A DNA stretch of 59,194 nt from Candidatus Endomicrobiellum porotermitis. GTDB lineage: Bacteria; Elusimicrobiota; Endomicrobiia; Endomicrobiales; Endomicrobiaceae. This document shows positions 1 to 59,194 of this stretch, piece after piece (the first letter of the stretch is position 1; the number at the start of each line of letters is the position of its first letter). The DNA is taken from NCBI GenBank assembly GCA_031289055.1, contig JAITQE010000001.1, forward strand, positions 1-59,194, written 5' to 3'. A program made the translations under genes and the position numbers. Under the pieces are notes generated by a model, which saw only the letters and a list, made by a program, of their open reading frames with translations, searched no databases and was not told the origin of the DNA.

Positions 1-429
1 TTAGGGTTGCTCCCCTGAATATTTGCATTTTTTCTAACATGAATTATAATAAAAGAGGTTAAAATGAAAAAATTCTTGCGCGCTTTCATTTTACAGTCTT
101 AATAGGTTTGTTTCACACATGGTTGCCGATATATCTTAAGATTGTTTTGGATTGGATAGCTGCGCTGGAAAATAAATAAAAAGACTTTGTAAAATGATTT
201 TTGTAAAATGATTATAGAAGCCGCAAAACTTTTTGTAGAGTTCTGTTTTGGTTTGACTTTGAATGCTATTCTTTTTGTTCCTCGTGTCTTTTTCATAAAT
301 ATATTTATCCTTTTGTTCATTGATGTTATTAAGTTTAGTATTTTTAAAAGCTTTTTTGCAAAATTTTTGTAAAAACATAATTCACTAAAAGAAACGAAGA
401 ACTGATTTGAAAAAGATTAATCGTAATCT

Positions 430-445
430 GAGAAAATATTTTCTC
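430..445. repeat. 16-bp perfect palindrome
   Basis: GAGAAAATATTTTCTC is its own reverse complement. It lies about 200 bases upstream of the PSP1 gene. It could be an operator for a dimeric regulator or simply a product of AT-rich drift. No T-tract follows, so it is not an obvious terminator. Confidence 0.4.
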
Positions 446-506
446 TTTTGCCGACGGAATATTTTCAATTAACTCAGTGTAGAATCAAAAGTATTTTTTA
501 GTTGAT

Positions 507-520
507 TAAGCAGCTGCTTA
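507..520. repeat. 14-bp perfect palindrome
   Basis: TAAGCAGCTGCTTA is a perfect inverted repeat with no loop, 62 bases downstream of the first palindrome and 125 bases before the PSP1 gene. Operator function is possible but only inferred. Confidence 0.4.
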
Positions 521-645
521 TGTAATTTACTTCCTTTCGGCTTTTTTGATACCATATTTTGCCAATGATTACAAGCATGATTATTGGCGGTTTTAGTTTT
601 TGTTAAAAACTCGTAAGATTGCCGCGACACATAAGGGATATAATT

Positions 646-1455
646 ATGCCAATGGTTGTTGGAGTAATAGTAAGGAAAAGTAAAGATAAACTATATGCCG
701 ATGTAGGTTGTTTTGATTTGAAATTGAATGACAAAGTTATAGTTGAAACAGAACATGGTGTTGAAGTCGGAGTTGTTTGTGAGAAAGAAAAAAATGTAGA
801 AAAAGGTAAAGATCCTATAGGAAAGATTTTTAGGAAGGTAACTCAAGAAGATATAAAAAAGATTGCAGATAACGAAGACAAAAATGCAAAAGCTTATAAA
901 ACTGTTGCGCAAAAGATTATTGACCACAAGTTGGATATGAAGCTAACGTGTGTGCAATACACGTTTGACTGCTCAAAATTGTTTATCTATTACACTTGTG
1001 AAATAAGAGTGGACTTTAGAGAACTTATAAAAAATTTAGGGCATATTTTGAAAACAAGAATACAGATGGTTCATATAGGCGTTAGAGACGAATCTAAAAT
1101 TATAGGCGGCATAGGTACGTGCGGTCAAGTGCTGTGTTGTCAAAGGTTTTTAAGAGATTTTATTTCTGTAACTATAGACATGGCGAAAGACCAAGAATTA
1201 TCGTTAAATACGGCAAAGCTTTCGGGTCTTTGCGGCAGACTCATGTGCTGTATAGCTTATGAAAACGACACGTACAAAAACATGAAAAAAGATTTGCCGG
1301 AGATAGGTTCGGCAATATCTACTCCTGAAGGTAAGGGCAAGCTTGCGGCAATTGACTACGTAAAAGAAAAAGCGACTGTGGAGTTTAGTAACAGATCTTT
1401 TAAAATTTTTACTATAAAACAAATCAAAGACGCAAATAGAAAGGAAAATAAATGA
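646..1455 (+). CDS. ricT: PSP1-domain protein, RicT/YaaT-like
   Basis: PSP1 family protein of 269 aa. Its C-terminal half carries the hallmark cysteines: a TCGQVLCC stretch and, about 50 residues later, a GLCGRLMCC stretch. In Bacillus the homologue RicT (YaaT) works with RicA and RicF in a complex bearing Fe-S clusters that promotes RNase Y-dependent mRNA maturation; partners were not seen here. The frame is open from a TTG at 619, but I prefer the ATG at 646 because AAGGG at 633-637 sits 8 bases upstream and the protein then begins MPMVVGV, as family members do. The stop overlaps the metG start (ATGA), so the two are translationally coupled. Confidence 0.85.
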   Translation: MPMVVGVIVRKSKDKLYADVGCFDLKLNDKVIVETEHGVEVGVVCEKEKNVEKGKDPIGKIFRKVTQEDIKKIADNEDKNAKAYKTVAQKIIDHKLDMKLTCVQYTFDCSKLFIYYTCEIRVDFRELIKNLGHILKTRIQMVHIGVRDESKIIGGIGTCGQVLCCQRFLRDFISVTIDMAKDQELSLNTAKLSGLCGRLMCCIAYENDTYKNMKKDLPEIGSAISTPEGKGKLAAIDYVKEKATVEFSNRSFKIFTIKQIKDANRKENK

Positions 1456-2990
1456 AATTTTATATAACCACGCCAATTTATTATGTAAACGATATTCCTC
1501 ATATAGGTCATTCATATACTACTATTGCGGCAGACATTATGGCAAGATGGAAAAGATTAAATAATTTTGACGTTTTCTTTCTTACAGGAACGGACGAACA
1601 CGGCGCCAAAATTTCCGAAGCCGCTAAAGTTAAAGGCAAAAGTCCGAAAAATCTTTGCGACGAGATGAGCGCTAAATTTAGAGAGACTTGGGAACTTTTA
1701 AATATTTCTAACGATGACTTTATCCGCACTGCAGAACGGAGGCATTTTATCGCTGTTGAGAATATAGTGCAAACTTTATTTGATAAAGGTTTAATTTTTA
1801 AGAAAAAATATAAGGGAATGTATTGCGTTGGCTGCGAAAGATTTTACGCTAAAAAAGATTTAGACGAAAAAGGCCGCTGTCCTTTTCATAAAACAAAACC
1901 TATTTTGCAATCCGAGGAAAATTACTTTTTTAAATTATCTTCTTTTCAAGACGGTCTTTTGGAGCGAATAACCGATATTAACCACAAAGAACACATAGAC
2001 GTGCGACCTGAAGAAAGAAGAAACGAGATTATCGGAAAATTAAAACTTGGACTTGAGGACGTAAGTTTTTCTAGAAGCGCTATTGAGTGGGGAATACCTT
2101 TGCCTTTTGACAAATCTCAAACTGCTTATGTTTGGGTAGACGCTCTTATAAATTACATAACGGCGATCGGTTACCCAAACGATGAAACTAAATTTAAAAA
2201 ATATTGGCCTGCCGATATTCATTTAATGGCAAAAGATATTCTGTGGTTTCATTCGGTAATTTGGCCAGCGGTTTTGATGGGCGCGGAACTGCCTCTTCCT
2301 AAGACTGTATACTCGCACGGATTTTTTACTTTAAACGGCGATAAAATGTCAAAGTCTATAGGCAACGTAATATCTCCCCAAGAGCTTGTGGGCGCGTATG
2401 GCGTTGACGCCGCAAGATATCTTGCCGTTACTTTGATGCCGTTTGGTCCCGACGGCGATATTTCTTGGCAAGGGTTAACGTTGAAGTACAATACAGATCT
2501 GGCAAACAATCTTGGCAATTTAATTTCAAGAACTCTTAAAATGGCTGAGAAAAATTTTAACTTGAAAATTCCGCAAGTTGTTCCGGATTTAGAGCTTGCC
2601 AAAAATGTCGCTGGAATTTTAAAAGAGGGTTTTGCGCGTAATATGGACGGTTTGCAGCTGCATAAAGCCGCTGAGGTTTTGCAAAGCGCAATTACTCTTG
2701 TAAACAGACAAATAGAGGCGGACGCTCCTTGGAAACTTGCAAAAACAGATATAAATAAACTCGCGGCGCGCGTATATTCTTATTTGCAGGCGCTAGCCGT
2801 TATAGCAATGCACTTGCTTGCGTTTATGCCGACTCTTACTGAAAAAATTTGGCAGATTATAGGAGCTGCCGGAAATATAAGCGATATTGCAAAAAAATAT
2901 TTTGCCGATGGCGTAATTCCTGAAAACGGCTTTTCTATTTCTAATGCCGATTTGCAAATTCCTGGAATTCTTTTCCCTCGCATATCTTAG
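1452..2990 (+). CDS. metG: methionyl-tRNA synthetase
   Basis: Class I aminoacyl-tRNA synthetase that charges tRNA-Met in the cytoplasm. The HIGH motif is at residues 17-20 and KMSKS at 298-302. Between them is a single zinc knuckle, CVGC followed about 14 residues later by CPFH, the C-C-C-H pattern of the Thermus type. The helical anticodon-binding domain follows. At 512 aa it ends soon after that domain and lacks the C-terminal EMAP/Trbp111-like tRNA-binding extension of longer MetRS proteins. The start overlaps the upstream ricT stop. A 57-base gap separates it from tatD. Confidence 0.96.
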   Translation: MKFYITTPIYYVNDIPHIGHSYTTIAADIMARWKRLNNFDVFFLTGTDEHGAKISEAAKVKGKSPKNLCDEMSAKFRETWELLNISNDDFIRTAERRHFIAVENIVQTLFDKGLIFKKKYKGMYCVGCERFYAKKDLDEKGRCPFHKTKPILQSEENYFFKLSSFQDGLLERITDINHKEHIDVRPEERRNEIIGKLKLGLEDVSFSRSAIEWGIPLPFDKSQTAYVWVDALINYITAIGYPNDETKFKKYWPADIHLMAKDILWFHSVIWPAVLMGAELPLPKTVYSHGFFTLNGDKMSKSIGNVISPQELVGAYGVDAARYLAVTLMPFGPDGDISWQGLTLKYNTDLANNLGNLISRTLKMAEKNFNLKIPQVVPDLELAKNVAGILKEGFARNMDGLQLHKAAEVLQSAITLVNRQIEADAPWKLAKTDINKLAARVYSYLQALAVIAMHLLAFMPTLTEKIWQIIGAAGNISDIAKKYFADGVIPENGFSISNADLQIPGILFPRIS

Positions 2991-3047
2991 CGTTTTGTCG
3001 TTATTCCCAACGCTCTAGTTGCGGTACGATGGCAATAAGGAAATAAA

Positions 3048-3812
3048 ATGATTATAGATACGCATGCGCATTTGTCGGATGAGAAATTTGATATAGACAG
3101 AAATGTTGTTATGGAAAGGGCTTTTAACTCTGGAGTGAAAAGAATTATAGAGATATCCTGCGAGCCGCGGTATTGGGATAAAGCTTTAGAGCTTTCAAAA
3201 CAAAATAATATTTTTGTGGCGTTTGGCGTTCATCCAAATGATGTTGAAAAAGCGTCAGATGAAGATTACGAGAAACTTGAACTCCTTATTCAAGAAAAAA
3301 AATGTATAGCTGTCGGCGAGATAGGATTGGATTATCGTTATGATTTTTCTTCTCGGAATGCGGAGCTGCAAAAAGAATCGTTTGCTAGACAGTTGGATTT
3401 TTCCATTAAGCGCGACAAGCCTGTGATAATCCATAGCAGAGATGCAAACGACGATGCTGTAGATTTTCTAAAGGCGTATAAATCTGTTCCGAAAGGCGTT
3501 ATACATTGTTTCTCAGGAACGCCGCGACAAGCAAAAGAGTTTATTGCTTTGGGCTTTTTGCTCGGGATAGACGGACCTGTGACTTATAAAAAATCCGATG
3601 ATTTAAAACAGACGGTTTTAGAAACGGATTTAAGTAAGTTATTGGTTGAAACGGATTGCCCTTATCTTTCTCCTCAAAAGTATAGAGGGCAAAGAAACGA
3701 ACCGTCTTATGTGGTTGAAATTTTAAAAGAAATCGCCGCGATAAAGAACGCGCCTTTTGACGAAGCGGCAAAAATTACAACGCAGAACGCGGCAAAGCTT
3801 TTTAATTTGTAG
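3048..3812 (+). CDS. tatD: TatD-family metal-dependent DNase
   Basis: TatD/YcfH-type hydrolase of 254 aa with a TIM-barrel amidohydrolase fold. It begins with the metal motif DTHAHL (His6, His8) and shows the other expected ligands in order: GEIGLDY (Glu), HSRDAND (His), HCFSGT (His) and ETDCPYL (Asp). Members are Mg/Mn-dependent deoxyribonucleases linked to DNA repair or turnover. The ribosome site AAGGAA lies about 4 bases before the ATG. A radical SAM gene of the TatD-associated type starts 7 bases after the stop, the context that defines that family. Confidence 0.93.
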   Translation: MIIDTHAHLSDEKFDIDRNVVMERAFNSGVKRIIEISCEPRYWDKALELSKQNNIFVAFGVHPNDVEKASDEDYEKLELLIQEKKCIAVGEIGLDYRYDFSSRNAELQKESFARQLDFSIKRDKPVIIHSRDANDDAVDFLKAYKSVPKGVIHCFSGTPRQAKEFIALGFLLGIDGPVTYKKSDDLKQTVLETDLSKLLVETDCPYLSPQKYRGQRNEPSYVVEILKEIAAIKNAPFDEAAKITTQNAAKLFNL

Positions 3813-3819
3813 AGGAAGT

Positions 3820-4419
3820 ATGAATACTATTTCTTATGTTTTTGGAGACAACCTTTATCTTAATATAACAAACAGATGTACTATGGCGTGTCCTTATTGT
3901 ATAAAGCACAAATGGGCTAATAAGTTTAACGGCGACAATTTAAAACTTGAAAGAGAACCGTCAGTCAAAGAAGTTATAGAATCGATTGATGATCCTAAAA
4001 AATATAAAGAAGTTATTTTTTGCGGGTATGGCGATGCTCTTATAAGAATATGGGAAGTGAAAGAAATTGCCAAATGGATAAAAGAACGCGGAGGAAAAGT
4101 TAGAATAAATACCGCGGGGCTTGCTAACGCCTACCACGCCAAAAATATATTGCCTGAGCTTAAAGGGTTGGTAGATGTTATTTCCGTAAGTCTAAACGGT
4201 TCAAATCCTGAGGAACACAATAAGATAAACAACCCTATGTTTAAAGAAAAATCTTTTGACGAAATAGTAAAGTTTGCTAGCGAAGCAAAAAAGTATATGC
4301 CTGACGTCGTAATAACGGCGGTGGAATTTACGGGTTTTGACGCGTCAAAAGTTAAAGAAGTTGCAGACAAACTCGGCGTTCGTTTTAGATCGCGTCCATA
4401 TTTAGATGATGAAAGATAA
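3820..4419 (+). CDS. TatD-associated radical SAM protein
   Basis: Short radical SAM enzyme of 199 aa. The 4Fe-4S ligands are Cys20, Cys24 and Cys27 in a CTMACPYC motif, followed by a TIM-barrel-like core with FCGYGDAL (a GGE-like SAM-binding element) and SVSLNGSN. Proteins of this size and sequence next to tatD form a recognised but functionally uncharacterised family. The open frame extends back into tatD, but the ATG at 3820 is preceded by AGAGGAAG at 3811-3818 and gives a normal N-terminus. The substrate is unknown. Co-transcription with tatD is likely given the 7-base gap. Confidence 0.85.
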   Translation: MNTISYVFGDNLYLNITNRCTMACPYCIKHKWANKFNGDNLKLEREPSVKEVIESIDDPKKYKEVIFCGYGDALIRIWEVKEIAKWIKERGGKVRINTAGLANAYHAKNILPELKGLVDVISVSLNGSNPEEHNKINNPMFKEKSFDEIVKFASEAKKYMPDVVITAVEFTGFDASKVKEVADKLGVRFRSRPYLDDER

Positions 4420-4525
4420 TTTAATAAATATTTTAAAATGAATTATGATAACAGAATGTTCTTGACTTGTGTATGTTGCAGGTAATGGCGCTCTATACGC
4501 AATCCATTTTCTTAATGGTATGGAT

Positions 4526-4792
4526 TTAAAAGGAACGGGGATTTTCATGAAAATCTGCTTTTAGTATTTTTAAGAATTCCTCGTCTTCCTTAAACGGGTC
4601 GTCGGTTATTCCGGAAGAATTAAAAAAAACTATTTTTTGCGGATTTTCAAAAAAATCAATAGGCGTCATAGGAACTCTTTTGGCTCCGTTTCTTATGGCT
4701 TCTTCGTGTTTATTCCATTCGGGATAGTCATGTTAAATATCGTTTATTTGCAAATAATACAAAGCCTGTAAAATTTTCCTTACAGAAACCAT
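4526..4792 (-). pseudogene. small unidentified gene interrupted by one in-frame TAA
   Basis: Reading the minus strand from ATG 4792-4790 gives 19 codons (MVSVRKILQALYYLQ...), then TAA at 4735-4733. The same frame then continues cleanly for 68 more codons (HDYPEWNKHEEAIRNG..., later PMTPIDFFENPQKIVFFNSS) to a stop at 4528-4526. Codon use and composition after the TAA look fully coding, so this is one nonsense change rather than random sequence. A GGAG ribosome site and a good promoter remain upstream. The 88-codon product matches no family I recognise. It is probably recently inactivated. Confidence 0.6.
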
Positions 4793-4823
4793 ATTAAAAC
4801 TCCATTTTAATCTTTCTGATAGA

Positions 4824-4852
4824 GTTATAACACAATTTTATGCTTTATGCAA
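4824..4852 (-). promoter_or_regulatory. promoter of the interrupted small gene
   Basis: On the minus strand TTGCAT (4852-4847) and TATAAC (4829-4824) are separated by 17 bases. A GGAG ribosome site (4803-4800) and the ATG at 4792 follow. The arrangement is intact although the gene is broken. Confidence 0.55.
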
Positions 4853-4919
4853 ACCTTTAAATTTTTCAAACTTCGCAACCGCATTTTGTCAATAAAAACA
4901 ATAAAAAACAATATAGGAA

Positions 4920-5005
4920 TGCCGAGGGCGGGACTTGAACCCGCACGCCGCCTAAGCAACTTGAGATTTTGAGTCTCACGTGTCTGCCAATTCCACCACC
5001 TCGGC
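4920..5005 (-). tRNA. tRNA-Leu (CAA)
   Basis: Minus-strand cloverleaf with acceptor arms GCCGAGG and CCTCGGC, discriminator A at 4920, and a long class II variable arm typical of leucine tRNA. The anticodon stem TGAGA/TCTCA encloses loop CTCAAAA, giving anticodon CAA for UUG codons. The T-loop GTTCAAG is intact. CCA is not encoded and must be added by the CCA enzyme. A TTGACG/TAGAAT promoter lies directly upstream. Confidence 0.95.
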
Positions 5006-5022
5006 TCTCAAAGAACGCGCTT

Positions 5023-5051
5023 ATTCTACCAAAAAGACTGTTTCCCGTCAA
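5023..5051 (-). promoter_or_regulatory. promoter of tRNA-Leu
   Basis: Minus strand: TTGACG (5051-5046), 17-base spacer, TAGAAT (5028-5023). The predicted start is about 10 bases before the mature tRNA 5' end at 5005. Confidence 0.75.
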
Positions 5052-5077
5052 ATTTAGCTATATTACAATTTCAAAAT

Positions 5078-5106
5078 TTGACTACTAATAAGGCAAATTA
5101 TAGAAT
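5078..5106 (+). promoter_or_regulatory. promoter of the GNAT acetyltransferase gene
   Basis: TTGACT at 5078-5083, 17-base spacer, TAGAAT at 5101-5106, about 50 bases before the ATG at 5156. It uses the same unusual -10 hexamer as the divergent tRNA-Leu promoter. Confidence 0.75.
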
Positions 5107-5155
5107 AGCGCTTTGCGGTTAAAGATAAAGATTTAGTTAAACGGAGTTTAAAAAT

Positions 5156-5611
5156 ATGGAAATAAGACCGGCAAAAGTTTCTGACGTAAAAGGTATGCAC
5201 GACCTTGTTGAGCGTTATGCCAATAACAAAGAGATGCTGCACAGATCCTTAAATGCCATATATGAAAATATACAGGAATTTGTTGTTCTTGAAAATGAAG
5301 GCAAAATAATAGCTTGCGGAGCTTTGCGCGTTTCTTGGGAAGATTTGGCCGAGATAAAGGCTTTAGCGGTATCTGAAGAGCATAAAGGGCAAGGCATAGG
5401 CACAAAAATAGTTAAAAGACTACAGGAAAATGCCAAAGAGCTTGGAATACAAAAAGTTTTTACGCTTACTTTTAAGCCTGAATTTTTTAAGAAGCTCGGC
5501 TATGTTGAAATTCCAAAAGAAATGCTTCCTCATAAAATATGGAGCGAATGCGTTAATTGCTATTTGTTTCCAGATTGCGGAGAAGTTCCGCTGATTTTTT
5601 CTTTAAATTGA
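5156..5611 (+). CDS. GNAT acetyltransferase, short ArgA-like
   Basis: A 151-aa Gcn5-related N-acetyltransferase. The acetyl-CoA-binding loop is HKGQGIGTKIV around residues 81-91, and the C-terminal part (FFKKLGYVEI, then HKIWSECVNC) resembles the short, single-domain N-acetylglutamate synthases found in bacteria that lack the full kinase-like ArgA. No arginine genes flank it, so the substrate is inferred only; a general GNAT is the alternative. It is a single-gene unit with its own promoter, and GGAG about 8 bases before the ATG supports the start. The riboflavin riboswitch follows. Confidence 0.75.
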   Translation: MEIRPAKVSDVKGMHDLVERYANNKEMLHRSLNAIYENIQEFVVLENEGKIIACGALRVSWEDLAEIKALAVSEEHKGQGIGTKIVKRLQENAKELGIQKVFTLTFKPEFFKKLGYVEIPKEMLPHKIWSECVNCYLFPDCGEVPLIFSLN

Positions 5612-5636
5612 AATTCAGCCTAAGACTTAGCCGCTA

Positions 5637-5666
5637 TTGACGCGCGGGCGTAAAAATAAATACAAT
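5637..5666 (+). promoter_or_regulatory. promoter of the rib operon
   Basis: TTGACG at 5637-5642 and TACAAT at 5661-5666, 18-base spacer. The predicted transcription start near 5673 lies just before the first base-paired helix of the FMN riboswitch. Confidence 0.65.
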
Positions 5667-5683
5667 TGACGCAGTTAAATAAT

Positions 5684-5858
5684 ATATCTTCGGGGAAGGC
5701 GAAGGCGTCTAATGTTTTAGGCTCCTATTCCTTACCGGCAGTGATAGAAGCTTAGCTTCTTAAGCCTGCGACTCCGCAAAATAACGCGGACTGAATCCGT
5801 GAGAATCGGGCGCCGACGGTGGTAGCCATAGGGCTTTAGTCCGGATGCGAGAAGGTAA
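5684..5858 (+). ncRNA. FMN riboswitch (RFN element)
   Basis: The conserved RFN blocks are all present in order: ATCTTCGGGG at the 5' side, CCTTACCGGCAGTGATAGAA, AGCCTGCGACTC, TGAATCCGTGAGA, GCCGACGG, and TTTAGTCCGGATG with GAGAAGGTA closing helix P1. FMN binding to this aptamer normally turns off riboflavin genes. A terminator-like hairpin lies about 20 bases downstream and ribD directly after it, so the expression platform is readable. Confidence 0.95.
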
Positions 5859-5877
5859 ATATAGTTCCGTTTGCAAT

Positions 5878-5914
5878 CCCCCGAAACATTTTTTTTGTTT
5901 TGAGGGTTTCTTTT
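5878..5914 (+). terminator. riboswitch expression platform: terminator that also holds the ribD ribosome site
   Basis: Arms CCCCCGAAACA (5878-5888) and TGTTTTGAGGG (5896-5906) form an 11-bp stem with one mismatch and one G-U pair, followed by TTTCTTTT. The GAGGG in the 3' arm is also the only ribosome-binding site for ribD (ATG 5917), so the same hairpin could stop transcription and hide the start. Confidence 0.7.
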
Positions 5915-5916
5915 AT

Positions 5917-6990
5917 ATGAATGAAAAATACATGCGTATGGCTATAGCGCTTGCCAAGAAGGGTAAAGGAAAAGTTTATACTAATCCTTTAGTCGGCTGC
6001 GTTATTGTTAAAGATAATAAAGTTGTCGGCAAAGGTTGGCATAAATATTTTGGCGGCAATCATGCTGAAATTAACGCTTTACGCGATGTCGGCAAAAACG
6101 CAAAAGGCGCGGATTTATACGTTACGCTTGAACCGTGCAACAGTTACGGCAAAAGACCGCCATGCACGCTTGCAATTATAAAAGCGGGAATAAAGAGAGT
6201 ATTTTTTTCTTTGCCTGATAAAAACGTTTCTGGCGGCAAAGAATTACTTGAAAAAAATGGAATAGAAGTTTATGCGGGATTGTTGAAGAAAGAAGCTAAA
6301 GCTCTTGTTAAAGATTATCTTGAGTTTTTACGAGCTAAACCTAAGGTAACGGTTAAAGCCGCTATCACGCTTGACGGCAAGATTGCGACCTGCGATTACG
6401 ATTCAAAATGGATAACCTCAGCCAAATCAAGAAATTTAGCCTATAAGATAAGATCTTGCTATGACGCCGTTCTTGTTGGCTCAAATACGGCGCTTAGAGA
6501 TAATCCATTTCTTACTTCGCGTTCTAAAAATCTAAAAAACCCCGTCAGGGTTGTTATAGACTTAAAGCTTAGAACGCCTAAACGTTATAACTTGTTTGAC
6601 GGAAGCGTTCCGACAATTGTTATTTATGATTCAAAAATAGACGATATTCCAAGATATTTGTCGGACAGAGACGGGATTATTTTAGCTCCCGTTGATATGA
6701 AAGCCGCGAAAGAAGATTTTGGCGTAATAATAAAAAAATTAAATTCTTTATCTATAAAAAGGATTTTAATAGAAGGCGGCGGCGAAATAATTGCGTCGGC
6801 TTTGTTTTCTAATGCTGTTGACTATATATGTTTATTTGTCGCGCCAAAAATTATCGGCGGAAGAAACGCTGTCCCCGTTGTTGGCGGGGCGGGCGTAAAG
6901 AAAATTTCCGAAGCCTTAAGCGTTAGAGAGATGAAAATAAAAAAGATAGGATCGGATTTTCTTATAACAGGGCGGATAAGGAAAGGTTAA
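5917..6990 (+). CDS. ribD: bifunctional riboflavin deaminase/reductase
   Basis: Bifunctional enzyme of 357 aa for the second and third steps of riboflavin synthesis: deamination of the diamino-pyrimidine ribosyl phosphate, then NADPH reduction of the ribose. The N-terminal cytidine-deaminase-like domain has the zinc site HAE (His49, Glu51) and PC...GKRPPC (Cys74, Cys83). The reductase domain occupies about residues 145-357, starting VTVKAAITLDGKIAT. The frame is open into the riboswitch leader, but ATG 5917 follows GAGGG and begins MNEKYMRMAI, a normal RibD start. Its stop overlaps the ribE start. Confidence 0.96.
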   Translation: MNEKYMRMAIALAKKGKGKVYTNPLVGCVIVKDNKVVGKGWHKYFGGNHAEINALRDVGKNAKGADLYVTLEPCNSYGKRPPCTLAIIKAGIKRVFFSLPDKNVSGGKELLEKNGIEVYAGLLKKEAKALVKDYLEFLRAKPKVTVKAAITLDGKIATCDYDSKWITSAKSRNLAYKIRSCYDAVLVGSNTALRDNPFLTSRSKNLKNPVRVVIDLKLRTPKRYNLFDGSVPTIVIYDSKIDDIPRYLSDRDGIILAPVDMKAAKEDFGVIIKKLNSLSIKRILIEGGGEIIASALFSNAVDYICLFVAPKIIGGRNAVPVVGGAGVKKISEALSVREMKIKKIGSDFLITGRIRKG

Positions 6991-7607
6991 TGTTTACGGG
7001 ACTAATTGAGGATATTGGAACGGTTAAAAGCGTTTCTTCTTCCAAAATTGAAATAGAGTCAAAATTTAACGATATTTCAAAAGGCGACAGCGTTGCGGTA
7101 AACGGCGTATGTTTGACTGCGGTTTCTGTAAACAAAAATGTTTTTGCGGCGGATTACAGTCCGCATACCGATAAGACTACGACGCTTTCAAAGCTAAAAC
7201 AAGGTTCAAAAGTAAATTTGGAAAGAGCTTTGACGCTTTCATCGCGACTTGGCGGACATATAGTAAGCGGGCATGTGGACGGCGCGGCTAAGATAGGCAA
7301 AATAGAAGTTTTAAAAGAGTTTTATAGGGTTAAATTTTTATGCGGAAAGAATATTTTGAAATATTGCGCTAATAAAGGTTCAATTGCCGTAGACGGTATA
7401 AGTTTAACAATTGCGACTGTGTGTTCCGTTGGTTTTGAAGTCTTTATAATACCGGAAACTTTTAATAATACGACTATGCAATTAAAAAAAGCGGATTCTG
7501 AAGTTAACGTTGAAACGGATATCCTCGCAAAATATATAGAGAAGTTTGCAAAAAAAGAATCAAGCGGTATTTCGCCCGAGGCGTTGAAGGAGTTTATGAC
7601 GGAATGA
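6990..7607 (+). CDS. ribE: riboflavin synthase, alpha chain type
   Basis: Converts two 6,7-dimethyl-8-ribityllumazine molecules to riboflavin plus the pyrimidine. The 205-aa protein has the two tandem lumazine-binding barrels expected: the first begins MFTGLIEDIGTV, the second is introduced by GGHIVSGHVDG near residue 90. The start shares one base with the ribD stop and the end overlaps ribBA (ATGA), so ribD-ribE-ribBA are translationally coupled under the FMN riboswitch. Confidence 0.95.
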   Translation: MFTGLIEDIGTVKSVSSSKIEIESKFNDISKGDSVAVNGVCLTAVSVNKNVFAADYSPHTDKTTTLSKLKQGSKVNLERALTLSSRLGGHIVSGHVDGAAKIGKIEVLKEFYRVKFLCGKNILKYCANKGSIAVDGISLTIATVCSVGFEVFIIPETFNNTTMQLKKADSEVNVETDILAKYIEKFAKKESSGISPEALKEFMTE

Positions 7608-8815
7608 AGAACGATGTTTTTGCGACAATTGAAAGAGCTATAAAAAATATTAAAGCGGGAAAACCCGTTATTGTTGTTGACGATCTAAACAGGGAAAATG
7701 AGGGCGACATAGTTGTCGCCGCTCAAAAGATTACCCCGCAGCTCATAAATTTTATGACAAAGCGCGCAAGGGGGCTTATATGCGTTCCTATGAAGCGAGA
7801 ACGTTTGGAAGAGCTTGAAATAGGCGATATGGTTGAGAAGCCTACTGAAAAAAGAGGCTGTTCTTTTACCGTGTCTGTTGATTACAGAATAGGTACGACT
7901 ACGGGGATATCGGCTTATGACAGAGCTATAACGGTAAAAAAACTTATAGATAAAACCGCTAAGGCGAAAGATTTTGCAAGACCGGGACACATGTTTCCGT
8001 TGAGTTACGAAAACGGAGGCGTTTTAGTAAGAGCTGGACACACGGAAGCCGCGGTAGATTTAGCCGAACTTGCCGGGCTTTATCCTGCGGGAGTTATCTG
8101 CGAAATAATGAACGAAGACGGAACAATGGCAAGAATGCCGGATTTAGTAAAGTTTGCGAAAAAATATAAATTGAAAATAGTAACGATCGCCGAGCTTATA
8201 AATTATCGCGGTCGCGCTGAAAACTTTGTCAAAGAAGTCGTCGCTGTTGATTTGCCTACAAGGTATGGCGACTTTAAGATGATTTTGTTTGAAGACGTTA
8301 TAACAAAAGAGTCGCATTTAGCGGTAGTAAAAGGCGATGTTAAAAATGGAAAAAACGTTTTGGCAAGAATTCATTCGTCGTGCGAAACTGGCGATATTTT
8401 TCATTCTTTAAAATGCGACTGCGGCGATCAGCTTGAAACGGCTCTTAAAGCGATTGAGCGGAGAGGGCAAGGCGTGCTTTTATACATGCATCAAGAGGGC
8501 AGAGGCATAGGTCTTGTAAATAAATTGAAGGCTTATCGCCTGCAAGAACAAGGGCTTGATACTGTAGAAGCTAACGTAGCTTTAGGTTTTCCGCCGGACT
8601 TAAGAGATTACGGGATAGGCGCTCGGATACTTTCGGAGCTTGGCGTGAAAAGCGTAAGCCTTATGACTAACAACCCTAAAAAAATAGCAGGGCTTGAGGG
8701 GCATGGTTTAAAAATAGCGAAGAGAATCCCTGTTGAAATTAATCCGACAAAATCTAACAAAAGATATTTAAAAACCAAAAAAGAAAAAATGGGACACATC
8801 TTAAAAATAGTTTAG
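7604..8815 (+). CDS. ribBA: DHBP synthase / GTP cyclohydrolase II
   Basis: Fusion of 403 aa supplying both riboflavin precursors. The RibB half (about 1-205) makes 3,4-dihydroxy-2-butanone 4-phosphate and shows the acidic DDLNRENEGD loop. The RibA half (about 206-403) opens the GTP ring and shows the three zinc cysteines in SSCETGD and LKCDCGDQ, followed by MHQEGRGIGL and the catalytic LRDYGIGA region. Both halves keep their signature residues, so the enzyme should be fully bifunctional. It lies between ribE (overlapping) and ribH (15 bases). Confidence 0.96.
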   Translation: MKNDVFATIERAIKNIKAGKPVIVVDDLNRENEGDIVVAAQKITPQLINFMTKRARGLICVPMKRERLEELEIGDMVEKPTEKRGCSFTVSVDYRIGTTTGISAYDRAITVKKLIDKTAKAKDFARPGHMFPLSYENGGVLVRAGHTEAAVDLAELAGLYPAGVICEIMNEDGTMARMPDLVKFAKKYKLKIVTIAELINYRGRAENFVKEVVAVDLPTRYGDFKMILFEDVITKESHLAVVKGDVKNGKNVLARIHSSCETGDIFHSLKCDCGDQLETALKAIERRGQGVLLYMHQEGRGIGLVNKLKAYRLQEQGLDTVEANVALGFPPDLRDYGIGARILSELGVKSVSLMTNNPKKIAGLEGHGLKIAKRIPVEINPTKSNKRYLKTKKEKMGHILKIV

Positions 8816-8830
8816 CTGCGGAGGGAACGG

Positions 8831-9295
8831 ATGAAAGTTATAAGCGGACAATTGAGAGCGGATGGGAAAAAGTTTGCGATAGTGGCGTCAAGATTTAATG
8901 AATTTATTACAGGAAAGCTTATATCGGGCGCGCAAGATATGCTTACGAGACACGGGGCGTCCGACGATGATATTTCGGTTTATTGGGTGCCGGGAGCTTT
9001 TGAAATTCCTGCGGTTGCAAAAAAGATAGCCGATGCAAAAAAAGTCGACGGAATAATTTGTTTGGGTTGCCTAATAAGAGGCGCGACTCCGCATTTTGAC
9101 TACGTTGCCGCCGAAATGTCAAAGGGAGTCGCTTCCGTAGGACTTAATGGCGGTATCCCCGTAGTTTTTGGAGTTTTAACCACAGAGTCCATAGATCAGG
9201 CTATAGAAAGAGCGGGAACAAAAGCAGGCAACAAAGGCGCGGATGCGGCGATGAGCGTTATTGAAATGGCGGATTTATATTCCCGAATTAAATAG
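8831..9295 (+). CDS. ribH: lumazine synthase
   Basis: Condenses the pyrimidine and the DHBP product into 6,7-dimethyl-8-ribityllumazine, the substrate of ribE. The 154-aa protein shows [24 protein letters not shown] and [16 protein letters not shown], which form the shared active site of the icosahedral or pentameric enzyme. A strong ribosome site (GGAGGGA) precedes the ATG. It is the last gene of the rib operon; a fresh promoter candidate for nadC follows. Confidence 0.96.
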
Positions 9296-9304
9296 CGGAA
9301 TTTG

Positions 9305-9334
9305 TTGTTTATAGAAAATGATATTTGATAGAAT
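9305..9334 (+). promoter_or_regulatory. possible nadC promoter
   Basis: TTGTTT at 9305-9310, 18-base spacer, TAGAAT at 9329-9334. The -35 is weak, but the -10 matches the TAGAAT hexamer seen at other starts in this window. The leader to the chosen ATG would be about 65 bases. Confidence 0.45.
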
Positions 9335-9405
9335 GTCGCCGCCGTTTTGTTAGATCGCAGGATTTGAGGCGTAATGAAAACGGCAAAAAGATTTTTAAGA
9401 AATAT

Positions 9406-10257
9406 ATGAAAATGAACAAATTAGACGCCTTAATAAAAATTGCGTTAGAAGAAGACGACGCTTTCAATGACGTTACTTCAAAAAATTTTGTGTCGGAAAA
9501 TAAAAAAGCAAAGGCTGTTCTGATAGCTAACAGAGACGGCGTGCTTGCGGGAGTCGACGTTTTTGTTAAAGTGTTTAAAACGCTTGACGGTAGTTGCGAA
9601 GCCGCAATAAAAAAGAAAGACGGCGAACGTCTTCAAAAAGGCGATGAAATTCTTGAAATAACTGGTCCCGCAAGAACAATTTTGTCTGGAGAAAGAACGG
9701 CTCTTAATTTTCTGCAATATATGTCGGGGATAGCGACTTTAACAGACAGATTTGTAAAAGCTGTCGCAGGCGGCAAGGCAAAAATCTACGACACGAGAAA
9801 AATCCTTTCCGGATATAGAGAGCTTGCTAAATACGCAGTTAAGTGCGGCGGCGGAACTAATCACAGAATGGGGCTTTCGGATATGGTTCTTATAAAAGAC
9901 AACCATTTAAAACTTATAAAAGATTTGGCTTTTGCAGTGTCCGAGTGTAGAGAAAAATACAAAAATATTAAAGTTGAAGCGGAATGTGAAAATTTGTCGG
10001 AAGTTAAAAACGCTTTAGCGGTTAAAGCGGACGTTATAATGCTTGATAATACGACTTTTGAGACCGCAAGCAATATGATTAGCGTTATAAGAAAAAGTTC
10101 GACGCAAGATTATAAACCGGAGATAGAAATTTCCGGCGGGGTAAACGCGCAAACCGTAAAAGAGTTCGCAAAGCTTGACATAGATAGAATTTCTATAGGA
10201 ATGATAACGCATTCCGCGCCGGCTTTGGACGTAACTTTGGAAATGTCAATAGACTAA
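9406..10257 (+). CDS. nadC: nicotinate-nucleotide pyrophosphorylase (quinolinate PRTase)
   Basis: Makes nicotinate mononucleotide from quinolinate and PRPP in de novo NAD synthesis. Signature stretches are GERTALNFLQYMSGIAT, DTRKILSGYRELAKYAVK and GGGTNHRMGLSDM, then LIKDNH. The DTRK segment normally reads DTRKTTPG; here ILSG replaces TTPG. The frame is open back to a TTG at 9325, but residues before 9406 look non-homologous, so I start at ATG 9406 (283 aa; ATG 9412 is also possible). No nadA or nadB is in the window. birA begins one base after the stop. Confidence 0.93.
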   Translation: MKMNKLDALIKIALEEDDAFNDVTSKNFVSENKKAKAVLIANRDGVLAGVDVFVKVFKTLDGSCEAAIKKKDGERLQKGDEILEITGPARTILSGERTALNFLQYMSGIATLTDRFVKAVAGGKAKIYDTRKILSGYRELAKYAVKCGGGTNHRMGLSDMVLIKDNHLKLIKDLAFAVSECREKYKNIKVEAECENLSEVKNALAVKADVIMLDNTTFETASNMISVIRKSSTQDYKPEIEISGGVNAQTVKEFAKLDIDRISIGMITHSAPALDVTLEMSID

Positions 10258-10258
10258 T

Positions 10259-11203
10259 ATGAATATTCTTAAAATCCTCAGATCTAAAGAAATTGCCTCA
10301 GGCGAGGCCATCGGTGAAATTTTAGGAATTTCAAGAGCTGCGGCGCATAAACAAATCAACGCTTTAAAACAAATAGGATACAAAATAAAATCATCTTCCA
10401 AGGGGTATGTTCTTGTCAATGATAAGAATCTTTTCAACGAATATGAAATAGAAAGCAAATTAAAAGAACCTCTTAAAATCTGCAAGACGGTAAAATACTA
10501 TAAACAGTTGCCGTCAACGCAAACTGCGGTAAAAAAACTTGCCCAAAATGGTTTTGAAGAAGGCGTTATTGTCGTTTGCGAGAAACAAACAAGCGGCTAC
10601 GGGCGAATCAAAAGGGCGTGGAGTTCTAACGCTGGAGGTCTTTGGTTTTCAATATTGCTAAAGCCCTCGATACGTCCTGACGAAGCGTCTAAGTTGGCGT
10701 TGCTATTGAGCGTAGCGTTAAACAGAACTCTTAGAAAATATAAAGTTGATTCAGAAATAAAATGGCCTAATGACGTTTTGGTAAACGGTAAAAAAATAGC
10801 CGGAATAATAATAGAAATGTCCGCAGAACAAGATAGGATAAACTGGGTTGTCGCAGGCGTAGGCGTAAACGTTAACAATAAACTCCCAAAAGAGTTGGCT
10901 GATATTTCCGTTTCTCTTAAAGAAGTTTTAGGCGGAGAATTGGACAGAGCCGAATTTCTTACGGAACTTCTGGCTAAATTTGAGGATATATATAGCGATT
11001 TTTACGATAATGGATTTGAAATATTTGCGCGGGAGTATAATCGTAATATTGCCTACAAGAACAAAATTGTCGCTATTGACGATGGCTATAATATTGTGTC
11101 AGGCGTAAACTTGGGCGTAGATAAAGACGGAAGACTTATAGTTGGCTGTAAAATTGGATTAAAAAAAATAATATCAGGAACTTTGAGGCTTCGGAAAAAA
11201 TGA
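10259..11203 (+). CDS. birA: biotin-protein ligase / biotin operon repressor
   Basis: Attaches biotin to carboxylase or decarboxylase carrier domains via biotinyl-AMP. The 314-aa protein has an N-terminal winged helix-turn-helix (about 1-60, with GEILGISRAAAHKQI), a central ligase domain with the nucleotide loop TSGYGRIKRAW (usually GRGRRGR) and KWPNDVLV, and a small C-terminal SH3-like domain ending GTLRLRKK. The HTH suggests it can also repress biotin genes, though none are in the window. The end overlaps the next gene by ATGA. Confidence 0.94.
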   Translation: MNILKILRSKEIASGEAIGEILGISRAAAHKQINALKQIGYKIKSSSKGYVLVNDKNLFNEYEIESKLKEPLKICKTVKYYKQLPSTQTAVKKLAQNGFEEGVIVVCEKQTSGYGRIKRAWSSNAGGLWFSILLKPSIRPDEASKLALLLSVALNRTLRKYKVDSEIKWPNDVLVNGKKIAGIIIEMSAEQDRINWVVAGVGVNVNNKLPKELADISVSLKEVLGGELDRAEFLTELLAKFEDIYSDFYDNGFEIFAREYNRNIAYKNKIVAIDDGYNIVSGVNLGVDKDGRLIVGCKIGLKKIISGTLRLRKK

Positions 11204-12522
11204 AAATAAAAATTGCCGCGTTGGTTTTATGTATTGCGCTTCTTTCCTCTTGCGCGACTAAACGCGCCTCGTATCACGCTCCCAACTCTTTTGTAGATGT
11301 TTCAAGAAGTATGAAAACGTCGCATTTTTGGATATCAAAGATAGAAAATCCAGATAAAGTAATCCTTTCAAAAAAAGAAACGCTTTCTTTAAACGAACGC
11401 ACTAGAAACGCAGGTTATCTAGCGAATGTTTTTAATTTAAATTCTAATTTCTGCGAGTCGTTATTGAAGAAGGACTATCGTGAAGTTGTTAAAAAGTATT
11501 CTAAATATTATGATTCGTCTTTAAAACGCGTCGGCAAAAAGAGTCTGGAATCGTTAGTAAGCGCGATAAGCTGTAATTTGGCGACTGAGAAATCTTTTGC
11601 AATAACGACCGGCTATGCGCAATTAAGGATTTTGCCGACGTCGGAACCTCTTTATTCATCTTTAAGTTCGACAAATTTTGACAGACTTCAACAAACGCAA
11701 CTTGATTTTGCCTCTCCGTTGGCCGTTTTCTTTTCTACGACGGACGAACAGTGGTATTATGTAGTTTCCGAAATAGCGGAAGGATGGGTAAAGTCCGACT
11801 CAATTGCTTTTGGTACAAAAAAGGACATAGAAAAGTATAAAAAGAGAAAAGATGTTGCGGTGGTTGTTTCAAAACAAGCCGATTTATACGACAACGCAAA
11901 GACGACCGTTTTTTACGATAATGTAAGAATGGGATCAGTCCTGCCGGTTATTAAGAAAACCGACGATATTGTTGAAGTTGAAATTCCGCTTGCGCAAAAG
12001 GACGGAAAGTTGGGCTTTAAAAAAGTTTTTGCGAAAAGAGCCGATGTTTCGTTAGATTTTTTGCCTTATACGCAGCGCAATATTATAACGCAAGCGTTTA
12101 AATATCTCGATACGCCTTACGGATGGGGCGATGATGGCGGCTATCCTGACTGCTCAAGCTTTATAAGGCAGATTTTTTCATGTTTTGGCATAGTTTTTCC
12201 GAGGAACTCTTACGCCCAAAGCCAAGCGGGAGGAGTTGCGATAAATTTTGATAAACAGTTGACGATAAAACAAAAAATAGAGAAGATATTGGAAAAAGGT
12301 TGCCCCGGAATAACGATAATGTATTTTCCCGGACATATAATGTTATATTTAGGCGGCTATAAAGGCAAGCCGTATATAATCCACTCTTTGGGAGAGTACG
12401 GCGTAGACGTTAAGGCGGTATATATTTTTAAAATGGTTGCCGTAACAGGCGTGTCCGTTGGAGAAAATTCCAAAAGAAAATCGTTCGTTGAGAGATTAAC
12501 TTTAATGAAGATTATAAAATGA
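11200..12522 (+). CDS. NlpC/P60-family lipoprotein with SH3-like domains
   Basis: Probable cell-wall endopeptidase anchored to a membrane. A lipoprotein signal (LLSSC, lipid Cys near residue 18) begins the 440-aa protein. A central part contains SH3-like strands (LRILPTSEPLY and EQWYYVVSEIAEGWVK). The C-terminal NlpC/P60 domain has the catalytic set Cys318 (DCSSF), His379 (GHIMLYLG) and His395 (IIHSLG). This architecture cuts or trims peptidoglycan peptides in many diderms. Start and end both overlap neighbours by ATGA, placing it in the birA transcription unit. Confidence 0.85.
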   Translation: MKIKIAALVLCIALLSSCATKRASYHAPNSFVDVSRSMKTSHFWISKIENPDKVILSKKETLSLNERTRNAGYLANVFNLNSNFCESLLKKDYREVVKKYSKYYDSSLKRVGKKSLESLVSAISCNLATEKSFAITTGYAQLRILPTSEPLYSSLSSTNFDRLQQTQLDFASPLAVFFSTTDEQWYYVVSEIAEGWVKSDSIAFGTKKDIEKYKKRKDVAVVVSKQADLYDNAKTTVFYDNVRMGSVLPVIKKTDDIVEVEIPLAQKDGKLGFKKVFAKRADVSLDFLPYTQRNIITQAFKYLDTPYGWGDDGGYPDCSSFIRQIFSCFGIVFPRNSYAQSQAGGVAINFDKQLTIKQKIEKILEKGCPGITIMYFPGHIMLYLGGYKGKPYIIHSLGEYGVDVKAVYIFKMVAVTGVSVGENSKRKSFVERLTLMKIIK

Positions 12523-12704
12523 AAAAAATAAAAATATTTTTCTACGTACTTTTTTTGCTTGATATTTTGGCTAGCTGCGTTGTGGCGGTCGCCGCAAGCG
12601 CGTCGGCGGGAGTAGCGACGGCTGTAGCGTTGCTTTCGCTAAATATAACCGTTTATGTTATAATACTCAAAGCGGATAAAGCAGGCGACCGTGGGGCAAA
12701 ATAA
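12519..12704 (+). CDS. small membrane protein, unidentified
   Basis: A 61-aa hydrophobic protein with two likely membrane helices (about residues 5-25 and 33-51) joined by a small-residue linker rich in Ala, Ser and Val, and a charged C-terminus. It overlaps the upstream lipoprotein gene by ATGA and the next small gene by 14 bases. I recognise no family. Size, polarity and position recall paired small inner-membrane proteins, but no function can be assigned. Confidence 0.6.
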   Translation: MKKIKIFFYVLFLLDILASCVVAVAASASAGVATAVALLSLNITVYVIILKADKAGDRGAK

Positions 12705-12894
12705 CAAAGCTGCCGCATATAAAAATATGCTCGTCGTATCAACGCTCTCAGGAGTGTTTGGAGTATATTTTCTTTATAAGGGTTTTAAAAGTTTAGCTTG
12801 GTTTTTAATAGGCGTTTGGGCAGTTGTCGGCATTGTCGTAAGAGCGTTCGTAATAATAGATAAGAAATCGTCAAAAAATAGAAAGGAGATTTAA
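12691..12894 (+). CDS. small two-helix membrane protein, unidentified
   Basis: A 67-aa protein starting at GTG 12691, within the end of the preceding gene. Two hydrophobic spans (about 14-28 and 34-54) separated by a short Lys-containing turn predict a hairpin membrane protein; the tail KKSSKNRKEI is basic. No family is recognised. The ybaB start lies 2 bases after its stop, and the ybaB ribosome site is inside this coding sequence, so the three genes are tightly coupled. Confidence 0.55.
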   Translation: MGQNNKAAAYKNMLVVSTLSGVFGVYFLYKGFKSLAWFLIGVWAVVGIVVRAFVIIDKKSSKNRKEI

Positions 12895-12895
12895 G

Positions 12896-13195
12896 ATGGA
12901 ATTGTTTAAGATGGCGAAAGAAGCTATGTCTATGAGAGGCAAATTTAGCGAGATAGATAAAAAGTTAAAATCTCGCGTTATTGATGTAGAATATAAAGGC
13001 GTTAAAATACAAGTAAACGCTAAGAACGAATTTTTGAGTTTAAGTATTCCTGAAGATTTTCTTAAAGAAAAAAAAGAAAAAGTTGAAAAAGTAATTCTTG
13101 GCGCTTTTGAAGAGGCTACGAAAAAAGCTCAAGCTGTTATGGCTGAAGAATCTAAGAAAGCAATGGGCCCAATGAAGCTTCCGGGTCTTGACTAA
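12896..13195 (+). CDS. ybaB: YbaB/EbfC nucleoid-associated protein
   Basis: Small DNA-binding protein of 99 aa. It follows the YbaB pattern: a helical N-terminus (MELFKMAKEAMSMRGKFSEI), a central beta strand pair and a Met-rich C-terminal tail (MGPMKLPGLD). Family members form tweezer-like dimers on DNA. Usual neighbours dnaX and recR are absent here. The ribosome site AAAGGAGAT is near ideal. A hairpin terminator follows between this gene and the convergent glycosylase gene. Confidence 0.85.
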   Translation: MELFKMAKEAMSMRGKFSEIDKKLKSRVIDVEYKGVKIQVNAKNEFLSLSIPEDFLKEKKEKVEKVILGAFEEATKKAQAVMAEESKKAMGPMKLPGLD

Positions 13196-13207
13196 TTATA
13201 AAAAAAC

Positions 13208-13238
13208 AAAATCCCTAAACGCGCGAACGGCGCTTAGG
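13208..13238 (-). terminator. terminator of the Ogg2 gene, between convergent genes
   Basis: Arms CCTAAACGC (13214-13222) and GCGCTTAGG (13230-13238) form a 9-bp stem with one mismatch. On the minus strand the hairpin is followed by GATTTTGTTTTTTT, a proper U tract; on the + strand the tail is poorer. Confidence 0.7.
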
Positions 13239-13260
13239 AAATTGTATATTGTTTAAATAA

Positions 13261-13956
13261 TTACTTAAATATTCCGCCGGCGTTTTTACACCAAAACAAC
13301 ATGTCCAAATGAGACATCGGAATGCTTATTTTTTTGGAAAACTCTCGCATTTTCTTTTCTATTTCAAGATAGATTTTTACATTAAGATTTTTAGGAAGCT
13401 CTTTTATTGCTCCGTAAACTTTAAGATTCTTTAGAACGTGTCTATCCAATATGGCAAGTTCTTTGCCTATGCCTATATTTCTTAAGAAATGCCCCGCTTC
13501 TTTGTATCCGATGCCCTTGACGTTGTCTATAATCCATATCCTGAGTTCGTAAATATTATTAAATGAAGCAAGTTTTTCTTTTAATTTAATCTTTCCGTTT
13601 ACCGTAAAGAAATTTCTGGCTTCCACTACGTATTTTGCCTTATTGCGCTTGAAACGAACTCCGCTTATTGCCTTGGCTATGTCCTCTTCGGTCGAATCAA
13701 ATATCATGTTTTTGTCCGCGAGAGAATTTACCGCGGCCCAGCACGACACCGCCTTGCTTTGAGGCGTAAAAAGGCAGAACGCGAGTTCCGCAAAAATTTC
13801 TTCTTCAGCGCCTTCTTTCCAAACGTCGTCAAAATGTTTTTCTCTTTGAGAAATAAGCGGCAAAACCTTCTTCCAGAAAATTTTAAGCTTCTCAACGGAA
13901 TCTGAATTATCCATAGGAGTCTTAAGAAAATCAATAGGGATAAGTTTGTTTCGCAT
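13261..13956 (-). CDS. ogg: 8-oxoguanine DNA glycosylase/AP lyase, Ogg2 type
   Basis: Base-excision repair enzyme of 231 aa. The helix-hairpin-helix motif reads VKGIGYKEAGHFLRNIG, giving catalytic Lys152, and the conserved Asp is Asp171 in ILDRH; this pairing and the short length match the archaeal-type Ogg2 family rather than endonuclease III (no C-terminal Fe-S cysteines). A TTG at 13971 is in frame, but I choose ATG 13956. It is the only intact minus-strand protein gene in the window. TATACT about 9 bases before the start may be a -10, giving a very short leader. Confidence 0.85.
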   Translation of the reverse strand: MRNKLIPIDFLKTPMDNSDSVEKLKIFWKKVLPLISQREKHFDDVWKEGAEEEIFAELAFCLFTPQSKAVSCWAAVNSLADKNMIFDSTEEDIAKAISGVRFKRNKAKYVVEARNFFTVNGKIKLKEKLASFNNIYELRIWIIDNVKGIGYKEAGHFLRNIGIGKELAILDRHVLKNLKVYGAIKELPKNLNVKIYLEIEKKMREFSKKISIPMSHLDMLFWCKNAGGIFK

Positions 13957-14024
13957 GGGTAGAGTATACAAAAAATAGTTTATTTTAAATCTGTCTCTTT
14001 AACCAATTTTGTATAATGCCTCTC

Positions 14025-14690
14025 ATGAGCGAGCTATTGACTTTTGAGGGAATAAAAAGCAGTCCCGAGATACAGACTTATCTTGAGTTCACCGATAAAG
14101 CTTTTGCCATTATGGGCTATAAAGAGCACGGACAAGGGCATGCTATGCGTTCCGCGGATACCGCCGAAAATATTTTAAAAAGTTTGGATTGCGGCGCAAG
14201 AGAACAAGAGCTAGCCAAAATCGCCGCATATTTGCATGATATAGGCAACATGGTATCTATACGTTCTCACGATCAGAGCGGCGCGGTGATATTCTTAAAT
14301 GTTATTGATGAAAATTTGTACGACGACGAAATTTTTGCCGTTGCTACGGCTATAGGCGGACATGAAGACAAAAATATGGATCCCGTTTCTCCTATAGCGG
14401 CGGCTTTGGTTCTTGGCGATAAAACAGACGTCCGTCGCGAAAGAATAAGAACCAAAGACATGTTTTTGATTGACAAACACTCTTTAGTAATAGCGGCTTG
14501 TCGCAAAGCGGAAGTTATTGTAAATAAAGAAAAATCAATAATAAAGCTTAAAATAGACATAGACGCTTCAATTTGTTCTGTTATGGATTATTTTGAAATT
14601 TTTATGTCTAGAACGATTTATTGCAAAAGAGCGGCCAATGTTCTAAAGTGCGATTTAGAATTATATATAAACGAGGATAAATTTTTGTAA
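14025..14690 (+). CDS. HD-domain phosphohydrolase, copy 1
   Basis: A 221-aa HD-superfamily protein. Metal-binding features are EHGQGHAMR (His), YLHDIGN (HD pair), SHDQS, and GGHEDKN (His), the full set for a divalent-metal phosphohydrolase. The C-terminal third (VMDYFEIFMSR, then CKRAANVL) is shared with a paralogue at 16267. The substrate is unknown; nucleotides or cyclic dinucleotides are typical for the superfamily. TATAAT at 14012-14017 puts a predicted start at about 14024-14025, so the mRNA may be leaderless from ATG 14025. ATG 14016 is the alternative. The stop shares a base with tgt. Confidence 0.8.
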   Translation: MSELLTFEGIKSSPEIQTYLEFTDKAFAIMGYKEHGQGHAMRSADTAENILKSLDCGAREQELAKIAAYLHDIGNMVSIRSHDQSGAVIFLNVIDENLYDDEIFAVATAIGGHEDKNMDPVSPIAAALVLGDKTDVRRERIRTKDMFLIDKHSLVIAACRKAEVIVNKEKSIIKLKIDIDASICSVMDYFEIFMSRTIYCKRAANVLKCDLELYINEDKFL

Positions 14691-15832
14691 TGGAATGCGG
14701 GCTTTATCGGTTAATAAAGAAATCGTCTGAATGTAAGGGAAGGTTAGGGAAGATTTATACCGCGAGGGGAGTTGTTGAAACCCCTATTTTTATGCCTGTG
14801 GGAACTCAAGGGGCGGTAAAGGGCGTTCCTACGGAATGGCTGCGTAATTCCGGCGCCCAGATAATTTTAGGCAATTCATACCATCTTTACTTGCGTCCAG
14901 GCGTGGAAATAATCAAAAAAGCCGGCGGGATACAGAAGTTTAGCTCTTGGAACGGTCCAATGCTTACAGATTCTGGAGGGTTTCAAATATTTAGTTTAAG
15001 CGATATAAGAAAGATTTCTGAAGAAGGCTCTGAATTTAGGTCGCACATAGACGGCTCTAAGCATTTCTTTTCTCCAGAGAAGTCTATGCAGGTTCAAAAG
15101 GATATAGGGGCGGATATTATAATGTGTTTTGACGAGTGCGTTCCGTATCCTGCGGACTATGCGTACGCTAAAAATTCAATGGAATTGAGCCTCAGATGGG
15201 CTAAAAGGTGCAAAGCTGAATTTTATAAGGACAATGCGCATGAAATACAAGCGTTGTTTGGTATTATACAAGGTTCGGTTTATAACGATTTAAGAGCAAA
15301 AAGTACGCAGGAAATGTTGAATCTTGATTTTGTTGGCTACGCTATAGGCGGACTTTCCGTAGGCGAGCCTAAAGAATACACGAGCGCCGTATTAGAAAAC
15401 GCTTTGCCTTTAATACCTGAAAATAAAGCTAGATACTTAATGGGCGTCGGAATGCCTGAAGATTTGTGGGAAGGCGTTGAACGAGGCGCCGATATGTTTG
15501 ATTGCGTTATACCGACAAGGAACGGTCGCAACGGGCAGGTTTTTACAAGTCTGGGGAAAATAAATATGCGTAACGCGGAGTACAGAGAGGATTTTAGCCC
15601 TTTAGATCCTGAATGCAAGTGTCCGGCTTGCGCCGGATATACAAAAGCGTATCTCAATCATTTGGTCAGAGCGCAAGAGACTTTATATCTTACTTTGTTG
15701 TCTTTACATAATATTCATTTTATGGTAGACTTAATGGCAAAAATAAGAAAATCGTTGGAAAATGATACGTTTCTTAAAGCAAAAAGGGAATTTTTTGAAA
15801 AATATTATTCAAAAAATAAAAGGCGAGGATAG
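14690..15832 (+). CDS. tgt: tRNA-guanine transglycosylase
   Basis: Exchanges guanine 34 for preQ1 in tRNAs with GUN anticodons, the first tRNA step of queuosine synthesis. The 380-aa protein shows MPVGTQGAVKGV, the substrate loop DSGGFQIFSL, GVGMPEDLWEGVERG with MFDCVIPTRNGRNG carrying the nucleophilic Asp, and a zinc site CKCPAC with a downstream His in YLNHL. It is intact and in the usual tgt-yajC-secD-secF neighbourhood, here with HD genes inserted on both sides. Confidence 0.96.
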   Translation: MECGLYRLIKKSSECKGRLGKIYTARGVVETPIFMPVGTQGAVKGVPTEWLRNSGAQIILGNSYHLYLRPGVEIIKKAGGIQKFSSWNGPMLTDSGGFQIFSLSDIRKISEEGSEFRSHIDGSKHFFSPEKSMQVQKDIGADIIMCFDECVPYPADYAYAKNSMELSLRWAKRCKAEFYKDNAHEIQALFGIIQGSVYNDLRAKSTQEMLNLDFVGYAIGGLSVGEPKEYTSAVLENALPLIPENKARYLMGVGMPEDLWEGVERGADMFDCVIPTRNGRNGQVFTSLGKINMRNAEYREDFSPLDPECKCPACAGYTKAYLNHLVRAQETLYLTLLSLHNIHFMVDLMAKIRKSLENDTFLKAKREFFEKYYSKNKRRG

Positions 15833-15833
15833 A

Positions 15834-16211
15834 ATGAAAAAATCTGTTGATTTATTGGTAATTTTAGCGGTATCTTTGGCTATGCCTTCAGCGGCTTCCG
15901 CTCAGGCTGCGGGCGGAGCCGGCGCTTTGGGAAGTTTCTTGCCGCTTATCCTTATTTTTGTTTTTTTCTACTTGTTTTTGATAAGGCCTCAGCAGAAGAA
16001 ATCTAAAGAACACCAAAAGTCTCTGAGCGCTTTGAAAAAAGGCGACAAGATTATAACTTCGGGCGGCGTATACGCTACGATTAACGCTGTAAGAGACAAC
16101 GTTCTCGATATAAAAATTGCGGATGGCGTAAATGTTCAGATAGCGAAGCGGTCAATAGCTACGGTTGTGACAAAAGACGCTGAAAAACAGGCGAAAGCGC
16201 CGACGTTGTAA
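15834..16211 (+). CDS. yajC: YajC, preprotein translocase accessory subunit
   Basis: Small inner-membrane partner of SecDF, 125 aa. An N-terminal hydrophobic stretch with a signal-like end (AMPSAASAQAA) precedes the true transmembrane helix (LPLILIFVFFYLFLIRPQ), then a cytoplasmic domain with KKGDKIITSGGVYATI, the family signature. The N-terminal Sec-signal-like segment makes it longer than many YajC proteins. Start ATG 15834 is fixed by GAGG six bases upstream, although the frame is open earlier. The tgt stop is one base away. Confidence 0.92.
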   Translation: MKKSVDLLVILAVSLAMPSAASAQAAGGAGALGSFLPLILIFVFFYLFLIRPQQKKSKEHQKSLSALKKGDKIITSGGVYATINAVRDNVLDIKIADGVNVQIAKRSIATVVTKDAEKQAKAPTL

Positions 16212-16266
16212 AGAAATAGCTTGTTTTAAACGGTTATGTCGCGTAATTTAAAAAATCGGACAAATA

Positions 16267-16950
16267 ATGGACGAGAAAAATAAATATTCAAATATAACTC
16301 TTGAACAAGTGAAAAAGAATCCTATTGTTAATGTTTTTGTCAGATCTGCTAACGAATACTTGGGAACTCTCGGATATACCGAACATGGCGTGAGGCATGT
16401 CGGTTTAGTTGCGTCTATAGCTGAAAATGTTTTGTTATACCTTGACTATCCCAAAAGAATTCAGGAACTTGCGGGCATAGCGGGGTATATCCACGATATC
16501 GGCAATGTTGTAAACAGACGAGATCACGGGCAGTCCGCGGCTTTACTTGCCATGAAGCTGTTGAAAGATATGGGAATGACTCCTGAAGAGACGTCTTTGG
16601 TAATGTCGGCAATAGGAAATCACGAAGAACAGTCGGGGGATCCTGTAAATCCTATGGCTGCGGCTTTGATTCTTGCGGATAAGTCGGATGTGCATAAAAC
16701 GCGCGTTAGAAACCGCGATATGTCAAAGTACGATATACACGATAGGGTGAACTTCGCGGTTGAAAAGTCTTTTTTAAAAGTAATCAAAGAAAAAAAAATC
16801 ATATCGCTTCAGCTTGCCATAGATACTCAAATATCAAAAGTCATGGAATATTTTGAGATTTTTATGTCTAGAATGCTCATGTGCAGAAGAGCGGCAAGTT
16901 TCTTAAATTGTGCGTTTGAGTTAATAATAAACGAGAGGAAATTACTCTAA
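16267..16950 (+). CDS. HD-domain phosphohydrolase, copy 2
   Basis: A 227-aa paralogue of the protein at 14025, with the same plan: GYTEHGVRHVG, YIHDIGN, RRDHGQS, GNHEEQSGDPVNPMAAALILADKSDV, and a C-terminal VMEYFEIFMSR followed by CRRAASFLNC. Metal residues are complete. The gap after yajC is 55 bases with only a weak ribosome site (CGGA), and its stop shares one base with secD. Placement in a Sec operon is conserved-looking but its link to export is unproven. Confidence 0.82.
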   Translation: MDEKNKYSNITLEQVKKNPIVNVFVRSANEYLGTLGYTEHGVRHVGLVASIAENVLLYLDYPKRIQELAGIAGYIHDIGNVVNRRDHGQSAALLAMKLLKDMGMTPEETSLVMSAIGNHEEQSGDPVNPMAAALILADKSDVHKTRVRNRDMSKYDIHDRVNFAVEKSFLKVIKEKKIISLQLAIDTQISKVMEYFEIFMSRMLMCRRAASFLNCAFELIINERKLL

Positions 16951-18377
16951 TGAGCAAAACCAAATGGAAGTTATGGACTACGTTGGCGTTATTAACTTTT
17001 TCAGTTTGGGCTTTATGGCCTTCTATAAATTGGTCGTTAATGTCTGCTGATGGAAAAGCGCGGGCTGAAAAAGAAAAAGATCCTATTTTGGGCAAAGCTA
17101 TAAAATTAGGCTTGGACTTAAAAGGCGGCACGCATCTTCTTTTAGAAGTGGATTCTTCTCAATTAGATGCGAATATGAAAATAAAAGATGCGGTTGATAG
17201 AGCTATTGAAATTATGCGAAATAGAGTGGACCAGTTTGGCGTAGCGGAGCCCTTGATAACGAGGCAGGGAGAAAAATGGATAGTGATTCAACTTCCCGGT
17301 ATTAAAGACCCTCAAGCCGCCAAAGATCTTATAGGCAAAACCGCTTTGCTTGAATTTAGAATAGTAAACAACGGCAACGAAGCTAATAAAGCTCTGGATT
17401 TGATTAGAGACAAGGGTATCGCTCCTATTCACTATCGCCAAAACCCTTCGGCGTATCCTGATATACAAGCTGCGATGCCGCAAGATGCTTCTGTTTTTGA
17501 AAGTAAAGAAGACTCAAGATATTATATTTTGGACAAAGCTCTGTTGACGGGCGCGTCGCTTACAAACGCTAAGGTTGATTTTGGCGGACAGTTTGGGCAA
17601 CCTGTTGTTGCGATAGAATTTAATAGAGAAGGAGCAAGAACGTTTGAAGAAGTTACGGGAAAAAATATACAAAAAAATCTTGCTATAGTTCTTGACGGGA
17701 TTGTTCAGTCCGCGCCTGTGATAAATCAAAAAATACCCGAAGGGAAAGCGGTTATACAAGGCGGTTTTAACGCGGAGTCTGCAAAGCTTCTGGCGACTGT
17801 GCTTAGAGCTGGCGCTCTCCCTGCGCCCGTTAGGGTTATAGAAGAGAGAACGGTAGGTCCTACTCTTGGGGATGATTCGATAAAGAGCGGTTTTATGTCG
17901 GCTTTAATAGGCGTGCTTGTAGTTTTTGCTTTTATGATAGCTTACTATCGAGCTTCGGGCGTTATTGCGGACGTCGCTTTGGCTTTAAACTTAATAATGC
18001 TTATGGCGGCAATAGCGTATTTCCAATTTACGCTTACGCTTCCGGGCGTGGCGGGTATAGCGCTGACTCTTGCGATGGCTGTCGATGCGAATGTTTTAAT
18101 ACTTGAAAGAATACGCGAAGAGCTTGCTACGGGGAAAACGGCGAGGGTGGCTGTTGACGCAGGGTATAAAAAAGTTTTTTGGACTATTTTTGACGCAAAT
18201 ATAACAACGCTTATCGCGGCGGTTTTCTTATTCCAATTTGGGACAGGTCCCATAAAGGGGTTTGCGGTTACTCTCTCAATAGGTCTTATTGTCAGCATGT
18301 TTACGGCGGTAACGGTAACCAAACTTATATATGATTTTTTGTTTAAAGAAAATCTTTTGCTCAAAATAAAAATATAA
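16950..18377 (+). CDS. secD: protein translocase subunit SecD
   Basis: Membrane component that uses the proton gradient to help pull exported proteins through SecYEG. The 475-aa protein has one N-terminal membrane helix (about 8-28), a periplasmic region beginning LGLDLKGGTHLLLEV with the P1 domain, and five C-terminal helices with the conserved GVAGIALTLAMAVDANVLILERIREE segment. It is at the shorter end for SecD. secF begins 12 bases later. Confidence 0.96.
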   Translation: MSKTKWKLWTTLALLTFSVWALWPSINWSLMSADGKARAEKEKDPILGKAIKLGLDLKGGTHLLLEVDSSQLDANMKIKDAVDRAIEIMRNRVDQFGVAEPLITRQGEKWIVIQLPGIKDPQAAKDLIGKTALLEFRIVNNGNEANKALDLIRDKGIAPIHYRQNPSAYPDIQAAMPQDASVFESKEDSRYYILDKALLTGASLTNAKVDFGGQFGQPVVAIEFNREGARTFEEVTGKNIQKNLAIVLDGIVQSAPVINQKIPEGKAVIQGGFNAESAKLLATVLRAGALPAPVRVIEERTVGPTLGDDSIKSGFMSALIGVLVVFAFMIAYYRASGVIADVALALNLIMLMAAIAYFQFTLTLPGVAGIALTLAMAVDANVLILERIREELATGKTARVAVDAGYKKVFWTIFDANITTLIAAVFLFQFGTGPIKGFAVTLSIGLIVSMFTAVTVTKLIYDFLFKENLLLKIKI

Positions 18378-18389
18378 TCGGAGGTTATA

Positions 18390-19322
18390 GTGCAAATCTT
18401 CAAATCCGCGAATATAAATTTTATAGAGAAACGTCGTAATTTTTTCTTATTCACGGCTTTTATGCTTTTGATTACAGTTTTTGCTTTTATTTATAGAGGC
18501 GGCCCTAATTATGGCATAGATTTTACCGGCGGCGTCCTTATGCAAGCGTCTTTTCAACGGGATGTTGACTTGCAAAACGTTCGTAAAGCTTTAGAGCAGA
18601 GCAAATTAGGCTCCTTTGAATTGCAAAGTTCTGATAATCTAATCTTAATTAGAGCTAAGAAAAACGTAGAATCCCAAGATGAGTTTGAAAAAGCCGTAAA
18701 AGAAGCTATGCGGGCGGAATTCCCTAATAATCCTATGGCTATGGATAGAGTAGAATACGTAGGTCCAAGCGTCGGGGCGTATCTTTCCAAACAAGCTCTT
18801 TACGCGTTCTTTTTTGCGTTTGTCGGAATGATTGCTTACGTGGCGTTTAGATTTAAGTCGGGTCTATGGGGCGCGGCTGCGGTTTTAGGCATAATTCACG
18901 ATGTAGTTATATCTTTTGGTTTTGTGATTCTTGCAAATAAAGAAGTTAATATAACGGTTATTGCGGCTCTTCTTACGGTGGCCGGTTATTCAATAAACGA
19001 TACGATTGTTTTGTTTGATAGAATAAAAGAAAATCTAAGATTTTTAGCAAAAGAAGATTTTGGAAAAGTTATAAACAAGAGCATAAACGAAGTTCTTACA
19101 AGAACCGTTGTTACTTCTTTGACGGTGTTTATCGTCGCGTCGTCTTTATTTTTCTTTGGCGGAGAGGTAATACACACGTTCGCGTATATAATGCTTATAG
19201 GAACGTCGCTTGGAGTGTTTTCCTCTTTGTTTGTTTGCGCTCCTATTGTATATGAATGGGAACAAAGAAGAAGAAATAGGTTTAAAATTGCGGCAAAAAA
19301 GGGTTGCGTTGGCTCAAGATAA
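18390..19322 (+). CDS. secF: protein translocase subunit SecF
   Basis: Partner of SecD, 310 aa, six membrane helices. It shows GIDFTGGVLMQ near the start of the periplasmic domain and the conserved membrane segment GYSINDTIVLFDRIKE, plus NEVLTRTVVTSLT. It starts with GTG at 18390, supported by GGAGG at 18380-18384. The stop shares a base with the next gene. Confidence 0.95.
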   Translation: MQIFKSANINFIEKRRNFFLFTAFMLLITVFAFIYRGGPNYGIDFTGGVLMQASFQRDVDLQNVRKALEQSKLGSFELQSSDNLILIRAKKNVESQDEFEKAVKEAMRAEFPNNPMAMDRVEYVGPSVGAYLSKQALYAFFFAFVGMIAYVAFRFKSGLWGAAAVLGIIHDVVISFGFVILANKEVNITVIAALLTVAGYSINDTIVLFDRIKENLRFLAKEDFGKVINKSINEVLTRTVVTSLTVFIVASSLFFFGGEVIHTFAYIMLIGTSLGVFSSLFVCAPIVYEWEQRRRNRFKIAAKKGCVGSR

Positions 19323-19894
19323 TGCGAAAGATAAAGAATTTCAAAATAAGCGTGCGCGTAAAAGATATTTCGCGGGTAGTTGGAAAGCTTACAAATACCG
19401 TTGATACGCCGGTTGAGTTGGAAGAGTCTGTTCAACGCTGCTGTCGTTTTTATGTTAATTTTTTATCGCCGTCGGTTGTTTATGATACCTTTTCAAAAGA
19501 GTCTTTGCCTTTTGTTTACGAAAAAGACGTTCCTGCAAAATGGGCGGCGGAAAGCTTTTTCTTTGTTACAATAGGCGGTGCTATTGAAGAGGAATACAAA
19601 AAAGATGAAAACGCGTTTGGAGAGCATACGGGCAAGATTGTTTCGGCTATAGCTGTTGACGCGTTGGATCAATCTAAGAATTTTGCGCGAAGAATTATAT
19701 CTAGCGAAGCTCAAGATGAAAATTGCGAAATAACAAGAGCCGTTAATATAGCCAATGAATATTACGAAGAAGTCTCTAAGGTTATTCCGACCGATAAAAT
19801 AGGCGTAAGCGCGAAAGCGGGCGTTATTTGTCCAAAATATTCATCTGCGGGCTTATTTTACTGGATTCCGTCAAAGAAAAAGACCAAGAAGTAA
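19322..19894 (+). CDS. stand-alone MetH activation-domain-like protein
   Basis: A 190-aa protein whose C-terminal two thirds resemble the S-adenosylmethionine-binding reactivation domain of B12-dependent methionine synthase: an acidic-helix region GGAIEEEYK followed by VSAIAVDALDQSKNFARRI, then a terminal IGVSAKAGVICPKYSSAGLFYW segment that parallels the domain's IGV..S..M.P..S.SG motif. The similarity is by eye and moderate. It starts at ATG 19322, one base into the secF stop; the TTG at 19304 is unlikely. If correct, it would be a free reactivator of a corrinoid methyltransferase, which is not encoded in this window. Its position behind secDF is odd. Confidence 0.55.
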   Translation: MRKIKNFKISVRVKDISRVVGKLTNTVDTPVELEESVQRCCRFYVNFLSPSVVYDTFSKESLPFVYEKDVPAKWAAESFFFVTIGGAIEEEYKKDENAFGEHTGKIVSAIAVDALDQSKNFARRIISSEAQDENCEITRAVNIANEYYEEVSKVIPTDKIGVSAKAGVICPKYSSAGLFYWIPSKKKTKK

Positions 19895-19964
19895 TTGTGT
19901 TGTTTGCGGTTGTCGTCATTTCCGATGGTTAGCGTAACTTAATAATACTTGGTATATCTATATC

Positions 19965-21212
19965 ATGTCAAAGATTTATTTAGCTCTATATAACGCGCTT
20001 GTAGTTTTTGCGTTGCCTTTAATCGCAATAGCGGTTTTGTTTAGCAAAAAATATAGAAAAGAATTGTTCTACAAAATATCCGAACGATTCGCTTGCTACA
20101 ATTTTTCCGACTTGAATTCAAAAAAGAAAACTGTTTGGATACACTGCGCTTCTCTTGGAGAAGTTCGCGCCATAGAGCCTATCTTGGACAATCTAAAAGA
20201 TGATTGCTTCATAGTTTTAACGACCATTACAAAAAGCGGCAGAGAATACGCCGCGAAATTGCAAAAAGCCGACTTTGTGCGTTTGCTTCCCTTAGATATC
20301 TATCCTATAATGAACAAGGCGTTTGGCGTTATAAAACCTGACTTGATCGTTATTGTTGAAACGGAATTTTGGGCTTCAATGCTTTATGCGGCGTCGCGTA
20401 AGGATATAAAAATTATAACCGTCAACGGCAGAATGTCGGAAGAATCGTTTGGCGGTTACAAAAAAGCGAGATTTTTCTGGAGAAAATTTGTAGGGCTTAT
20501 CGACGTTGTTATTGCAAGAGGCGCAGAAGACGCTGACAGATTTAGATATTTGACGGAAGAAAAAAGCGCTATTTTAGTTTCAGGCAACATAAAATACGAT
20601 AGGGATTTTACGTCGGTTGCCCGAAGAAAAGAAATTTTGTTTAAAAAGTCGGATTTTGTTTTTACGGCGGGCAGCACAAAAGGAAACGAAGAAGCTGTTA
20701 TTGCCGATGCGTATGTAAAAGCCGGCGGAAATTTTAAAGTATTTCTTGCGCCCAGAAACCTTGCGAGAATTTCCGAAGTCGCAAAGCTTCTTGAAGATAA
20801 AGGCGTAAAATATTCTTTATTTTCTAAAAATGATTTCGCGGGAGAGTTTATTTTGGTCGATGTTTTCGGCAAACTTCAAAATATATATTCAATTTCCGAC
20901 GTATGCTATGTCGGCGGATCTCTAGTGGATAAGGGCGGGCAAAATCCTATAGAGCCGTCGGCGTATGGCAAACCTACGCTGTTTGGCAAATATATGGATA
21001 ACTTCAAAACTGAAGCGGAAAGTCTCTTGAAAAACGGGGGGGCTTTTATTGTTAAAGATGCGGACGACTTGGCGAGCAAGATAAAAGAATTTATGACAAA
21101 CGTATCCTTTCTTAAACGTACCGGGTCCAATGCGCTGAAAACTGTGCGCGATCAAAAAGGCGCGGTGGCTTTTACGTTAGAGAAAATAAAAGAGATTTTA
21201 GATGCAAAATAA
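19965..21212 (+). CDS. waaA: Kdo transferase
   Basis: Adds 3-deoxy-D-manno-octulosonate to lipid A precursor at the inner membrane (GT30 family). The 415-aa protein starts with a membrane anchor (LYNALVVFALPLIAIAVLF) and continues with WIHCASLGEVRAIEPIL, VVTETEFW-like VIVETEFWASM and the donor-binding segment GGSLVDKGGQNPIEPSAYGKP. It is clear evidence of a diderm envelope with LPS. The last 11 bases overlap the next gene, starting a four-gene LPS-core cluster. Confidence 0.93.
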   Translation: MSKIYLALYNALVVFALPLIAIAVLFSKKYRKELFYKISERFACYNFSDLNSKKKTVWIHCASLGEVRAIEPILDNLKDDCFIVLTTITKSGREYAAKLQKADFVRLLPLDIYPIMNKAFGVIKPDLIVIVETEFWASMLYAASRKDIKIITVNGRMSEESFGGYKKARFFWRKFVGLIDVVIARGAEDADRFRYLTEEKSAILVSGNIKYDRDFTSVARRKEILFKKSDFVFTAGSTKGNEEAVIADAYVKAGGNFKVFLAPRNLARISEVAKLLEDKGVKYSLFSKNDFAGEFILVDVFGKLQNIYSISDVCYVGGSLVDKGGQNPIEPSAYGKPTLFGKYMDNFKTEAESLLKNGGAFIVKDADDLASKIKEFMTNVSFLKRTGSNALKTVRDQKGAVAFTLEKIKEILDAK

Positions 21213-22872
21213 AGTTTTGCTTAAGATGGTAATATTTATATGTCGCCTAATAGACAAAACTTTAAGAAAGAAATCGTTAAACGACGCTTTCCACTATCCT
21301 AAGCCGTCAATATATCCTTTCTGGCATGGGAATGAACTTCCCATGTTGATGTCAAATCAAAAAAGAAATATCGTTATTATGGTAAGTTTGTCAAACGACG
21401 GCGATCTGCTGTCGCAGGTTTTGCAAAGTTTCGGATATTTAACCGTCAGAGGTTCTTCAACAAGAGGAGGAGAAAGAGGTCTGATAGAAATAATAAGATA
21501 CGCTCGCGAAGGGTATTCTCCGGCTTTTGCTGCCGACGGTCCTAAAGGTCCTTATCGTAAATTAAAATCCGGCGTTATATACGCCGCTCAAAAAACGGGC
21601 ATGCCTATAGTTCCGATAAATTGTTCTCCAAAAAATAAAATTGTTTTGAAAAAGACTTGGGATAAAACGGTAATCCCTCTTCCTTTTTCAAAAGCCGTTC
21701 AAATTTACGGCGAGCCGATTTATATAAATAAAAACGACGACATTGAAGCGAAAAGGGTTTTAGTTGAACAAAAACTGAATAAATTAAGCGAGTTTACGGA
21801 CAAATATTATTGGAGCGAAGATATGTTAAAGTATTTGGAATACCACCCGGCTCCAAAAATTTTGATAGTGCAGCCAAGCAGGCTTGGCGATATTATTTTC
21901 TCGTTGCCGACGCTTGCCGCTATAAAGAAAAAGTTTCCTTGCGCAAGATTAAGCTGGATAGCGGATGAGCGTTGTTTTGAAATTTTGGAAGGCAATCCTA
22001 TCCTTGAAAATATTTTTATATGGGATAGAAAACGGATTTCGCTTAATTATTACGGAAAATTAAGAAAACGATTGAGAACGCAAAAGTTTGATTTGAGCGT
22101 AGATTTGCACGGTCTCGCAAAGTCGGCAATGCTTGTTAAGCTTGCCGGCGCAAAGTTTAAAATAGCGTCATCTTCCACCAACGGCATGAGAGAGTTTTCT
22201 TGGCTGTTCTCAAAAGAGATTAAATCTCCGCAAGAGCGCCATTGCGTGGAACGTCACTTTGAAGTTGCGAAGTATTTGGGCTGTTCCGACGATATAAATT
22301 ATCCTATTCATACGTCCGACGAAAGTTTTAAAAGCGTAGAAAACAAGCTTTTAAAAGACAATGTAAATTTGGAAAAGACGATAGGCGTTCACTCGGGCGG
22401 CGGATGGCTTTCTAGAAGATGGGATGCGGCAAACTATGCGGTTTTGGCTAAAAGGTTGAAAACGGAGCTTAATTCCGATATTGTTCTTATAGGCGGGAAA
22501 GAAGGCGGTAGCGGCGAAAAAGGTTTAAATGAAGAAATAATTTCAGCCGCAGGCGTTAAAATAACCGACATGACTGGCAAATTTGCGTTAAAAGAATTGT
22601 GCGCGTTCTTAAAAATGTGTAAAGTCTTTGTAGGCAATGAAGCGGGACCCATGCACATAGCGACGGCGTTAAATGTTCAGGCTGTGGCCATCCTCGGACC
22701 TACGGACGTCAATCGCACGGGACCGTACAAAGGCAATACAAAAGTTATACAACATAAAATGGACTGCCAACCCTGCAGAAACAGAAATTGCGTAAACCCT
22801 AAATGTATGCGGGCGGTAACGGTTGACGAAGTTTTTGAAGAAGTAAAAAAGAAATACTCGCGATCTTTATGA
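21202..22872 (+). CDS. fusion: DUF374 acyltransferase-like domain + GT9 heptosyltransferase
   Basis: A 556-aa two-domain protein. Residues about 1-200 match the DUF374/LPLAT-like group (FWHGNELPMLM, LSNDGDLLSQVLQ, GSSTRGGERGL, ADGPKGPYRKLKSG, PIVPIN). Residues about 215-550 are an ADP-heptose:LPS heptosyltransferase of the WaaF type (IVQPSRLGDIIFSLPTL, GVHSGGGWLSRRW, GNEAGPMHIATAL, GPTDVNRTGPY). The two parts are usually separate proteins. The joint sits near a DKYYWSEDMLKYLEYHPAP linker with no frameshift. Both domains keep their motifs, so I infer a bifunctional LPS-assembly enzyme at the inner membrane. Confidence 0.85.
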   Translation: MQNKVLLKMVIFICRLIDKTLRKKSLNDAFHYPKPSIYPFWHGNELPMLMSNQKRNIVIMVSLSNDGDLLSQVLQSFGYLTVRGSSTRGGERGLIEIIRYAREGYSPAFAADGPKGPYRKLKSGVIYAAQKTGMPIVPINCSPKNKIVLKKTWDKTVIPLPFSKAVQIYGEPIYINKNDDIEAKRVLVEQKLNKLSEFTDKYYWSEDMLKYLEYHPAPKILIVQPSRLGDIIFSLPTLAAIKKKFPCARLSWIADERCFEILEGNPILENIFIWDRKRISLNYYGKLRKRLRTQKFDLSVDLHGLAKSAMLVKLAGAKFKIASSSTNGMREFSWLFSKEIKSPQERHCVERHFEVAKYLGCSDDINYPIHTSDESFKSVENKLLKDNVNLEKTIGVHSGGGWLSRRWDAANYAVLAKRLKTELNSDIVLIGGKEGGSGEKGLNEEIISAAGVKITDMTGKFALKELCAFLKMCKVFVGNEAGPMHIATALNVQAVAILGPTDVNRTGPYKGNTKVIQHKMDCQPCRNRNCVNPKCMRAVTVDEVFEEVKKKYSRSL

Positions 22873-23798
22873 ACGTTTTAATAATTAAACCGAGTTCTTT
22901 TGGCGATATTGTTCAAGCTTTGCCGTGCGCAAACGCTTTAAAGCGGGCGTACTCCGACTGCAATATAAGTTGGGTCGTTTTTAAAAATTGGGAACAAATT
23001 CCTAAATTGTGTCCTGATATTGACGACGTTATAATTTGGGATAGACAAAGAGGAATTAGAGGTTTTCTTGACGTTTTAAGATCTGTAAGACAATCCGAGT
23101 ACGATATAATAATAGATTTGCAGGGGCTTTTAAGAAGCGCGCTTCTTGCAAAATTTGCCAAAGCGAAAATCAAAGTCGGCGCTCCTGGCATGAAAGAGCT
23201 TAGTAATCTTTTAATTAAGGAAGCCTATCCGGAAAAAGCCGATACGAACGCTACCTTAAGAAATCTTGAGGCTATTCGTTTCCTAACGGGAGAAACTTTT
23301 CAACCTGAAGTAAGCGTAAAGATAAATGCGGACGTCAATAGAATTTTAAACGATAACGGAGTTTCAAAAGAGTTTGTTGCGTTCGCTCCGTTTGCAAGAG
23401 GAAAAGGCAAAAATTGGGGCGTTGATAATTACCTTAAGTTAATAGGCTTAATTAAAAGAAAATTCGCCTATATGCAGATAGTTGTGTTGGGAGCAAAATC
23501 AGATTTCGGCGAAATACAATCGAACGAGGTCGTAGATTTGCGCGGTAAAACTTCAATAGAAGAGCTTGCGGGGGTCTTATCAAAAAGCAAAGCGGTTGTC
23601 GGGGCAGACACAGGTCCTACGCATTTATCGGCCGTATTAAACGTTCCTTCGGTATTTATATTCGGTCGTTCGGATATAAATGAAACCGCTCCTTTCTTAG
23701 GCAGATTTTCTTTGCTTATAAATAAAGAAGACGAAGATAATATAAACGCTGTAAAACCTGAGGCTGTTTTCTTGGAAATAGAAAAATGGATAAGATAG
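22869..23798 (+). CDS. GT9 family heptosyltransferase, WaaC-like
   Basis: A 309-aa glycosyltransferase of family 9, which transfers ADP-heptose to LPS core. Motifs are IIKPSSFGDIVQALP at the N-terminus, IIDLQGLLRSALL, FAPFARGKGKNW, and the donor-binding GADTGPTHLSAVLNVPSVFIFG. Lengths and motifs fit WaaC more than WaaF. The start overlaps the fusion gene (ATGA), the end overlaps the third GT9 gene by 13 bases. Confidence 0.88.
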   Translation: MNVLIIKPSSFGDIVQALPCANALKRAYSDCNISWVVFKNWEQIPKLCPDIDDVIIWDRQRGIRGFLDVLRSVRQSEYDIIIDLQGLLRSALLAKFAKAKIKVGAPGMKELSNLLIKEAYPEKADTNATLRNLEAIRFLTGETFQPEVSVKINADVNRILNDNGVSKEFVAFAPFARGKGKNWGVDNYLKLIGLIKRKFAYMQIVVLGAKSDFGEIQSNEVVDLRGKTSIEELAGVLSKSKAVVGADTGPTHLSAVLNVPSVFIFGRSDINETAPFLGRFSLLINKEDEDNINAVKPEAVFLEIEKWIR

Positions 23799-24718
23799 TT
23801 TTTTTTCACATGAACCAGCTAGGAGACCTTGTATTTTCTCTTCCGGTCATTAAATCCGCCAAACAAGAGCTTAACGCTAAAATATATTCTGTGGTTAACC
23901 CGTCGTTGTCTCCGCTTTTAACGTCTTCTGCGCTTGCGGACGAAACGATGCCTAAAGATAAAAATGTCGTAAAATTTTTAAGAAAAGAGAAAATCGGCAA
24001 AGCGGTGCTTTTTTCCGAATCGCCGAGTTCTTTACTTTATGCGTATTTGTCTGGGATAAAAAGCAGAATAGGTTTTAAAACTGCTTCTTTAAGTTTTTTG
24101 CTTACAAAAAAAGCAAAAAGAGTCGGCGTTCCGTCTTTGTTTAACAACGAAGAATTGGGTTTCGCCGCAGGTCTTAAATCAATACGGCAAGATTATACGG
24201 GAATAATAGAGATCCCTAAAGAAAACGTAGAAAACGTAAAGAAGTGGTTTGGATATAATAATCTTGACGCGTCAAAGACGATTGCAGTTTCAATTGGCGC
24301 AAGCAAAAGACGGCAAGACAAATGTTTAGAAGAGCGCAAATGGATTGAAGTTATAAATGTTTTATCAAAAAAAGGTTTTAACTGCGTCCTTTCGGGCGCC
24401 GCGTGGGAAAAAGACATTTTGAATAACGTAGCCAAAAAATGTAGAATAACTCCGAGACTGTTTACCGCCGAGAATGGTATTTTAGACGGCGCCGCTTTTC
24501 TAAAAGAGTGCTGTTTGTTTACAGGCGTAGATTCGGGCGCTATGCATTTGGCTGCGGCTGTCGGAACAAAGTGCGTGGCGGCGTTTGGTTATACGGATCC
24601 AAGCCAAGCGGGTCCTATGCCGTTAAAAAATCATATAGTTATAAAGAAAGACAAGATTTCCGATATAGATTCTGAAGACATAATATCAAAAATTTTGCAT
24701 GCGATAAATAAAAACTAA
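23786..24718 (+). CDS. GT9 family glycosyltransferase, third copy
   Basis: A 310-aa GT9 protein: FFHMNQLGDLVFSLPVI at the N-terminus, a weaker middle region, and FTGVDSGAMHLAAAVGTKCVAAFGYTDPSQAGP as the C-terminal nucleotide-sugar site. It is more divergent than the preceding two, so the sugar is uncertain; a heptose or other core sugar is likely from context. It overlaps the upstream gene and lies 11 bases before PPi-PFK. Confidence 0.82.
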   Translation: MDKIVFFHMNQLGDLVFSLPVIKSAKQELNAKIYSVVNPSLSPLLTSSALADETMPKDKNVVKFLRKEKIGKAVLFSESPSSLLYAYLSGIKSRIGFKTASLSFLLTKKAKRVGVPSLFNNEELGFAAGLKSIRQDYTGIIEIPKENVENVKKWFGYNNLDASKTIAVSIGASKRRQDKCLEERKWIEVINVLSKKGFNCVLSGAAWEKDILNNVAKKCRITPRLFTAENGILDGAAFLKECCLFTGVDSGAMHLAAAVGTKCVAAFGYTDPSQAGPMPLKNHIVIKKDKISDIDSEDIISKILHAINKN

Positions 24719-24729
24719 GAGGAATTAAC

Positions 24730-26412
24730 ATGGCGCGGAAAACATCGTGTATTTCAGAACTTCAGCGCGAGAGAGCGAGATTTAAACCGGAACTTCCCGA
24801 AGCGTTAAAAAAGGGAGCGGCTTGCGTAAAAGTCGTAAAGGGAAAACCGACTCGGTCGGTCGCTGACCAAGACAAAGTAAGAGAACTTTTTAAAAACACT
24901 TATGGTTTGCCGATAGTAAAATTTAAAAAAGGCGCAAATCCTTCGGCTAAAAAGAAAACGATAAATGCGGCGGTTGTTCTTTCAGGCGGACAAGCTCCCG
25001 GAGGACACAATGTTATAGCGGGACTTTTTGACGGTCTCAAGCGGGCAAATAAAAAGAACGGTCTGATAGGATATCTAGGAGGACCTTCTGGAATTTTGAA
25101 AAAGAGCTTTAAGAAAATTGACGAGAAAGTTCTTGCCGAGTATAGAAATACCGGCGGTTTTGACTATATACAATCTGGGAGAACAAAGATTGAATCCGTT
25201 GAGCAGTTTTGTTCAACAAAAGACAACTTGGACGTATGCGATGTAGACGCTTTGGTAGTTGTCGGAGGAGACGACTCTAACACAAACGCCGCCATGATTG
25301 CCGAATATTTGAAACGGGAAAATATAGACAAATGCGTAATAGGCGTGCCTAAGACGATTGACGGAGACTTGAAAAATAAATACATAGAAACGTCGTTTGG
25401 TTTTGACACTGCGACAAAAACTTACGCGGAGCTTGTGGGAAATATATGCAGAGACGCGGTTTCAGCTCAAAAATATTGGCATTTTGTCCGCTTGATGGGC
25501 AGAAGCGCTTCCCATATAACTTTAGAAGTGGGTTTCAAGACGCGGCCCAACATTGTCTTAATCGGCGAAGAAATTTTAGCCGAGAAAATGACGCTTTCAA
25601 AAGTTGTCAATAGTATTGTTGACGTTATAATCAAGCGTTCTGAAGATGGTAAAAATTTTGGAATCTGTTTGGTGCCGGAAGGGCTTATAGAATTTATACC
25701 TGAGATGAAAGAGTTAATTTCGGCGTTAAACGATATTTTGGCGGATAATGCCGATAAGTTCGCGGAGCTTTCAAGTATGGAAGAAAAGAAGAATTTTGTA
25801 TGCGGCAAGCTCTCAAACGAGCTTTCGGATTTAATGCGCTCTTTGCCTGCGGGCATAGCTTCTCAGCTTATGTCCGACAGAGATCCGCATGGAAACGTCG
25901 CCGTATCCGCGATTGAGACTGAAAAGCTTTTGATTGAAATGATTCAAAAGAGGCTTGCGGAACTAAAGAAGAAGGATAAGTATAAAGGCAAATTCTCAAG
26001 CATAACGCATTTTTTTGGATATGAAGGGCGTTGCGGATTTCCTTCAAATTTTGACGCGAATTATACTTATGCTTTAGGGTATAACGCAGCCGCTCTTATT
26101 CTCAACGGTCTTACAGGTTATATGTCTTTTGTAGGAAACCTTCTAAAAGCTCCCAAGCAGTGGGAGTGCGGCGGTATTCCTATAACTATGATGATGAACG
26201 TTGAAAGAAGAAACGGCAAAGATAAGCCTGTTATTCGGAAAGCGTTGGTTGATTTAAGCGGTAAACCGTTTAAAGAGTTTGTAAAAATGAGAGATAAATG
26301 GGCGACGTCTGAAAGCTATGTGTTTCCCGGACCTATTCAGTATTTTGGTCCCATAAATGTCTCCGCAATAACGACAAGAACGCTTCAGTACGAACAGTCC
26401 GAAAAGAAATAG
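24730..26412 (+). CDS. pfp: pyrophosphate-dependent phosphofructokinase
   Basis: Catalyses reversible phosphorylation of fructose 6-phosphate with pyrophosphate. At 560 aa it is the long PfpB-like type. Diagnostic residues are GGDDS (Asp where ATP enzymes have Gly) and PKTIDGDLKN (Lys), both pointing to PPi use, with VLSGGQAPGGHNVIAG at the phosphate loop and GFDTATKTYAE. An energy-saving glycolysis fits an anaerobe. AAGAGG precedes the ATG. The gene follows the LPS cluster by 11 bases, without functional logic that I can see. Confidence 0.93.
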   Translation: MARKTSCISELQRERARFKPELPEALKKGAACVKVVKGKPTRSVADQDKVRELFKNTYGLPIVKFKKGANPSAKKKTINAAVVLSGGQAPGGHNVIAGLFDGLKRANKKNGLIGYLGGPSGILKKSFKKIDEKVLAEYRNTGGFDYIQSGRTKIESVEQFCSTKDNLDVCDVDALVVVGGDDSNTNAAMIAEYLKRENIDKCVIGVPKTIDGDLKNKYIETSFGFDTATKTYAELVGNICRDAVSAQKYWHFVRLMGRSASHITLEVGFKTRPNIVLIGEEILAEKMTLSKVVNSIVDVIIKRSEDGKNFGICLVPEGLIEFIPEMKELISALNDILADNADKFAELSSMEEKKNFVCGKLSNELSDLMRSLPAGIASQLMSDRDPHGNVAVSAIETEKLLIEMIQKRLAELKKKDKYKGKFSSITHFFGYEGRCGFPSNFDANYTYALGYNAAALILNGLTGYMSFVGNLLKAPKQWECGGIPITMMMNVERRNGKDKPVIRKALVDLSGKPFKEFVKMRDKWATSESYVFPGPIQYFGPINVSAITTRTLQYEQSEKK

Positions 26413-26423
26413 CCTCAAAATAA

Positions 26424-26450
26424 AAAAGCATAGCGATCCGCCGGGCTTTT
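26424..26450 (-). terminator. weak terminator between convergent units
   Basis: AAAAGC (26424-26429) and GCTTTT (26445-26450) can pair around a 15-base loop. On the minus strand the stem is followed by a run of T (GCTTTTTTATTTT), better than on the + strand. It would serve the broken ATPase gene, and weakly PPi-PFK. Confidence 0.35.
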
Positions 26451-26460
26451 GATAATATTA

Positions 26461-27785
26461 CTAGCGGCATAGATGACCGATTGAAATAATGTTGACGCCG
26501 CTTTGTTTTGTGTAGCTAAATTGGCCGCCGGTAATTATATTTAAAGAAATCAAATCCTTTAAATTATTTTCACTAACGGCTTTTTTAAACGCCTGTAAAT
26601 TTTCTTCTGCTTTTTCAAGATTAGGCGAGCCTCCAAGTTTAACTTCAAAAGCGGCCCATTTGCCGTTGCCAAGCTTAACTATTATATCAACTTCTAGTCC
26701 TGAGGAATCTCTGTAAAAAAAAGTTTCTCCTCCGATTGCGTCTGCGTAAATTCTAATGTCTCTTAAAACCATCGATTCAAAAAATAATCCGAATGTTTCT
26801 AAATCATCTAACAATGACTTGGAGTTTACTCCAAGCGCTGCGGCTGAAACAGCCGGGTCTAAGAAATGCCATTTTGGTTTTATCCTTATATGCGCGCTTG
26901 AGCGAATATGAGGTTTCCATGCGGGCAATTCTTCTAAGATAAAAATTTGAGACAATCTATCTAAATATTTTCTGATTGTTTTTGTTGTTATATCCGTTTG
27001 AATTTCAGCTTCTTTGGCGAGCGTTTCAAGGCTTGCTTGCGTCGCCGTATTTCGCGCGAGCGCGTTTATAAGAAATCTTACCCGTACGGAATCGGAACTC
27101 AGTCCAATTTGTTTTAGTTCAACCCTAGAGATATTGTTTATATATTCGTCGTAAAAAATGAAGGCGTTTCTTTCGTTATCGTCTACTATTGCAGGCATGC
27201 CTCCTATAATTATTATTTTGGCATAGTCCTCTAAGACGTCCCGCCGTTTCCTTCAACTTTGGCGTTTTTTTCAAACAAATTTGCAAATGGCACTTGATTA
27301 GTGGACTTTCCGGATTCGGACAAAGACAAAGGACGCATTTTAACTCGCCCAAACCTTCCTGCCCCGCTGTGGTGCGTTATATCGTCCGTAGGAGATGACG
27401 AGCCTGTCAAAATGAACTGCCCTTTTTTTCTACGAGCATCTATTTCATTACGAACGGTGTTCCAAAGTTCCGGCGCTAACTGCCATTCATCAATAGATCT
27501 GGGGGCGTTTCCTTTTAGTATGTTTTTTGGTATTAGCCTTGCGGCATCTAAAATCTGAGGACTTAAAAACCCTGACAGATTGTCAGCCGTTACGTTAGCC
27601 AAAGTTGAATTTATTTCCATATCCGTTGTTTTTGGCACGATCATATCCGCTACCGTATTTTCTGTAATTTCGGAGTCTATAAGGTAAACGTTTAGCTCCT
27701 TGCCTCCGACGACATATATTTGTCTGTCTGTTGAAGAGGATTTGCTTGGAGTTATGTCTATTCTGACATGAAATGAAAAGACCAA
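26461..27785 (-). pseudogene. frameshifted AAA ATPase with DUF4143 domain
   Basis: Two minus-strand frames make up one broken gene. The upstream frame (27785-27231) contains APRSIDEWQLAPELWN (Walker B region) and GQFILTGSSSPTDD...HHSGAGRFGRV of the AAA_14 ATPase. The downstream frame (to 26461) carries the DUF4143 domain and a C-terminal nuclease-like patch (SSGLEVDIIVKLGNGKWAAFEVKLGG). Read through the junction, the second frame runs DYAKIIIIGGMPAIVDD, so one base is gained or lost near 27225-27250. The expected Walker A N-terminus is missing; its place is taken by about 70 residues (IYVVGGKELNVYLIDSE...) unlike the family. Such ATPases are accessory genes that decay easily. Confidence 0.75.
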
Positions 27786-27813
27786 ACTATTCGTATCTTC
27801 GTATCATAGAAAT

Positions 27814-27843
27814 TTGCGGAAAAACAGTCAAATTTGATAGAAT
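27814..27843 (+). promoter_or_regulatory. possible tRNA-Ser promoter
   Basis: TTGCGG at 27814-27819, 18-base spacer, TAGAAT at 27838-27843. This would give a leader of about 60 bases before the tRNA. The -35 is imperfect. Confidence 0.4.
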
Positions 27844-27909
27844 ACGTATCTCAGATTAAAAAGTATTTAGAAGCTTAAGTAGTTTTTAGCGCAACATAAA
27901 GAAGTCGTA

Positions 27910-27996
27910 GGAGAGATGGCCGAGCGGTTTAAGGCGATAGTCTTGAAAACTATTGTGGGAGAAATTCCACCGGGGGTTCAAATCCCTCTCTCTCCG
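27910..27996 (+). tRNA. tRNA-Ser (TGA)
   Basis: Class II tRNA with acceptor arms GGAGAGA and TCTCTCC, discriminator G at 27996. The anticodon stem ATAGT/ACTAT encloses CTTGAAA, anticodon TGA for UCA codons. It has a long variable arm (GGGAGAAATTCCC-type) and T-loop TTCAAAT. CCA is not encoded. Confidence 0.95.
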
Positions 27997-28076
27997 CTTT
28001 TGTTTTTAAACCAGCGTCTATAAATATTCTATAACCTTGCTTTCTCCCCATCCGTGCCTTGACCTCTCTAATAGGG

Positions 28077-28320
28077 CTATGCGGCCGAGAGAATTCTCGC
28101 GTAGTTCTTAATATTCATTACTCCCGCTGACGATTTGCAATATTTGTTATCCTTTACTTCTAATCTTATCCCGCTCACTTCTGTTTCCTTTATATCCTTA
28201 AAATTTATCAAAGCGTTGCTTTTTAAATGTAGCGCGTTTGATCTGCCTCCCGCCGCATTCCCCCTAAATTCCGTCGTCTTCCCCGTCAACCGTTTCTATG
28301 TTTAATACGCCTCCATTCTC
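28077..28320 (-). pseudogene. relic resembling a surface beta-helix/autotransporter-type repeat protein
   Basis: A 70-codon minus-strand frame reads TEFRGNAAGGRSNALHLKSN and INFKDIKETEVSGIRLEVKDN. Directly upstream, in another frame, is KENGGVLNIETVDGEDDGI, ending in TAG. The Asn/Gly-rich, strand-turn style is like passenger repeats of large surface proteins in this kind of bacterium. I infer a frameshifted fragment of such a gene. No start, signal peptide or beta-barrel remains. Confidence 0.35.
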
Positions 28321-28634
28321 TTTGGAGATTCAAACGCGAAAGCCGCGCGAAGTTTACGCAATCCCAGTAGTTGTATTATTAACGACTATTTATTTTTTCC
28401 CAGTAGTCGGTAGAACGTAGCGAAGATTTGCGGAGGATATTGACAAAGATTTATTCTCTAAAAGTTCTGAAAAACTTTCTGCTTTCTTTTGAAAAAATTA
28501 TTTATGGCGCAAGATATTTCTTTCTAGCCGCGAACATTGTGGCAAACATTTTACATTTTACATTTTGTCAAGCACAATAGCGTCTTTTCATACCTATTGA
28601 ACTTTAAGTTGTCCCAAGGACGTTTAATTTCTTA

Positions 28635-28663
28635 TGGATATACAAGTTTTATTATGTTATAAT
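28635..28663 (+). promoter_or_regulatory. promoter of the Nfu gene
   Basis: TGGATA (28635-28640), 17-base spacer, TATAAT (28658-28663), about 57 bases before the Nfu ATG. Confidence 0.5.
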
Positions 28664-28720
28664 AATCGCGCGTTTAAGAGCAAAAATAAATAAAATTTGG
28701 GGGATAGATTGGGGATAGAG

Positions 28721-28957
28721 ATGACTTTAAAAGAAAAAGTAGAAAAAGTAGAAAAAGCGTTAGAATCCGTAAGACCTCGCTTACAGGCTGACGGCGGAAA
28801 TGTCAAATTGATAGATGTTGCCGAAGACGGGATTGTAAAAGTAAAACTTACAGGCGCGTGCGGTAGTTGCCCGATGTCTGCTATGACTTTGCGGTACGGC
28901 GTAACGAATGCGATAAAAGAAGCGGTTCCTGAAGTAAAAGAAGTTCAAGCGGTATAA
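28721..28957 (+). CDS. Nfu-type iron-sulfur scaffold
   Basis: A 78-aa protein consisting only of the NifU C-terminal (Nfu) domain. It has RPRLQADGGNVKLIDV and the cluster-binding CGSC in GACGSCPMSAMTLRYGV. These proteins hold a 4Fe-4S cluster and hand it to client enzymes. The frame is open from TTG 28697, but ATG 28721 follows GGGGAT and matches typical starts. It is separate from the IscS/IscU locus at 54-56 kb, so this genome keeps two Fe-S scaffold types. Confidence 0.9.
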   Translation: MTLKEKVEKVEKALESVRPRLQADGGNVKLIDVAEDGIVKVKLTGACGSCPMSAMTLRYGVTNAIKEAVPEVKEVQAV

Positions 28958-29078
28958 ATTTCTTGTCGCAATTTAGCCGGGTATGCGAAGCATGTACGCT
29001 GTTAAGATATTAAAAATTATGTTTAAGGTTTAACGTCGGGTTAATTTTTGCGTAAGAAATTTGATATAGGAAATGGAA

Positions 29079-30002
29079 ATGAAAGTAAAAGTAAGAGTTC
29101 CCGCGACCGTTGCGAATTTAGGTCCGGGCTTTGATGTTTTCGGAGCGGCTTTGTCTTTGTACAACGAATTTGAAGCGGAATATGTTCCTGAAGCGAAAAA
29201 AACGTATTTTACGTTAAAGGGAGCGGGAAAAAAATCTCTGCCTAAATGTGAGAAAAATCTTTTTTGGCAGTCAATGCAAAAGACTTTTAAATTTTTAGGC
29301 GAAGATAAATACAATTTAAAAAATTTGAATATTGTCGTTAATACGCGCATTCCGTTAAGCGGCGGGTTTGGTTCTTCCGCATCAGCCATAGTCGGAGGAA
29401 TTGTTCTAGCCAATGCGTTATGCGGAAACAAACTTGATAAAACGCAAGTCGCAGATTTAGCCGTAAAAATAGAAGGACATCCGGATAACGTTGCGCCTGC
29501 GGTTTACGGAGGAATATGCGTTTGCAGCAAAGACGGCGATCATGAAACCGTAGTTCAGCTTCCGATTCCCAAATTAAAAGTTGTTTTGTGCGCGCCTGCT
29601 TTTGAGCTTAGAACAAAAAGGTCAAGGCAAGTTTTGCCAAAATGCGTAAATTTACAAGATCTTGTGTTTAATACTTCAAGAGTCGCTCTTCTTACTGCGG
29701 CTTTTTGTCGTTCGGATTTTACGTTGCTTAAAGCTGGAATGCAGGATAAAATACATCAGCCTTACAGAGGCAAGATGATACCTGATATGAACGAAGTTTT
29801 AGACGCCGCGTTGTCTTCGGGCGCATACGGAGCTTGTCTTTCCGGTTCTGGACCGACCTTGGCGGCTTTTTGCAATGCTAAAGACGCTGTAAATGTCCGA
29901 AAAAGCATGATAAAAAGGTGGAAAAAAGACAGCGTCCGTGCAAAGGCTTACGTATTAGACTTTGACGCGAAAGGCGCTGTGGCAATAGCCTATTTGAGAT
30001 AA
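29079..30002 (+). CDS. thrB: homoserine kinase
   Basis: GHMP-family kinase of 307 aa that phosphorylates homoserine for threonine synthesis. Signatures are VPATVANLGPGFDVFG at the N-terminus, the ATP loop PLSGGFGSSASAIVGG, the EGHPDNVAPAVYGG motif and the C-terminal ACLSGSGPTLAAF. An ATG at 29073 is also in frame, but AGGA at 29068-29071 is well spaced only for 29079. Aspartokinase follows 18 bases later, so aspartate-family synthesis is grouped here. Confidence 0.94.
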   Translation: MKVKVRVPATVANLGPGFDVFGAALSLYNEFEAEYVPEAKKTYFTLKGAGKKSLPKCEKNLFWQSMQKTFKFLGEDKYNLKNLNIVVNTRIPLSGGFGSSASAIVGGIVLANALCGNKLDKTQVADLAVKIEGHPDNVAPAVYGGICVCSKDGDHETVVQLPIPKLKVVLCAPAFELRTKRSRQVLPKCVNLQDLVFNTSRVALLTAAFCRSDFTLLKAGMQDKIHQPYRGKMIPDMNEVLDAALSSGAYGACLSGSGPTLAAFCNAKDAVNVRKSMIKRWKKDSVRAKAYVLDFDAKGAVAIAYLR

Positions 30003-30020
30003 TATTCGGAGGGATTGAAG

Positions 30021-31253
30021 ATGGCTCTTGTTGTAATGAAATTCGGCGGTTCGTCGGTTGCCGATGCCGATAAAATGAAGCTTGTCGCAAGCAGAATAAT
30101 TGCTAAAAAAAATGCGGGCGATAAAGTTGTCGCTGTGGTTTCCGCTCCGGGCGATACGACTGATGAGTTGCTTGAAATGGCAGATAAAATTACTTCTAGT
30201 CCGCTTGCAAGAGAAATGGACGTTCTTCTTGCGACGGGGGAGATGACGTCTATTTCGCTTCTTGCGATGGCAATTGACGCTATGGGCGAAAAAGTAATGT
30301 CTTTAACCGGACCTCAAGCGGGAATTTTAGCGGATATAAATTATACAAGGGCTAGGGTTAAAAAAGTTAATCCTAAGAAAATAAATTCGCTTTTATCAAA
30401 AAATAATATTGTAATAGTCGCGGGTTTTCAGGCTGTTAATCCAAAAGGCGACATAACTACGTTGGGTAGAGGCGGTTCAGATTTGACCGCGGTTGTTTTG
30501 GCCGCCGGTCTTAAAGCCGACTTTTGCGAAATATATTCGGACGTAGAAGGCGTGTACACTGCGGACCCTAGAGTGGTAAAAGATGCAAAAAAGCTTGATT
30601 ATCTCTCGTACGACGAAATGCTTGAAATGGCGGGTTCGGGAGCGCAGGTTTTGCAGTCAAGAAGCGTTGAAGTGGCAAAAAAGTTCGGCGTAGAAATACA
30701 CGCAAGAAGCGCTTTTAGCGAGAATCAAGGAACAATAATAACGAGCAAAGAAAGAATCAGGAGGAAAAAGATGGAGGAGCTGCTTGTTTCCGGTATAACT
30801 TTTGATAAGGATCAGGTGAAATTTACAATAATAGATTTGCCGGACATTCCGGGCGTCGCCGCAAAAATTTTTAGCGGTCTTGCTAAAATCGGCGTCAACG
30901 TGGATATGATTATTCAGTCTGCGGCGGTAGACAAGAAAAACGACATATCGTTTACCGTAAGCGGAAAGGAAGCGAAAAAAACGCAAATAGAGCTTGACAA
31001 AATAGTTTCGGAATTTAAGGCTTCTCAAGTTGTCTGCGACGAGCGCGCCGCTAAGATTTCCGTAGTCGGAATAGGCATGAAAAGCAATGCCGGCGTAGCG
31101 GGAAAAATGTTTGAAATTCTTCATAAAAAAGGTATCAACATAGAAATGATTTCAACCAGCGAAATAAAAATTTCGTGTATTGTAGACGAGTTGGACATAG
31201 TTAAAGCCGTTGAAGAAATCCACAAAGGTTTTGGTCTTTCTAAAAAGAAGTAG
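30021..31253 (+). CDS. lysC: aspartate kinase
   Basis: First step of Lys/Thr/Met/diaminopimelate synthesis. The 410-aa single-function enzyme starts ALVVMKFGGSSVAD, has TTLGRGGSDLTAV and the AYSDVEGVYTADPR-like segment EIYSDVEGVYTADPR, and ends with two ACT domains for feedback control (about 265-335 and 345-410, with IPGVAAKIFSGLAKIGVNVDMI). TTG 30015 is in frame, but GGAGGG seven bases before ATG 30021 sets the start. Confidence 0.95.
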   Translation: MALVVMKFGGSSVADADKMKLVASRIIAKKNAGDKVVAVVSAPGDTTDELLEMADKITSSPLAREMDVLLATGEMTSISLLAMAIDAMGEKVMSLTGPQAGILADINYTRARVKKVNPKKINSLLSKNNIVIVAGFQAVNPKGDITTLGRGGSDLTAVVLAAGLKADFCEIYSDVEGVYTADPRVVKDAKKLDYLSYDEMLEMAGSGAQVLQSRSVEVAKKFGVEIHARSAFSENQGTIITSKERIRRKKMEELLVSGITFDKDQVKFTIIDLPDIPGVAAKIFSGLAKIGVNVDMIIQSAAVDKKNDISFTVSGKEAKKTQIELDKIVSEFKASQVVCDERAAKISVVGIGMKSNAGVAGKMFEILHKKGINIEMISTSEIKISCIVDELDIVKAVEEIHKGFGLSKKK

Positions 31254-31261
31254 GATATTGT

Positions 31262-31453
31262 ATGAAAAAATCTACGGGTTTTACGCTTGTGGAATTTATA
31301 ATAGTCTTGATTATGATAGGAATTTTATGTATAATAGCGGCGCCTATATACAAAAGTCGGGCGGTTAAGAACGAAGCGTTAAAAGTTGATGCTTATGAAG
31401 AAGCGCGGTCTCAAGAAACGCCTTTAGAAGAGACGCTAGACGACTATTTTTAG
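31262..31453 (+). CDS. very short type IV prepilin-like protein
   Basis: A 63-aa protein with a textbook class III prepilin start: a short basic leader MKKSTG, then FTLVEFIIVLIMIGILCIIAAPIY with the conserved Glu at +5 after the cleavage site. The rest is only about 30 charged residues (EARSQETPLEETLDD), far short of a normal pilin head. It could be a minor pseudopilin reduced to the assembly helix, or a truncated gene. It lies between lysC and the citramalate synthase gene, 2 kb from the secretin/TadE-like cluster. Confidence 0.75.
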   Translation: MKKSTGFTLVEFIIVLIMIGILCIIAAPIYKSRAVKNEALKVDAYEEARSQETPLEETLDDYF

Positions 31454-31490
31454 GATATAACAAGCGTCTCGGTGCGAAAACAGGATTAAA

Positions 31491-33062
31491 ATGAGACGAG
31501 TGTTTATCTACGACACAACTTTAAGAGACGGATCTCAAGGAGCGGGAATATCTTTTGCTATTGAAGATAAAATAAAAATAGCGAAAGCTTTGGATTCTTT
31601 TGGCGTTTCTTACGTTGAAGGCGGTTGGCCCGGGTCAAATCCCAAAGACGATTTGTTTTTTGAACAAATGAAAAAAGTTGAGCTTAAAAATGCTCGCCTC
31701 GCCGCTTTTGGTTCAACGCGGCGTAAAGACGCAAACGTTAAAGAAGACGAAGTTTTAAAGGCAATATTAAAGTCCGACGTTAAAACGGCTTGCATATTTG
31801 GAAAATCTTGGGATTTGCATGTAAAGCAAGCGCTTAAAACGACAAACGAAGAAAATCTTAAAATGATTTATGAAAGCGTATATTTTCTTAAATCAAAAAA
31901 ACTTGAAGTAATTTTTGACGCGGAACATTATTTTGACGGTTATAAAAGCAATAAAAAATATTCGTTTGAAGTCGTGAGCGCGGCGGTTTCCGCAGGCGCC
32001 GATCTTATATGCTTATGCGAAACTAACGGGGGAATGATTCCTTCCGATATAGAAGCTATAGTAAAGGAAACTGTCGCTGAGTTTCCGAACGCAAAATTTG
32101 GAATACACGCTCATAATGATTCAGATTGCGCCGTCGCAAACTCTATTGTCGCTGTGGAAAATGGCTGTTTGTTGGTTCAAGGCACTATAAACGGGATTGG
32201 CGAAAGATGCGGCAACGCTAACTTATGCTCTATAATTCCTGCTCTTAAAATCAAAAAAGGCTATGAATGCGTTGCAAGTAAAAACTTAAAAAAACTTTCG
32301 GAACTTTCTCGCTATGTTAACGAAATCTTAAATCTTATGCCAAACGATTCTGAGCCGTACGTAGGTAAAAATGCGTTTGCCCATAAAGCCGGGGTTCATG
32401 TTTCGGCTATTAAAATAACTCCAGAAACCTATGAACACGTAGATCCTTCTCTTGTTGGAAACGGCAGAAGAATTTTAGTAAGCGATTTGGCCGGCAAAAG
32501 CAATATTGCGTCTAAGGCTGTTGAAATGGATTTGGGCATAGAAAATGCTCCTGAAAAAGTTAAAAAAGTTATAGAGATAGTAAAAGCGAAAGAAAATGAA
32601 GGTTTTCAGTATGAAAACGCTGACGCGTCTTTTTTTTTGGTAACGAAAAAAACATTAGAATCTTTTAAGCCTTTTTTTGTCTTAAAGGGATATAGAGTTG
32701 CTGTTGAAAAACGTCCAACAGGGGAAATAATTTCAGAAGCTGCTGTTAAGCTTGACATAAAAGGCAAAGAAGAACATGCGGTTGCGGAAGGCGACGGACC
32801 TGTAAATGCTTTAGACCGTTGTTTAAGGAAAGCTTTAATAAAATACTATCCCGAGATAGAAGACGTTGTTTTAACGGACTTTAAAGTAAGGGTTGTAAAC
32901 GGCAATGCAAATACTGCGGCAAAGGTAAGAGTCTTAATAGAATCTTCGGATTCTTCAAAAAGTTGGGGAACCGTTGGCGTAAATGAAAATATCATAGACG
33001 CTTCTTGGCAGGCTCTTTCAGATTCTGTTGAATATAAATTGCTTAAGAAGTCAAAGAAATAG
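31491..33062 (+). CDS. cimA: citramalate synthase
   Basis: Condenses pyruvate and acetyl-CoA to citramalate, the threonine-independent route to 2-oxobutanoate and isoleucine. The 523-aa protein begins IYDTTLRDGSQGAGISF, has HAHNDSDCAVANSIVAVENG and GERCGNANL (metal and substrate residues of the isopropylmalate synthase superfamily) and ends with a LeuA-type regulatory domain. Length and the GAGISF variant after DGSQ favour CimA over LeuA. thrB and lysC are close upstream. Confidence 0.9.
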   Translation: MRRVFIYDTTLRDGSQGAGISFAIEDKIKIAKALDSFGVSYVEGGWPGSNPKDDLFFEQMKKVELKNARLAAFGSTRRKDANVKEDEVLKAILKSDVKTACIFGKSWDLHVKQALKTTNEENLKMIYESVYFLKSKKLEVIFDAEHYFDGYKSNKKYSFEVVSAAVSAGADLICLCETNGGMIPSDIEAIVKETVAEFPNAKFGIHAHNDSDCAVANSIVAVENGCLLVQGTINGIGERCGNANLCSIIPALKIKKGYECVASKNLKKLSELSRYVNEILNLMPNDSEPYVGKNAFAHKAGVHVSAIKITPETYEHVDPSLVGNGRRILVSDLAGKSNIASKAVEMDLGIENAPEKVKKVIEIVKAKENEGFQYENADASFFLVTKKTLESFKPFFVLKGYRVAVEKRPTGEIISEAAVKLDIKGKEEHAVAEGDGPVNALDRCLRKALIKYYPEIEDVVLTDFKVRVVNGNANTAAKVRVLIESSDSSKSWGTVGVNENIIDASWQALSDSVEYKLLKKSKK

Positions 33063-33160
33063 TAGGTCTTTCATGACAAAGTAGACGCGTATAAACGTTT
33101 GCCTTTTTCCGGATGAACCTTTTATATATAACTCTATGGAAAATTGAAAAAGATGTTGTT

Positions 33161-33573
33161 ATGTCAACAGATAGATTAGCGAAATGGAGCGATAAGGCCA
33201 AAGAATTTTTTGAATCTGCAGAAGATTAAGAGCGTAGTTTTAGATTTAGTTGTATCATATGGCTGCGCAAGCCAGACGGGAGAAGGGTTTGAAGATCTTA
33301 TCAATACAAAATTAATAGCGAAAAGCGTCAAAAGAAAAGTAAAAAAAGTTGTTATAACAGACACATCGTACTTGTACAGGCATACCATTTCACACTTTAT
33401 ATTTCTACTTTGAATTTTAGAGATGTAAATAGGTATATCCTATGAGCGTTGTTGGACCTGCGCAAATGGCTATTGAAAAATATAAACTAAATGTGCGTCG
33501 CTTGGCTATAGTATATCATGGCATGCAGTGCAGATCCATAAAATCTAGCATACAAACTGGAGTTAGAAACTGA
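33161..33573 (+). pseudogene. decayed coding sequence of uncertain identity
   Basis: The 558-base gap between cimA and the secretin holds three short + strand frames with coding-like composition. They are MSTDRLAKWSDKAKEFFE from ATG 33161 to TAA 33227, then a shifted frame (KIKSVVLDLVVSYG...KKVVITDTSYLYRH) to 33413, then MSVVGPAQMAIEKYKLN... from 33442 to TGA 33571. Together they suggest one gene cut by frameshifts. The order (KAKEFFE, VVLDLVVSYG, VVGPAQMAIEKYK) faintly recalls coenzyme F420 hydrogenase/dehydrogenase beta-subunit proteins, but this is too weak to name it. Confidence 0.4.
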
Positions 33574-33620
33574 TACCTAAGTTTAAGCGAAGCTGATTCT
33601 AATTCAAACGCGGGGCTAAA

Positions 33621-34319
33621 ATGAAAAAACTGGTTACGGTTGCGCTTTTGTTTTTTGCTTCTTTAGTTTACGCGTCGGAACAAATGATTGAGATTTCGGT
33701 TGAAGTTGCTGAAATGTACGAAAACAAAGCCAGAAGTTTGGGTATGGAATTGCCCAATTCAATAAGCGTGTCTGAATTTAATATTCCAGCTATTTTAGAG
33801 TCCGGCTCTTGGGGAAGAGATACAAAATTTTCTGCAACGCTTAAAGCTCTGGAAGAAAATGGAGCTGCAAAGATTTTATCTCAGCCTAAACTTGTTGCAA
33901 AATCGGGCGCTTGCGCCAATTTTATGGTTGGAGGCGAAATTCCAATCGTAGCCACTGGCGTCGGCGCGTCTTCTATAAAGTGGAAAAAGTACGGGATCAT
34001 AATATACATTAAACCGACGGCGTCAAAAGACGGTAAAATTGATATTGTCATAGAAACGGAATTTTCAAGAATAGACCATTCCGTACAAGTGGCGGGGTAT
34101 CCTGCGATTAAGAAAAGAAAAGCTTCGTCTCATTTACAAATCAAAAACGGCGATACGATGGTTCTCGCAGGTCTTATAGAAACAACAAAAACTAAAACGA
34201 GAAAAGGCGTTCCTTTTTTATGCGACGTTCCTGTTTTAGGGCTGTTGTTCGGAGTCGCTTGTTATAACGAAGAAAAAACAAACTTACTTATCTTTGTTAC
34301 GACAAAATTAATAAAATGA
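33621..34319 (+). CDS. small secretin-domain protein, CpaC/GspD-like
   Basis: A 232-aa exported protein with a signal peptide (MKKLVTVALLFFASLVYA) and essentially only the secretin domain: ISVEVAEM, then ALEENGAAKILSQPKLVAKSGACANFMVGGEIPIVA, KYGIIIYIKPTA, LQIKNGDTMVLAGLIET and GVPFLCDVPVLGLLFGV near the end. The N-terminal N0/N1 and BON-type modules of full secretins are missing. Such a minimal outer-membrane ring protein next to TadE/TadG-like genes suggests a Tad-like pilus or secretion system. The stop overlaps the next small gene (ATGA). Confidence 0.8.
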   Translation: MKKLVTVALLFFASLVYASEQMIEISVEVAEMYENKARSLGMELPNSISVSEFNIPAILESGSWGRDTKFSATLKALEENGAAKILSQPKLVAKSGACANFMVGGEIPIVATGVGASSIKWKKYGIIIYIKPTASKDGKIDIVIETEFSRIDHSVQVAGYPAIKKRKASSHLQIKNGDTMVLAGLIETTKTKTRKGVPFLCDVPVLGLLFGVACYNEEKTNLLIFVTTKLIK

Positions 34320-34495
34320 AAAAAAATAAAGGGCAGACTTTAACGGAGTTTGTTTTGGTTTTTGTCGTTTTGATCGTCGCTACAATGGGCGTTTTGGCCG
34401 CGTACAAAAGATTTTGGAAAACAAAATACCAAAAAGCGTCGTCGCCGTCGGGAGCGCTTGCGGGAAGCGTAACGCGATTTAATTACGTTAAATGA
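34316..34495 (+). CDS. 59-aa TadE/Flp-like pseudopilin
   Basis: Short gene overlapping the secretin stop and the next gene start (both ATGA). The product starts MKKNKGQTLTEFVLVFVVL, a positively charged leader followed by a hydrophobic helix with the pseudopilin-like Gly-Gln...Glu pattern, then a basic tail ending RFNYVK. TadE-like and Flp pilins share this short N-terminal plan. The size fits an Flp-type major pilin as well as a reduced TadE. I infer that it is expressed, because its start and stop are locked into the operon. Confidence 0.7.
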   Translation: MKKNKGQTLTEFVLVFVVLIVATMGVLAAYKRFWKTKYQKASSPSGALAGSVTRFNYVK

Positions 34496-35142
34496 AATCA
34501 ATTGTCTTTCAATTTCTTTTTCAAATTCGCAAACGATTTAAGCTTTCAATCAATAACAAAGGACAATCAATGTTGGAAGCCCTTTTTGTCGTTGTTTTTA
34601 CAACGGTCGTAATGTTCGCGTTTATGCAAATTTGCGTTATGACTGTAGACGATATGATTGCAAATGAAGCCGCTTTTGTCGCTATGCGGTCGGCGGCGGT
34701 TACAAAAAGCGGGTTTCGCGCTAAGGAAGCTGAAAAGAGGGTAAAAAATTATCTCGCGTTTTTTTATCCCGAAGTTGTTTTTGGGGCTAGCGCATTTAAC
34801 CTCTCAAGATTTGTTCTTTCAGATAAAAAGACCGTTGAAAGACACCTTAATAAAACAGACGGCTGTGGCGAATCGGAAAATATTGTTGAAAGCGGCGATA
34901 CGCGTAAATCCGTAACTATATGGAAAGGCAAAAAGAAATTTAAAGATTATTCTGGGAAAAATATAACTAAAGAAACTGTGAAAATATACTACTTTACTAG
35001 GGTCTTGTTCGGCTCGTTAATTGCCAAAGATAATTCTTTTAAAAATAGTAGATACCAATCCTCAAGAAACAGAATGATACCGTCTCCCGACGAGAGATAT
35101 TATTACAAAGCGTTTCAAGGCGCAAAGAATTTTGAAAAATAA
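34492..35142 (+). CDS. TadE-like pseudopilin
   Basis: A 216-aa protein. After a basic leader (FQIRKRFKLSINN) comes KGQSMLEALFVVVFTTVVMFAFMQI, a single membrane helix with the TadE-style Gly-Gln and Glu. The remaining about 150 residues are hydrophilic, Lys-rich and without recognisable motifs. In Tad systems TadE/F pseudopilins help assemble the pilus from the inner membrane. It overlaps both neighbours. Confidence 0.65.
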   Translation: MKSIVFQFLFQIRKRFKLSINNKGQSMLEALFVVVFTTVVMFAFMQICVMTVDDMIANEAAFVAMRSAAVTKSGFRAKEAEKRVKNYLAFFYPEVVFGASAFNLSRFVLSDKKTVERHLNKTDGCGESENIVESGDTRKSVTIWKGKKKFKDYSGKNITKETVKIYYFTRVLFGSLIAKDNSFKNSRYQSSRNRMIPSPDERYYYKAFQGAKNFEK

Positions 35143-36244
35143 TAAAGGACAAACTCTGTGTTATTTCTTAATACTTACGGCGATGCTCGTTATAAGTTGG
35201 GCTATGATGCTAAATATTGCTTGCATTATAAGAGATAGAATCAGACTCCAAAATGAAGCCGACGGCATAGCTTTATCTCTTGCGACTTATAAAGCAAGAG
35301 TTCTAAATTTCTTGGGCAGCGCAAATTATCTTATAGGCGAAGCGTTATCGCTTGGAATGAATCCGAGAATAACTCAGCTTGCCTCGTACTCAACAGACGT
35401 AATCGGCGGTTTTCCAGCTACAATGAACCCTTCTTTTGAAAATCCCGTGTCAGATTTTAAGCACGAAATTTTCGGACATAAAAAAGACGAAGGCGTAAGA
35501 AAAATAAAATTTATAGTTGATACTATACAAAAAGCCCAAGACTTGGTCATAAAAAGTTATTACTCATATCATTGCGGCATATTGGCTGACAATATGTCAA
35601 AGGATTGCGATATATTATTGTTTCCGTCGCGACCGGAAAAGAATTTAGGTTTAAAACGGAACTCAAAAGGAATAAATTATTACTCTACTATAAATTTGGC
35701 GTGTATTTACCTAGACGCTTCAATGCATTTTCATATTTTATCGCGAAATAAGCTCAAACAAAGCAAATACTCGTGGTTTGTTGAAGGGGATAGGTTTAGC
35801 GAGCAAAAAGTAAAAGTTGTTCTCCGCAAAAAAAGAAGTAAAAGAAGACCGCTATTCTCAAAGTTTTTAGGAATACATTATCCCCAGATAATGGTATTTT
35901 CAGCCGCCTCTCCATACAACGTAAAAGGTTCAATGTTTCCAAAAACAGAAGATACTTTTACTGGCGCTACCAAACTTACAATGATTTTAGCGGAAGCGAC
36001 TTCACTTGCTCAGCTAGCCTTAATGGAAAGGGCTATATCTAACGCTTCAGCCTTTGGTCCTTGCGCAGTTCCCTTTGTAGTCGCGGCTGAAGCTGCGATT
36101 GCTCTCAACTATGCGGAAAGCAAAACTGCAAGCGCTAAACTGTTAAGCGGCAAAGATAATCCGATAGATGCATATTTGAAGGCAAAGATAGGAGGGTGGA
36201 GCGCTCATTTAGTCCCCTACGGAAAAAACAGCGACGCTAAATAA
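35132..36244 (+). CDS. TadG-like pseudopilin
   Basis: A 370-aa protein starting at TTG 35132 (11 bases inside the previous gene; AAGG upstream). It begins KNNKGQTLCYFLILTAMLVISWAMML, the same KGQ leader-helix plan as the two genes before it, followed by DRIRLQNEADGIALSLATYKARVLNFLGSANYLIGEA, similar to the Ala-rich helix behind the TM of TadG-type proteins. A second Ala-rich region lies near the C-terminus (about 285-350). No von Willebrand A domain, typical of large TadG, is evident. Confidence 0.6.
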   Translation: MKNNKGQTLCYFLILTAMLVISWAMMLNIACIIRDRIRLQNEADGIALSLATYKARVLNFLGSANYLIGEALSLGMNPRITQLASYSTDVIGGFPATMNPSFENPVSDFKHEIFGHKKDEGVRKIKFIVDTIQKAQDLVIKSYYSYHCGILADNMSKDCDILLFPSRPEKNLGLKRNSKGINYYSTINLACIYLDASMHFHILSRNKLKQSKYSWFVEGDRFSEQKVKVVLRKKRSKRRPLFSKFLGIHYPQIMVFSAASPYNVKGSMFPKTEDTFTGATKLTMILAEATSLAQLALMERAISNASAFGPCAVPFVVAAEAAIALNYAESKTASAKLLSGKDNPIDAYLKAKIGGWSAHLVPYGKNSDAK

Positions 36245-36379
36245 TCGTCTATGGGTCCGGCGTATCCTGCCTCATGTTAATAAATATTTACTTTAAAATG
36301 TTATAATAATTTGATATTTATATATTTGTAAAATGTAATTGTTGTCGCAGCCAGATAATGCGAAAAATGGAGAGTTAAA

Positions 36380-37030
36380 ATGCGTATAAAAAAACAATTT
36401 ATAAAAAAAAATAGTTTTTCTCAAGAAGAAATTTCTAAAAAATCGGGCATTATGCCTAAAAAGCCGCATTATGATATTATTCCGAAAAAAGATAATAAGA
36501 AGGAAGACAATATGCGCATAAGTATTCCGCAAAATAATATTAAAAAATTTAAAGAGGCGTTTATATACATTCTTAATAAAGTTGGCGCAAAAGTAAATGT
36601 AGGACAAACGGTTTTATATAAGATCTTGTACTTTATTGATTTCAACTATTATGAATTATATGAGGAACAACTTATGGGATTAAAATATATTAAGAATACT
36701 TACGGACCGACTCCGATTGATTTTGCAAAACTTATAAAACAAATGCAAAAAGATGGCGACTGCGAAGAAATAAGGACAAAGTATTTCAATTGCGAGCAGA
36801 CAAAATATTTGCCTAAAAGAACGGCAATTTTAGCGGAGATTTCAGCTCAAGAAATTAAACATATAGACGAGACATTAAAGAGATATTCTGATAAGTCTGC
36901 CAAAGAATTATCAGAAATTTCGCATAAAGATATACCATGGCTTATAGCCAAAAACGGCAAAGTTATAGATTATGAAAGTGTTTTTTATAGAACTGAAGAA
37001 ACATCTATGAGAATCTATGAAAATAAATAG
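36380..37030 (+). CDS. Panacea-domain (DUF4065) antitoxin
   Basis: A 216-aa protein. Residues about 55-200 carry the Panacea/SocA-like domain: VLYKILYFIDFNYYELYEE, GLKYIKNTYGPTPIDF, and the closing SDKSAKELSEISHKDIPW. This domain neutralises many unrelated toxins in type II toxin-antitoxin pairs. The first 45 residues are a basic, possibly DNA- or toxin-binding extension with a remnant helix-turn-helix look (SQEEISKKSG). The start is fixed by GGAGAG at 36369-36374. The toxin-like gene begins 14 bases before its stop. Confidence 0.85.
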   Translation: MRIKKQFIKKNSFSQEEISKKSGIMPKKPHYDIIPKKDNKKEDNMRISIPQNNIKKFKEAFIYILNKVGAKVNVGQTVLYKILYFIDFNYYELYEEQLMGLKYIKNTYGPTPIDFAKLIKQMQKDGDCEEIRTKYFNCEQTKYLPKRTAILAEISAQEIKHIDETLKRYSDKSAKELSEISHKDIPWLIAKNGKVIDYESVFYRTEETSMRIYENK

Positions 37031-37398
37031 CTATTGTTCTTTTGGAGAATTTGATAAAGATTTTAAAAAACTTCTCAAAAGATTTAGAACTTTAGAAGAA
37101 GATTTTGAAGTAATGAAAAAAGCGGTTATAGAAGCTTATCATTATCGTGGGATTTCAACATCTGCAGTTGTTAAAATTAAAATGAAAAATTTTTGCGACA
37201 AACGTTATCTTTTAATGAAAGTACGGAAAATGTCTTGTAAATCATTAAAAGGGAAAGGGGGCAAGAAGTGGGTTAAGAGTTATTTATGTTTGTGACTCTC
37301 TTAATAATAAAATTACATTTATAGAAATTTATTATAAGCAAGACCAAAAAAATGAAACCAAAAAAAGACTCAATTGTTTTATAGCAACTTTGAAATAG
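37017..37398 (+). pseudogene. RelE-like toxin of the Panacea pair, frameshifted in a G tract
   Basis: The first frame (37017-37295) gives GEFDKDFKKLLKRFRTLEEDFEVM, a RelE/ParE-type toxin start, but after LKGKG it runs into KKWVKSYLCL and stops. Removing one G from GGGGG (37257-37261) makes it continue as ARSGLRVIYVCDSLNNKITFIEIYYKQ to TAG at 37396, the expected C-terminal strands of the toxin, about 126 residues in all. Either the toxin is inactivated or the run is a sequencing slip or a phase-variable site. It overlaps the antitoxin gene, typical of such pairs. Confidence 0.7.
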
Positions 37399-37461
37399 AG
37401 TACGATTACAAAAGCATCTATTTGCCAATATGTTGTGAGATTCTACAATGATGCTGATAAT

Positions 37462-37490
37462 TTGACAAAAAATTGTTATTATTATAGAAT
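37462..37490 (+). promoter_or_regulatory. promoter of the infC operon
   Basis: TTGACA (37462-37467), exactly 17 bases, TAGAAT (37485-37490). It is the best promoter in the window. Start predicted near 37497, leaving a leader of about 174 bases before infC. Confidence 0.85.
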
Positions 37491-37518
37491 GCGGGCGTAA
37501 AGCTTAATAGCGAAGAAG

Positions 37519-37652
37519 CCGCCCGGCTCACCTTGACCGCGTGTTTTAAATGTATAAGTAGTTTTAGGGAAAAGGTTGAATGTTAACGATATTTTTGTCG
37601 CATGGCGACGCGTTTACGGGGCGGATATTATATCTGACCCGATTTTTTATTT
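37519..37652 (+). promoter_or_regulatory. infC leader attenuator (L20/IF3-type leader candidate)
   Basis: A Rho-independent hairpin ends 19 bases before the infC ATG: arms CGGGGCGGATA (37617-37627) and TATCTGACCCG (37631-37641), loop TTA, 11 bp with one mismatch and one G-U, followed by ATTTTTTATTT. Upstream CCGCCC (37519-37524) can pair perfectly with GGGCGG (37619-37624), which would open the terminator. Mutually exclusive helices in front of infC-rpmI-rplT parallel the L20-controlled attenuation known in Bacillus. Confidence 0.65.
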
Positions 37653-37670
37653 AAAAATTGGAAAGGGGCA

Positions 37671-38219
37671 ATGTCCCGACTGCCAAGAGGGGGAGCTGTC
37701 GAAAACAGAAGATTTCGTATAAACCAATTTATCAGAGTCCCGGAAGTAAGGCTTGTTGATTCTGACGGAAGTATGGATGGGATAGTAAAAACGTCTGAAG
37801 CTTTAGCGAAAGCTCGGGCAAAAGAGTTAGATTTAGTTGAAATTTCTCCTCAGGCAAATCCGCCAGTATGCAAAATAACCAACTTCTCTAAGTTTAAATA
37901 TGAGATTGAGAAGAAAGAAAAAGAAGCCAAAAAGAAACAAAAGATTTCTCACGTAAAAGAAATAAGAATAAGACCTCGCATAGGGGAACGCGATTTAGAA
38001 GTTAAGATTAAACGTGCTAGGGAGTTCGTAACTGGCGGTGACAAGGTGCAACTGACGGCTATGTTTTCGGGAAGAGAGATGCAACACAAAGATTTGGGCG
38101 TAAAAGTTATGGATAAAATTAAAGAATCTTTGGCCGACGTAGCGGAACCGGAAGGAAGAACTTCTTCTATGGGCAACAGAGTGTTTATGACTTTGGCTCC
38201 AAAAAAGAATTTAAAATAA
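37671..38219 (+). CDS. infC: translation initiation factor IF-3
   Basis: Binds the 30S subunit, keeps subunits apart and checks the start codon. The 182-aa protein shows FRINQFIRVPEVRLVDSDG (N-domain), the Lys-rich linker (EIEKKEKEAKKKQK) and HVKEIRIRPRIGERDLEVKIKRAREF (C-domain). The ATG at 37671 has GGGG only two bases upstream, so the true start could be slightly different; IF3 genes often use rare start codons, but I see no clear ATT/ATC alternative. It lies upstream of rpmI and rplT as usual. Confidence 0.95.
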   Translation: MSRLPRGGAVENRRFRINQFIRVPEVRLVDSDGSMDGIVKTSEALAKARAKELDLVEISPQANPPVCKITNFSKFKYEIEKKEKEAKKKQKISHVKEIRIRPRIGERDLEVKIKRAREFVTGGDKVQLTAMFSGREMQHKDLGVKVMDKIKESLADVAEPEGRTSSMGNRVFMTLAPKKNLK

Positions 38220-38249
38220 AAATGAAAATAAAAATATAAATAATGACGA

Positions 38250-38281
38250 GCCGCTTAAGCAAAAACAGTTTGTTTAGCGGC
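38250..38281 (+). promoter_or_regulatory. long hairpin between infC and rpmI
   Basis: Arms 38250-38263 (GCCGCTTAAGCAAA) and 38269-38281 (TTTGTTTAGCGGC) form a 13-bp stem with one bulged T and one G-U pair around a 5-base loop. No U tract follows, so it is not a terminator. Position fits an L20 binding site or an mRNA processing site. Confidence 0.5.
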
Positions 38282-38304
38282 GGATTGATAAACGGGAGAA
38301 AAAG

Positions 38305-38505
38305 ATGCCTAAGATGAAGACTCACCGCGGAGCAAAAAAACGTTTCAAAGTTACGGGAAAAGGAAAAGTTAAATATAAAAAGCCTGGACAGAGACATTTG
38401 ATGACCGGCGATTCTGGCAATCAGAACAGAAAGTCAAGAAAGGCTGTTATAGTTGCCGATTCGGACATGAAGACTATGAAGAAAGTTATGCCTTACGGTT
38501 TTTAA
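38305..38505 (+). CDS. rpmI: ribosomal protein L35
   Basis: Basic 66-aa protein of the large ribosomal subunit: PKMKTHRGAKKRFKVTGKGKVK, RHLMTGDSGNQNRKSRK and the usual VMPYGF end. GGGAG lies eight bases before the ATG. It is followed after 37 bases by rplT. Confidence 0.96.
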   Translation: MPKMKTHRGAKKRFKVTGKGKVKYKKPGQRHLMTGDSGNQNRKSRKAVIVADSDMKTMKKVMPYGF

Positions 38506-38542
38506 CGTTAATTTTGTATTTACATAATCAAGGAGATTTGCG

Positions 38543-38890
38543 ATGCGCGCAAAAAGCGTAGTATATACGAGGCAAAAAAAGAAAAAAATATTTAGGCTTG
38601 CTAAAGGTTCTTATGCGGCGAAGAAAAACCGTTGGAGAATGGTTATACAACAAGTTGAACGTTCTCTTAACTATGCTTATACGGGAAGAAAAGACAATAA
38701 ATCCAAATTCAGAACTCTTTGGATAGTTCGTCTTAATGCCGCTGTAAGAGAAGAAGGAATTTCTTACAATAAATTTATTTCAGGTCTTAAAAAGGCTAAC
38801 GTAGCTATAGATAGAAAAATGCTTGCTGAAATCGCGGTAAATGATAACGCTACTTTCAAGCGGTTGGTTGAGATAGCTAAAGCTGCTTGA
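38543..38890 (+). CDS. rplT: ribosomal protein L20
   Basis: A 115-aa early-assembly protein of the 50S subunit. Motifs are AKGSYAAKKNRWRMVIQQVERSLNYAYTGRKDNKSKFRTLWIVRLNAAVREEG in shorter blocks spread over residues 20-75, and a C-terminal NVAIDRKMLAEIAV. L20 is the usual autoregulator of this operon through leader RNA, matching the leader structures noted upstream. AAGGAG precedes the ATG. Confidence 0.96.
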   Translation: MRAKSVVYTRQKKKKIFRLAKGSYAAKKNRWRMVIQQVERSLNYAYTGRKDNKSKFRTLWIVRLNAAVREEGISYNKFISGLKKANVAIDRKMLAEIAVNDNATFKRLVEIAKAA

Positions 38891-38900
38891 GCGGAAATCA

Positions 38901-40205
38901 ATGAAATTTTCTCCGCCAAAAACGTTAATATTGTTTTTTCTTGGACTCATAGCGGCAGGGACGGCGCTTTTGTCGTTGCCTGCCGCTCATATCTTTAGCG
39001 GGTTTTCTTTCATTACGAATCTGTTTACTTCAGTTTCCGCCGTATGCGTCGCCGGACTTTCAATTGTAAATATTGGCGAGTACTATTCTACTTTTGGACA
39101 AATAATTATTTTAACCTTAACTCAATTGGGCGGATTGGGATACATGTTTGTTTCTACTGTAGTTACGTTGACGTTGGGCAAGATGGCTTTAAAAGACAGG
39201 CGCATTATGCAGGAACTTTTTGACCTGTCATCTTTTAAGGGGTTAAAACATCTTCTTTCAAAGGCAATTATTTTTGTTTTAGGAATAGAGTTTGTCGGAA
39301 CCGTTGTTTTAACTTTGATTTTTCTAAAGGATTTTTCATTTCTAAAATCTATTTACTTAGGCGTATTTTACTCAATAACGGCGTTTTGTAACGCGGGATT
39401 TAGCGTTTTTAACGACAGTCTTGCTATGTTTGCCGGTAATCCGGCTATTTTGTATGCAATAGCGGTTTTGATACTTTTTGGCGGTCTTGGCTTTTTTGTT
39501 ATTGTTGATATTTACGATAAGTATAAAGAAAAGCGCAGACATTTGTCCACGCATACAAAAGTTGTTCTTTTTGTAACGGCTATAATTACAGGCTTGTCGT
39601 TTTTATTGTTTTTATTTTCGGACGCTCTAAAAGGGCAAGGGTTATTTTATTTAATAAACAACGCTTTTTTTCAAGCTATAAGCGCCAGAACAGCGGGGTT
39701 TTACACTGTGTCGCCGTCATTTTTTAATGAATTTACCGAGATTGTGTTGATGATTTTTATGTCTATTGGCGGCGCTCCGGGGAGCGCCGCGGGCGGTATA
39801 AAAGTTACGACTGTCGCTTTAATTTGCGTATTTGTAAAAAGCGTCTTGACTGGCGACAAAGACTATGTCTTATTTAAAAGAAGAATACCGTCTGATTTGG
39901 TGAAAAAAGCTCTAGTTATTTTTATAATATTTTTTGCTTTAATAGCGTTGTCGTCGCTTGTCCTTATGCTGCAAGAAAATTATTTAAGACCCATAACTGT
40001 CGTTTTTGAAGTAATATCTGCTTTAGCTACGGTCGGATTATCTCTTGACATTACGCCCGATTTGTCTTTAGTAGGTAAGATATATGTCCTTATAGCCATG
40101 ATAGCGGGACGAATTGGAATATTAACGATGCTTATAGTAATGGTAAATCCAATCGCTAAAAAGAAAAAGATTAAATATCCTGAAGGCAGAGTATTAGTCG
40201 GATAA
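38901..40205 (+). CDS. potassium uptake protein, TrkH/KtrB type
   Basis: Inner-membrane K+ translocator of 434 aa with about ten hydrophobic helices and four pore segments (VSAVCVAGLS, ITAFCNAGFS, SARTAGF, ISALATVGLS). Length is that of KtrB rather than the longer E. coli TrkH. It is only 10 bases after rplT, yet functionally paired with the NAD-binding TrkA-type gene 13 bases downstream. Confidence 0.92.
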   Translation: MKFSPPKTLILFFLGLIAAGTALLSLPAAHIFSGFSFITNLFTSVSAVCVAGLSIVNIGEYYSTFGQIIILTLTQLGGLGYMFVSTVVTLTLGKMALKDRRIMQELFDLSSFKGLKHLLSKAIIFVLGIEFVGTVVLTLIFLKDFSFLKSIYLGVFYSITAFCNAGFSVFNDSLAMFAGNPAILYAIAVLILFGGLGFFVIVDIYDKYKEKRRHLSTHTKVVLFVTAIITGLSFLLFLFSDALKGQGLFYLINNAFFQAISARTAGFYTVSPSFFNEFTEIVLMIFMSIGGAPGSAAGGIKVTTVALICVFVKSVLTGDKDYVLFKRRIPSDLVKKALVIFIIFFALIALSSLVLMLQENYLRPITVVFEVISALATVGLSLDITPDLSLVGKIYVLIAMIAGRIGILTMLIVMVNPIAKKKKIKYPEGRVLVG

Positions 40206-40218
40206 AAGGCGGAATCTG

Positions 40219-40914
40219 ATGAAAAAGAAACAGTATGCCGTTATAGGGCTTGGAACGTTTGGTTACAACGTAGCCGTAGAGCTTGAAAAGAAAGGCATGC
40301 AGGTTTTGGCTATTGACAACGACGCCGAGATAGTAAATAGAATAAGCGCGTTTGTTACTCAGTCGTTGATAGCCGACGCTACGGACGAGAAAGCTATGGA
40401 AGATGCGGGGATTGCTGACTGCGATAGCGTTATAGTTTCAATAGGCGAAAGTATAGACACAAGCATTCTTTCAACGTTGATAGTTAAAGAACTCGGTGTT
40501 AAAAATATTATTGTGAAGGCTGCGAGTTCATGGCATTCAAAAGTTGCCGCTAAAATAGGGGCAGACACAATAGTATATCCTGAGCTTGAAATGGCAAAAA
40601 AACTTGTTGACGGCATAATATCGCCAAACATTTTGGAACAGATAGAACTTTCAAAAGAATATAATTTAATTGAAATAGTTGCCCCTAAAGAAATTTGGGG
40701 TAAAACAATAAAAAGCTCCGGATTTAGAAACAGCTATGGAGTTAATATTATCGCCATACGCAAACAGATTTTGTTTATTAACGACGATGGGCAAAGCGAT
40801 ATGAAAGAAGAAATAAATATGGTGCCGGGTCCTGACGACGAAATAAGCCAAAACGATATTTTGGTGGTCGTTGGTTCAAAAGAATATTTGGCTAAATTGA
40901 AAGAGGAAAAATAA
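40219..40914 (+). CDS. potassium channel regulator, TrkA/KtrA type
   Basis: Cytoplasmic gating subunit of 231 aa: an RCK_N domain with the NAD(H)/ATP Rossmann start YAVIGLGTFGYNVAVELEKKG and acidic DNDAE end of strand 2, then an RCK_C domain (about 140-225). Single-RCK length fits KtrA. It forms the ring under the TrkH/KtrB dimer. The stop shares one base with the TPR gene. Confidence 0.92.
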   Translation: MKKKQYAVIGLGTFGYNVAVELEKKGMQVLAIDNDAEIVNRISAFVTQSLIADATDEKAMEDAGIADCDSVIVSIGESIDTSILSTLIVKELGVKNIIVKAASSWHSKVAAKIGADTIVYPELEMAKKLVDGIISPNILEQIELSKEYNLIEIVAPKEIWGKTIKSSGFRNSYGVNIIAIRKQILFINDDGQSDMKEEINMVPGPDDEISQNDILVVVGSKEYLAKLKEEK

Positions 40915-41186
40915 TGATTAAGGAAGATTCTCAAGAAGCAAATCATGTAGAGTTGGGGAAGTTTTATTTTTTAAACAACAAATTTGACGAAGCGATTGCG
41001 GAATTTAAAAAAGCTTTAGCGGTAAACGCGTCAAACGCGGAAGCTTATTATAATATTGGACTAATAAAAGAAGTTTCTAATTTGCATAACGAAGCAAAAG
41101 ATATGTATTCAAAGGCTTTGGCTATCAGTCCTGATTATAAAATAGCTAGAGACCGTTTGAACAAGCTTATAGGCGTTCAAAACTAA
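40914..41186 (+). CDS. small TPR protein
   Basis: A 90-aa protein made of about two tetratricopeptide repeats: HVELGKFYFLNNKFDEAIAEFKKALAVN and AEAYYNIGLIKEVSNLHNEAKDMYSKAL in consecutive 34-residue units, then a short cap. TPRs mediate protein contacts; no partner is apparent. No signal peptide. It overlaps the TrkA-type gene and precedes pheS by 22 bases, so it may simply ride in the operon. Confidence 0.8.
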   Translation: MIKEDSQEANHVELGKFYFLNNKFDEAIAEFKKALAVNASNAEAYYNIGLIKEVSNLHNEAKDMYSKALAISPDYKIARDRLNKLIGVQN

Positions 41187-41208
41187 CTTATAGAGAAAGG
41201 ATTTGGCG

Positions 41209-42228
41209 ATGAAAGATATTCGGCAGATTATAAATGAAGCGTTGGAAAAGATAAAAAACGCCGATGTCGCGGCGCTTGAGAGCGTTAAGACGGAGTATCT
41301 CGGCAAAAACGGCGTTTTAACGCAAATTCTAAAGTCGCTGTCTTCGCGCTCGATTGAAGACAAAAAAAGAATCGGCTCGGAAGCAAATAACGCCAAAAGC
41401 GTTATAGAAGTTGAAATAGAAAGCAAAAAAGAAAATCTTAAAAAAGCTTTGCTTGACGAAAAAATGCGCGAGGAAAAGCTTGATTGCTCTAAAAGTTTTT
41501 ACTTTCCGTTTTCAAAGGGAAGTTTCCACCCGATAATACAAACGATGCGGGATATAAGCGTTGTTTTTAAATCTCTTGGCTTTGCAGTCGCCGAAGGTCC
41601 TGAAATAGAAACCGAGTGGTATAATTTTGAGGCTCTAAATATTCCAGAAAGCCATCCCGCTAGAGATGCGCAGGATACTTTTTATCTTGAAGGCGCGAAA
41701 GCGCTGCTTAGAACGCACACTTCTCCCGGTCAAATTCATGTTATGGAAAAACATAAGCCACCTATAAGAGTTATCGTTCCGGGTAAGGTTTACAGAAACG
41801 AGGCTTCCGACGCCACGCATTTTTCAACATTCCATCAGGTGGAAGGTTTGGCTGTAGATGAGAACGTGACATTTGCAGATTTAAAGGCCGTTGTGTCGGA
41901 TTTTATACGCAAATTTTTCCGATCCGATATAGGAATGCGTTTCAGACCCTCGCACTTTCAGTTTACCGAGCCTTCGGCGGAAGTTGATATGCAATGCGTT
42001 TTCTGCAAGGGAAAGGGATGCAGACTATGCAAATTTTCAGGCTGGATAGAAATTTTGGGTTGCGGCATGGTACACCCAAACGTTTTAAAGTCCGTTCGTT
42101 ACGACTGCGAAAAATATACTGGTTACGCTTTTGGACTCGGCGTGGAGAGAATAACCATGTTTAAGTACGGGATTGACGATATTCGTTTGTTCTACGAAAA
42201 TGATTTGAGATTTTTAAGACAGTTTTAA
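41209..42228 (+). CDS. pheS: phenylalanyl-tRNA synthetase alpha chain
   Basis: Catalytic subunit of the (alpha-beta)2 PheRS, 339 aa. After the N-terminal coiled coil come class II motifs: motif 2 YRNEASDATHFSTFHQVEG and motif 3 GLGVERITMFKYGI, with HTSPGQIHVM. ATG 41209 is preceded by AAGGAT; TTG 41203 is less likely. A CVFCKGKGCRLCKFSG insertion gives a four-Cys zinc-like loop seen in some PheS. pheT follows 10 bases later. No T-box leader is seen. Confidence 0.96.
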   Translation: MKDIRQIINEALEKIKNADVAALESVKTEYLGKNGVLTQILKSLSSRSIEDKKRIGSEANNAKSVIEVEIESKKENLKKALLDEKMREEKLDCSKSFYFPFSKGSFHPIIQTMRDISVVFKSLGFAVAEGPEIETEWYNFEALNIPESHPARDAQDTFYLEGAKALLRTHTSPGQIHVMEKHKPPIRVIVPGKVYRNEASDATHFSTFHQVEGLAVDENVTFADLKAVVSDFIRKFFRSDIGMRFRPSHFQFTEPSAEVDMQCVFCKGKGCRLCKFSGWIEILGCGMVHPNVLKSVRYDCEKYTGYAFGLGVERITMFKYGIDDIRLFYENDLRFLRQF

Positions 42229-42238
42229 GGAATTAAAC

Positions 42239-44605
42239 ATGAAAATATCATATAACTTGCTGAAAGAATTTGTTGATTTTGAATTAAGCCCCAAAGATGT
42301 CGCGTCAACGCTTACGTCTATTGGCATAGAAGCTTCTGTAGTTTCGCAAGGCTGCGGTTGGACTGACGTTGTAACGGTAAAGGTTTTAGACGTTCAAAAA
42401 CATCCCGGAGCTGACAAACTTTTTTTGTGCAGGGTAAGCGACGCAATTAGGGAATATTCAATAGTGTGCGGAGCAAAGAATATTGCTTCGAGACAGACTG
42501 TTCCTCTTGCAAAAATCGGAGCGGTTCTTCCGGGAAACTTTGAAATAAAGAAATCAAAGATAAAAGGCGTTGATTCTCAAGGCATGATTTGCTCGGAAAA
42601 AGAGCTTGGACTAAAAGAAGAATCCGAAGGCGTTTTTGTTCTTGACGAAAAAACGAAAATAGGGCTTCCTCTTGAAAACGTTCTGGAAGGCATGGACTCT
42701 GTTTTGGAAATAGAAATAACGACTAACAGAGGCGATTGTTTAAGCCACTTAGGCGTTGCTAGAGAAATCGGGGCTAAACTCCGTAAAGTTGTGTCTATCC
42801 CGCAAGTAAAAATTCTAAAAAAGCTTCCGCTATTAAACTGCGTTGAGATAAAATCTAATTTATGCAAACGATATATAGGAAGCGTTATTTCAGGCGTTAA
42901 AGTCGGAGCTTCGCCGAAATGGCTCGCGGACGTTTTGGCAAAGAGCGGAACAAGGTCAATAAATAATATAGTTGACATAACAAACTTCGTTATGATTGAA
43001 CTTGGACAGCCTTTGCATGCTTTTGACATAACTAAACTTTCTTCAAAAAAAATTATCGTAAGAGAAGCTAGCGACTTGGAAAAAATAACCGCTCTTGACG
43101 GTAGAGAATATAAGCTGGACTCTGGAATGCTTGTTATAGCCGATGAGCAAAAGCCTGTCGCTATAGCCGGAGTAATGGGCGGCGAGTTCTCAGGCGTTGA
43201 CGGCGATACCGAGACAATTTTTCTTGAAAGCGCCATTTTTGACGCCGCTTCAATAAGAAAAACTTCAAAGAAATTAAATCTTTCGTCAGACTCTTCTTAT
43301 AGGTTTGAGAGGGGTTTGGGTTGGGACATAGCCGAGCTTGCCTTATGGAGAGCGGCAAATCTTATAACTGAAATCGCTGGCGGCAAGCAAGAAGCTCTGG
43401 AAGACTTGCGCGCTATTAAGTACGAAAGGACAAAAGTAGCTTTAAGGGTTGAAAGAGTAAGCAAGATTTTGGGTTATACCGTTGAAGAAGATGAAATAGG
43501 CGGAATTTTAAGGTTTTTGGGTATAGATTTAGAGCCGAGAGGCGAGGTGATTTTATGCGCTATCCCTTCATGGCGTAACGATATAAAAATAGAAGTTGAT
43601 TTAATTGAAGAAATAGCGAGAATCAAAGGATACGACGGCATGCCTGCTTCAAAAACGCATACGGATTATGCCTATACGCTAAACAATTCATTTCTTTCGG
43701 CTATAATTGAAGAGTTTAGAGCTAGACTAAACGGTCTTGGTTTTAGCGAAGTTTTGAATTGCAGTTTTTTAGAAATTGCGGAGCTTGAAAAATTCGGATT
43801 AAAATATTACTACAAAATAGCAAACCCAATATCTAAGGAAAACGAAGTTTTAAGATCGTCCTTGCTTCCCGGGTTATTTAAAAATTTAACGCTTAACATA
43901 AGCCAAGGCGCCGAGACTGTAACGTTGTTTGAACATGGCAAAGTCTTTGCAGAATCTGGAGAAAGAAAGACTTTTGCCGCCGTAACGTATGGCAGAGTTT
44001 GGCGCGAGTGGTGGAAATGGGCTGAACAAAAAGTAAGCCCTAAATTTGATTTTTACTTTGGCGGCGGTATAATAAAAAATATTTTGCCGTCGGAAGAGTT
44101 CATGATAGCGGAGAACTTAACCCCTTCAAGTTATTTCCATACGGGAAAAACCGCATCCATTCTTTTTAGAGGCAAAGTTATGGGACAGTTTGGCATTGTA
44201 AAGCCTTCGCTTACAAGCGATATTAAAGACGAAGTTTTTTACTTTGAAATGGATTTGGAGACTGTTGAGAATATATGCGTCAAAAAAACGTCTTTCTATA
44301 AAGCGTACTCTAAATTCCCCTCGGTAAAAAGAGACGTTTCCGTAACTGCGGATAAGTCTTTACAGTTTGCAAAAATAGAAGAAGTTATAAAAAACGTCGT
44401 AAAATCCGGCGGCATCCTAAAGGAGTATTCGCTGTTTTCTGTATATGGCGACGAAACTAAATTAGGCGAAGGAAAAATCGGCTATTCTTTCAGATTGTCG
44501 TACAAAAATGACGAAAAAACGTTAAGCGATAAAGAAGTAAACGACAATGTTGAGGTTCTCTTAAATAAGTTGGACTCTGACTTGGGCGTTAAGTTGAGAC
44601 AATAG
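42239..44605 (+). CDS. pheT: phenylalanyl-tRNA synthetase beta chain
   Basis: A 788-aa beta subunit with the full bacterial domain order: tRNA-binding EMAP-like domain (about 40-150, HPGADKLFLCRV), B3/B4 editing domain (GVMGGEFSGVD), B5, the catalytic-like core, and a C-terminal anticodon-binding FDX-ACB domain (SKFPSVKRDVSV). All parts are intact and in one frame. GGAATTAAAC precedes the ATG. Confidence 0.95.
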   Translation: MKISYNLLKEFVDFELSPKDVASTLTSIGIEASVVSQGCGWTDVVTVKVLDVQKHPGADKLFLCRVSDAIREYSIVCGAKNIASRQTVPLAKIGAVLPGNFEIKKSKIKGVDSQGMICSEKELGLKEESEGVFVLDEKTKIGLPLENVLEGMDSVLEIEITTNRGDCLSHLGVAREIGAKLRKVVSIPQVKILKKLPLLNCVEIKSNLCKRYIGSVISGVKVGASPKWLADVLAKSGTRSINNIVDITNFVMIELGQPLHAFDITKLSSKKIIVREASDLEKITALDGREYKLDSGMLVIADEQKPVAIAGVMGGEFSGVDGDTETIFLESAIFDAASIRKTSKKLNLSSDSSYRFERGLGWDIAELALWRAANLITEIAGGKQEALEDLRAIKYERTKVALRVERVSKILGYTVEEDEIGGILRFLGIDLEPRGEVILCAIPSWRNDIKIEVDLIEEIARIKGYDGMPASKTHTDYAYTLNNSFLSAIIEEFRARLNGLGFSEVLNCSFLEIAELEKFGLKYYYKIANPISKENEVLRSSLLPGLFKNLTLNISQGAETVTLFEHGKVFAESGERKTFAAVTYGRVWREWWKWAEQKVSPKFDFYFGGGIIKNILPSEEFMIAENLTPSSYFHTGKTASILFRGKVMGQFGIVKPSLTSDIKDEVFYFEMDLETVENICVKKTSFYKAYSKFPSVKRDVSVTADKSLQFAKIEEVIKNVVKSGGILKEYSLFSVYGDETKLGEGKIGYSFRLSYKNDEKTLSDKEVNDNVEVLLNKLDSDLGVKLRQ

Positions 44606-44611
44606 CGCTTT

Positions 44612-46108
44612 ATGATAATAAAAAAAGACAAAGATATAATTCAAAATTATTTTGAAGACAATTCGGGCGTTAGAGGTTCTAACGCCGATTTTGTTGCTAT
44701 AGCGGAAAAAGAAGAAGACATATCCGTTTTTCTAAAAGAGACGTCGGCTAAAAAAGCGCCCGTAACGGTTGCGGGCGCGTTAACCGCAAACACGGCTTCG
44801 GGACTCGCTTTTGGCGGAGTCGTTTTATCTTTGGAAAAATTAGATAGAATAGGCGAAATAAAAAGAATTGACGAGAATAACGCTTTGATTACAGCGCAAG
44901 CTGGAGCGAGAGTTAACGATATAAAATCAAAAGCTAGCGACGAAGGGTGGCTGTACCCTCCGGACCCTACGGAAAAAAATGCGTTTATCGGAGGCAACAT
45001 CGCGACAAACGCGTCTGGAGGCAGAGGATTTAAATTTGGAGGCACAAGAGATTATGTTAAAGCTCTAAAAGTTGCGTTTGCAGACGGTTCTATTGCGTTT
45101 ATTGAGCGCGGAAAGTATTTTGCAGATAAAAATGGAAAGATAGCTTTTGATACTAACAGAGGCAAAAAAGAAATAACTCTTCCGAAGTATATTCTTCCAA
45201 ATATCAAAAACGCTGCGGGCTATTATAACTATCCCGAAGCGGACCTTATAGACGTTCTTATAGGTTCTGAAGGCACGCTTTGCGTTTTTATTGAAGCCGC
45301 GTTAAAACTTATTCCTCATTTTAAAGAAGTTTTTGGAGGCATAATATTTTTTGACGATAAAAATAAAGCCTATCGGTTTGTCAGAAATATAAAAGACATA
45401 TCTACAAAAACAAAAACGGAAAATTTGAAAAATTCAATTAGCGTCATGTCTTTGGAGTATTTTGATAAAAACGCGCTGCTTTTAATAAAAGACGACTATC
45501 CCGTTATGCCTGCAAACGCAGAAGCGGGCGTTATGTTTGAACAAGATATTTATGAAGATAATTCTGATATCTTGATAGAACAATGGATAAAAGAAATTAA
45601 AATCTGCGGCGTAAAGTTGGAGAAAGTTTGGTTTGCTTCAAATCTTTCCGAGTTTGAAAAATTTAGAGTGTTTAGGCATAGAATTCCCGAGAAAGTGAAT
45701 GAAATCGTTAAAAAGAATAAAGTTCCGAAAGTAGGCACGGACTTTGCCGTGCCAGATGGCAAACTTTTCGAAATAATTGATTTTTGCGAACGAGAATTTA
45801 AAAAAGCCGGCGTTTTTAATTTAACATTTGGACATATTGGCGAGAATCATCTGCATGCAAATATAATTGCCGCAAATGAACGGGAATATGGCGAATGTAG
45901 ACAAATGTATGTCCGCATTGCTCAGAAAGTCGTTGAACTTGGCGGTACGGTGTCTGCCGAACACGGCATAGGGAAGTTAAGACATGTTTTTTTGAAAAAA
46001 ATGATAGGAGAAGAAGGTTTTAAAGAGCTGGCTAAATTCAAAAAAAGCCTTGATGTGAATGGAATTCTTGGCGTTGATAATATATTCCCTAGGCGGTATC
46101 TAATTTAA
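44612..46108 (+). CDS. FAD-linked oxidase, GlcD/D-lactate dehydrogenase family
   Basis: A 498-aa flavoprotein. The FAD-binding PCMH domain (about 38-240) has VAGALTANTASG, PPDPTEKNAFIGGNIATNASGGRGFKFGGTRDYV and IGSEGTLCVF. The C-terminal FAD-oxidase domain ends with FGHIGENHLHANI and SAEHGIGKLR, where the His residues bind substrate or metal. The substrate is a 2-hydroxy acid such as D-lactate or glycolate, by family. No Fe-S (GlcF-like) partner is encoded here. There is no clear ribosome site before the ATG, so it may be translated by coupling from pheT. A strong terminator follows. Confidence 0.85.
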   Translation: MIIKKDKDIIQNYFEDNSGVRGSNADFVAIAEKEEDISVFLKETSAKKAPVTVAGALTANTASGLAFGGVVLSLEKLDRIGEIKRIDENNALITAQAGARVNDIKSKASDEGWLYPPDPTEKNAFIGGNIATNASGGRGFKFGGTRDYVKALKVAFADGSIAFIERGKYFADKNGKIAFDTNRGKKEITLPKYILPNIKNAAGYYNYPEADLIDVLIGSEGTLCVFIEAALKLIPHFKEVFGGIIFFDDKNKAYRFVRNIKDISTKTKTENLKNSISVMSLEYFDKNALLLIKDDYPVMPANAEAGVMFEQDIYEDNSDILIEQWIKEIKICGVKLEKVWFASNLSEFEKFRVFRHRIPEKVNEIVKKNKVPKVGTDFAVPDGKLFEIIDFCEREFKKAGVFNLTFGHIGENHLHANIIAANEREYGECRQMYVRIAQKVVELGGTVSAEHGIGKLRHVFLKKMIGEEGFKELAKFKKSLDVNGILGVDNIFPRRYLI

Positions 46109-46167
46109 AGAAGAGTTTTCTGTCGTAAAAAATTGACGTTTTTGGCTAAAAACCCCAGAATTCCCAA

Positions 46168-46193
46168 AAAAAGCTCCCCTTTTGGAGCTTTTT
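46168..46193 (+). terminator. strong intrinsic terminator
   Basis: Perfect 10-bp stem AAAAAGCTCC/GGAGCTTTTT with a six-base loop, ending the pheS-pheT-FAD oxidase unit about 60 bases after the last stop. Being symmetrical it can act in both directions. Confidence 0.9.
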
Positions 46194-46251
46194 CAATTAA
46201 AAACTTATCGTTTCTTATCAAATCTATAAAATCAGGCGATAGCTTAGGAAA

Positions 46252-46280
46252 TTGAAATGCGTTTTTAATATGAGTATAAT
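46252..46280 (+). promoter_or_regulatory. promoter of the moxR-bat operon
   Basis: TTGAAA (46252-46257), 17-base spacer, TATAAT (46275-46280), about 84 bases before moxR. Confidence 0.75.
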
Positions 46281-46363
46281 TATAGACAACGTTTGTTTCA
46301 AGGCGTCTGTTTTTTATCTCTCAAGACGCAACCCGTCGTATTATTTTGTCGCGGAGGTTTTAA

Positions 46364-47350
46364 ATGCCGATTGACATTGATTCTCTTAACAAACAAATCG
46401 CGCAAGAAAGCGTTTTTGTTTCAAAACTTTTAAATGAAATTTCAACTGTTCTCGTGGGGCAGAAATATGTTCTTGAAAGAATGATAATAGGGCTTCTTTC
46501 AGACGGACATATTCTTCTTGAAGGTCTTCCTGGTCTAGCAAAAACTCTTGCTGTAAAAAGTTTAGCGTCAACCATAAAAGCCGACTATAAGAGAATACAG
46601 TTTACCCCAGATTTGCTTCCAGCCGACGTTGTCGGCACGTTAATCTACAATCCTCAAAGCGGCAGTTTTGCCGTAAAAAAAGGTCCTGTTTTTACAAATA
46701 TAGCGTTGGCTGACGAAATTAACCGCGCGCCCGCTAAAGTTCAAAGCGCTTTACTTGAAGCTATGCAGGAAAAACAGGTTACAATCGGCGATGCCACATA
46801 CGAGCTTCCCAAACCGTTTTTGGTTATGGCTACGCAAAACCCTATAGAACAGGAAGGGACATACCCTCTTCCAGAGGCTCAGGTTGACAGGTTTATGCTT
46901 AAGCTTAAAGTTTCTTATCCAAGCAAATCTGAAGAGAAGATTATATTAGAAAGAATGACGCGCGCCGCGCCCAAAATAAATTCCGTTATAACTTTGGAAG
47001 ACGTTAAAAGAGCAAAAGATTTAGCAGAACAGATTTATGTCGACGATAAAGTTAAAAATTATATAGTGGATATAGTTTTTGCTTCAAGAAATCCTGACGA
47101 GTGCGGACTAAAAGATTTAAAAAGCATGATTTCTTACGGCGCTTCGCCAAGAGCTACAATAAATTTGACTCTTGCCGCTAAGGCTTATGCTTTTCTGCAG
47201 GGCAGAGGGTATGTTATACCTGAAGATATAAAAACGATAGGGCATGATGTTTTAAGACACAGGATACTTGTAACTTACGAAGCGGAAGCAGATTCCGTCT
47301 CTTCTGACGATATAATAGACAAAATTTTTGGCGGCGTTGAAGTTCCGTAG
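46364..47350 (+). CDS. MoxR-family AAA ATPase
   Basis: A 328-aa AAA+ chaperone-like ATPase. Walker A is GLPGLAKT near residue 54, Walker B region VFTNIALADEINRAPAKVQ, then sensor-1 ATQNP and the PLPEAQVDRFMLK motif. MoxR proteins work with von Willebrand A proteins in complex maturation, and the bat genes behind it are such partners. GCGGAGG precedes the ATG. Confidence 0.93.
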   Translation: MPIDIDSLNKQIAQESVFVSKLLNEISTVLVGQKYVLERMIIGLLSDGHILLEGLPGLAKTLAVKSLASTIKADYKRIQFTPDLLPADVVGTLIYNPQSGSFAVKKGPVFTNIALADEINRAPAKVQSALLEAMQEKQVTIGDATYELPKPFLVMATQNPIEQEGTYPLPEAQVDRFMLKLKVSYPSKSEEKIILERMTRAAPKINSVITLEDVKRAKDLAEQIYVDDKVKNYIVDIVFASRNPDECGLKDLKSMISYGASPRATINLTLAAKAYAFLQGRGYVIPEDIKTIGHDVLRHRILVTYEAEADSVSSDDIIDKIFGGVEVP

Positions 47351-47425
47351 AAAAATGTAGAAAATTATAATAGGCGTCCTCCGGCGCGCTGTTTTAAAAA
47401 TTTGATCTATAGGATACCCGTACAT

Positions 47426-48307
47426 ATGTTGGACAAAGACATATTAAAAAAACAAATACGGCGACTTGAAATAAGGTCAAACAAACTTGTCAACGAGATT
47501 TTTGCCGGACAATATCAGAGCGTTTTTAAAGGTCAGGGAATAGAATTTTCCGAAGTTAGGGAATACCAAATCGGCGATGATTTTAGGAGCATTGACCGAA
47601 ATGTTACCGCAAGGCACGGAAAACCTTTTATAAAACTATTTGCCGAAGAAAGAGAATTAACGGTAATATTCCTTATAGATGTTTCTGCTTCGCAGAATTT
47701 TGGAAGTTCTGATAAATTAAAATCTGAAGTCGTTGCCGAAGCGTCTGCGCTTCTTGCGTTTTCTTCTTTAAAAAATAACGATAGAATAGGCATGCTTTCT
47801 TTCACTGATAAAGTAGAAAAGATTATTAAGCCTCGCAAAGGCAAAAATAATGTTTTAAGAATTATAAACGAAATATTAAGTTCAAATCCTAAAGGCGTTA
47901 AAACTTCAATTTCAACGGCTTTAAGAGCGATAAATGAAATATGGGCTAGAAGGGCTATTGTTTTTTTAATCTCGGACTTTCAAGATGGGAATTATGAAAA
48001 GGATTTAGCGGTAACGGCAAAAAGGCATGATTTGATTTGTATAAGAATAGAAGATAAAAGAGAAGTTGATTTTCCAAAAATAGGTCTTATTGAAATGAAA
48101 GATCCGGAAACAAATGAGACAATAATAGCTGACGCTTCGTCTTTAGCGGAGGACTTCAAACGAAAGGCTTTAGATTTTAAAGATAGCGCTGATAAAATAT
48201 TTAAAAAAGCCGAAGTAGGAGTAATAAATTTAAACGGCAAGGATTCCTATGTAAAGCCTATTATAAAATTTTTTAAAGGAAGAGAAATAAAAGCGGGTTT
48301 GAAATAA
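47426..48307 (+). CDS. DUF58 protein
   Basis: A 293-aa protein with the DUF58 signature (GIEFSEVREYQIGDDFRSIDRN) followed by a von Willebrand A-like fold with a DVSASQNFG metal site. It is the constant companion of MoxR. I start at ATG 47426, not the upstream TTG 47402, because AGGAT at 47411 is spaced acceptably and family members start near there. The next gene starts right after the stop. Confidence 0.9.
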   Translation: MLDKDILKKQIRRLEIRSNKLVNEIFAGQYQSVFKGQGIEFSEVREYQIGDDFRSIDRNVTARHGKPFIKLFAEERELTVIFLIDVSASQNFGSSDKLKSEVVAEASALLAFSSLKNNDRIGMLSFTDKVEKIIKPRKGKNNVLRIINEILSSNPKGVKTSISTALRAINEIWARRAIVFLISDFQDGNYEKDLAVTAKRHDLICIRIEDKREVDFPKIGLIEMKDPETNETIIADASSLAEDFKRKALDFKDSADKIFKKAEVGVINLNGKDSYVKPIIKFFKGREIKAGLK

Positions 48308-49189
48308 ATGCCGAAAATTAAAATTTTTATATTTTGCGTCTCGCTTATTATAAATTGCCGTATGTTTTTGCGTGCGCAAGAAGTTGTAACGGTCTCGTTA
48401 GACAAGGACAAAGCTTATATCGGCGATACGGTTGAACTTGTCGTGAAAGTTGAACTTCCAAAAAACGCTAGAATATCCGCGACTCAAAATTTTAAATTAG
48501 AAGATTTTGAAATTTTGGGGATTGATATTAAACATTTGTCCGCAGATAATAATAGTTATGAATTGAAATTTGATATTTCTGCATATAAAACTGGACGTTT
48601 GACAGTAAACCCTTTGACTGTGTTTTACATAAATCCTGACGGAACGAATAATTTGTTTTTTACTCCCGAAAAAGGCATTGAGATACAAAGTCTTATAACA
48701 GACTCTAAAAATGCAAATATAAAGGACATAAAGGGTTTAAAAAAATTAAGAATAAAATCTTTCTTTATTTTTGCGATTGTTATTGCGGCGGCTCTTATTG
48801 TAATGTTGGCGATATATATCGTAAAAAATATTAGAGAAGAAAGTAAAAAATCAAAAATTGCCGTTCTTGATGAAAGAACAGCGGTTTTAAACAATTTAGA
48901 CGACTTATATCAAAACAGAACAAACCTAACTATAAGAAACTTTTACTACAAAATGTCTGAGATTTTGAGAACGTATATTTCCAAACGATACAAATTTGAC
49001 GCTATGGAAATGACTACGTCGGAATTTTTTGAAAAAGCCAAGGAGTTTTTGCCTGCGGAAATCAACGTAAATGAATTTAAGAGCTATTTAAGAGTTTTTA
49101 ACCTCGCGAGATATTCCGATTTTACGCCGAACGAAAAAGAAATAGAAGATAATTATGTTTTTACGAGAAAACTTCTGGAGTTAATATGA
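48308..49189 (+). CDS. exported membrane protein of the bat locus, BatD-like N-terminus
   Basis: A 293-aa protein with a signal peptide (FIFCVSLIINCRMFLRA), a periplasmic beta domain (about 24-140) similar in style to one BatD repeat (VSLDKDKAYIGDTVELVVKV), one membrane helix (about 154-176) and a cytoplasmic helical tail (FYYKMSEILRTYISKRYKFDAMEMTTSEFFEKAK) like the DUF4381 group. It occupies the slot between DUF58 and batA where such proteins usually lie. No function is proven. It overlaps batA by ATGA. Confidence 0.7.
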   Translation: MPKIKIFIFCVSLIINCRMFLRAQEVVTVSLDKDKAYIGDTVELVVKVELPKNARISATQNFKLEDFEILGIDIKHLSADNNSYELKFDISAYKTGRLTVNPLTVFYINPDGTNNLFFTPEKGIEIQSLITDSKNANIKDIKGLKKLRIKSFFIFAIVIAAALIVMLAIYIVKNIREESKKSKIAVLDERTAVLNNLDDLYQNRTNLTIRNFYYKMSEILRTYISKRYKFDAMEMTTSEFFEKAKEFLPAEINVNEFKSYLRVFNLARYSDFTPNEKEIEDNYVFTRKLLELI

Positions 49190-50187
49190 GGTTTGCGAGT
49201 CCGGGATACATTTTTATATTTTTTGCCGTTTTGATCGCTGCGTTTTTATATATAAATTTTTGGGATAAAAAATTTTTCAATGCTATTGTAATCTTTTCGC
49301 AAGCGAAATTGCTGAAAGCAAACGGGTTGCGTTTAAAAGAAAAACTTTTTAAACTTTTAAATATTTTAAAGTACGTTGCCGTAATTTTGGCGATTGTCGC
49401 TTTTGCAAGACCTCAAAAAGGAACTGTCTACGAGCGGTCAAACGATCGAGGCATAGACATAATAATGGCGTTGGACGCTTCAACAAGTATGCGGTCTTTG
49501 GATTTTAGACCGTTAAACAGAATGGAAGCGGCAAAAAAGGTTACGCAAGATTTTATAAAAGAAAGAAAGTACGACAGAATCGGACTTATTGTTTTTGCGG
49601 GGCTTGCTTTCACGCAATGTCCTCTGACGACTGACAAGGACTCTCTTGTTGAATTTATAAATAATATACAGATCGGCGAGACTGGAATAGACGGCACTGC
49701 TATAGGCTCTGCAATAATGACTTCGGTTAACAGACTAAAAGACAGCGAAGCTAAAAGCAAAATTATAATTCTTGTAACGGACGGCAATAATAATACTGGA
49801 GAAATTGACCCGATAACAGCTTCTCAAATAGCTGGAGAATACAATATAAAAATATACGCAATAGGCGTTGGCAGTCCGGAAGGGGCGATTTATGAAGTTG
49901 ACGATCCGTTTTTTGGAAAACGGGAAGTCAGAGTCGCTCAAGAGGCTATCAACGAAAATATATTGATGGAAATCGCTAAAAATACAGGCGGAGCGTATTT
50001 TAGAGCGCAAGATACAAAATCTTTTGAAAATATTATGAAACGAATAGATAAGTTGGAAAAGTATGACATTGAAGTTACGCAATTTACAAACTATGACGAG
50101 CTTTACAAATACTTCTTGATACCGGCTTTTATTTTATTGTTGCTTATAATAATTTTGGAAAACACTTATTTAAGGAAACTTCCATAG
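49186..50187 (+). CDS. batA: BatA, von Willebrand A membrane protein
   Basis: A 333-aa protein with an N-terminal membrane helix pair, a periplasmic VWA domain holding the metal (MIDAS) motif DASTSMRSLDF, TDKDS and VTDGNNNTGE, and a C-terminal helix (about 306-325). BatA/BatB pairs are linked to stress tolerance and envelope integrity. It is intact. The following 274 bases to batB contain repeat-like sequence and no gene. Confidence 0.9.
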   Translation: MRFASPGYIFIFFAVLIAAFLYINFWDKKFFNAIVIFSQAKLLKANGLRLKEKLFKLLNILKYVAVILAIVAFARPQKGTVYERSNDRGIDIIMALDASTSMRSLDFRPLNRMEAAKKVTQDFIKERKYDRIGLIVFAGLAFTQCPLTTDKDSLVEFINNIQIGETGIDGTAIGSAIMTSVNRLKDSEAKSKIIILVTDGNNNTGEIDPITASQIAGEYNIKIYAIGVGSPEGAIYEVDDPFFGKREVRVAQEAINENILMEIAKNTGGAYFRAQDTKSFENIMKRIDKLEKYDIEVTQFTNYDELYKYFLIPAFILLLLIIILENTYLRKLP

Positions 50188-50461
50188 AATATGGTCGGAC
50201 GTATGCAAACGAGTGCTAGTAAATCGTATCATTGAGCGGGGATGGGGAGCAAAGCAAGCGACAAGAGAAACCCCGGCTTTCGTTACAATGACGATAATAA
50301 TCTGAAACGAATCTCATAGTTGCAATGATGAAAATAGTCGTTAGCAAGAGCGTAAATGCTCAAAGTCGTGCAATCCAGTCGTCAAGTTTTGTCGTCGTGC
50401 TGAACTTGATTTGGCGGCTCGGACGATAGATTGCGGGCAAATCCCGCGTAGGGTTACAAAA
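50188..50461. repeat. intergenic repeat-like block inside the bat operon
   Basis: No open frame of note. The sequence has pieces that resemble widespread bacterial extragenic repeats: CGGCTTTCGTTACAATGACG near 50275-50294, AATCTCATAGTTGCAATGATG near 50310-50330 and TCGTCGTGCTGAACTTGATT near 50392-50411. GGGG/CCCC runs near 50238-50277 could pair. I infer a decayed repeat cluster separating batA and batB. Confidence 0.35.
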
Positions 50462-51457
50462 ATGTTTGCAGATAAAATTTATTTACTGCTTATGTTATTG
50501 ATTCCGGTTTTAGCCGGCTTTCTTTATTTGGCGTTTCGTAAAAGAGTGGCGGATTTGGCGTCGCTTGTGTCTCGGGTCAACTTTTTGTCGCTTACAAATG
50601 TTAATTTAAGCGCTTATAAAGTTAAAAATCTTTTAATTCTTGCGGTTTTGTTCTTTATTATTATTGCTTTGGCGCGTCCGCAATTTGGCGATAAAAAGGA
50701 AACTGTAATAAAAGAATCTTCTGAAATCGTTATAGCTTTAGACGTTTCAAAAAGTATGCTAGCCCAAGATCTGAAGCCGAACAGGATTGAAAAAGCCAAA
50801 GATATGGCGTTAAAGATTGTCGGAGAGAACCCCGGCGAAAAAATAGGCGTTATTGTCTTTGCGGGAACTGCTATGTGGCAGTGCCCCGTGACTTACGATT
50901 ATCAGGCTCTAAAAATGTTCTTACAAAACGTCGAGGCCGACAGTCTTCCTATGGGCGGCACTCAAATAAGCGATGCCGTTATTCTGGCTTCAAAAGCTGT
51001 GGGAAAAGATCTTTTAGGCGGGAAAGTTATGATTTTAATAAGCGACGGAGAAGACCACGATTCAAAAATAAAAGAAGCCGTAAACGAAGCTAAAAAAGCG
51101 GGATTGAAAATTATTGCGGTCGGCATTGGCGCTACGGACGGTTCTCCAGTTCCCGTAAAAGACGAAAATGGAGCAATAAAGGACTATATTAGAGACGGAA
51201 CTGGTCGGGTTGTTGTAAGCAAGATAAACGCGAGTTTGCTCAAAAGCGTTGCCAGTGAAACCGGCGGGAAATATTTTGACGCTTCAGGTAAAGATATTTC
51301 AAGGGAAGTGTCAAAAGCGGTAAGAGATTTAGAAAAAAATAAAAATGAGATCGGCCAAAGGTATGGCAAGACGGACAGATTTCAAATATTCTTATTTGTC
51401 GCTTTGGCGCTGTTGTTTATAGAATTGCTATTTCCTGTAAAGAGATTGAAGAAATGA
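50462..51457 (+). CDS. batB: BatB, von Willebrand A membrane protein
   Basis: A 331-aa paralogue of BatA with the same layout: N-terminal helices, MIDAS motif DVSKSMLAQDL, TDGT-equivalent GGTQIS and ISDGEDHD, C-terminal helix. The frame is open upstream (TTG 50411), but ATG 50462 follows AGGG and gives a normal start with KIYLLLMLLIPVLAGF. The end overlaps batC (ATGA). Confidence 0.9.
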   Translation: MFADKIYLLLMLLIPVLAGFLYLAFRKRVADLASLVSRVNFLSLTNVNLSAYKVKNLLILAVLFFIIIALARPQFGDKKETVIKESSEIVIALDVSKSMLAQDLKPNRIEKAKDMALKIVGENPGEKIGVIVFAGTAMWQCPVTYDYQALKMFLQNVEADSLPMGGTQISDAVILASKAVGKDLLGGKVMILISDGEDHDSKIKEAVNEAKKAGLKIIAVGIGATDGSPVPVKDENGAIKDYIRDGTGRVVVSKINASLLKSVASETGGKYFDASGKDISREVSKAVRDLEKNKNEIGQRYGKTDRFQIFLFVALALLFIELLFPVKRLKK

Positions 51458-52227
51458 AAGTAGAAAAAAGGCTTTTTATTAAAATAATTGTTTTTTTTGC
51501 GCTTTTGGCGCTTCTATTTTTGTTTTTGTTTCTATCAAATAGGAATGTAAGAGGCAATAATAGAGCCGTGCGATATTTTAACAAAGGAAATTTTGAATCG
51601 GCGTCGCAAACTTTTTATAATGAGCTTAAAAATAGTCCCGGAAATTACGTTGTAATTAACAACTCGGCCGGAGCCGACTATAAATTAAATAAGCTAGATG
51701 AAGCGCAGATAAAATATACGGTTGTCATAAATTCTACGGATGCTATAAAAGAAGATAAATTTGCGGCTCTTTACGGTATGGGTAACGTTGAATTCTTAAA
51801 GAATAATTTTGAGAAGTCTTCAGCCTTTTACAAAGAAGCTTTGAAACTTAATCCAAATGATAGAGACGCAAAATACAACCTTGAGCTTGCGTTGCTAAAA
51901 TTAGACGAGAAAAATAACAAACAAGATAGTAAAAAAGATGATAAATATGAAAATGACAAGCGAAAACAAAATCGACAAGAGCGAGATTTAAAAAAGCAGA
52001 TGGAACAAAACGATAAAGCTCAGAAAGAAAATGAAAAAAAACTTCAAGAAAACAAACAAACGGATAAAAGCGAATCTGCGCGACAAAACCAAATAAAAAA
52101 AGATGACAATAAAGATACGCAAGCCGTAATGTTTTTAAACTATTACAATGAAGCTGATAAAAATTCAAATAAACTTAAGAATAGAAACAAAAAACCTTTA
52201 ATAAATCAGCCGCAAGAGGATTGGTAA
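51454..52227 (+). CDS. batC: BatC-like TPR protein
   Basis: A 257-aa protein: one N-terminal membrane helix (about 10-28), then about three TPR units (AVRYFNKGNFESASQTFYNELK, KFAALYGMGNVEFLKNNFEKSSAFYKEALKLNP) and a long, charged Lys/Gln/Glu/Asn-rich tail (about 150-235) predicted as coiled or disordered. Typical BatC is this kind of TPR protein between batB and batD. The tail is unusually low in complexity. Confidence 0.8.
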   Translation: MKVEKRLFIKIIVFFALLALLFLFLFLSNRNVRGNNRAVRYFNKGNFESASQTFYNELKNSPGNYVVINNSAGADYKLNKLDEAQIKYTVVINSTDAIKEDKFAALYGMGNVEFLKNNFEKSSAFYKEALKLNPNDRDAKYNLELALLKLDEKNNKQDSKKDDKYENDKRKQNRQERDLKKQMEQNDKAQKENEKKLQENKQTDKSESARQNQIKKDDNKDTQAVMFLNYYNEADKNSNKLKNRNKKPLINQPQEDW

Positions 52228-53958
52228 ATGATTAAAAAGATATTTTGTTTAGTAATTCTATCGTTTGCGGCATCGTCGTTATATGCGGACGTTATCTCGT
52301 TTAACGCGTCTGTAGATAAAAAAACGGTCGCTTTAAACGATTCTTTTATATATTCAATTACAGTAAGCGGAGACGGAAGAAATCTGCCAGATCATCAAAT
52401 AGGAAATCTATTTGAATTTAACAGGTTTGGCGCGTCTACTTCGCAAAGTATGACTATAGTAAACGGAAAGTCTAACGTGAGCGTTACTTATAGATATACT
52501 TTAGGTCCAAAAAAAATTGGAAAGTTTACGATACCGCCCGCTACGATAACTTATAACGGCAAAACGTACTTAACTGAAAGCGTAGAAATAGAGGTTGCTC
52601 CCGCTAAAAATATTCGGAGCGTTTCTTCCGCAGGTTCAATGCGGGCAAGTGTCCGTAGCCATTCATCGCAAAATCCTCACGGAAAAGCGTTTGTTAAAGC
52701 TTCAGTAAACAAACCGACAGTTTATGAAAATGAAAAACTCGTTTACAAATTTAATTTTTATAGAAACGTTGATTTAATATCCGCTCCTGAATACTATCCT
52801 CCTGATTTTACTGGTTTTTGGAATGACGGCTCTAAACTGAAAGATCGTTACGAAGTTATTGACGGCTCTAACTATCGCGTTGACGAAGTTGATACTATTT
52901 TGTATCCCGTGGGAGCGGGCGTAAAAACGATCGCCCCGACGAAACTTAAAATAACTATTATGGACTTTTCAGGTTCGGACGACGACTTTTTTTCTGTCTT
53001 TTCAAATATGGCGGGAGGATGCGACAAAGTTTTGGAAACAAATCCCGTAGAAGTAAAAGTTATTGCTTTGCCGCAAAAAGGAAGACCTTCGGATTTTACG
53101 GGAGCTGTCGGCAATTTCAAAATAAAAGCTTCGGTTGATAAACAAAATGCCGAAACAAATGAACCCGTAACTTTGACGGTTACGGTGAGCGGCGACGGCA
53201 ATATGAAAAGCGTCGCCGATATACATTTTGGCGATTATAGCGGTTTTAAAAAGTACGACGCGGTTGTTGCAAACGCTTTAGATAATTCAAAGGAATTTAA
53301 AACTATATTTATACCTCAGACTTCCGGAGATAAAGAAATACCCGCGGCAAGCCTTTCTTTTTTTAATCCTGCGAAGAAACGGTATGATACTATAAAAACG
53401 CAACCGCAAATAATAGTCGTAAGAGGCGAATCTGTTTACTTGCCCGATTCTTCCAGCGTAGAATCAGGCGTAGACGCGACTCGTAGCGATATAAATTATA
53501 ACAAGCCGATAAAAAATCTGAAACAATTTAAAGGACATTTTGTAAAAAAACCTTCATTTTATTTAATATTTGCGCCGTTTATTATTTTATTGCCGACAAT
53601 TTTTGCATATAAAAAAATACGGACAAATCCGTTGAGAAAAAATATTTCTTCTGTTGCAAAAATTCAAAAACTCTTAAAGAACGCGGAGTTTGAAGTTTCA
53701 AAGAATAATTTGAACTCGGCTGTAAATTTAATTTATCAATCTTTAATGGAGATTATAACTATTAAAATAGGAATAGCGTCTGACAACTTGTCCGGAGTTC
53801 AAATAAACGAACGACTATTAAATTCAGTAGCGGATAAAGCCTATATTGCCAAGATAATGGAAATATGCGACAAACTTAACTTCTATAAGTTTGCTTCCGT
53901 AAGTTTAGACAAAGAGTCCGTAAAGATTTTAATATATAATATAAAATCTTTGATTTGA
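52228..53958 (+). CDS. batD: BatD, periplasmic repeat protein
   Basis: A 576-aa exported protein: signal peptide ending SSLYA, three or so immunoglobulin-like beta domains (repeats of the type VNKPTVYENEKLVYKF and VDKQNAETNEPVTLTV), then a membrane helix near residue 450 and a cytoplasmic helical domain. It matches BatD in size and order. It ends the operon; the peptidase relic follows 40 bases later. Confidence 0.85.
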   Translation: MIKKIFCLVILSFAASSLYADVISFNASVDKKTVALNDSFIYSITVSGDGRNLPDHQIGNLFEFNRFGASTSQSMTIVNGKSNVSVTYRYTLGPKKIGKFTIPPATITYNGKTYLTESVEIEVAPAKNIRSVSSAGSMRASVRSHSSQNPHGKAFVKASVNKPTVYENEKLVYKFNFYRNVDLISAPEYYPPDFTGFWNDGSKLKDRYEVIDGSNYRVDEVDTILYPVGAGVKTIAPTKLKITIMDFSGSDDDFFSVFSNMAGGCDKVLETNPVEVKVIALPQKGRPSDFTGAVGNFKIKASVDKQNAETNEPVTLTVTVSGDGNMKSVADIHFGDYSGFKKYDAVVANALDNSKEFKTIFIPQTSGDKEIPAASLSFFNPAKKRYDTIKTQPQIIVVRGESVYLPDSSSVESGVDATRSDINYNKPIKNLKQFKGHFVKKPSFYLIFAPFIILLPTIFAYKKIRTNPLRKNISSVAKIQKLLKNAEFEVSKNNLNSAVNLIYQSLMEIITIKIGIASDNLSGVQINERLLNSVADKAYIAKIMEICDKLNFYKFASVSLDKESVKILIYNIKSLI

Positions 53959-54001
53959 AAATTATTTTTAAACTTCTAAAGAATCCAAAATCAAAAATAG
54001 G

Positions 54002-54298
54002 CTTCTCTTTTCTTACTTTTTCGCTCGCAAAAAAATACTCTTTTTCTCCTATCCGATAAACTCTGGCGATTACAAATTTGTTTTTGTCGGAAGTATTGAT
54101 GCTAATACTTTTAAAGAATATGCGCGGATATACTTAGCTTCTATTCCTGCGGATAAAGAAAAGAACGCTTTGCCAAAACGTAGGGTTGCGCGTCAAGGAG
54201 AACTAAAACATAAGATTTATATGCGTATTGCAAAAAGTTATGTAAAAAGTGATAATATTAGGCAATCTTTTAGAAGCCTAAACTTAATAGTGTCTTGA
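54002..54298 (+). pseudogene. relic of an M16-type zinc peptidase (C-terminal part)
   Basis: Open frame of about 98 codons without a start, ending TGA at 54296. The core SGDYKFVFVGSIDANTFKEYARIYLASIPADKE is typical of M16 insulinase-family proteins, where FVFVG.ID precedes the helix that leads to the YLASIP strand. The zinc HxxEH half is absent. Upstream sequence to batD is featureless. It is presumably the end of a deleted gene; rubredoxin starts 16 bases later. Confidence 0.65.
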
Positions 54299-54314
54299 AT
54301 TTAAGGAGGGCGTT

Positions 54315-54473
54315 ATGGAAAAGCGGAAATGTTCTGTATGTGGAGATATTTATGATCCGTCGGTAGGAGACCCCGATAAAGGAATTGTTCCCGGAACGCC
54401 TTTTGAACGGCTGCCTGAAGACTGGGTATGCCCAGTTTGCGGTCAACCGAAATCTGTTTTTGAAATAGTATAG
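54315..54473 (+). CDS. rubredoxin
   Basis: A 52-aa iron-sulfur electron carrier. The iron ligands are CSVC near the N-terminus and CPVC near the C-terminus, with [23 protein letters not shown] between them, the canonical rubredoxin spacing. It begins with ATG preceded by AAGGAGGG, a near perfect ribosome site. It can deliver electrons to the flavodiiron protein and rubrerythrin encoded downstream. Confidence 0.95.
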
Positions 54474-54488
54474 CGAGAAGACCGACTT

Positions 54489-55745
54489 ATGAAGCGAATA
54501 TATTTGGATAATCAGTCTAACGCCAGACTTGATGAAAGAGTTTTTGACGTTATGAAGCCGTTTTTTCTTGAGTATTACGGTAATCCTCAGAGCATTTATT
54601 CTTTGGGTTGCGTCTCTAAAGATGCTCTTGAAATTGCAAGAAAACAAGTTGCAGACTACGTACACGCCGACGCCGGCGAGATTATTTTTACATCTTGCGG
54701 CACTGAATCAAATAATTTGGCGATAAAAGGCGTCGCCGAAGCCTTAAAGCCTAAAGGCGAGCATATTGTGGTGTCGGCTATAGAGCATTTTTCTGTTTTA
54801 AATGCTGTAAAAAAGCTTCAAAGAGATGGTTTTGAAATAACTTATATTCCCGTTGATGAAAAAGGGAATGTAAGCGAAGCGAAACTTTTAAAAGCGTTGC
54901 GGAAAGATACGTTCTTGGTTTCAATACAGTATTCCAATAGCGAAGTCGGCACTATACAAGATATAAAAAAATTGGCTTCAGAGGTTAAAAATAGAAAGGT
55001 TAATGATTTTATTGTTTTTCATACCGATGCGGTAAGCGCTGGCGGCATGATGCCTATAGATGTAAAAGAGTTGGGCGTTGACGCTCTGACACTATCGTCT
55101 TCGGTAATGTACGGACCAAAAGGAATCGCGGCCCTATATCTAAAAAAAGGCTTACGTATTGTTCCTCAGATGGACGGAGGCGTACAGGAGCATTCTAAGC
55201 GCGCAGGGACTGAAAATATTCCCGCTATTGTGGGTTTTGGAAAAGCCTGCGAAATAGCTAAAGAAGAAACTATAGCCAATAGCAGAAAGATTGAGAAATT
55301 AAGAAATAAACTTATAGAAGAGCTTCCAAAGAGAATAGAACATATTTATTTAAACGGAGCTTTGGAGAATCGTCTTTCAGGCAATGTAAATTTTTCAATT
55401 GAGTTTGTGGAAGGAGAAGCGTTGTTTTTGCTTTTAGACGCTAAGGGTATTATGGCGGCAAGCGGTTCGGCTTGCGCAAATAAGAATCTTAAAATGTCGC
55501 ATGTTTTAGATGCTATGAAAGTTGACGTTGCCGTTGGACAAGGTTCAATTTTGTTTACTTTGTCAAAGTATAATACGGAAGAAGATATAGGCTATGTTCT
55601 TGAAGAGTTCCCTAAGATTGTTAAAAGGCTTAGAGACATGTCGCCTCTATATTCTTATTTTATTCAAACTGGGAAAAGAAAACCTGCGGGGACACAGACA
55701 GATTTTGACGGTCGCGACCATTGTCATTGCGGTATAGAAGTATAG
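54489..55745 (+). CDS. IscS/NifS-family protein lacking the PLP lysine
   Basis: A 418-aa class V aminotransferase fold with clear IscS ancestry: LDNQSNARLD, TSCGTESNNLAIKG, IEHFSVL (His100), HTDAVSAGG with Asp180, GTENIPAIVGFG and the mobile sulfur-carrying Cys329 in SGSACAN. The pyridoxal-phosphate lysine is absent: where IscS has S-x-H-K, residues 203-206 read Ser-Ser-Ser-Val. Gln183 is Ser, and NNEVGT is NSEVGT. So it should not bind PLP covalently or desulfurate cysteine. A similar lysine-less IscS is known from Archaeoglobus, where it forms a cluster scaffold with IscU. A His/Cys-containing tail (DHCHCGIEV) is extra. IscU follows 90 bases after the stop. Confidence 0.85.
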   Translation: MKRIYLDNQSNARLDERVFDVMKPFFLEYYGNPQSIYSLGCVSKDALEIARKQVADYVHADAGEIIFTSCGTESNNLAIKGVAEALKPKGEHIVVSAIEHFSVLNAVKKLQRDGFEITYIPVDEKGNVSEAKLLKALRKDTFLVSIQYSNSEVGTIQDIKKLASEVKNRKVNDFIVFHTDAVSAGGMMPIDVKELGVDALTLSSSVMYGPKGIAALYLKKGLRIVPQMDGGVQEHSKRAGTENIPAIVGFGKACEIAKEETIANSRKIEKLRNKLIEELPKRIEHIYLNGALENRLSGNVNFSIEFVEGEALFLLLDAKGIMAASGSACANKNLKMSHVLDAMKVDVAVGQGSILFTLSKYNTEEDIGYVLEEFPKIVKRLRDMSPLYSYFIQTGKRKPAGTQTDFDGRDHCHCGIEV

Positions 55746-55835
55746 CCCGTTGTCGCGATTACTTAATTATGACGGCGATTTTATGCGTCGCAATGGGTTT
55801 TGCAATAGAGAAAGGCAGAAGTATTGGAGGGCGGT

Positions 55836-56210
55836 ATGGCGTTTTATTCTGAAAAAGTTATGGATCATTTTGCAAATCCAAGAAATGTAGGAGAAATAAA
55901 GGACGCTGACGGCGTAGGAGAAGTAGGAAATCCTGTGTGCGGCGATATGATGACTTTTTACATAAAAGTTGAAGACAATAAAATAAAAGACGTAAAATTT
56001 AAAACTTTTGGGTGCGGAGCGGCGATAGCGGTTTCTTCCATGGTTTCCGAGATGGCTTTAGGCAAAACGGTTGATGAAGTTGTGAAAATTACAAACGACG
56101 ACGTGGCTAAATCTTTGGGAGGGCTTCCTCCAAATAAACTGCATTGCTCCAATCTTGGCGCCGACGCATTGCACAAAGCGATAGAAGATTACAAAAATAA
56201 TAAAAAATAA
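55836..56210 (+). CDS. iscU: IscU-type iron-sulfur scaffold
   Basis: A 124-aa scaffold on which 2Fe-2S or 4Fe-4S clusters are built. Ligands are Cys35 (GNPVCGD with Asp37), Cys60 (TFGCGAAIA) and Cys104 (LHCSNLG), all present. The LPPNK chaperone-recognition sequence precedes the last cysteine (LPPNKLHC). The TTG at 55824 is the alternative start, but GGAGG at 55826-55830 points to ATG 55836. It pairs with the lysine-less IscS homologue. Confidence 0.94.
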   Translation: MAFYSEKVMDHFANPRNVGEIKDADGVGEVGNPVCGDMMTFYIKVEDNKIKDVKFKTFGCGAAIAVSSMVSEMALGKTVDEVVKITNDDVAKSLGGLPPNKLHCSNLGADALHKAIEDYKNNKK

Positions 56211-56229
56211 GCGTGTTTTAGAGGTAAAA

Positions 56230-56439
56230 ATGGGTAGCTGTAATTGTCATTCTCGCTCTAATTCTAGCGGCTGTTTGCGCCCTCATTTCAAAGACGAATT
56301 AAAAAACGGCTGCATGAGTCCAACGTTTTGCAAACCGTGCGGATCAAAGAATAAAAACGTTAAAGTTTGTTCAGTTTGCGGAGCTGAATACTCTTTGGAA
56401 TACGAGAAGTGTCCCGCCTGTTCCGTAATATGCGAGTAA
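56230..56439 (+). CDS. small Cys-rich protein with rubredoxin/zinc-ribbon-like end
   Basis: A 69-aa protein with 11 cysteines. The first half has scattered Cys and His (SCNCHSRSNSSGC, GCMSPTFCKPC); the second half forms a CSVC...CPAC knuckle, with AEYSLEYEK between, like a shortened rubredoxin or zinc ribbon. I recognise no named family for the whole. It follows IscU by 19 bases, so a role as an iron or cluster carrier is a reasonable guess. Confidence 0.65.
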   Translation: MGSCNCHSRSNSSGCLRPHFKDELKNGCMSPTFCKPCGSKNKNVKVCSVCGAEYSLEYEKCPACSVICE

Positions 56440-56545
56440 AGACGATAACGGTTTTATAGCTTATAATTTATTTTGTTACGATTATTTGCATTTAGATTGG
56501 GTTGCGTCGCAAATATTGGTTGAAAGATTGTTAAAGGAGTTTTTT

Positions 56546-57736
56546 ATGGCCGCAAAGATAGTAAAAGACGGCGTATACGCTGTTGGAGCCGTAGACTGGA
56601 ATGAAAGACGCTTTCACGGACATGCGTACGTAACCAAACGAGGCGTTACGTATAATTCTTACCTAATTCTTGATGAAAAAGCTGCTCTAATTGATACGGT
56701 TCGCAAAGGTTTTGAAAAAGAATTTTTAGAGAATATAAAAAATATAATAGACCCGTCAAAAATTGGCATAATTATTATCAATCACATTGAGCCTGATCAT
56801 TCCGGATCGTTCCCAGAAGTTTTAAAAGCGTGTCCTAACGCTAAAGTTTACGGAACTGAAAAAGCAAGACAAGGTCTTTTAAAATATTACGGCGTAAGCG
56901 GACAATGGACCGTCGTAAAATCCGGTCAAAGTTTGAACATTGGCAAGAGAACTTTGGAATTTATAGATGTCCCGATGATACATTGGCCCGATAGCATGTT
57001 TACATATTGCGCATATGATAAAATCTTGTTTTCAAACGACGGATTTGGGCAACATTATGCGACTAACAAACTTTTTGACGACGAAGTTGATTTTGAAGCC
57101 TTAATGGAAGAAGCTCAAAAATATTATGCCAATATTCTTTGGCCATTTAGTATGCTTGTTGCTTCTAAGCTTGACGCTATAAGCAAACTAAATCTTGCCG
57201 TTGATTTTATCGCTCCAAGCCACGGACTCGTTTGGCGTAAACATATTTCCGACATTATGGAAAAATATTTTTACTGGTCTGCCCATAAATGTAAGAAAAG
57301 GATAGCGATTGTTTATGAAACAATGTGGCGTTCCACTGAAAAAATGGCGAGAAAAATTGTTGAAGGCATAACTTCAGAGGGCGTTGAAGCTGTTCTTTTT
57401 GATGTTACAAAAAACGACAGGACAGACGTCGCTTCCTATATGCTAGACGCGAAAGGTTGGCTTTTCGGCTCTTCAACTCACGACGGGGAAATGCTTCCCG
57501 TGATTGCGGGATTTTTACATTTCTTAAAAGGCTCCAAGGCCAAAGGGCGCAAGTCTTTTGCTTTTGGCTCTTACGGTTGGAGCGGCGAGGCGGCAAAAGA
57601 TATAGAAGATACAATTTCTAACGTTACGACTTTTGACCAGTCTTTGAGAGTTGTTTTTAATCCTACGGAAGAAGAATTAAATAAGTGTTTTGAAGCGGGC
57701 AAATCGTTTGCTTTAAAAATAAAAAACGAAGAATAA
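56546..57736 (+). CDS. flavodiiron protein (FprA-like)
   Basis: A 396-aa O2/NO reductase. The N-terminal metallo-beta-lactamase-like domain has the diiron ligands HIEPDHSGSFPE, a following HWPDSMF, FSNDGFGQH and APSHGLVWR. The C-terminal flavodoxin domain (about 250-396) binds FMN (VYETMWRSTEKMARKI). It takes electrons from rubredoxin and reduces O2 to water. A TTG-type upstream extension is open, but AAAGGAG before ATG 56546 gives the usual FprA start. Confidence 0.92.
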   Translation: MAAKIVKDGVYAVGAVDWNERRFHGHAYVTKRGVTYNSYLILDEKAALIDTVRKGFEKEFLENIKNIIDPSKIGIIIINHIEPDHSGSFPEVLKACPNAKVYGTEKARQGLLKYYGVSGQWTVVKSGQSLNIGKRTLEFIDVPMIHWPDSMFTYCAYDKILFSNDGFGQHYATNKLFDDEVDFEALMEEAQKYYANILWPFSMLVASKLDAISKLNLAVDFIAPSHGLVWRKHISDIMEKYFYWSAHKCKKRIAIVYETMWRSTEKMARKIVEGITSEGVEAVLFDVTKNDRTDVASYMLDAKGWLFGSSTHDGEMLPVIAGFLHFLKGSKAKGRKSFAFGSYGWSGEAAKDIEDTISNVTTFDQSLRVVFNPTEEELNKCFEAGKSFALKIKNEE

Positions 57737-57757
57737 GCGTTTTTTGTAGGAGTCGCT

Positions 57758-58138
57758 ATGAAAGGATTAGTTTGCAAAGTCTACGGTTATGTCGCGTTAG
57801 ACGGAAACAAGTCCGATGCAAAACCCCTGATTTTAAAGCGGTTTCAGGAGAATCTGAAAAGAAACATATTCCTGCTTTTACGGTTGTCAACGAATGCGGT
57901 TTAATGCCAGGCAACGGCTGTAGTTGATGTTTATGTGAAAATAGGAGAAATTCTTCATCCCGCATTGACGGAACATAGCATAACGGAAATAACTTTTTAT
58001 CTTGATAATAAATTTATCGCCAATGTTATGTTGACGGCGGATGTAATTCATTTGAAGAGCGGCGCAAAAGGGAAAGCGCGAGCAATAGAAAACTGCAATG
58101 CGCATGGCAAATGGTTTAATGAAGTTGAGATAAAATAG
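57758..58138 (+). pseudogene. superoxide reductase (desulfoferrodoxin-family) relic
   Basis: A gene with intact start (GTAGGAG, ATG 57758) but broken body. Frame 1 gives MKGLVCKVYGYVALDGNKSD. A shift then gives DFKAVSGESEKKHIPAFTVVNECGLMPGNGCS to TGA at about 57928. A further shift leads to VDVYVKIGEILHPALTEHSITEITFYLD and later AIENCNAHGKW to the stop at 58138. Conserved iron ligands (His of EKKHIPAF, His of LHP and EHSI, Cys and His of CNAHG) survive across frames. Part of the N-terminal rubredoxin-like module appears deleted (the CPxCG pair is gone). At least two frameshifts. Confidence 0.8.
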
Positions 58139-58170
58139 TCGCTAAAAAGTTCAACGGGGGTATTTTAACT

Positions 58171-58749
58171 ATGGCTAAGTCAGTTAAAGGTACAAAAACA
58201 GAAAAGCGCTTGTTAGAGTCGTTTGCCGGAGAGTCTCAGGCTAGAACGAGATATGCGTATTTTGCTTCAAAAGCGAAAAAAGAAGGATTTGAACAGATAG
58301 CTGCTATTTTCACAGAGACTGCGGATAACGAAAAAGAGCATGCCGAGAGATTCTTTAAATTTTTGGAAGGAGGCTCTCTTGAAATAACAGGCGCTTTCCC
58401 CGCCGGTATTATCAGCGACACTGTTGAAAATTTGAAACTTGCGGCTGCAGGCGAAAATAAAGAGCATACTAAGCTTTATCCTACTGCCGCTGAAGTTGCG
58501 GAAAAAGAGGGATTTCCGGAAATAGCGGAATGTTTTAGAAATATAAGTATTGCTGAAAAACATCATGAAGCAAGATATTTGGAGCTTGTTGATAATCTTG
58601 AAAACGATAGAGTTTTTAAGAAAGATGCGCTAATAAAATGGAAGTGTCGTAATTGCGGATTTGTTTATGAAAGCAAAGAAGCTTACGAAAAGTGTCCTGC
58701 CTGCTTGCACACTAGGGCGTACATGGAGGAACTTGCGGATAATTTCTAA
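58171..58749 (+). CDS. rubrerythrin
   Basis: A 192-aa peroxide-reducing protein. The four-helix diiron domain (about 1-150) supplies ligands ESFAGESQARTRY, DNEKEHAERFF, AEKEGFPEIAECFR and AEKHHEARY. A rubredoxin-like C-terminal domain (CRNCGFVYESKEAYEKCPAC) passes electrons. All ligands are present. It lies behind the broken superoxide reductase gene with a 32-base gap and a GGGGG site before the ATG. Confidence 0.95.
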   Translation: MAKSVKGTKTEKRLLESFAGESQARTRYAYFASKAKKEGFEQIAAIFTETADNEKEHAERFFKFLEGGSLEITGAFPAGIISDTVENLKLAAAGENKEHTKLYPTAAEVAEKEGFPEIAECFRNISIAEKHHEARYLELVDNLENDRVFKKDALIKWKCRNCGFVYESKEAYEKCPACLHTRAYMEELADNF

Positions 58750-59194
58750 CGTAAAATCGCGGTTTCCCAACGACGACATAAACGCGTTGAGAAGAAAACG
58801 CAATGAGCGGTATAAACTCTATCGCGAAACATACGTTGCTATGCTGCGGCGAGCGTTAACCATATCTGGGAGCGTTTTTCTTGACCTTAATATCCCCCCC
58901 CCTAAGAATAATATAATGTAATATGTCAGGATACCGATATATTGGAAGGCTTTCACAAACTGCAGGCGGATACGGGGCAAGAACAAGGATCTGTTTCTTC
59001 CCCGCAACCACAAACAGTTTGGCAGAGAATTAAAGCAAAAACATGTTCGGATGGGACTTTTTAGTAGAACATAATAAAGAAGAGCATATCGGCGGTTGTG
59101 TTCGTTGAGGGAGCGATTATAGCGTGGCATAAGCGGAAAGCTATCGCGGATTTTGCAAACGCAAGGATAGCGATGCAACAAGTACCGGCAGCGC
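58750..59194. other. terminal stretch with coding-like debris
   Basis: No complete gene. One open + strand frame (58930-59064) reads DTDILEGFHKLQADTGQEQ...QPQTVWQRIKAK before a TAG. A second piece near 59110 to the end reads AIIAWHKRKAIADFANARIAMQQ in another frame. A C tract lies at 58892-58901. I infer a decayed gene cut by the window end, identity unknown. Confidence 0.35.

Follow-up and report, generated by a model that had tools for sequence, protein, structure and literature searches.

Fe-S clusters are usually assumed to draw their sulfur from cysteine, by way of a PLP-dependent desulfurase. What, then, does an IscS-like protein contribute to IscU when its PLP lysine is missing? This question is raised by a gene of Candidatus Endomicrobiellum porotermitis, an endosymbiont of termite-gut flagellates with a draft genome of 1.04 Mb (assembly 92% complete). 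The gene lies in a stretch of 59,194 nucleotides that we call the window.

Proteins of this kind are already known from archaea. A. fulgidus IscS has no activity because its lysine is replaced by Asp, and it gives a cysteine ligand to the IscU cluster (PMC7585200). M. acetivorans IscS1, which was noted to lack the catalytic lysine as well, is also encoded with IscU (PMC7585200). We found no report of a bacterial lysine-less IscS in the literature searched, which left out most subscription papers, so an earlier mention is possible. What we add here is that lysine-less IscS is a recurrent, conserved state in many anaerobic groups.

Catalytic residues are lost together and the loop cysteine is kept

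The gene is an uninterrupted reading frame with an ATG start (Table 1). We aligned its product with E. coli IscS, whose sequence was verified letter for letter against PDB 1p3w, and found 42% identity. As the original prediction had read from the DNA, Ser205-Val206 stands opposite His205-Lys206 and Ser183 opposite Gln183, while Cys329 matches E. coli Cys328 and Asp180 is shared; the TCG and GTA codons do lie in clean coding sequence. The alignment and a residue table show that N155 and R354 are replaced as well. The missing residues are the Schiff-base lysine, cofactor contacts and the arginine that holds the substrate carboxylate (E. coli R354). The protein scores below every NCBIfam desulfurase cut-off, including TIGR03402 (459.5 against 530.75) and TIGR02006 (366 against 643).

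Table 1. Features of the lysine-less IscS gene and its cluster in the window
Feature	Position	Strand	Remarks
Rubredoxin	54315..54473	+	PF00301, 77 bits; first cluster gene, 15 nt upstream of lysine-less IscS
Lysine-less IscS/NifS-like protein, 418 aa	54489..55745	+	PF00266, 242.6 bits; putative non-enzymatic IscU partner
Codons of residues 180-183, Asp-Ala-Val-Ser	55026..55037	+	Asp180 retained, Gln183 replaced by Ser
TCG GTA, Ser205-Val206	55101..55106	+	His-Lys position of the PLP site
TGC, Cys329	55473..55475	+	Equivalent to E. coli Cys328 and A. fulgidus Cys321
C-terminal extension, SPLYSYF...DHCHC	55653..55742	+	
IscU scaffold	55836..56210	+	TIGR03419, 207.6 bits, above cut-off; NifU_N type
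69-aa protein rich in Cys pairs, double-ribbon-like	56230..56439	+	No family above cut-off
Flavodiiron (ODP/flavodoxin) protein	56546..57736	+	PF19583, PF00258; position conserved
Desulfoferrodoxin/superoxide reductase gene, decayed	57755-58138		Pieces in different frames, internal stop
Rubrerythrin	58171..58749	+	PF02915, 108.9 bits; cluster end

To place these substitutions, we tabulated active-site residues in 81 lysine-bearing and 85 lysine-less rows, using E. coli numbering. Lys206, His205 and Gln183 occur in 100% of the lysine-bearing rows, Arg354 in 98% and Asn155 in 93%. Both K206 and R354 are gone from all 85 lysine-less rows (Arg at position 354, 0%), and H205, Q183 and N155 are gone from most. 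Cys328, Asp180, His104 and Glu77 are retained in 100% of these rows, Thr76/Ser is also kept, and the loop cysteine is invariant in two sequence alignments as well. The lysine, the cofactor contacts and the carboxylate arginine are thus absent but the cysteine that reaches IscU is kept, which makes the loss a concerted one. Since Asp180 and His104 are fully retained, a B6-type (PLP/PMP-like) ligand may still bind, and the pocket is perhaps not simply dead.

The window protein has the fold-type I aminotransferase class V fold by both PF00266 and Foldseek. An AlphaFold2 model built from 44 lysine-less sequences reached a pLDDT of 89.9, and its nearest folds in Foldseek were human Nfs1 complexes, A. 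fulgidus IscS and E. coli IscS. TM scores to IscS/Nfs1 structures were 0.85-0.91, consistent with the earlier view that the overall fold is kept, and the rmsd to the A. fulgidus structures was 1.1-1.4 Å. The Cys329 loop (residues 328-333) has pLDDT below 50 and is predicted to be flexible; the last 12 residues are disordered too. These residues belong to a C-terminal extension that is common to Elusimicrobiota members, often with a His- and acid-rich end, and missing from nearly all other lysine-less IscS proteins (L087 has one). We conjecture that it binds metal near IscU.

Could a sequencing error or a decaying pseudogene account for these losses? Such a reading is favored by the reduced genome of this endosymbiont and by the broken superoxide reductase gene of the same cluster. 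Against it, the same residue losses are seen in orthologues from the window's genus up to its family, order and class, with identities of 51-94%. They also recur in relatives of both free-living and endosymbiotic habit, and outside the phylum. Pairwise dN/dS of the lysine-less orthologues is 0.07-0.20, showing that they are under purifying selection, while the superoxide reductase gene in the window's cluster has decayed. Because orthologues share the loss at such low dN/dS values, it is more than chance or error, and we regard this explanation as refuted, with next to no probability left to it.

The partner IscU lies in an oxygen-defense gene cluster

The IscU gene downstream encodes the three ligand cysteines that had been reported for it (C37, C63 and C106), along with D39 and H105. 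A genome search found it to be the single true IscU in the assembly. Its motifs depart from the usual ones, with LPPNK in place of LPPVK and HCSNLG in place of HCSVLA. LPPVK is the HscA-binding motif of IscU.

The surrounding genes agree with the anaerobic setting that was first proposed, since the operon encodes rubredoxin, a flavodiiron protein, a decayed superoxide reductase and rubrerythrin. The order in the window's genus is rubredoxin, lysine-less IscS, IscU, Cys-rich protein and flavodiiron protein, joined at several loci by superoxide reductase and rubrerythrin. Rubredoxin keeps its position in nearly all relatives of the same genus. Superoxide reductase, unlike in the window, is intact in one frame at L101, L178 and L179. 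The genome of E. proavitum (G075) has all seven genes: rubredoxin, lysine-less IscS, IscU, Cys-rich protein, flavodiiron protein, superoxide reductase and rubrerythrin. As E. proavitum is a cultured isolate with the whole cluster, sulfide-based assembly by IscU and IscS is directly testable.

The 69-aa protein usually adjoins iscU across the window's class, and its homologues have the same cysteine pattern. Since neither IscA nor Mrp turned up, it is a candidate cluster carrier or metal protein. Directly upstream of the cluster (47402-53958) is a Bat-type (aerotolerance) set of DUF58-like, vWA, TPR and BatD-like proteins; BatD-like ORFs precede the cluster in several relatives too.

Lysine-less IscS is found in many anaerobic groups

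Among 245 genomes of the phylum, the lysine-less type occurs in the window's class (families f1-f11) and in parts of f12, f14 and f15. It is absent from families f13, f16, f21 and f22 in the same survey, which rules out a distribution across all Elusimicrobiota. Outside the phylum, we gathered 80 loci with a profile led by the A. fulgidus protein. Lysine-less proteins account for 33 of them (a count that includes L101), and span about 17 phylum-level groups of bacteria and archaea; the cysteine is kept in all. The bacteria are Chloroflexota, Planctomycetota, Bacillota, Thermodesulfobacteriota, Margulisiibacteriota, Saganbacteria, WOR-3/Stahlbacteria and Rokubacteria, and several archaeal phyla are represented, although many of these genomes are MAGs, so single phylum assignments may be wrong. 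Most lysine-less genes in the locus survey adjoin iscU.

The host retains a lysine-bearing desulfurase elsewhere in its genome

The original prediction had called for a search for a second, lysine-bearing desulfurase, and the genome does encode one. This protein (L001) lies on a separate contig (G000:C22), with the motif SAHKFNGPKG and a complete motif set. We rejected a third class-V protein, L003, as a hidden desulfurase because its SGSQK motif is, by inspection, that of an alanine/serine-glyoxylate-type aminotransferase. SufBD, IscA, Mrp/ApbC and frataxin had no match in the 92% complete assembly, each absence being provisional at that level. SufBD was missing from 59 of 60 relatives and detected in 14 of 14 controls. 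The window's genome therefore has a two-gene IscS-IscU pair in an assembly in which we found no SUF system, A-type carrier, frataxin or other scaffold.

What does the lysine-bearing enzyme do in these genomes? In the window's own genus its gene is unlinked to the lysine-less gene. Among relatives, no more than about 300 bases separate it from mnmA on G036:C44, G038:C10, G039:C20, G040:C30, G042:C129 and G049:C64, and G055 and G058 have the order canonical desulfurase, iscU, mnmA. This proximity to mnmA would explain its retention by tRNA thiolation, and suggests that tRNA thiolation is its conserved job. A different arrangement is found in at least eight genomes of the same family (L172-L177, L185 and L190), where a canonical SGHK gene lies directly upstream of the lysine-less gene. 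Where the contig continues, iscU then follows the lysine-less gene; the L177 contig stops inside it. The order at L053 is lysine-less gene, iscU, canonical gene, and at L115, from Dehalococcoidia, a canonical gene occurs in the same stretch. Tandem genes of the two types make cooperation, with persulfide passed in trans, a serious alternative.

To ask how often a lysine-less IscS occurs with no other desulfurase, we took 31 genomes that encode the lysine-less protein, all from outside the phylum, and inspected their class-V proteins. A lysine-bearing IscS- or SufS-type protein was present in 26. We detected none in G268, G274, G276, G280 and G283, four of these five being draft MAGs. The G280 genome, from Dehalococcoidia, is a single chromosome record of 1.12 Mb, and its sole other class-V protein carries an SGSQK motif of the serine-glyoxylate aminotransferase type. 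It also encodes one SufB-like protein; an SMS-like scaffold could thus serve there, which weakens the claim of a sole role for its lysine-less pair. G021 encodes lysine-less IscS, IscU and MnmA with no canonical gene, and was left out of this evidence at 66% completeness. As far as gene content can tell, genomes with a lysine-less pair and no lysine-bearing desulfurase favor sulfide as a usable sulfur source.

A proposed pseudo-desulfurase partner of IscU

The closest precedent is A. fulgidus IscS (PDB 4eb5, 4eb7 and 4hvk), and the likeness originally drawn to it stands up to comparison. In both proteins the PLP lysine, Gln183 and R354 are replaced (position 354 is Leu in each), and the loop cysteine, the adjacent IscU and the fold are shared. 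They differ in that identity is 44% and that Asn-Asp occupies the site of Ser-Val in the window protein. Unlike the archaeal protein, ours is bacterial, lies in an oxygen-defense cluster and has a C-terminal extension, and its host also has a canonical desulfurase. M. acetivorans IscS1, by description, resembles it in lacking the catalytic lysine and in being encoded with IscU; that protein is archaeal, formed inclusion bodies and was never studied as an active protein.

Other known systems match in part. Canonical IscS/NifS proteins (E. coli IscS, TIGR03402, TIGR02006) share the fold, loop cysteine, His104, Asp180 and IscU partner, whereas the window protein lacks Lys206, His205, Gln183, Asn155 and Arg354 and scores under the curated cut-offs. 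MIS systems are IscS-IscU pairs with a cysteine desulfurase (PMC12442378, PMC12192291). Like the pair described here, MisS-MisU has two genes and no SUF or A-type carriers; however, MisS is described as a cysteine desulfurase, and the window protein is without the residues for that reaction. In MIS surveys and in 'cysteine desulfurase' annotations of anaerobes, the lysine needs checking. The SMS system (SmsCB) of methanogens assembles Fe-S clusters from sulfide without a cysteine desulfurase (PMC12192291), and so provides a precedent for sulfide chemistry. Its SufBC-type scaffold is unrelated to IscU, and SufBD was not found in the window's assembly.

By analogy with A. fulgidus, we consider it about an even call that the window protein is a non-enzymatic IscS that gives IscU a cysteine ligand, with the cluster made from iron and sulfide. 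Such a protein would have the IscS fold but would have lost the ability to link PLP to a lysine, to hold cysteine by its carboxylate and to remove its sulfur. This pseudo-desulfurase would retain its mobile cysteine and its IscU partner. The dimer would dock IscU, and the loop cysteine would reach the three-cysteine site as a fourth ligand. A [2Fe-2S] cluster would form meanwhile from iron and sulfide and then be handed on. IscU binding, cluster ligation and the use of sulfide are what we infer here. The originally proposed choice of sulfide over cysteine sulfur holds in part: genomes with a lysine-less pair and no desulfurase speak for it, and the lysine-bearing enzyme of the host and its tandem placement in related genomes speak against it. 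The sequences fit both sulfide and a persulfide from a second desulfurase as the sulfur that reaches IscU.

The second of these sources belongs to a relay in which a canonical desulfurase passes a persulfide to Cys329 of its lysine-less partner, in a hetero-oligomer or in trans, and from there to IscU, so that the sulfur still comes from cysteine. The tandem loci, L053 and L115 speak for the relay, as does the acceptor cysteine, which is invariant in the lysine-less rows. The unlinked canonical gene in the window's genus, its place beside mnmA in other relatives and the five of 31 genomes without a lysine-bearing desulfurase argue the other way, as does the ligand role of A. fulgidus IscS (PMC7585200). 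We see the relay as possible, with a probability well short of even. An accessory function under oxygen stress, in which the pair stores or repairs clusters and the main assembly route lies elsewhere, would account for the conserved company of rubredoxin and flavodiiron protein and, at several loci including those of the window's genus and E. proavitum, of superoxide reductase and rubrerythrin. However, the pair holds the only true IscU of a genome in which SufBD was not found, so it is hardly accessory alone there, and in archaea and some members of the class the pair has no stress genes next to it. We judge this function unlikely.

Might the protein still be a PLP enzyme, with another lysine as a substitute and cysteine or another thiol as its substrate? 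Its loop, SACANKNLKMS, offers K332 and K335, and among lysine-less rows 92% of those from Elusimicrobiota and 85% of the archaeal ones have Lys at position 331 (E. coli numbering). The retention of Asp180, His104 and Thr76/Ser also fits a pocket of this kind. However, R354, H205, Q183 and N155 are lost too, and A. fulgidus IscS has the same loop lysine (SACSSK) yet no desulfurase activity (PMC7585200). These observations make continued PLP catalysis very improbable. For the non-enzymatic partner that we prefer, the consequence would be that, in one bacterial class, the usually single IscU has what these sequences predict to be a catalytically dead partner.

Descent of the lysine-less proteins

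Did these proteins arise once or repeatedly? We computed trees after removing active-site columns. A quick tree required 3 changes between the lysine and lysine-less states, compared to a mean of 31 for shuffled states. When all lysine-less rows were forced into one clade, the likelihood was 7 lnL units better than that of the free search, and the AU test did not reject this clade (p-AU 0.558). One old origin common to the bacterial proteins and A. fulgidus IscS is therefore possible. A wider reading, which we offer tentatively and as more doubtful than the role proposed for the window protein itself, is that a large non-catalytic IscS family of one old origin, in archaea and many anaerobic bacterial phyla, uses sulfide directly to build clusters on IscU. 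The pair would then be the sole IscU-based route in Endomicrobia, with the true desulfurase reserved for tRNA thiolation.

Three further proteins were unusual. L145 is a His-Lys protein nested within bacterial lysine-less IscS in the quick tree, either a regained lysine or a misplaced row. L244 (G294, Rokubacteria) is an odd IscS paralogue with His-Met at the His-Lys site and R354 kept, and L265 (G264, Bathyarchaeota) is another, with Tyr-Lys at that site and Glu at the Asp180 position.
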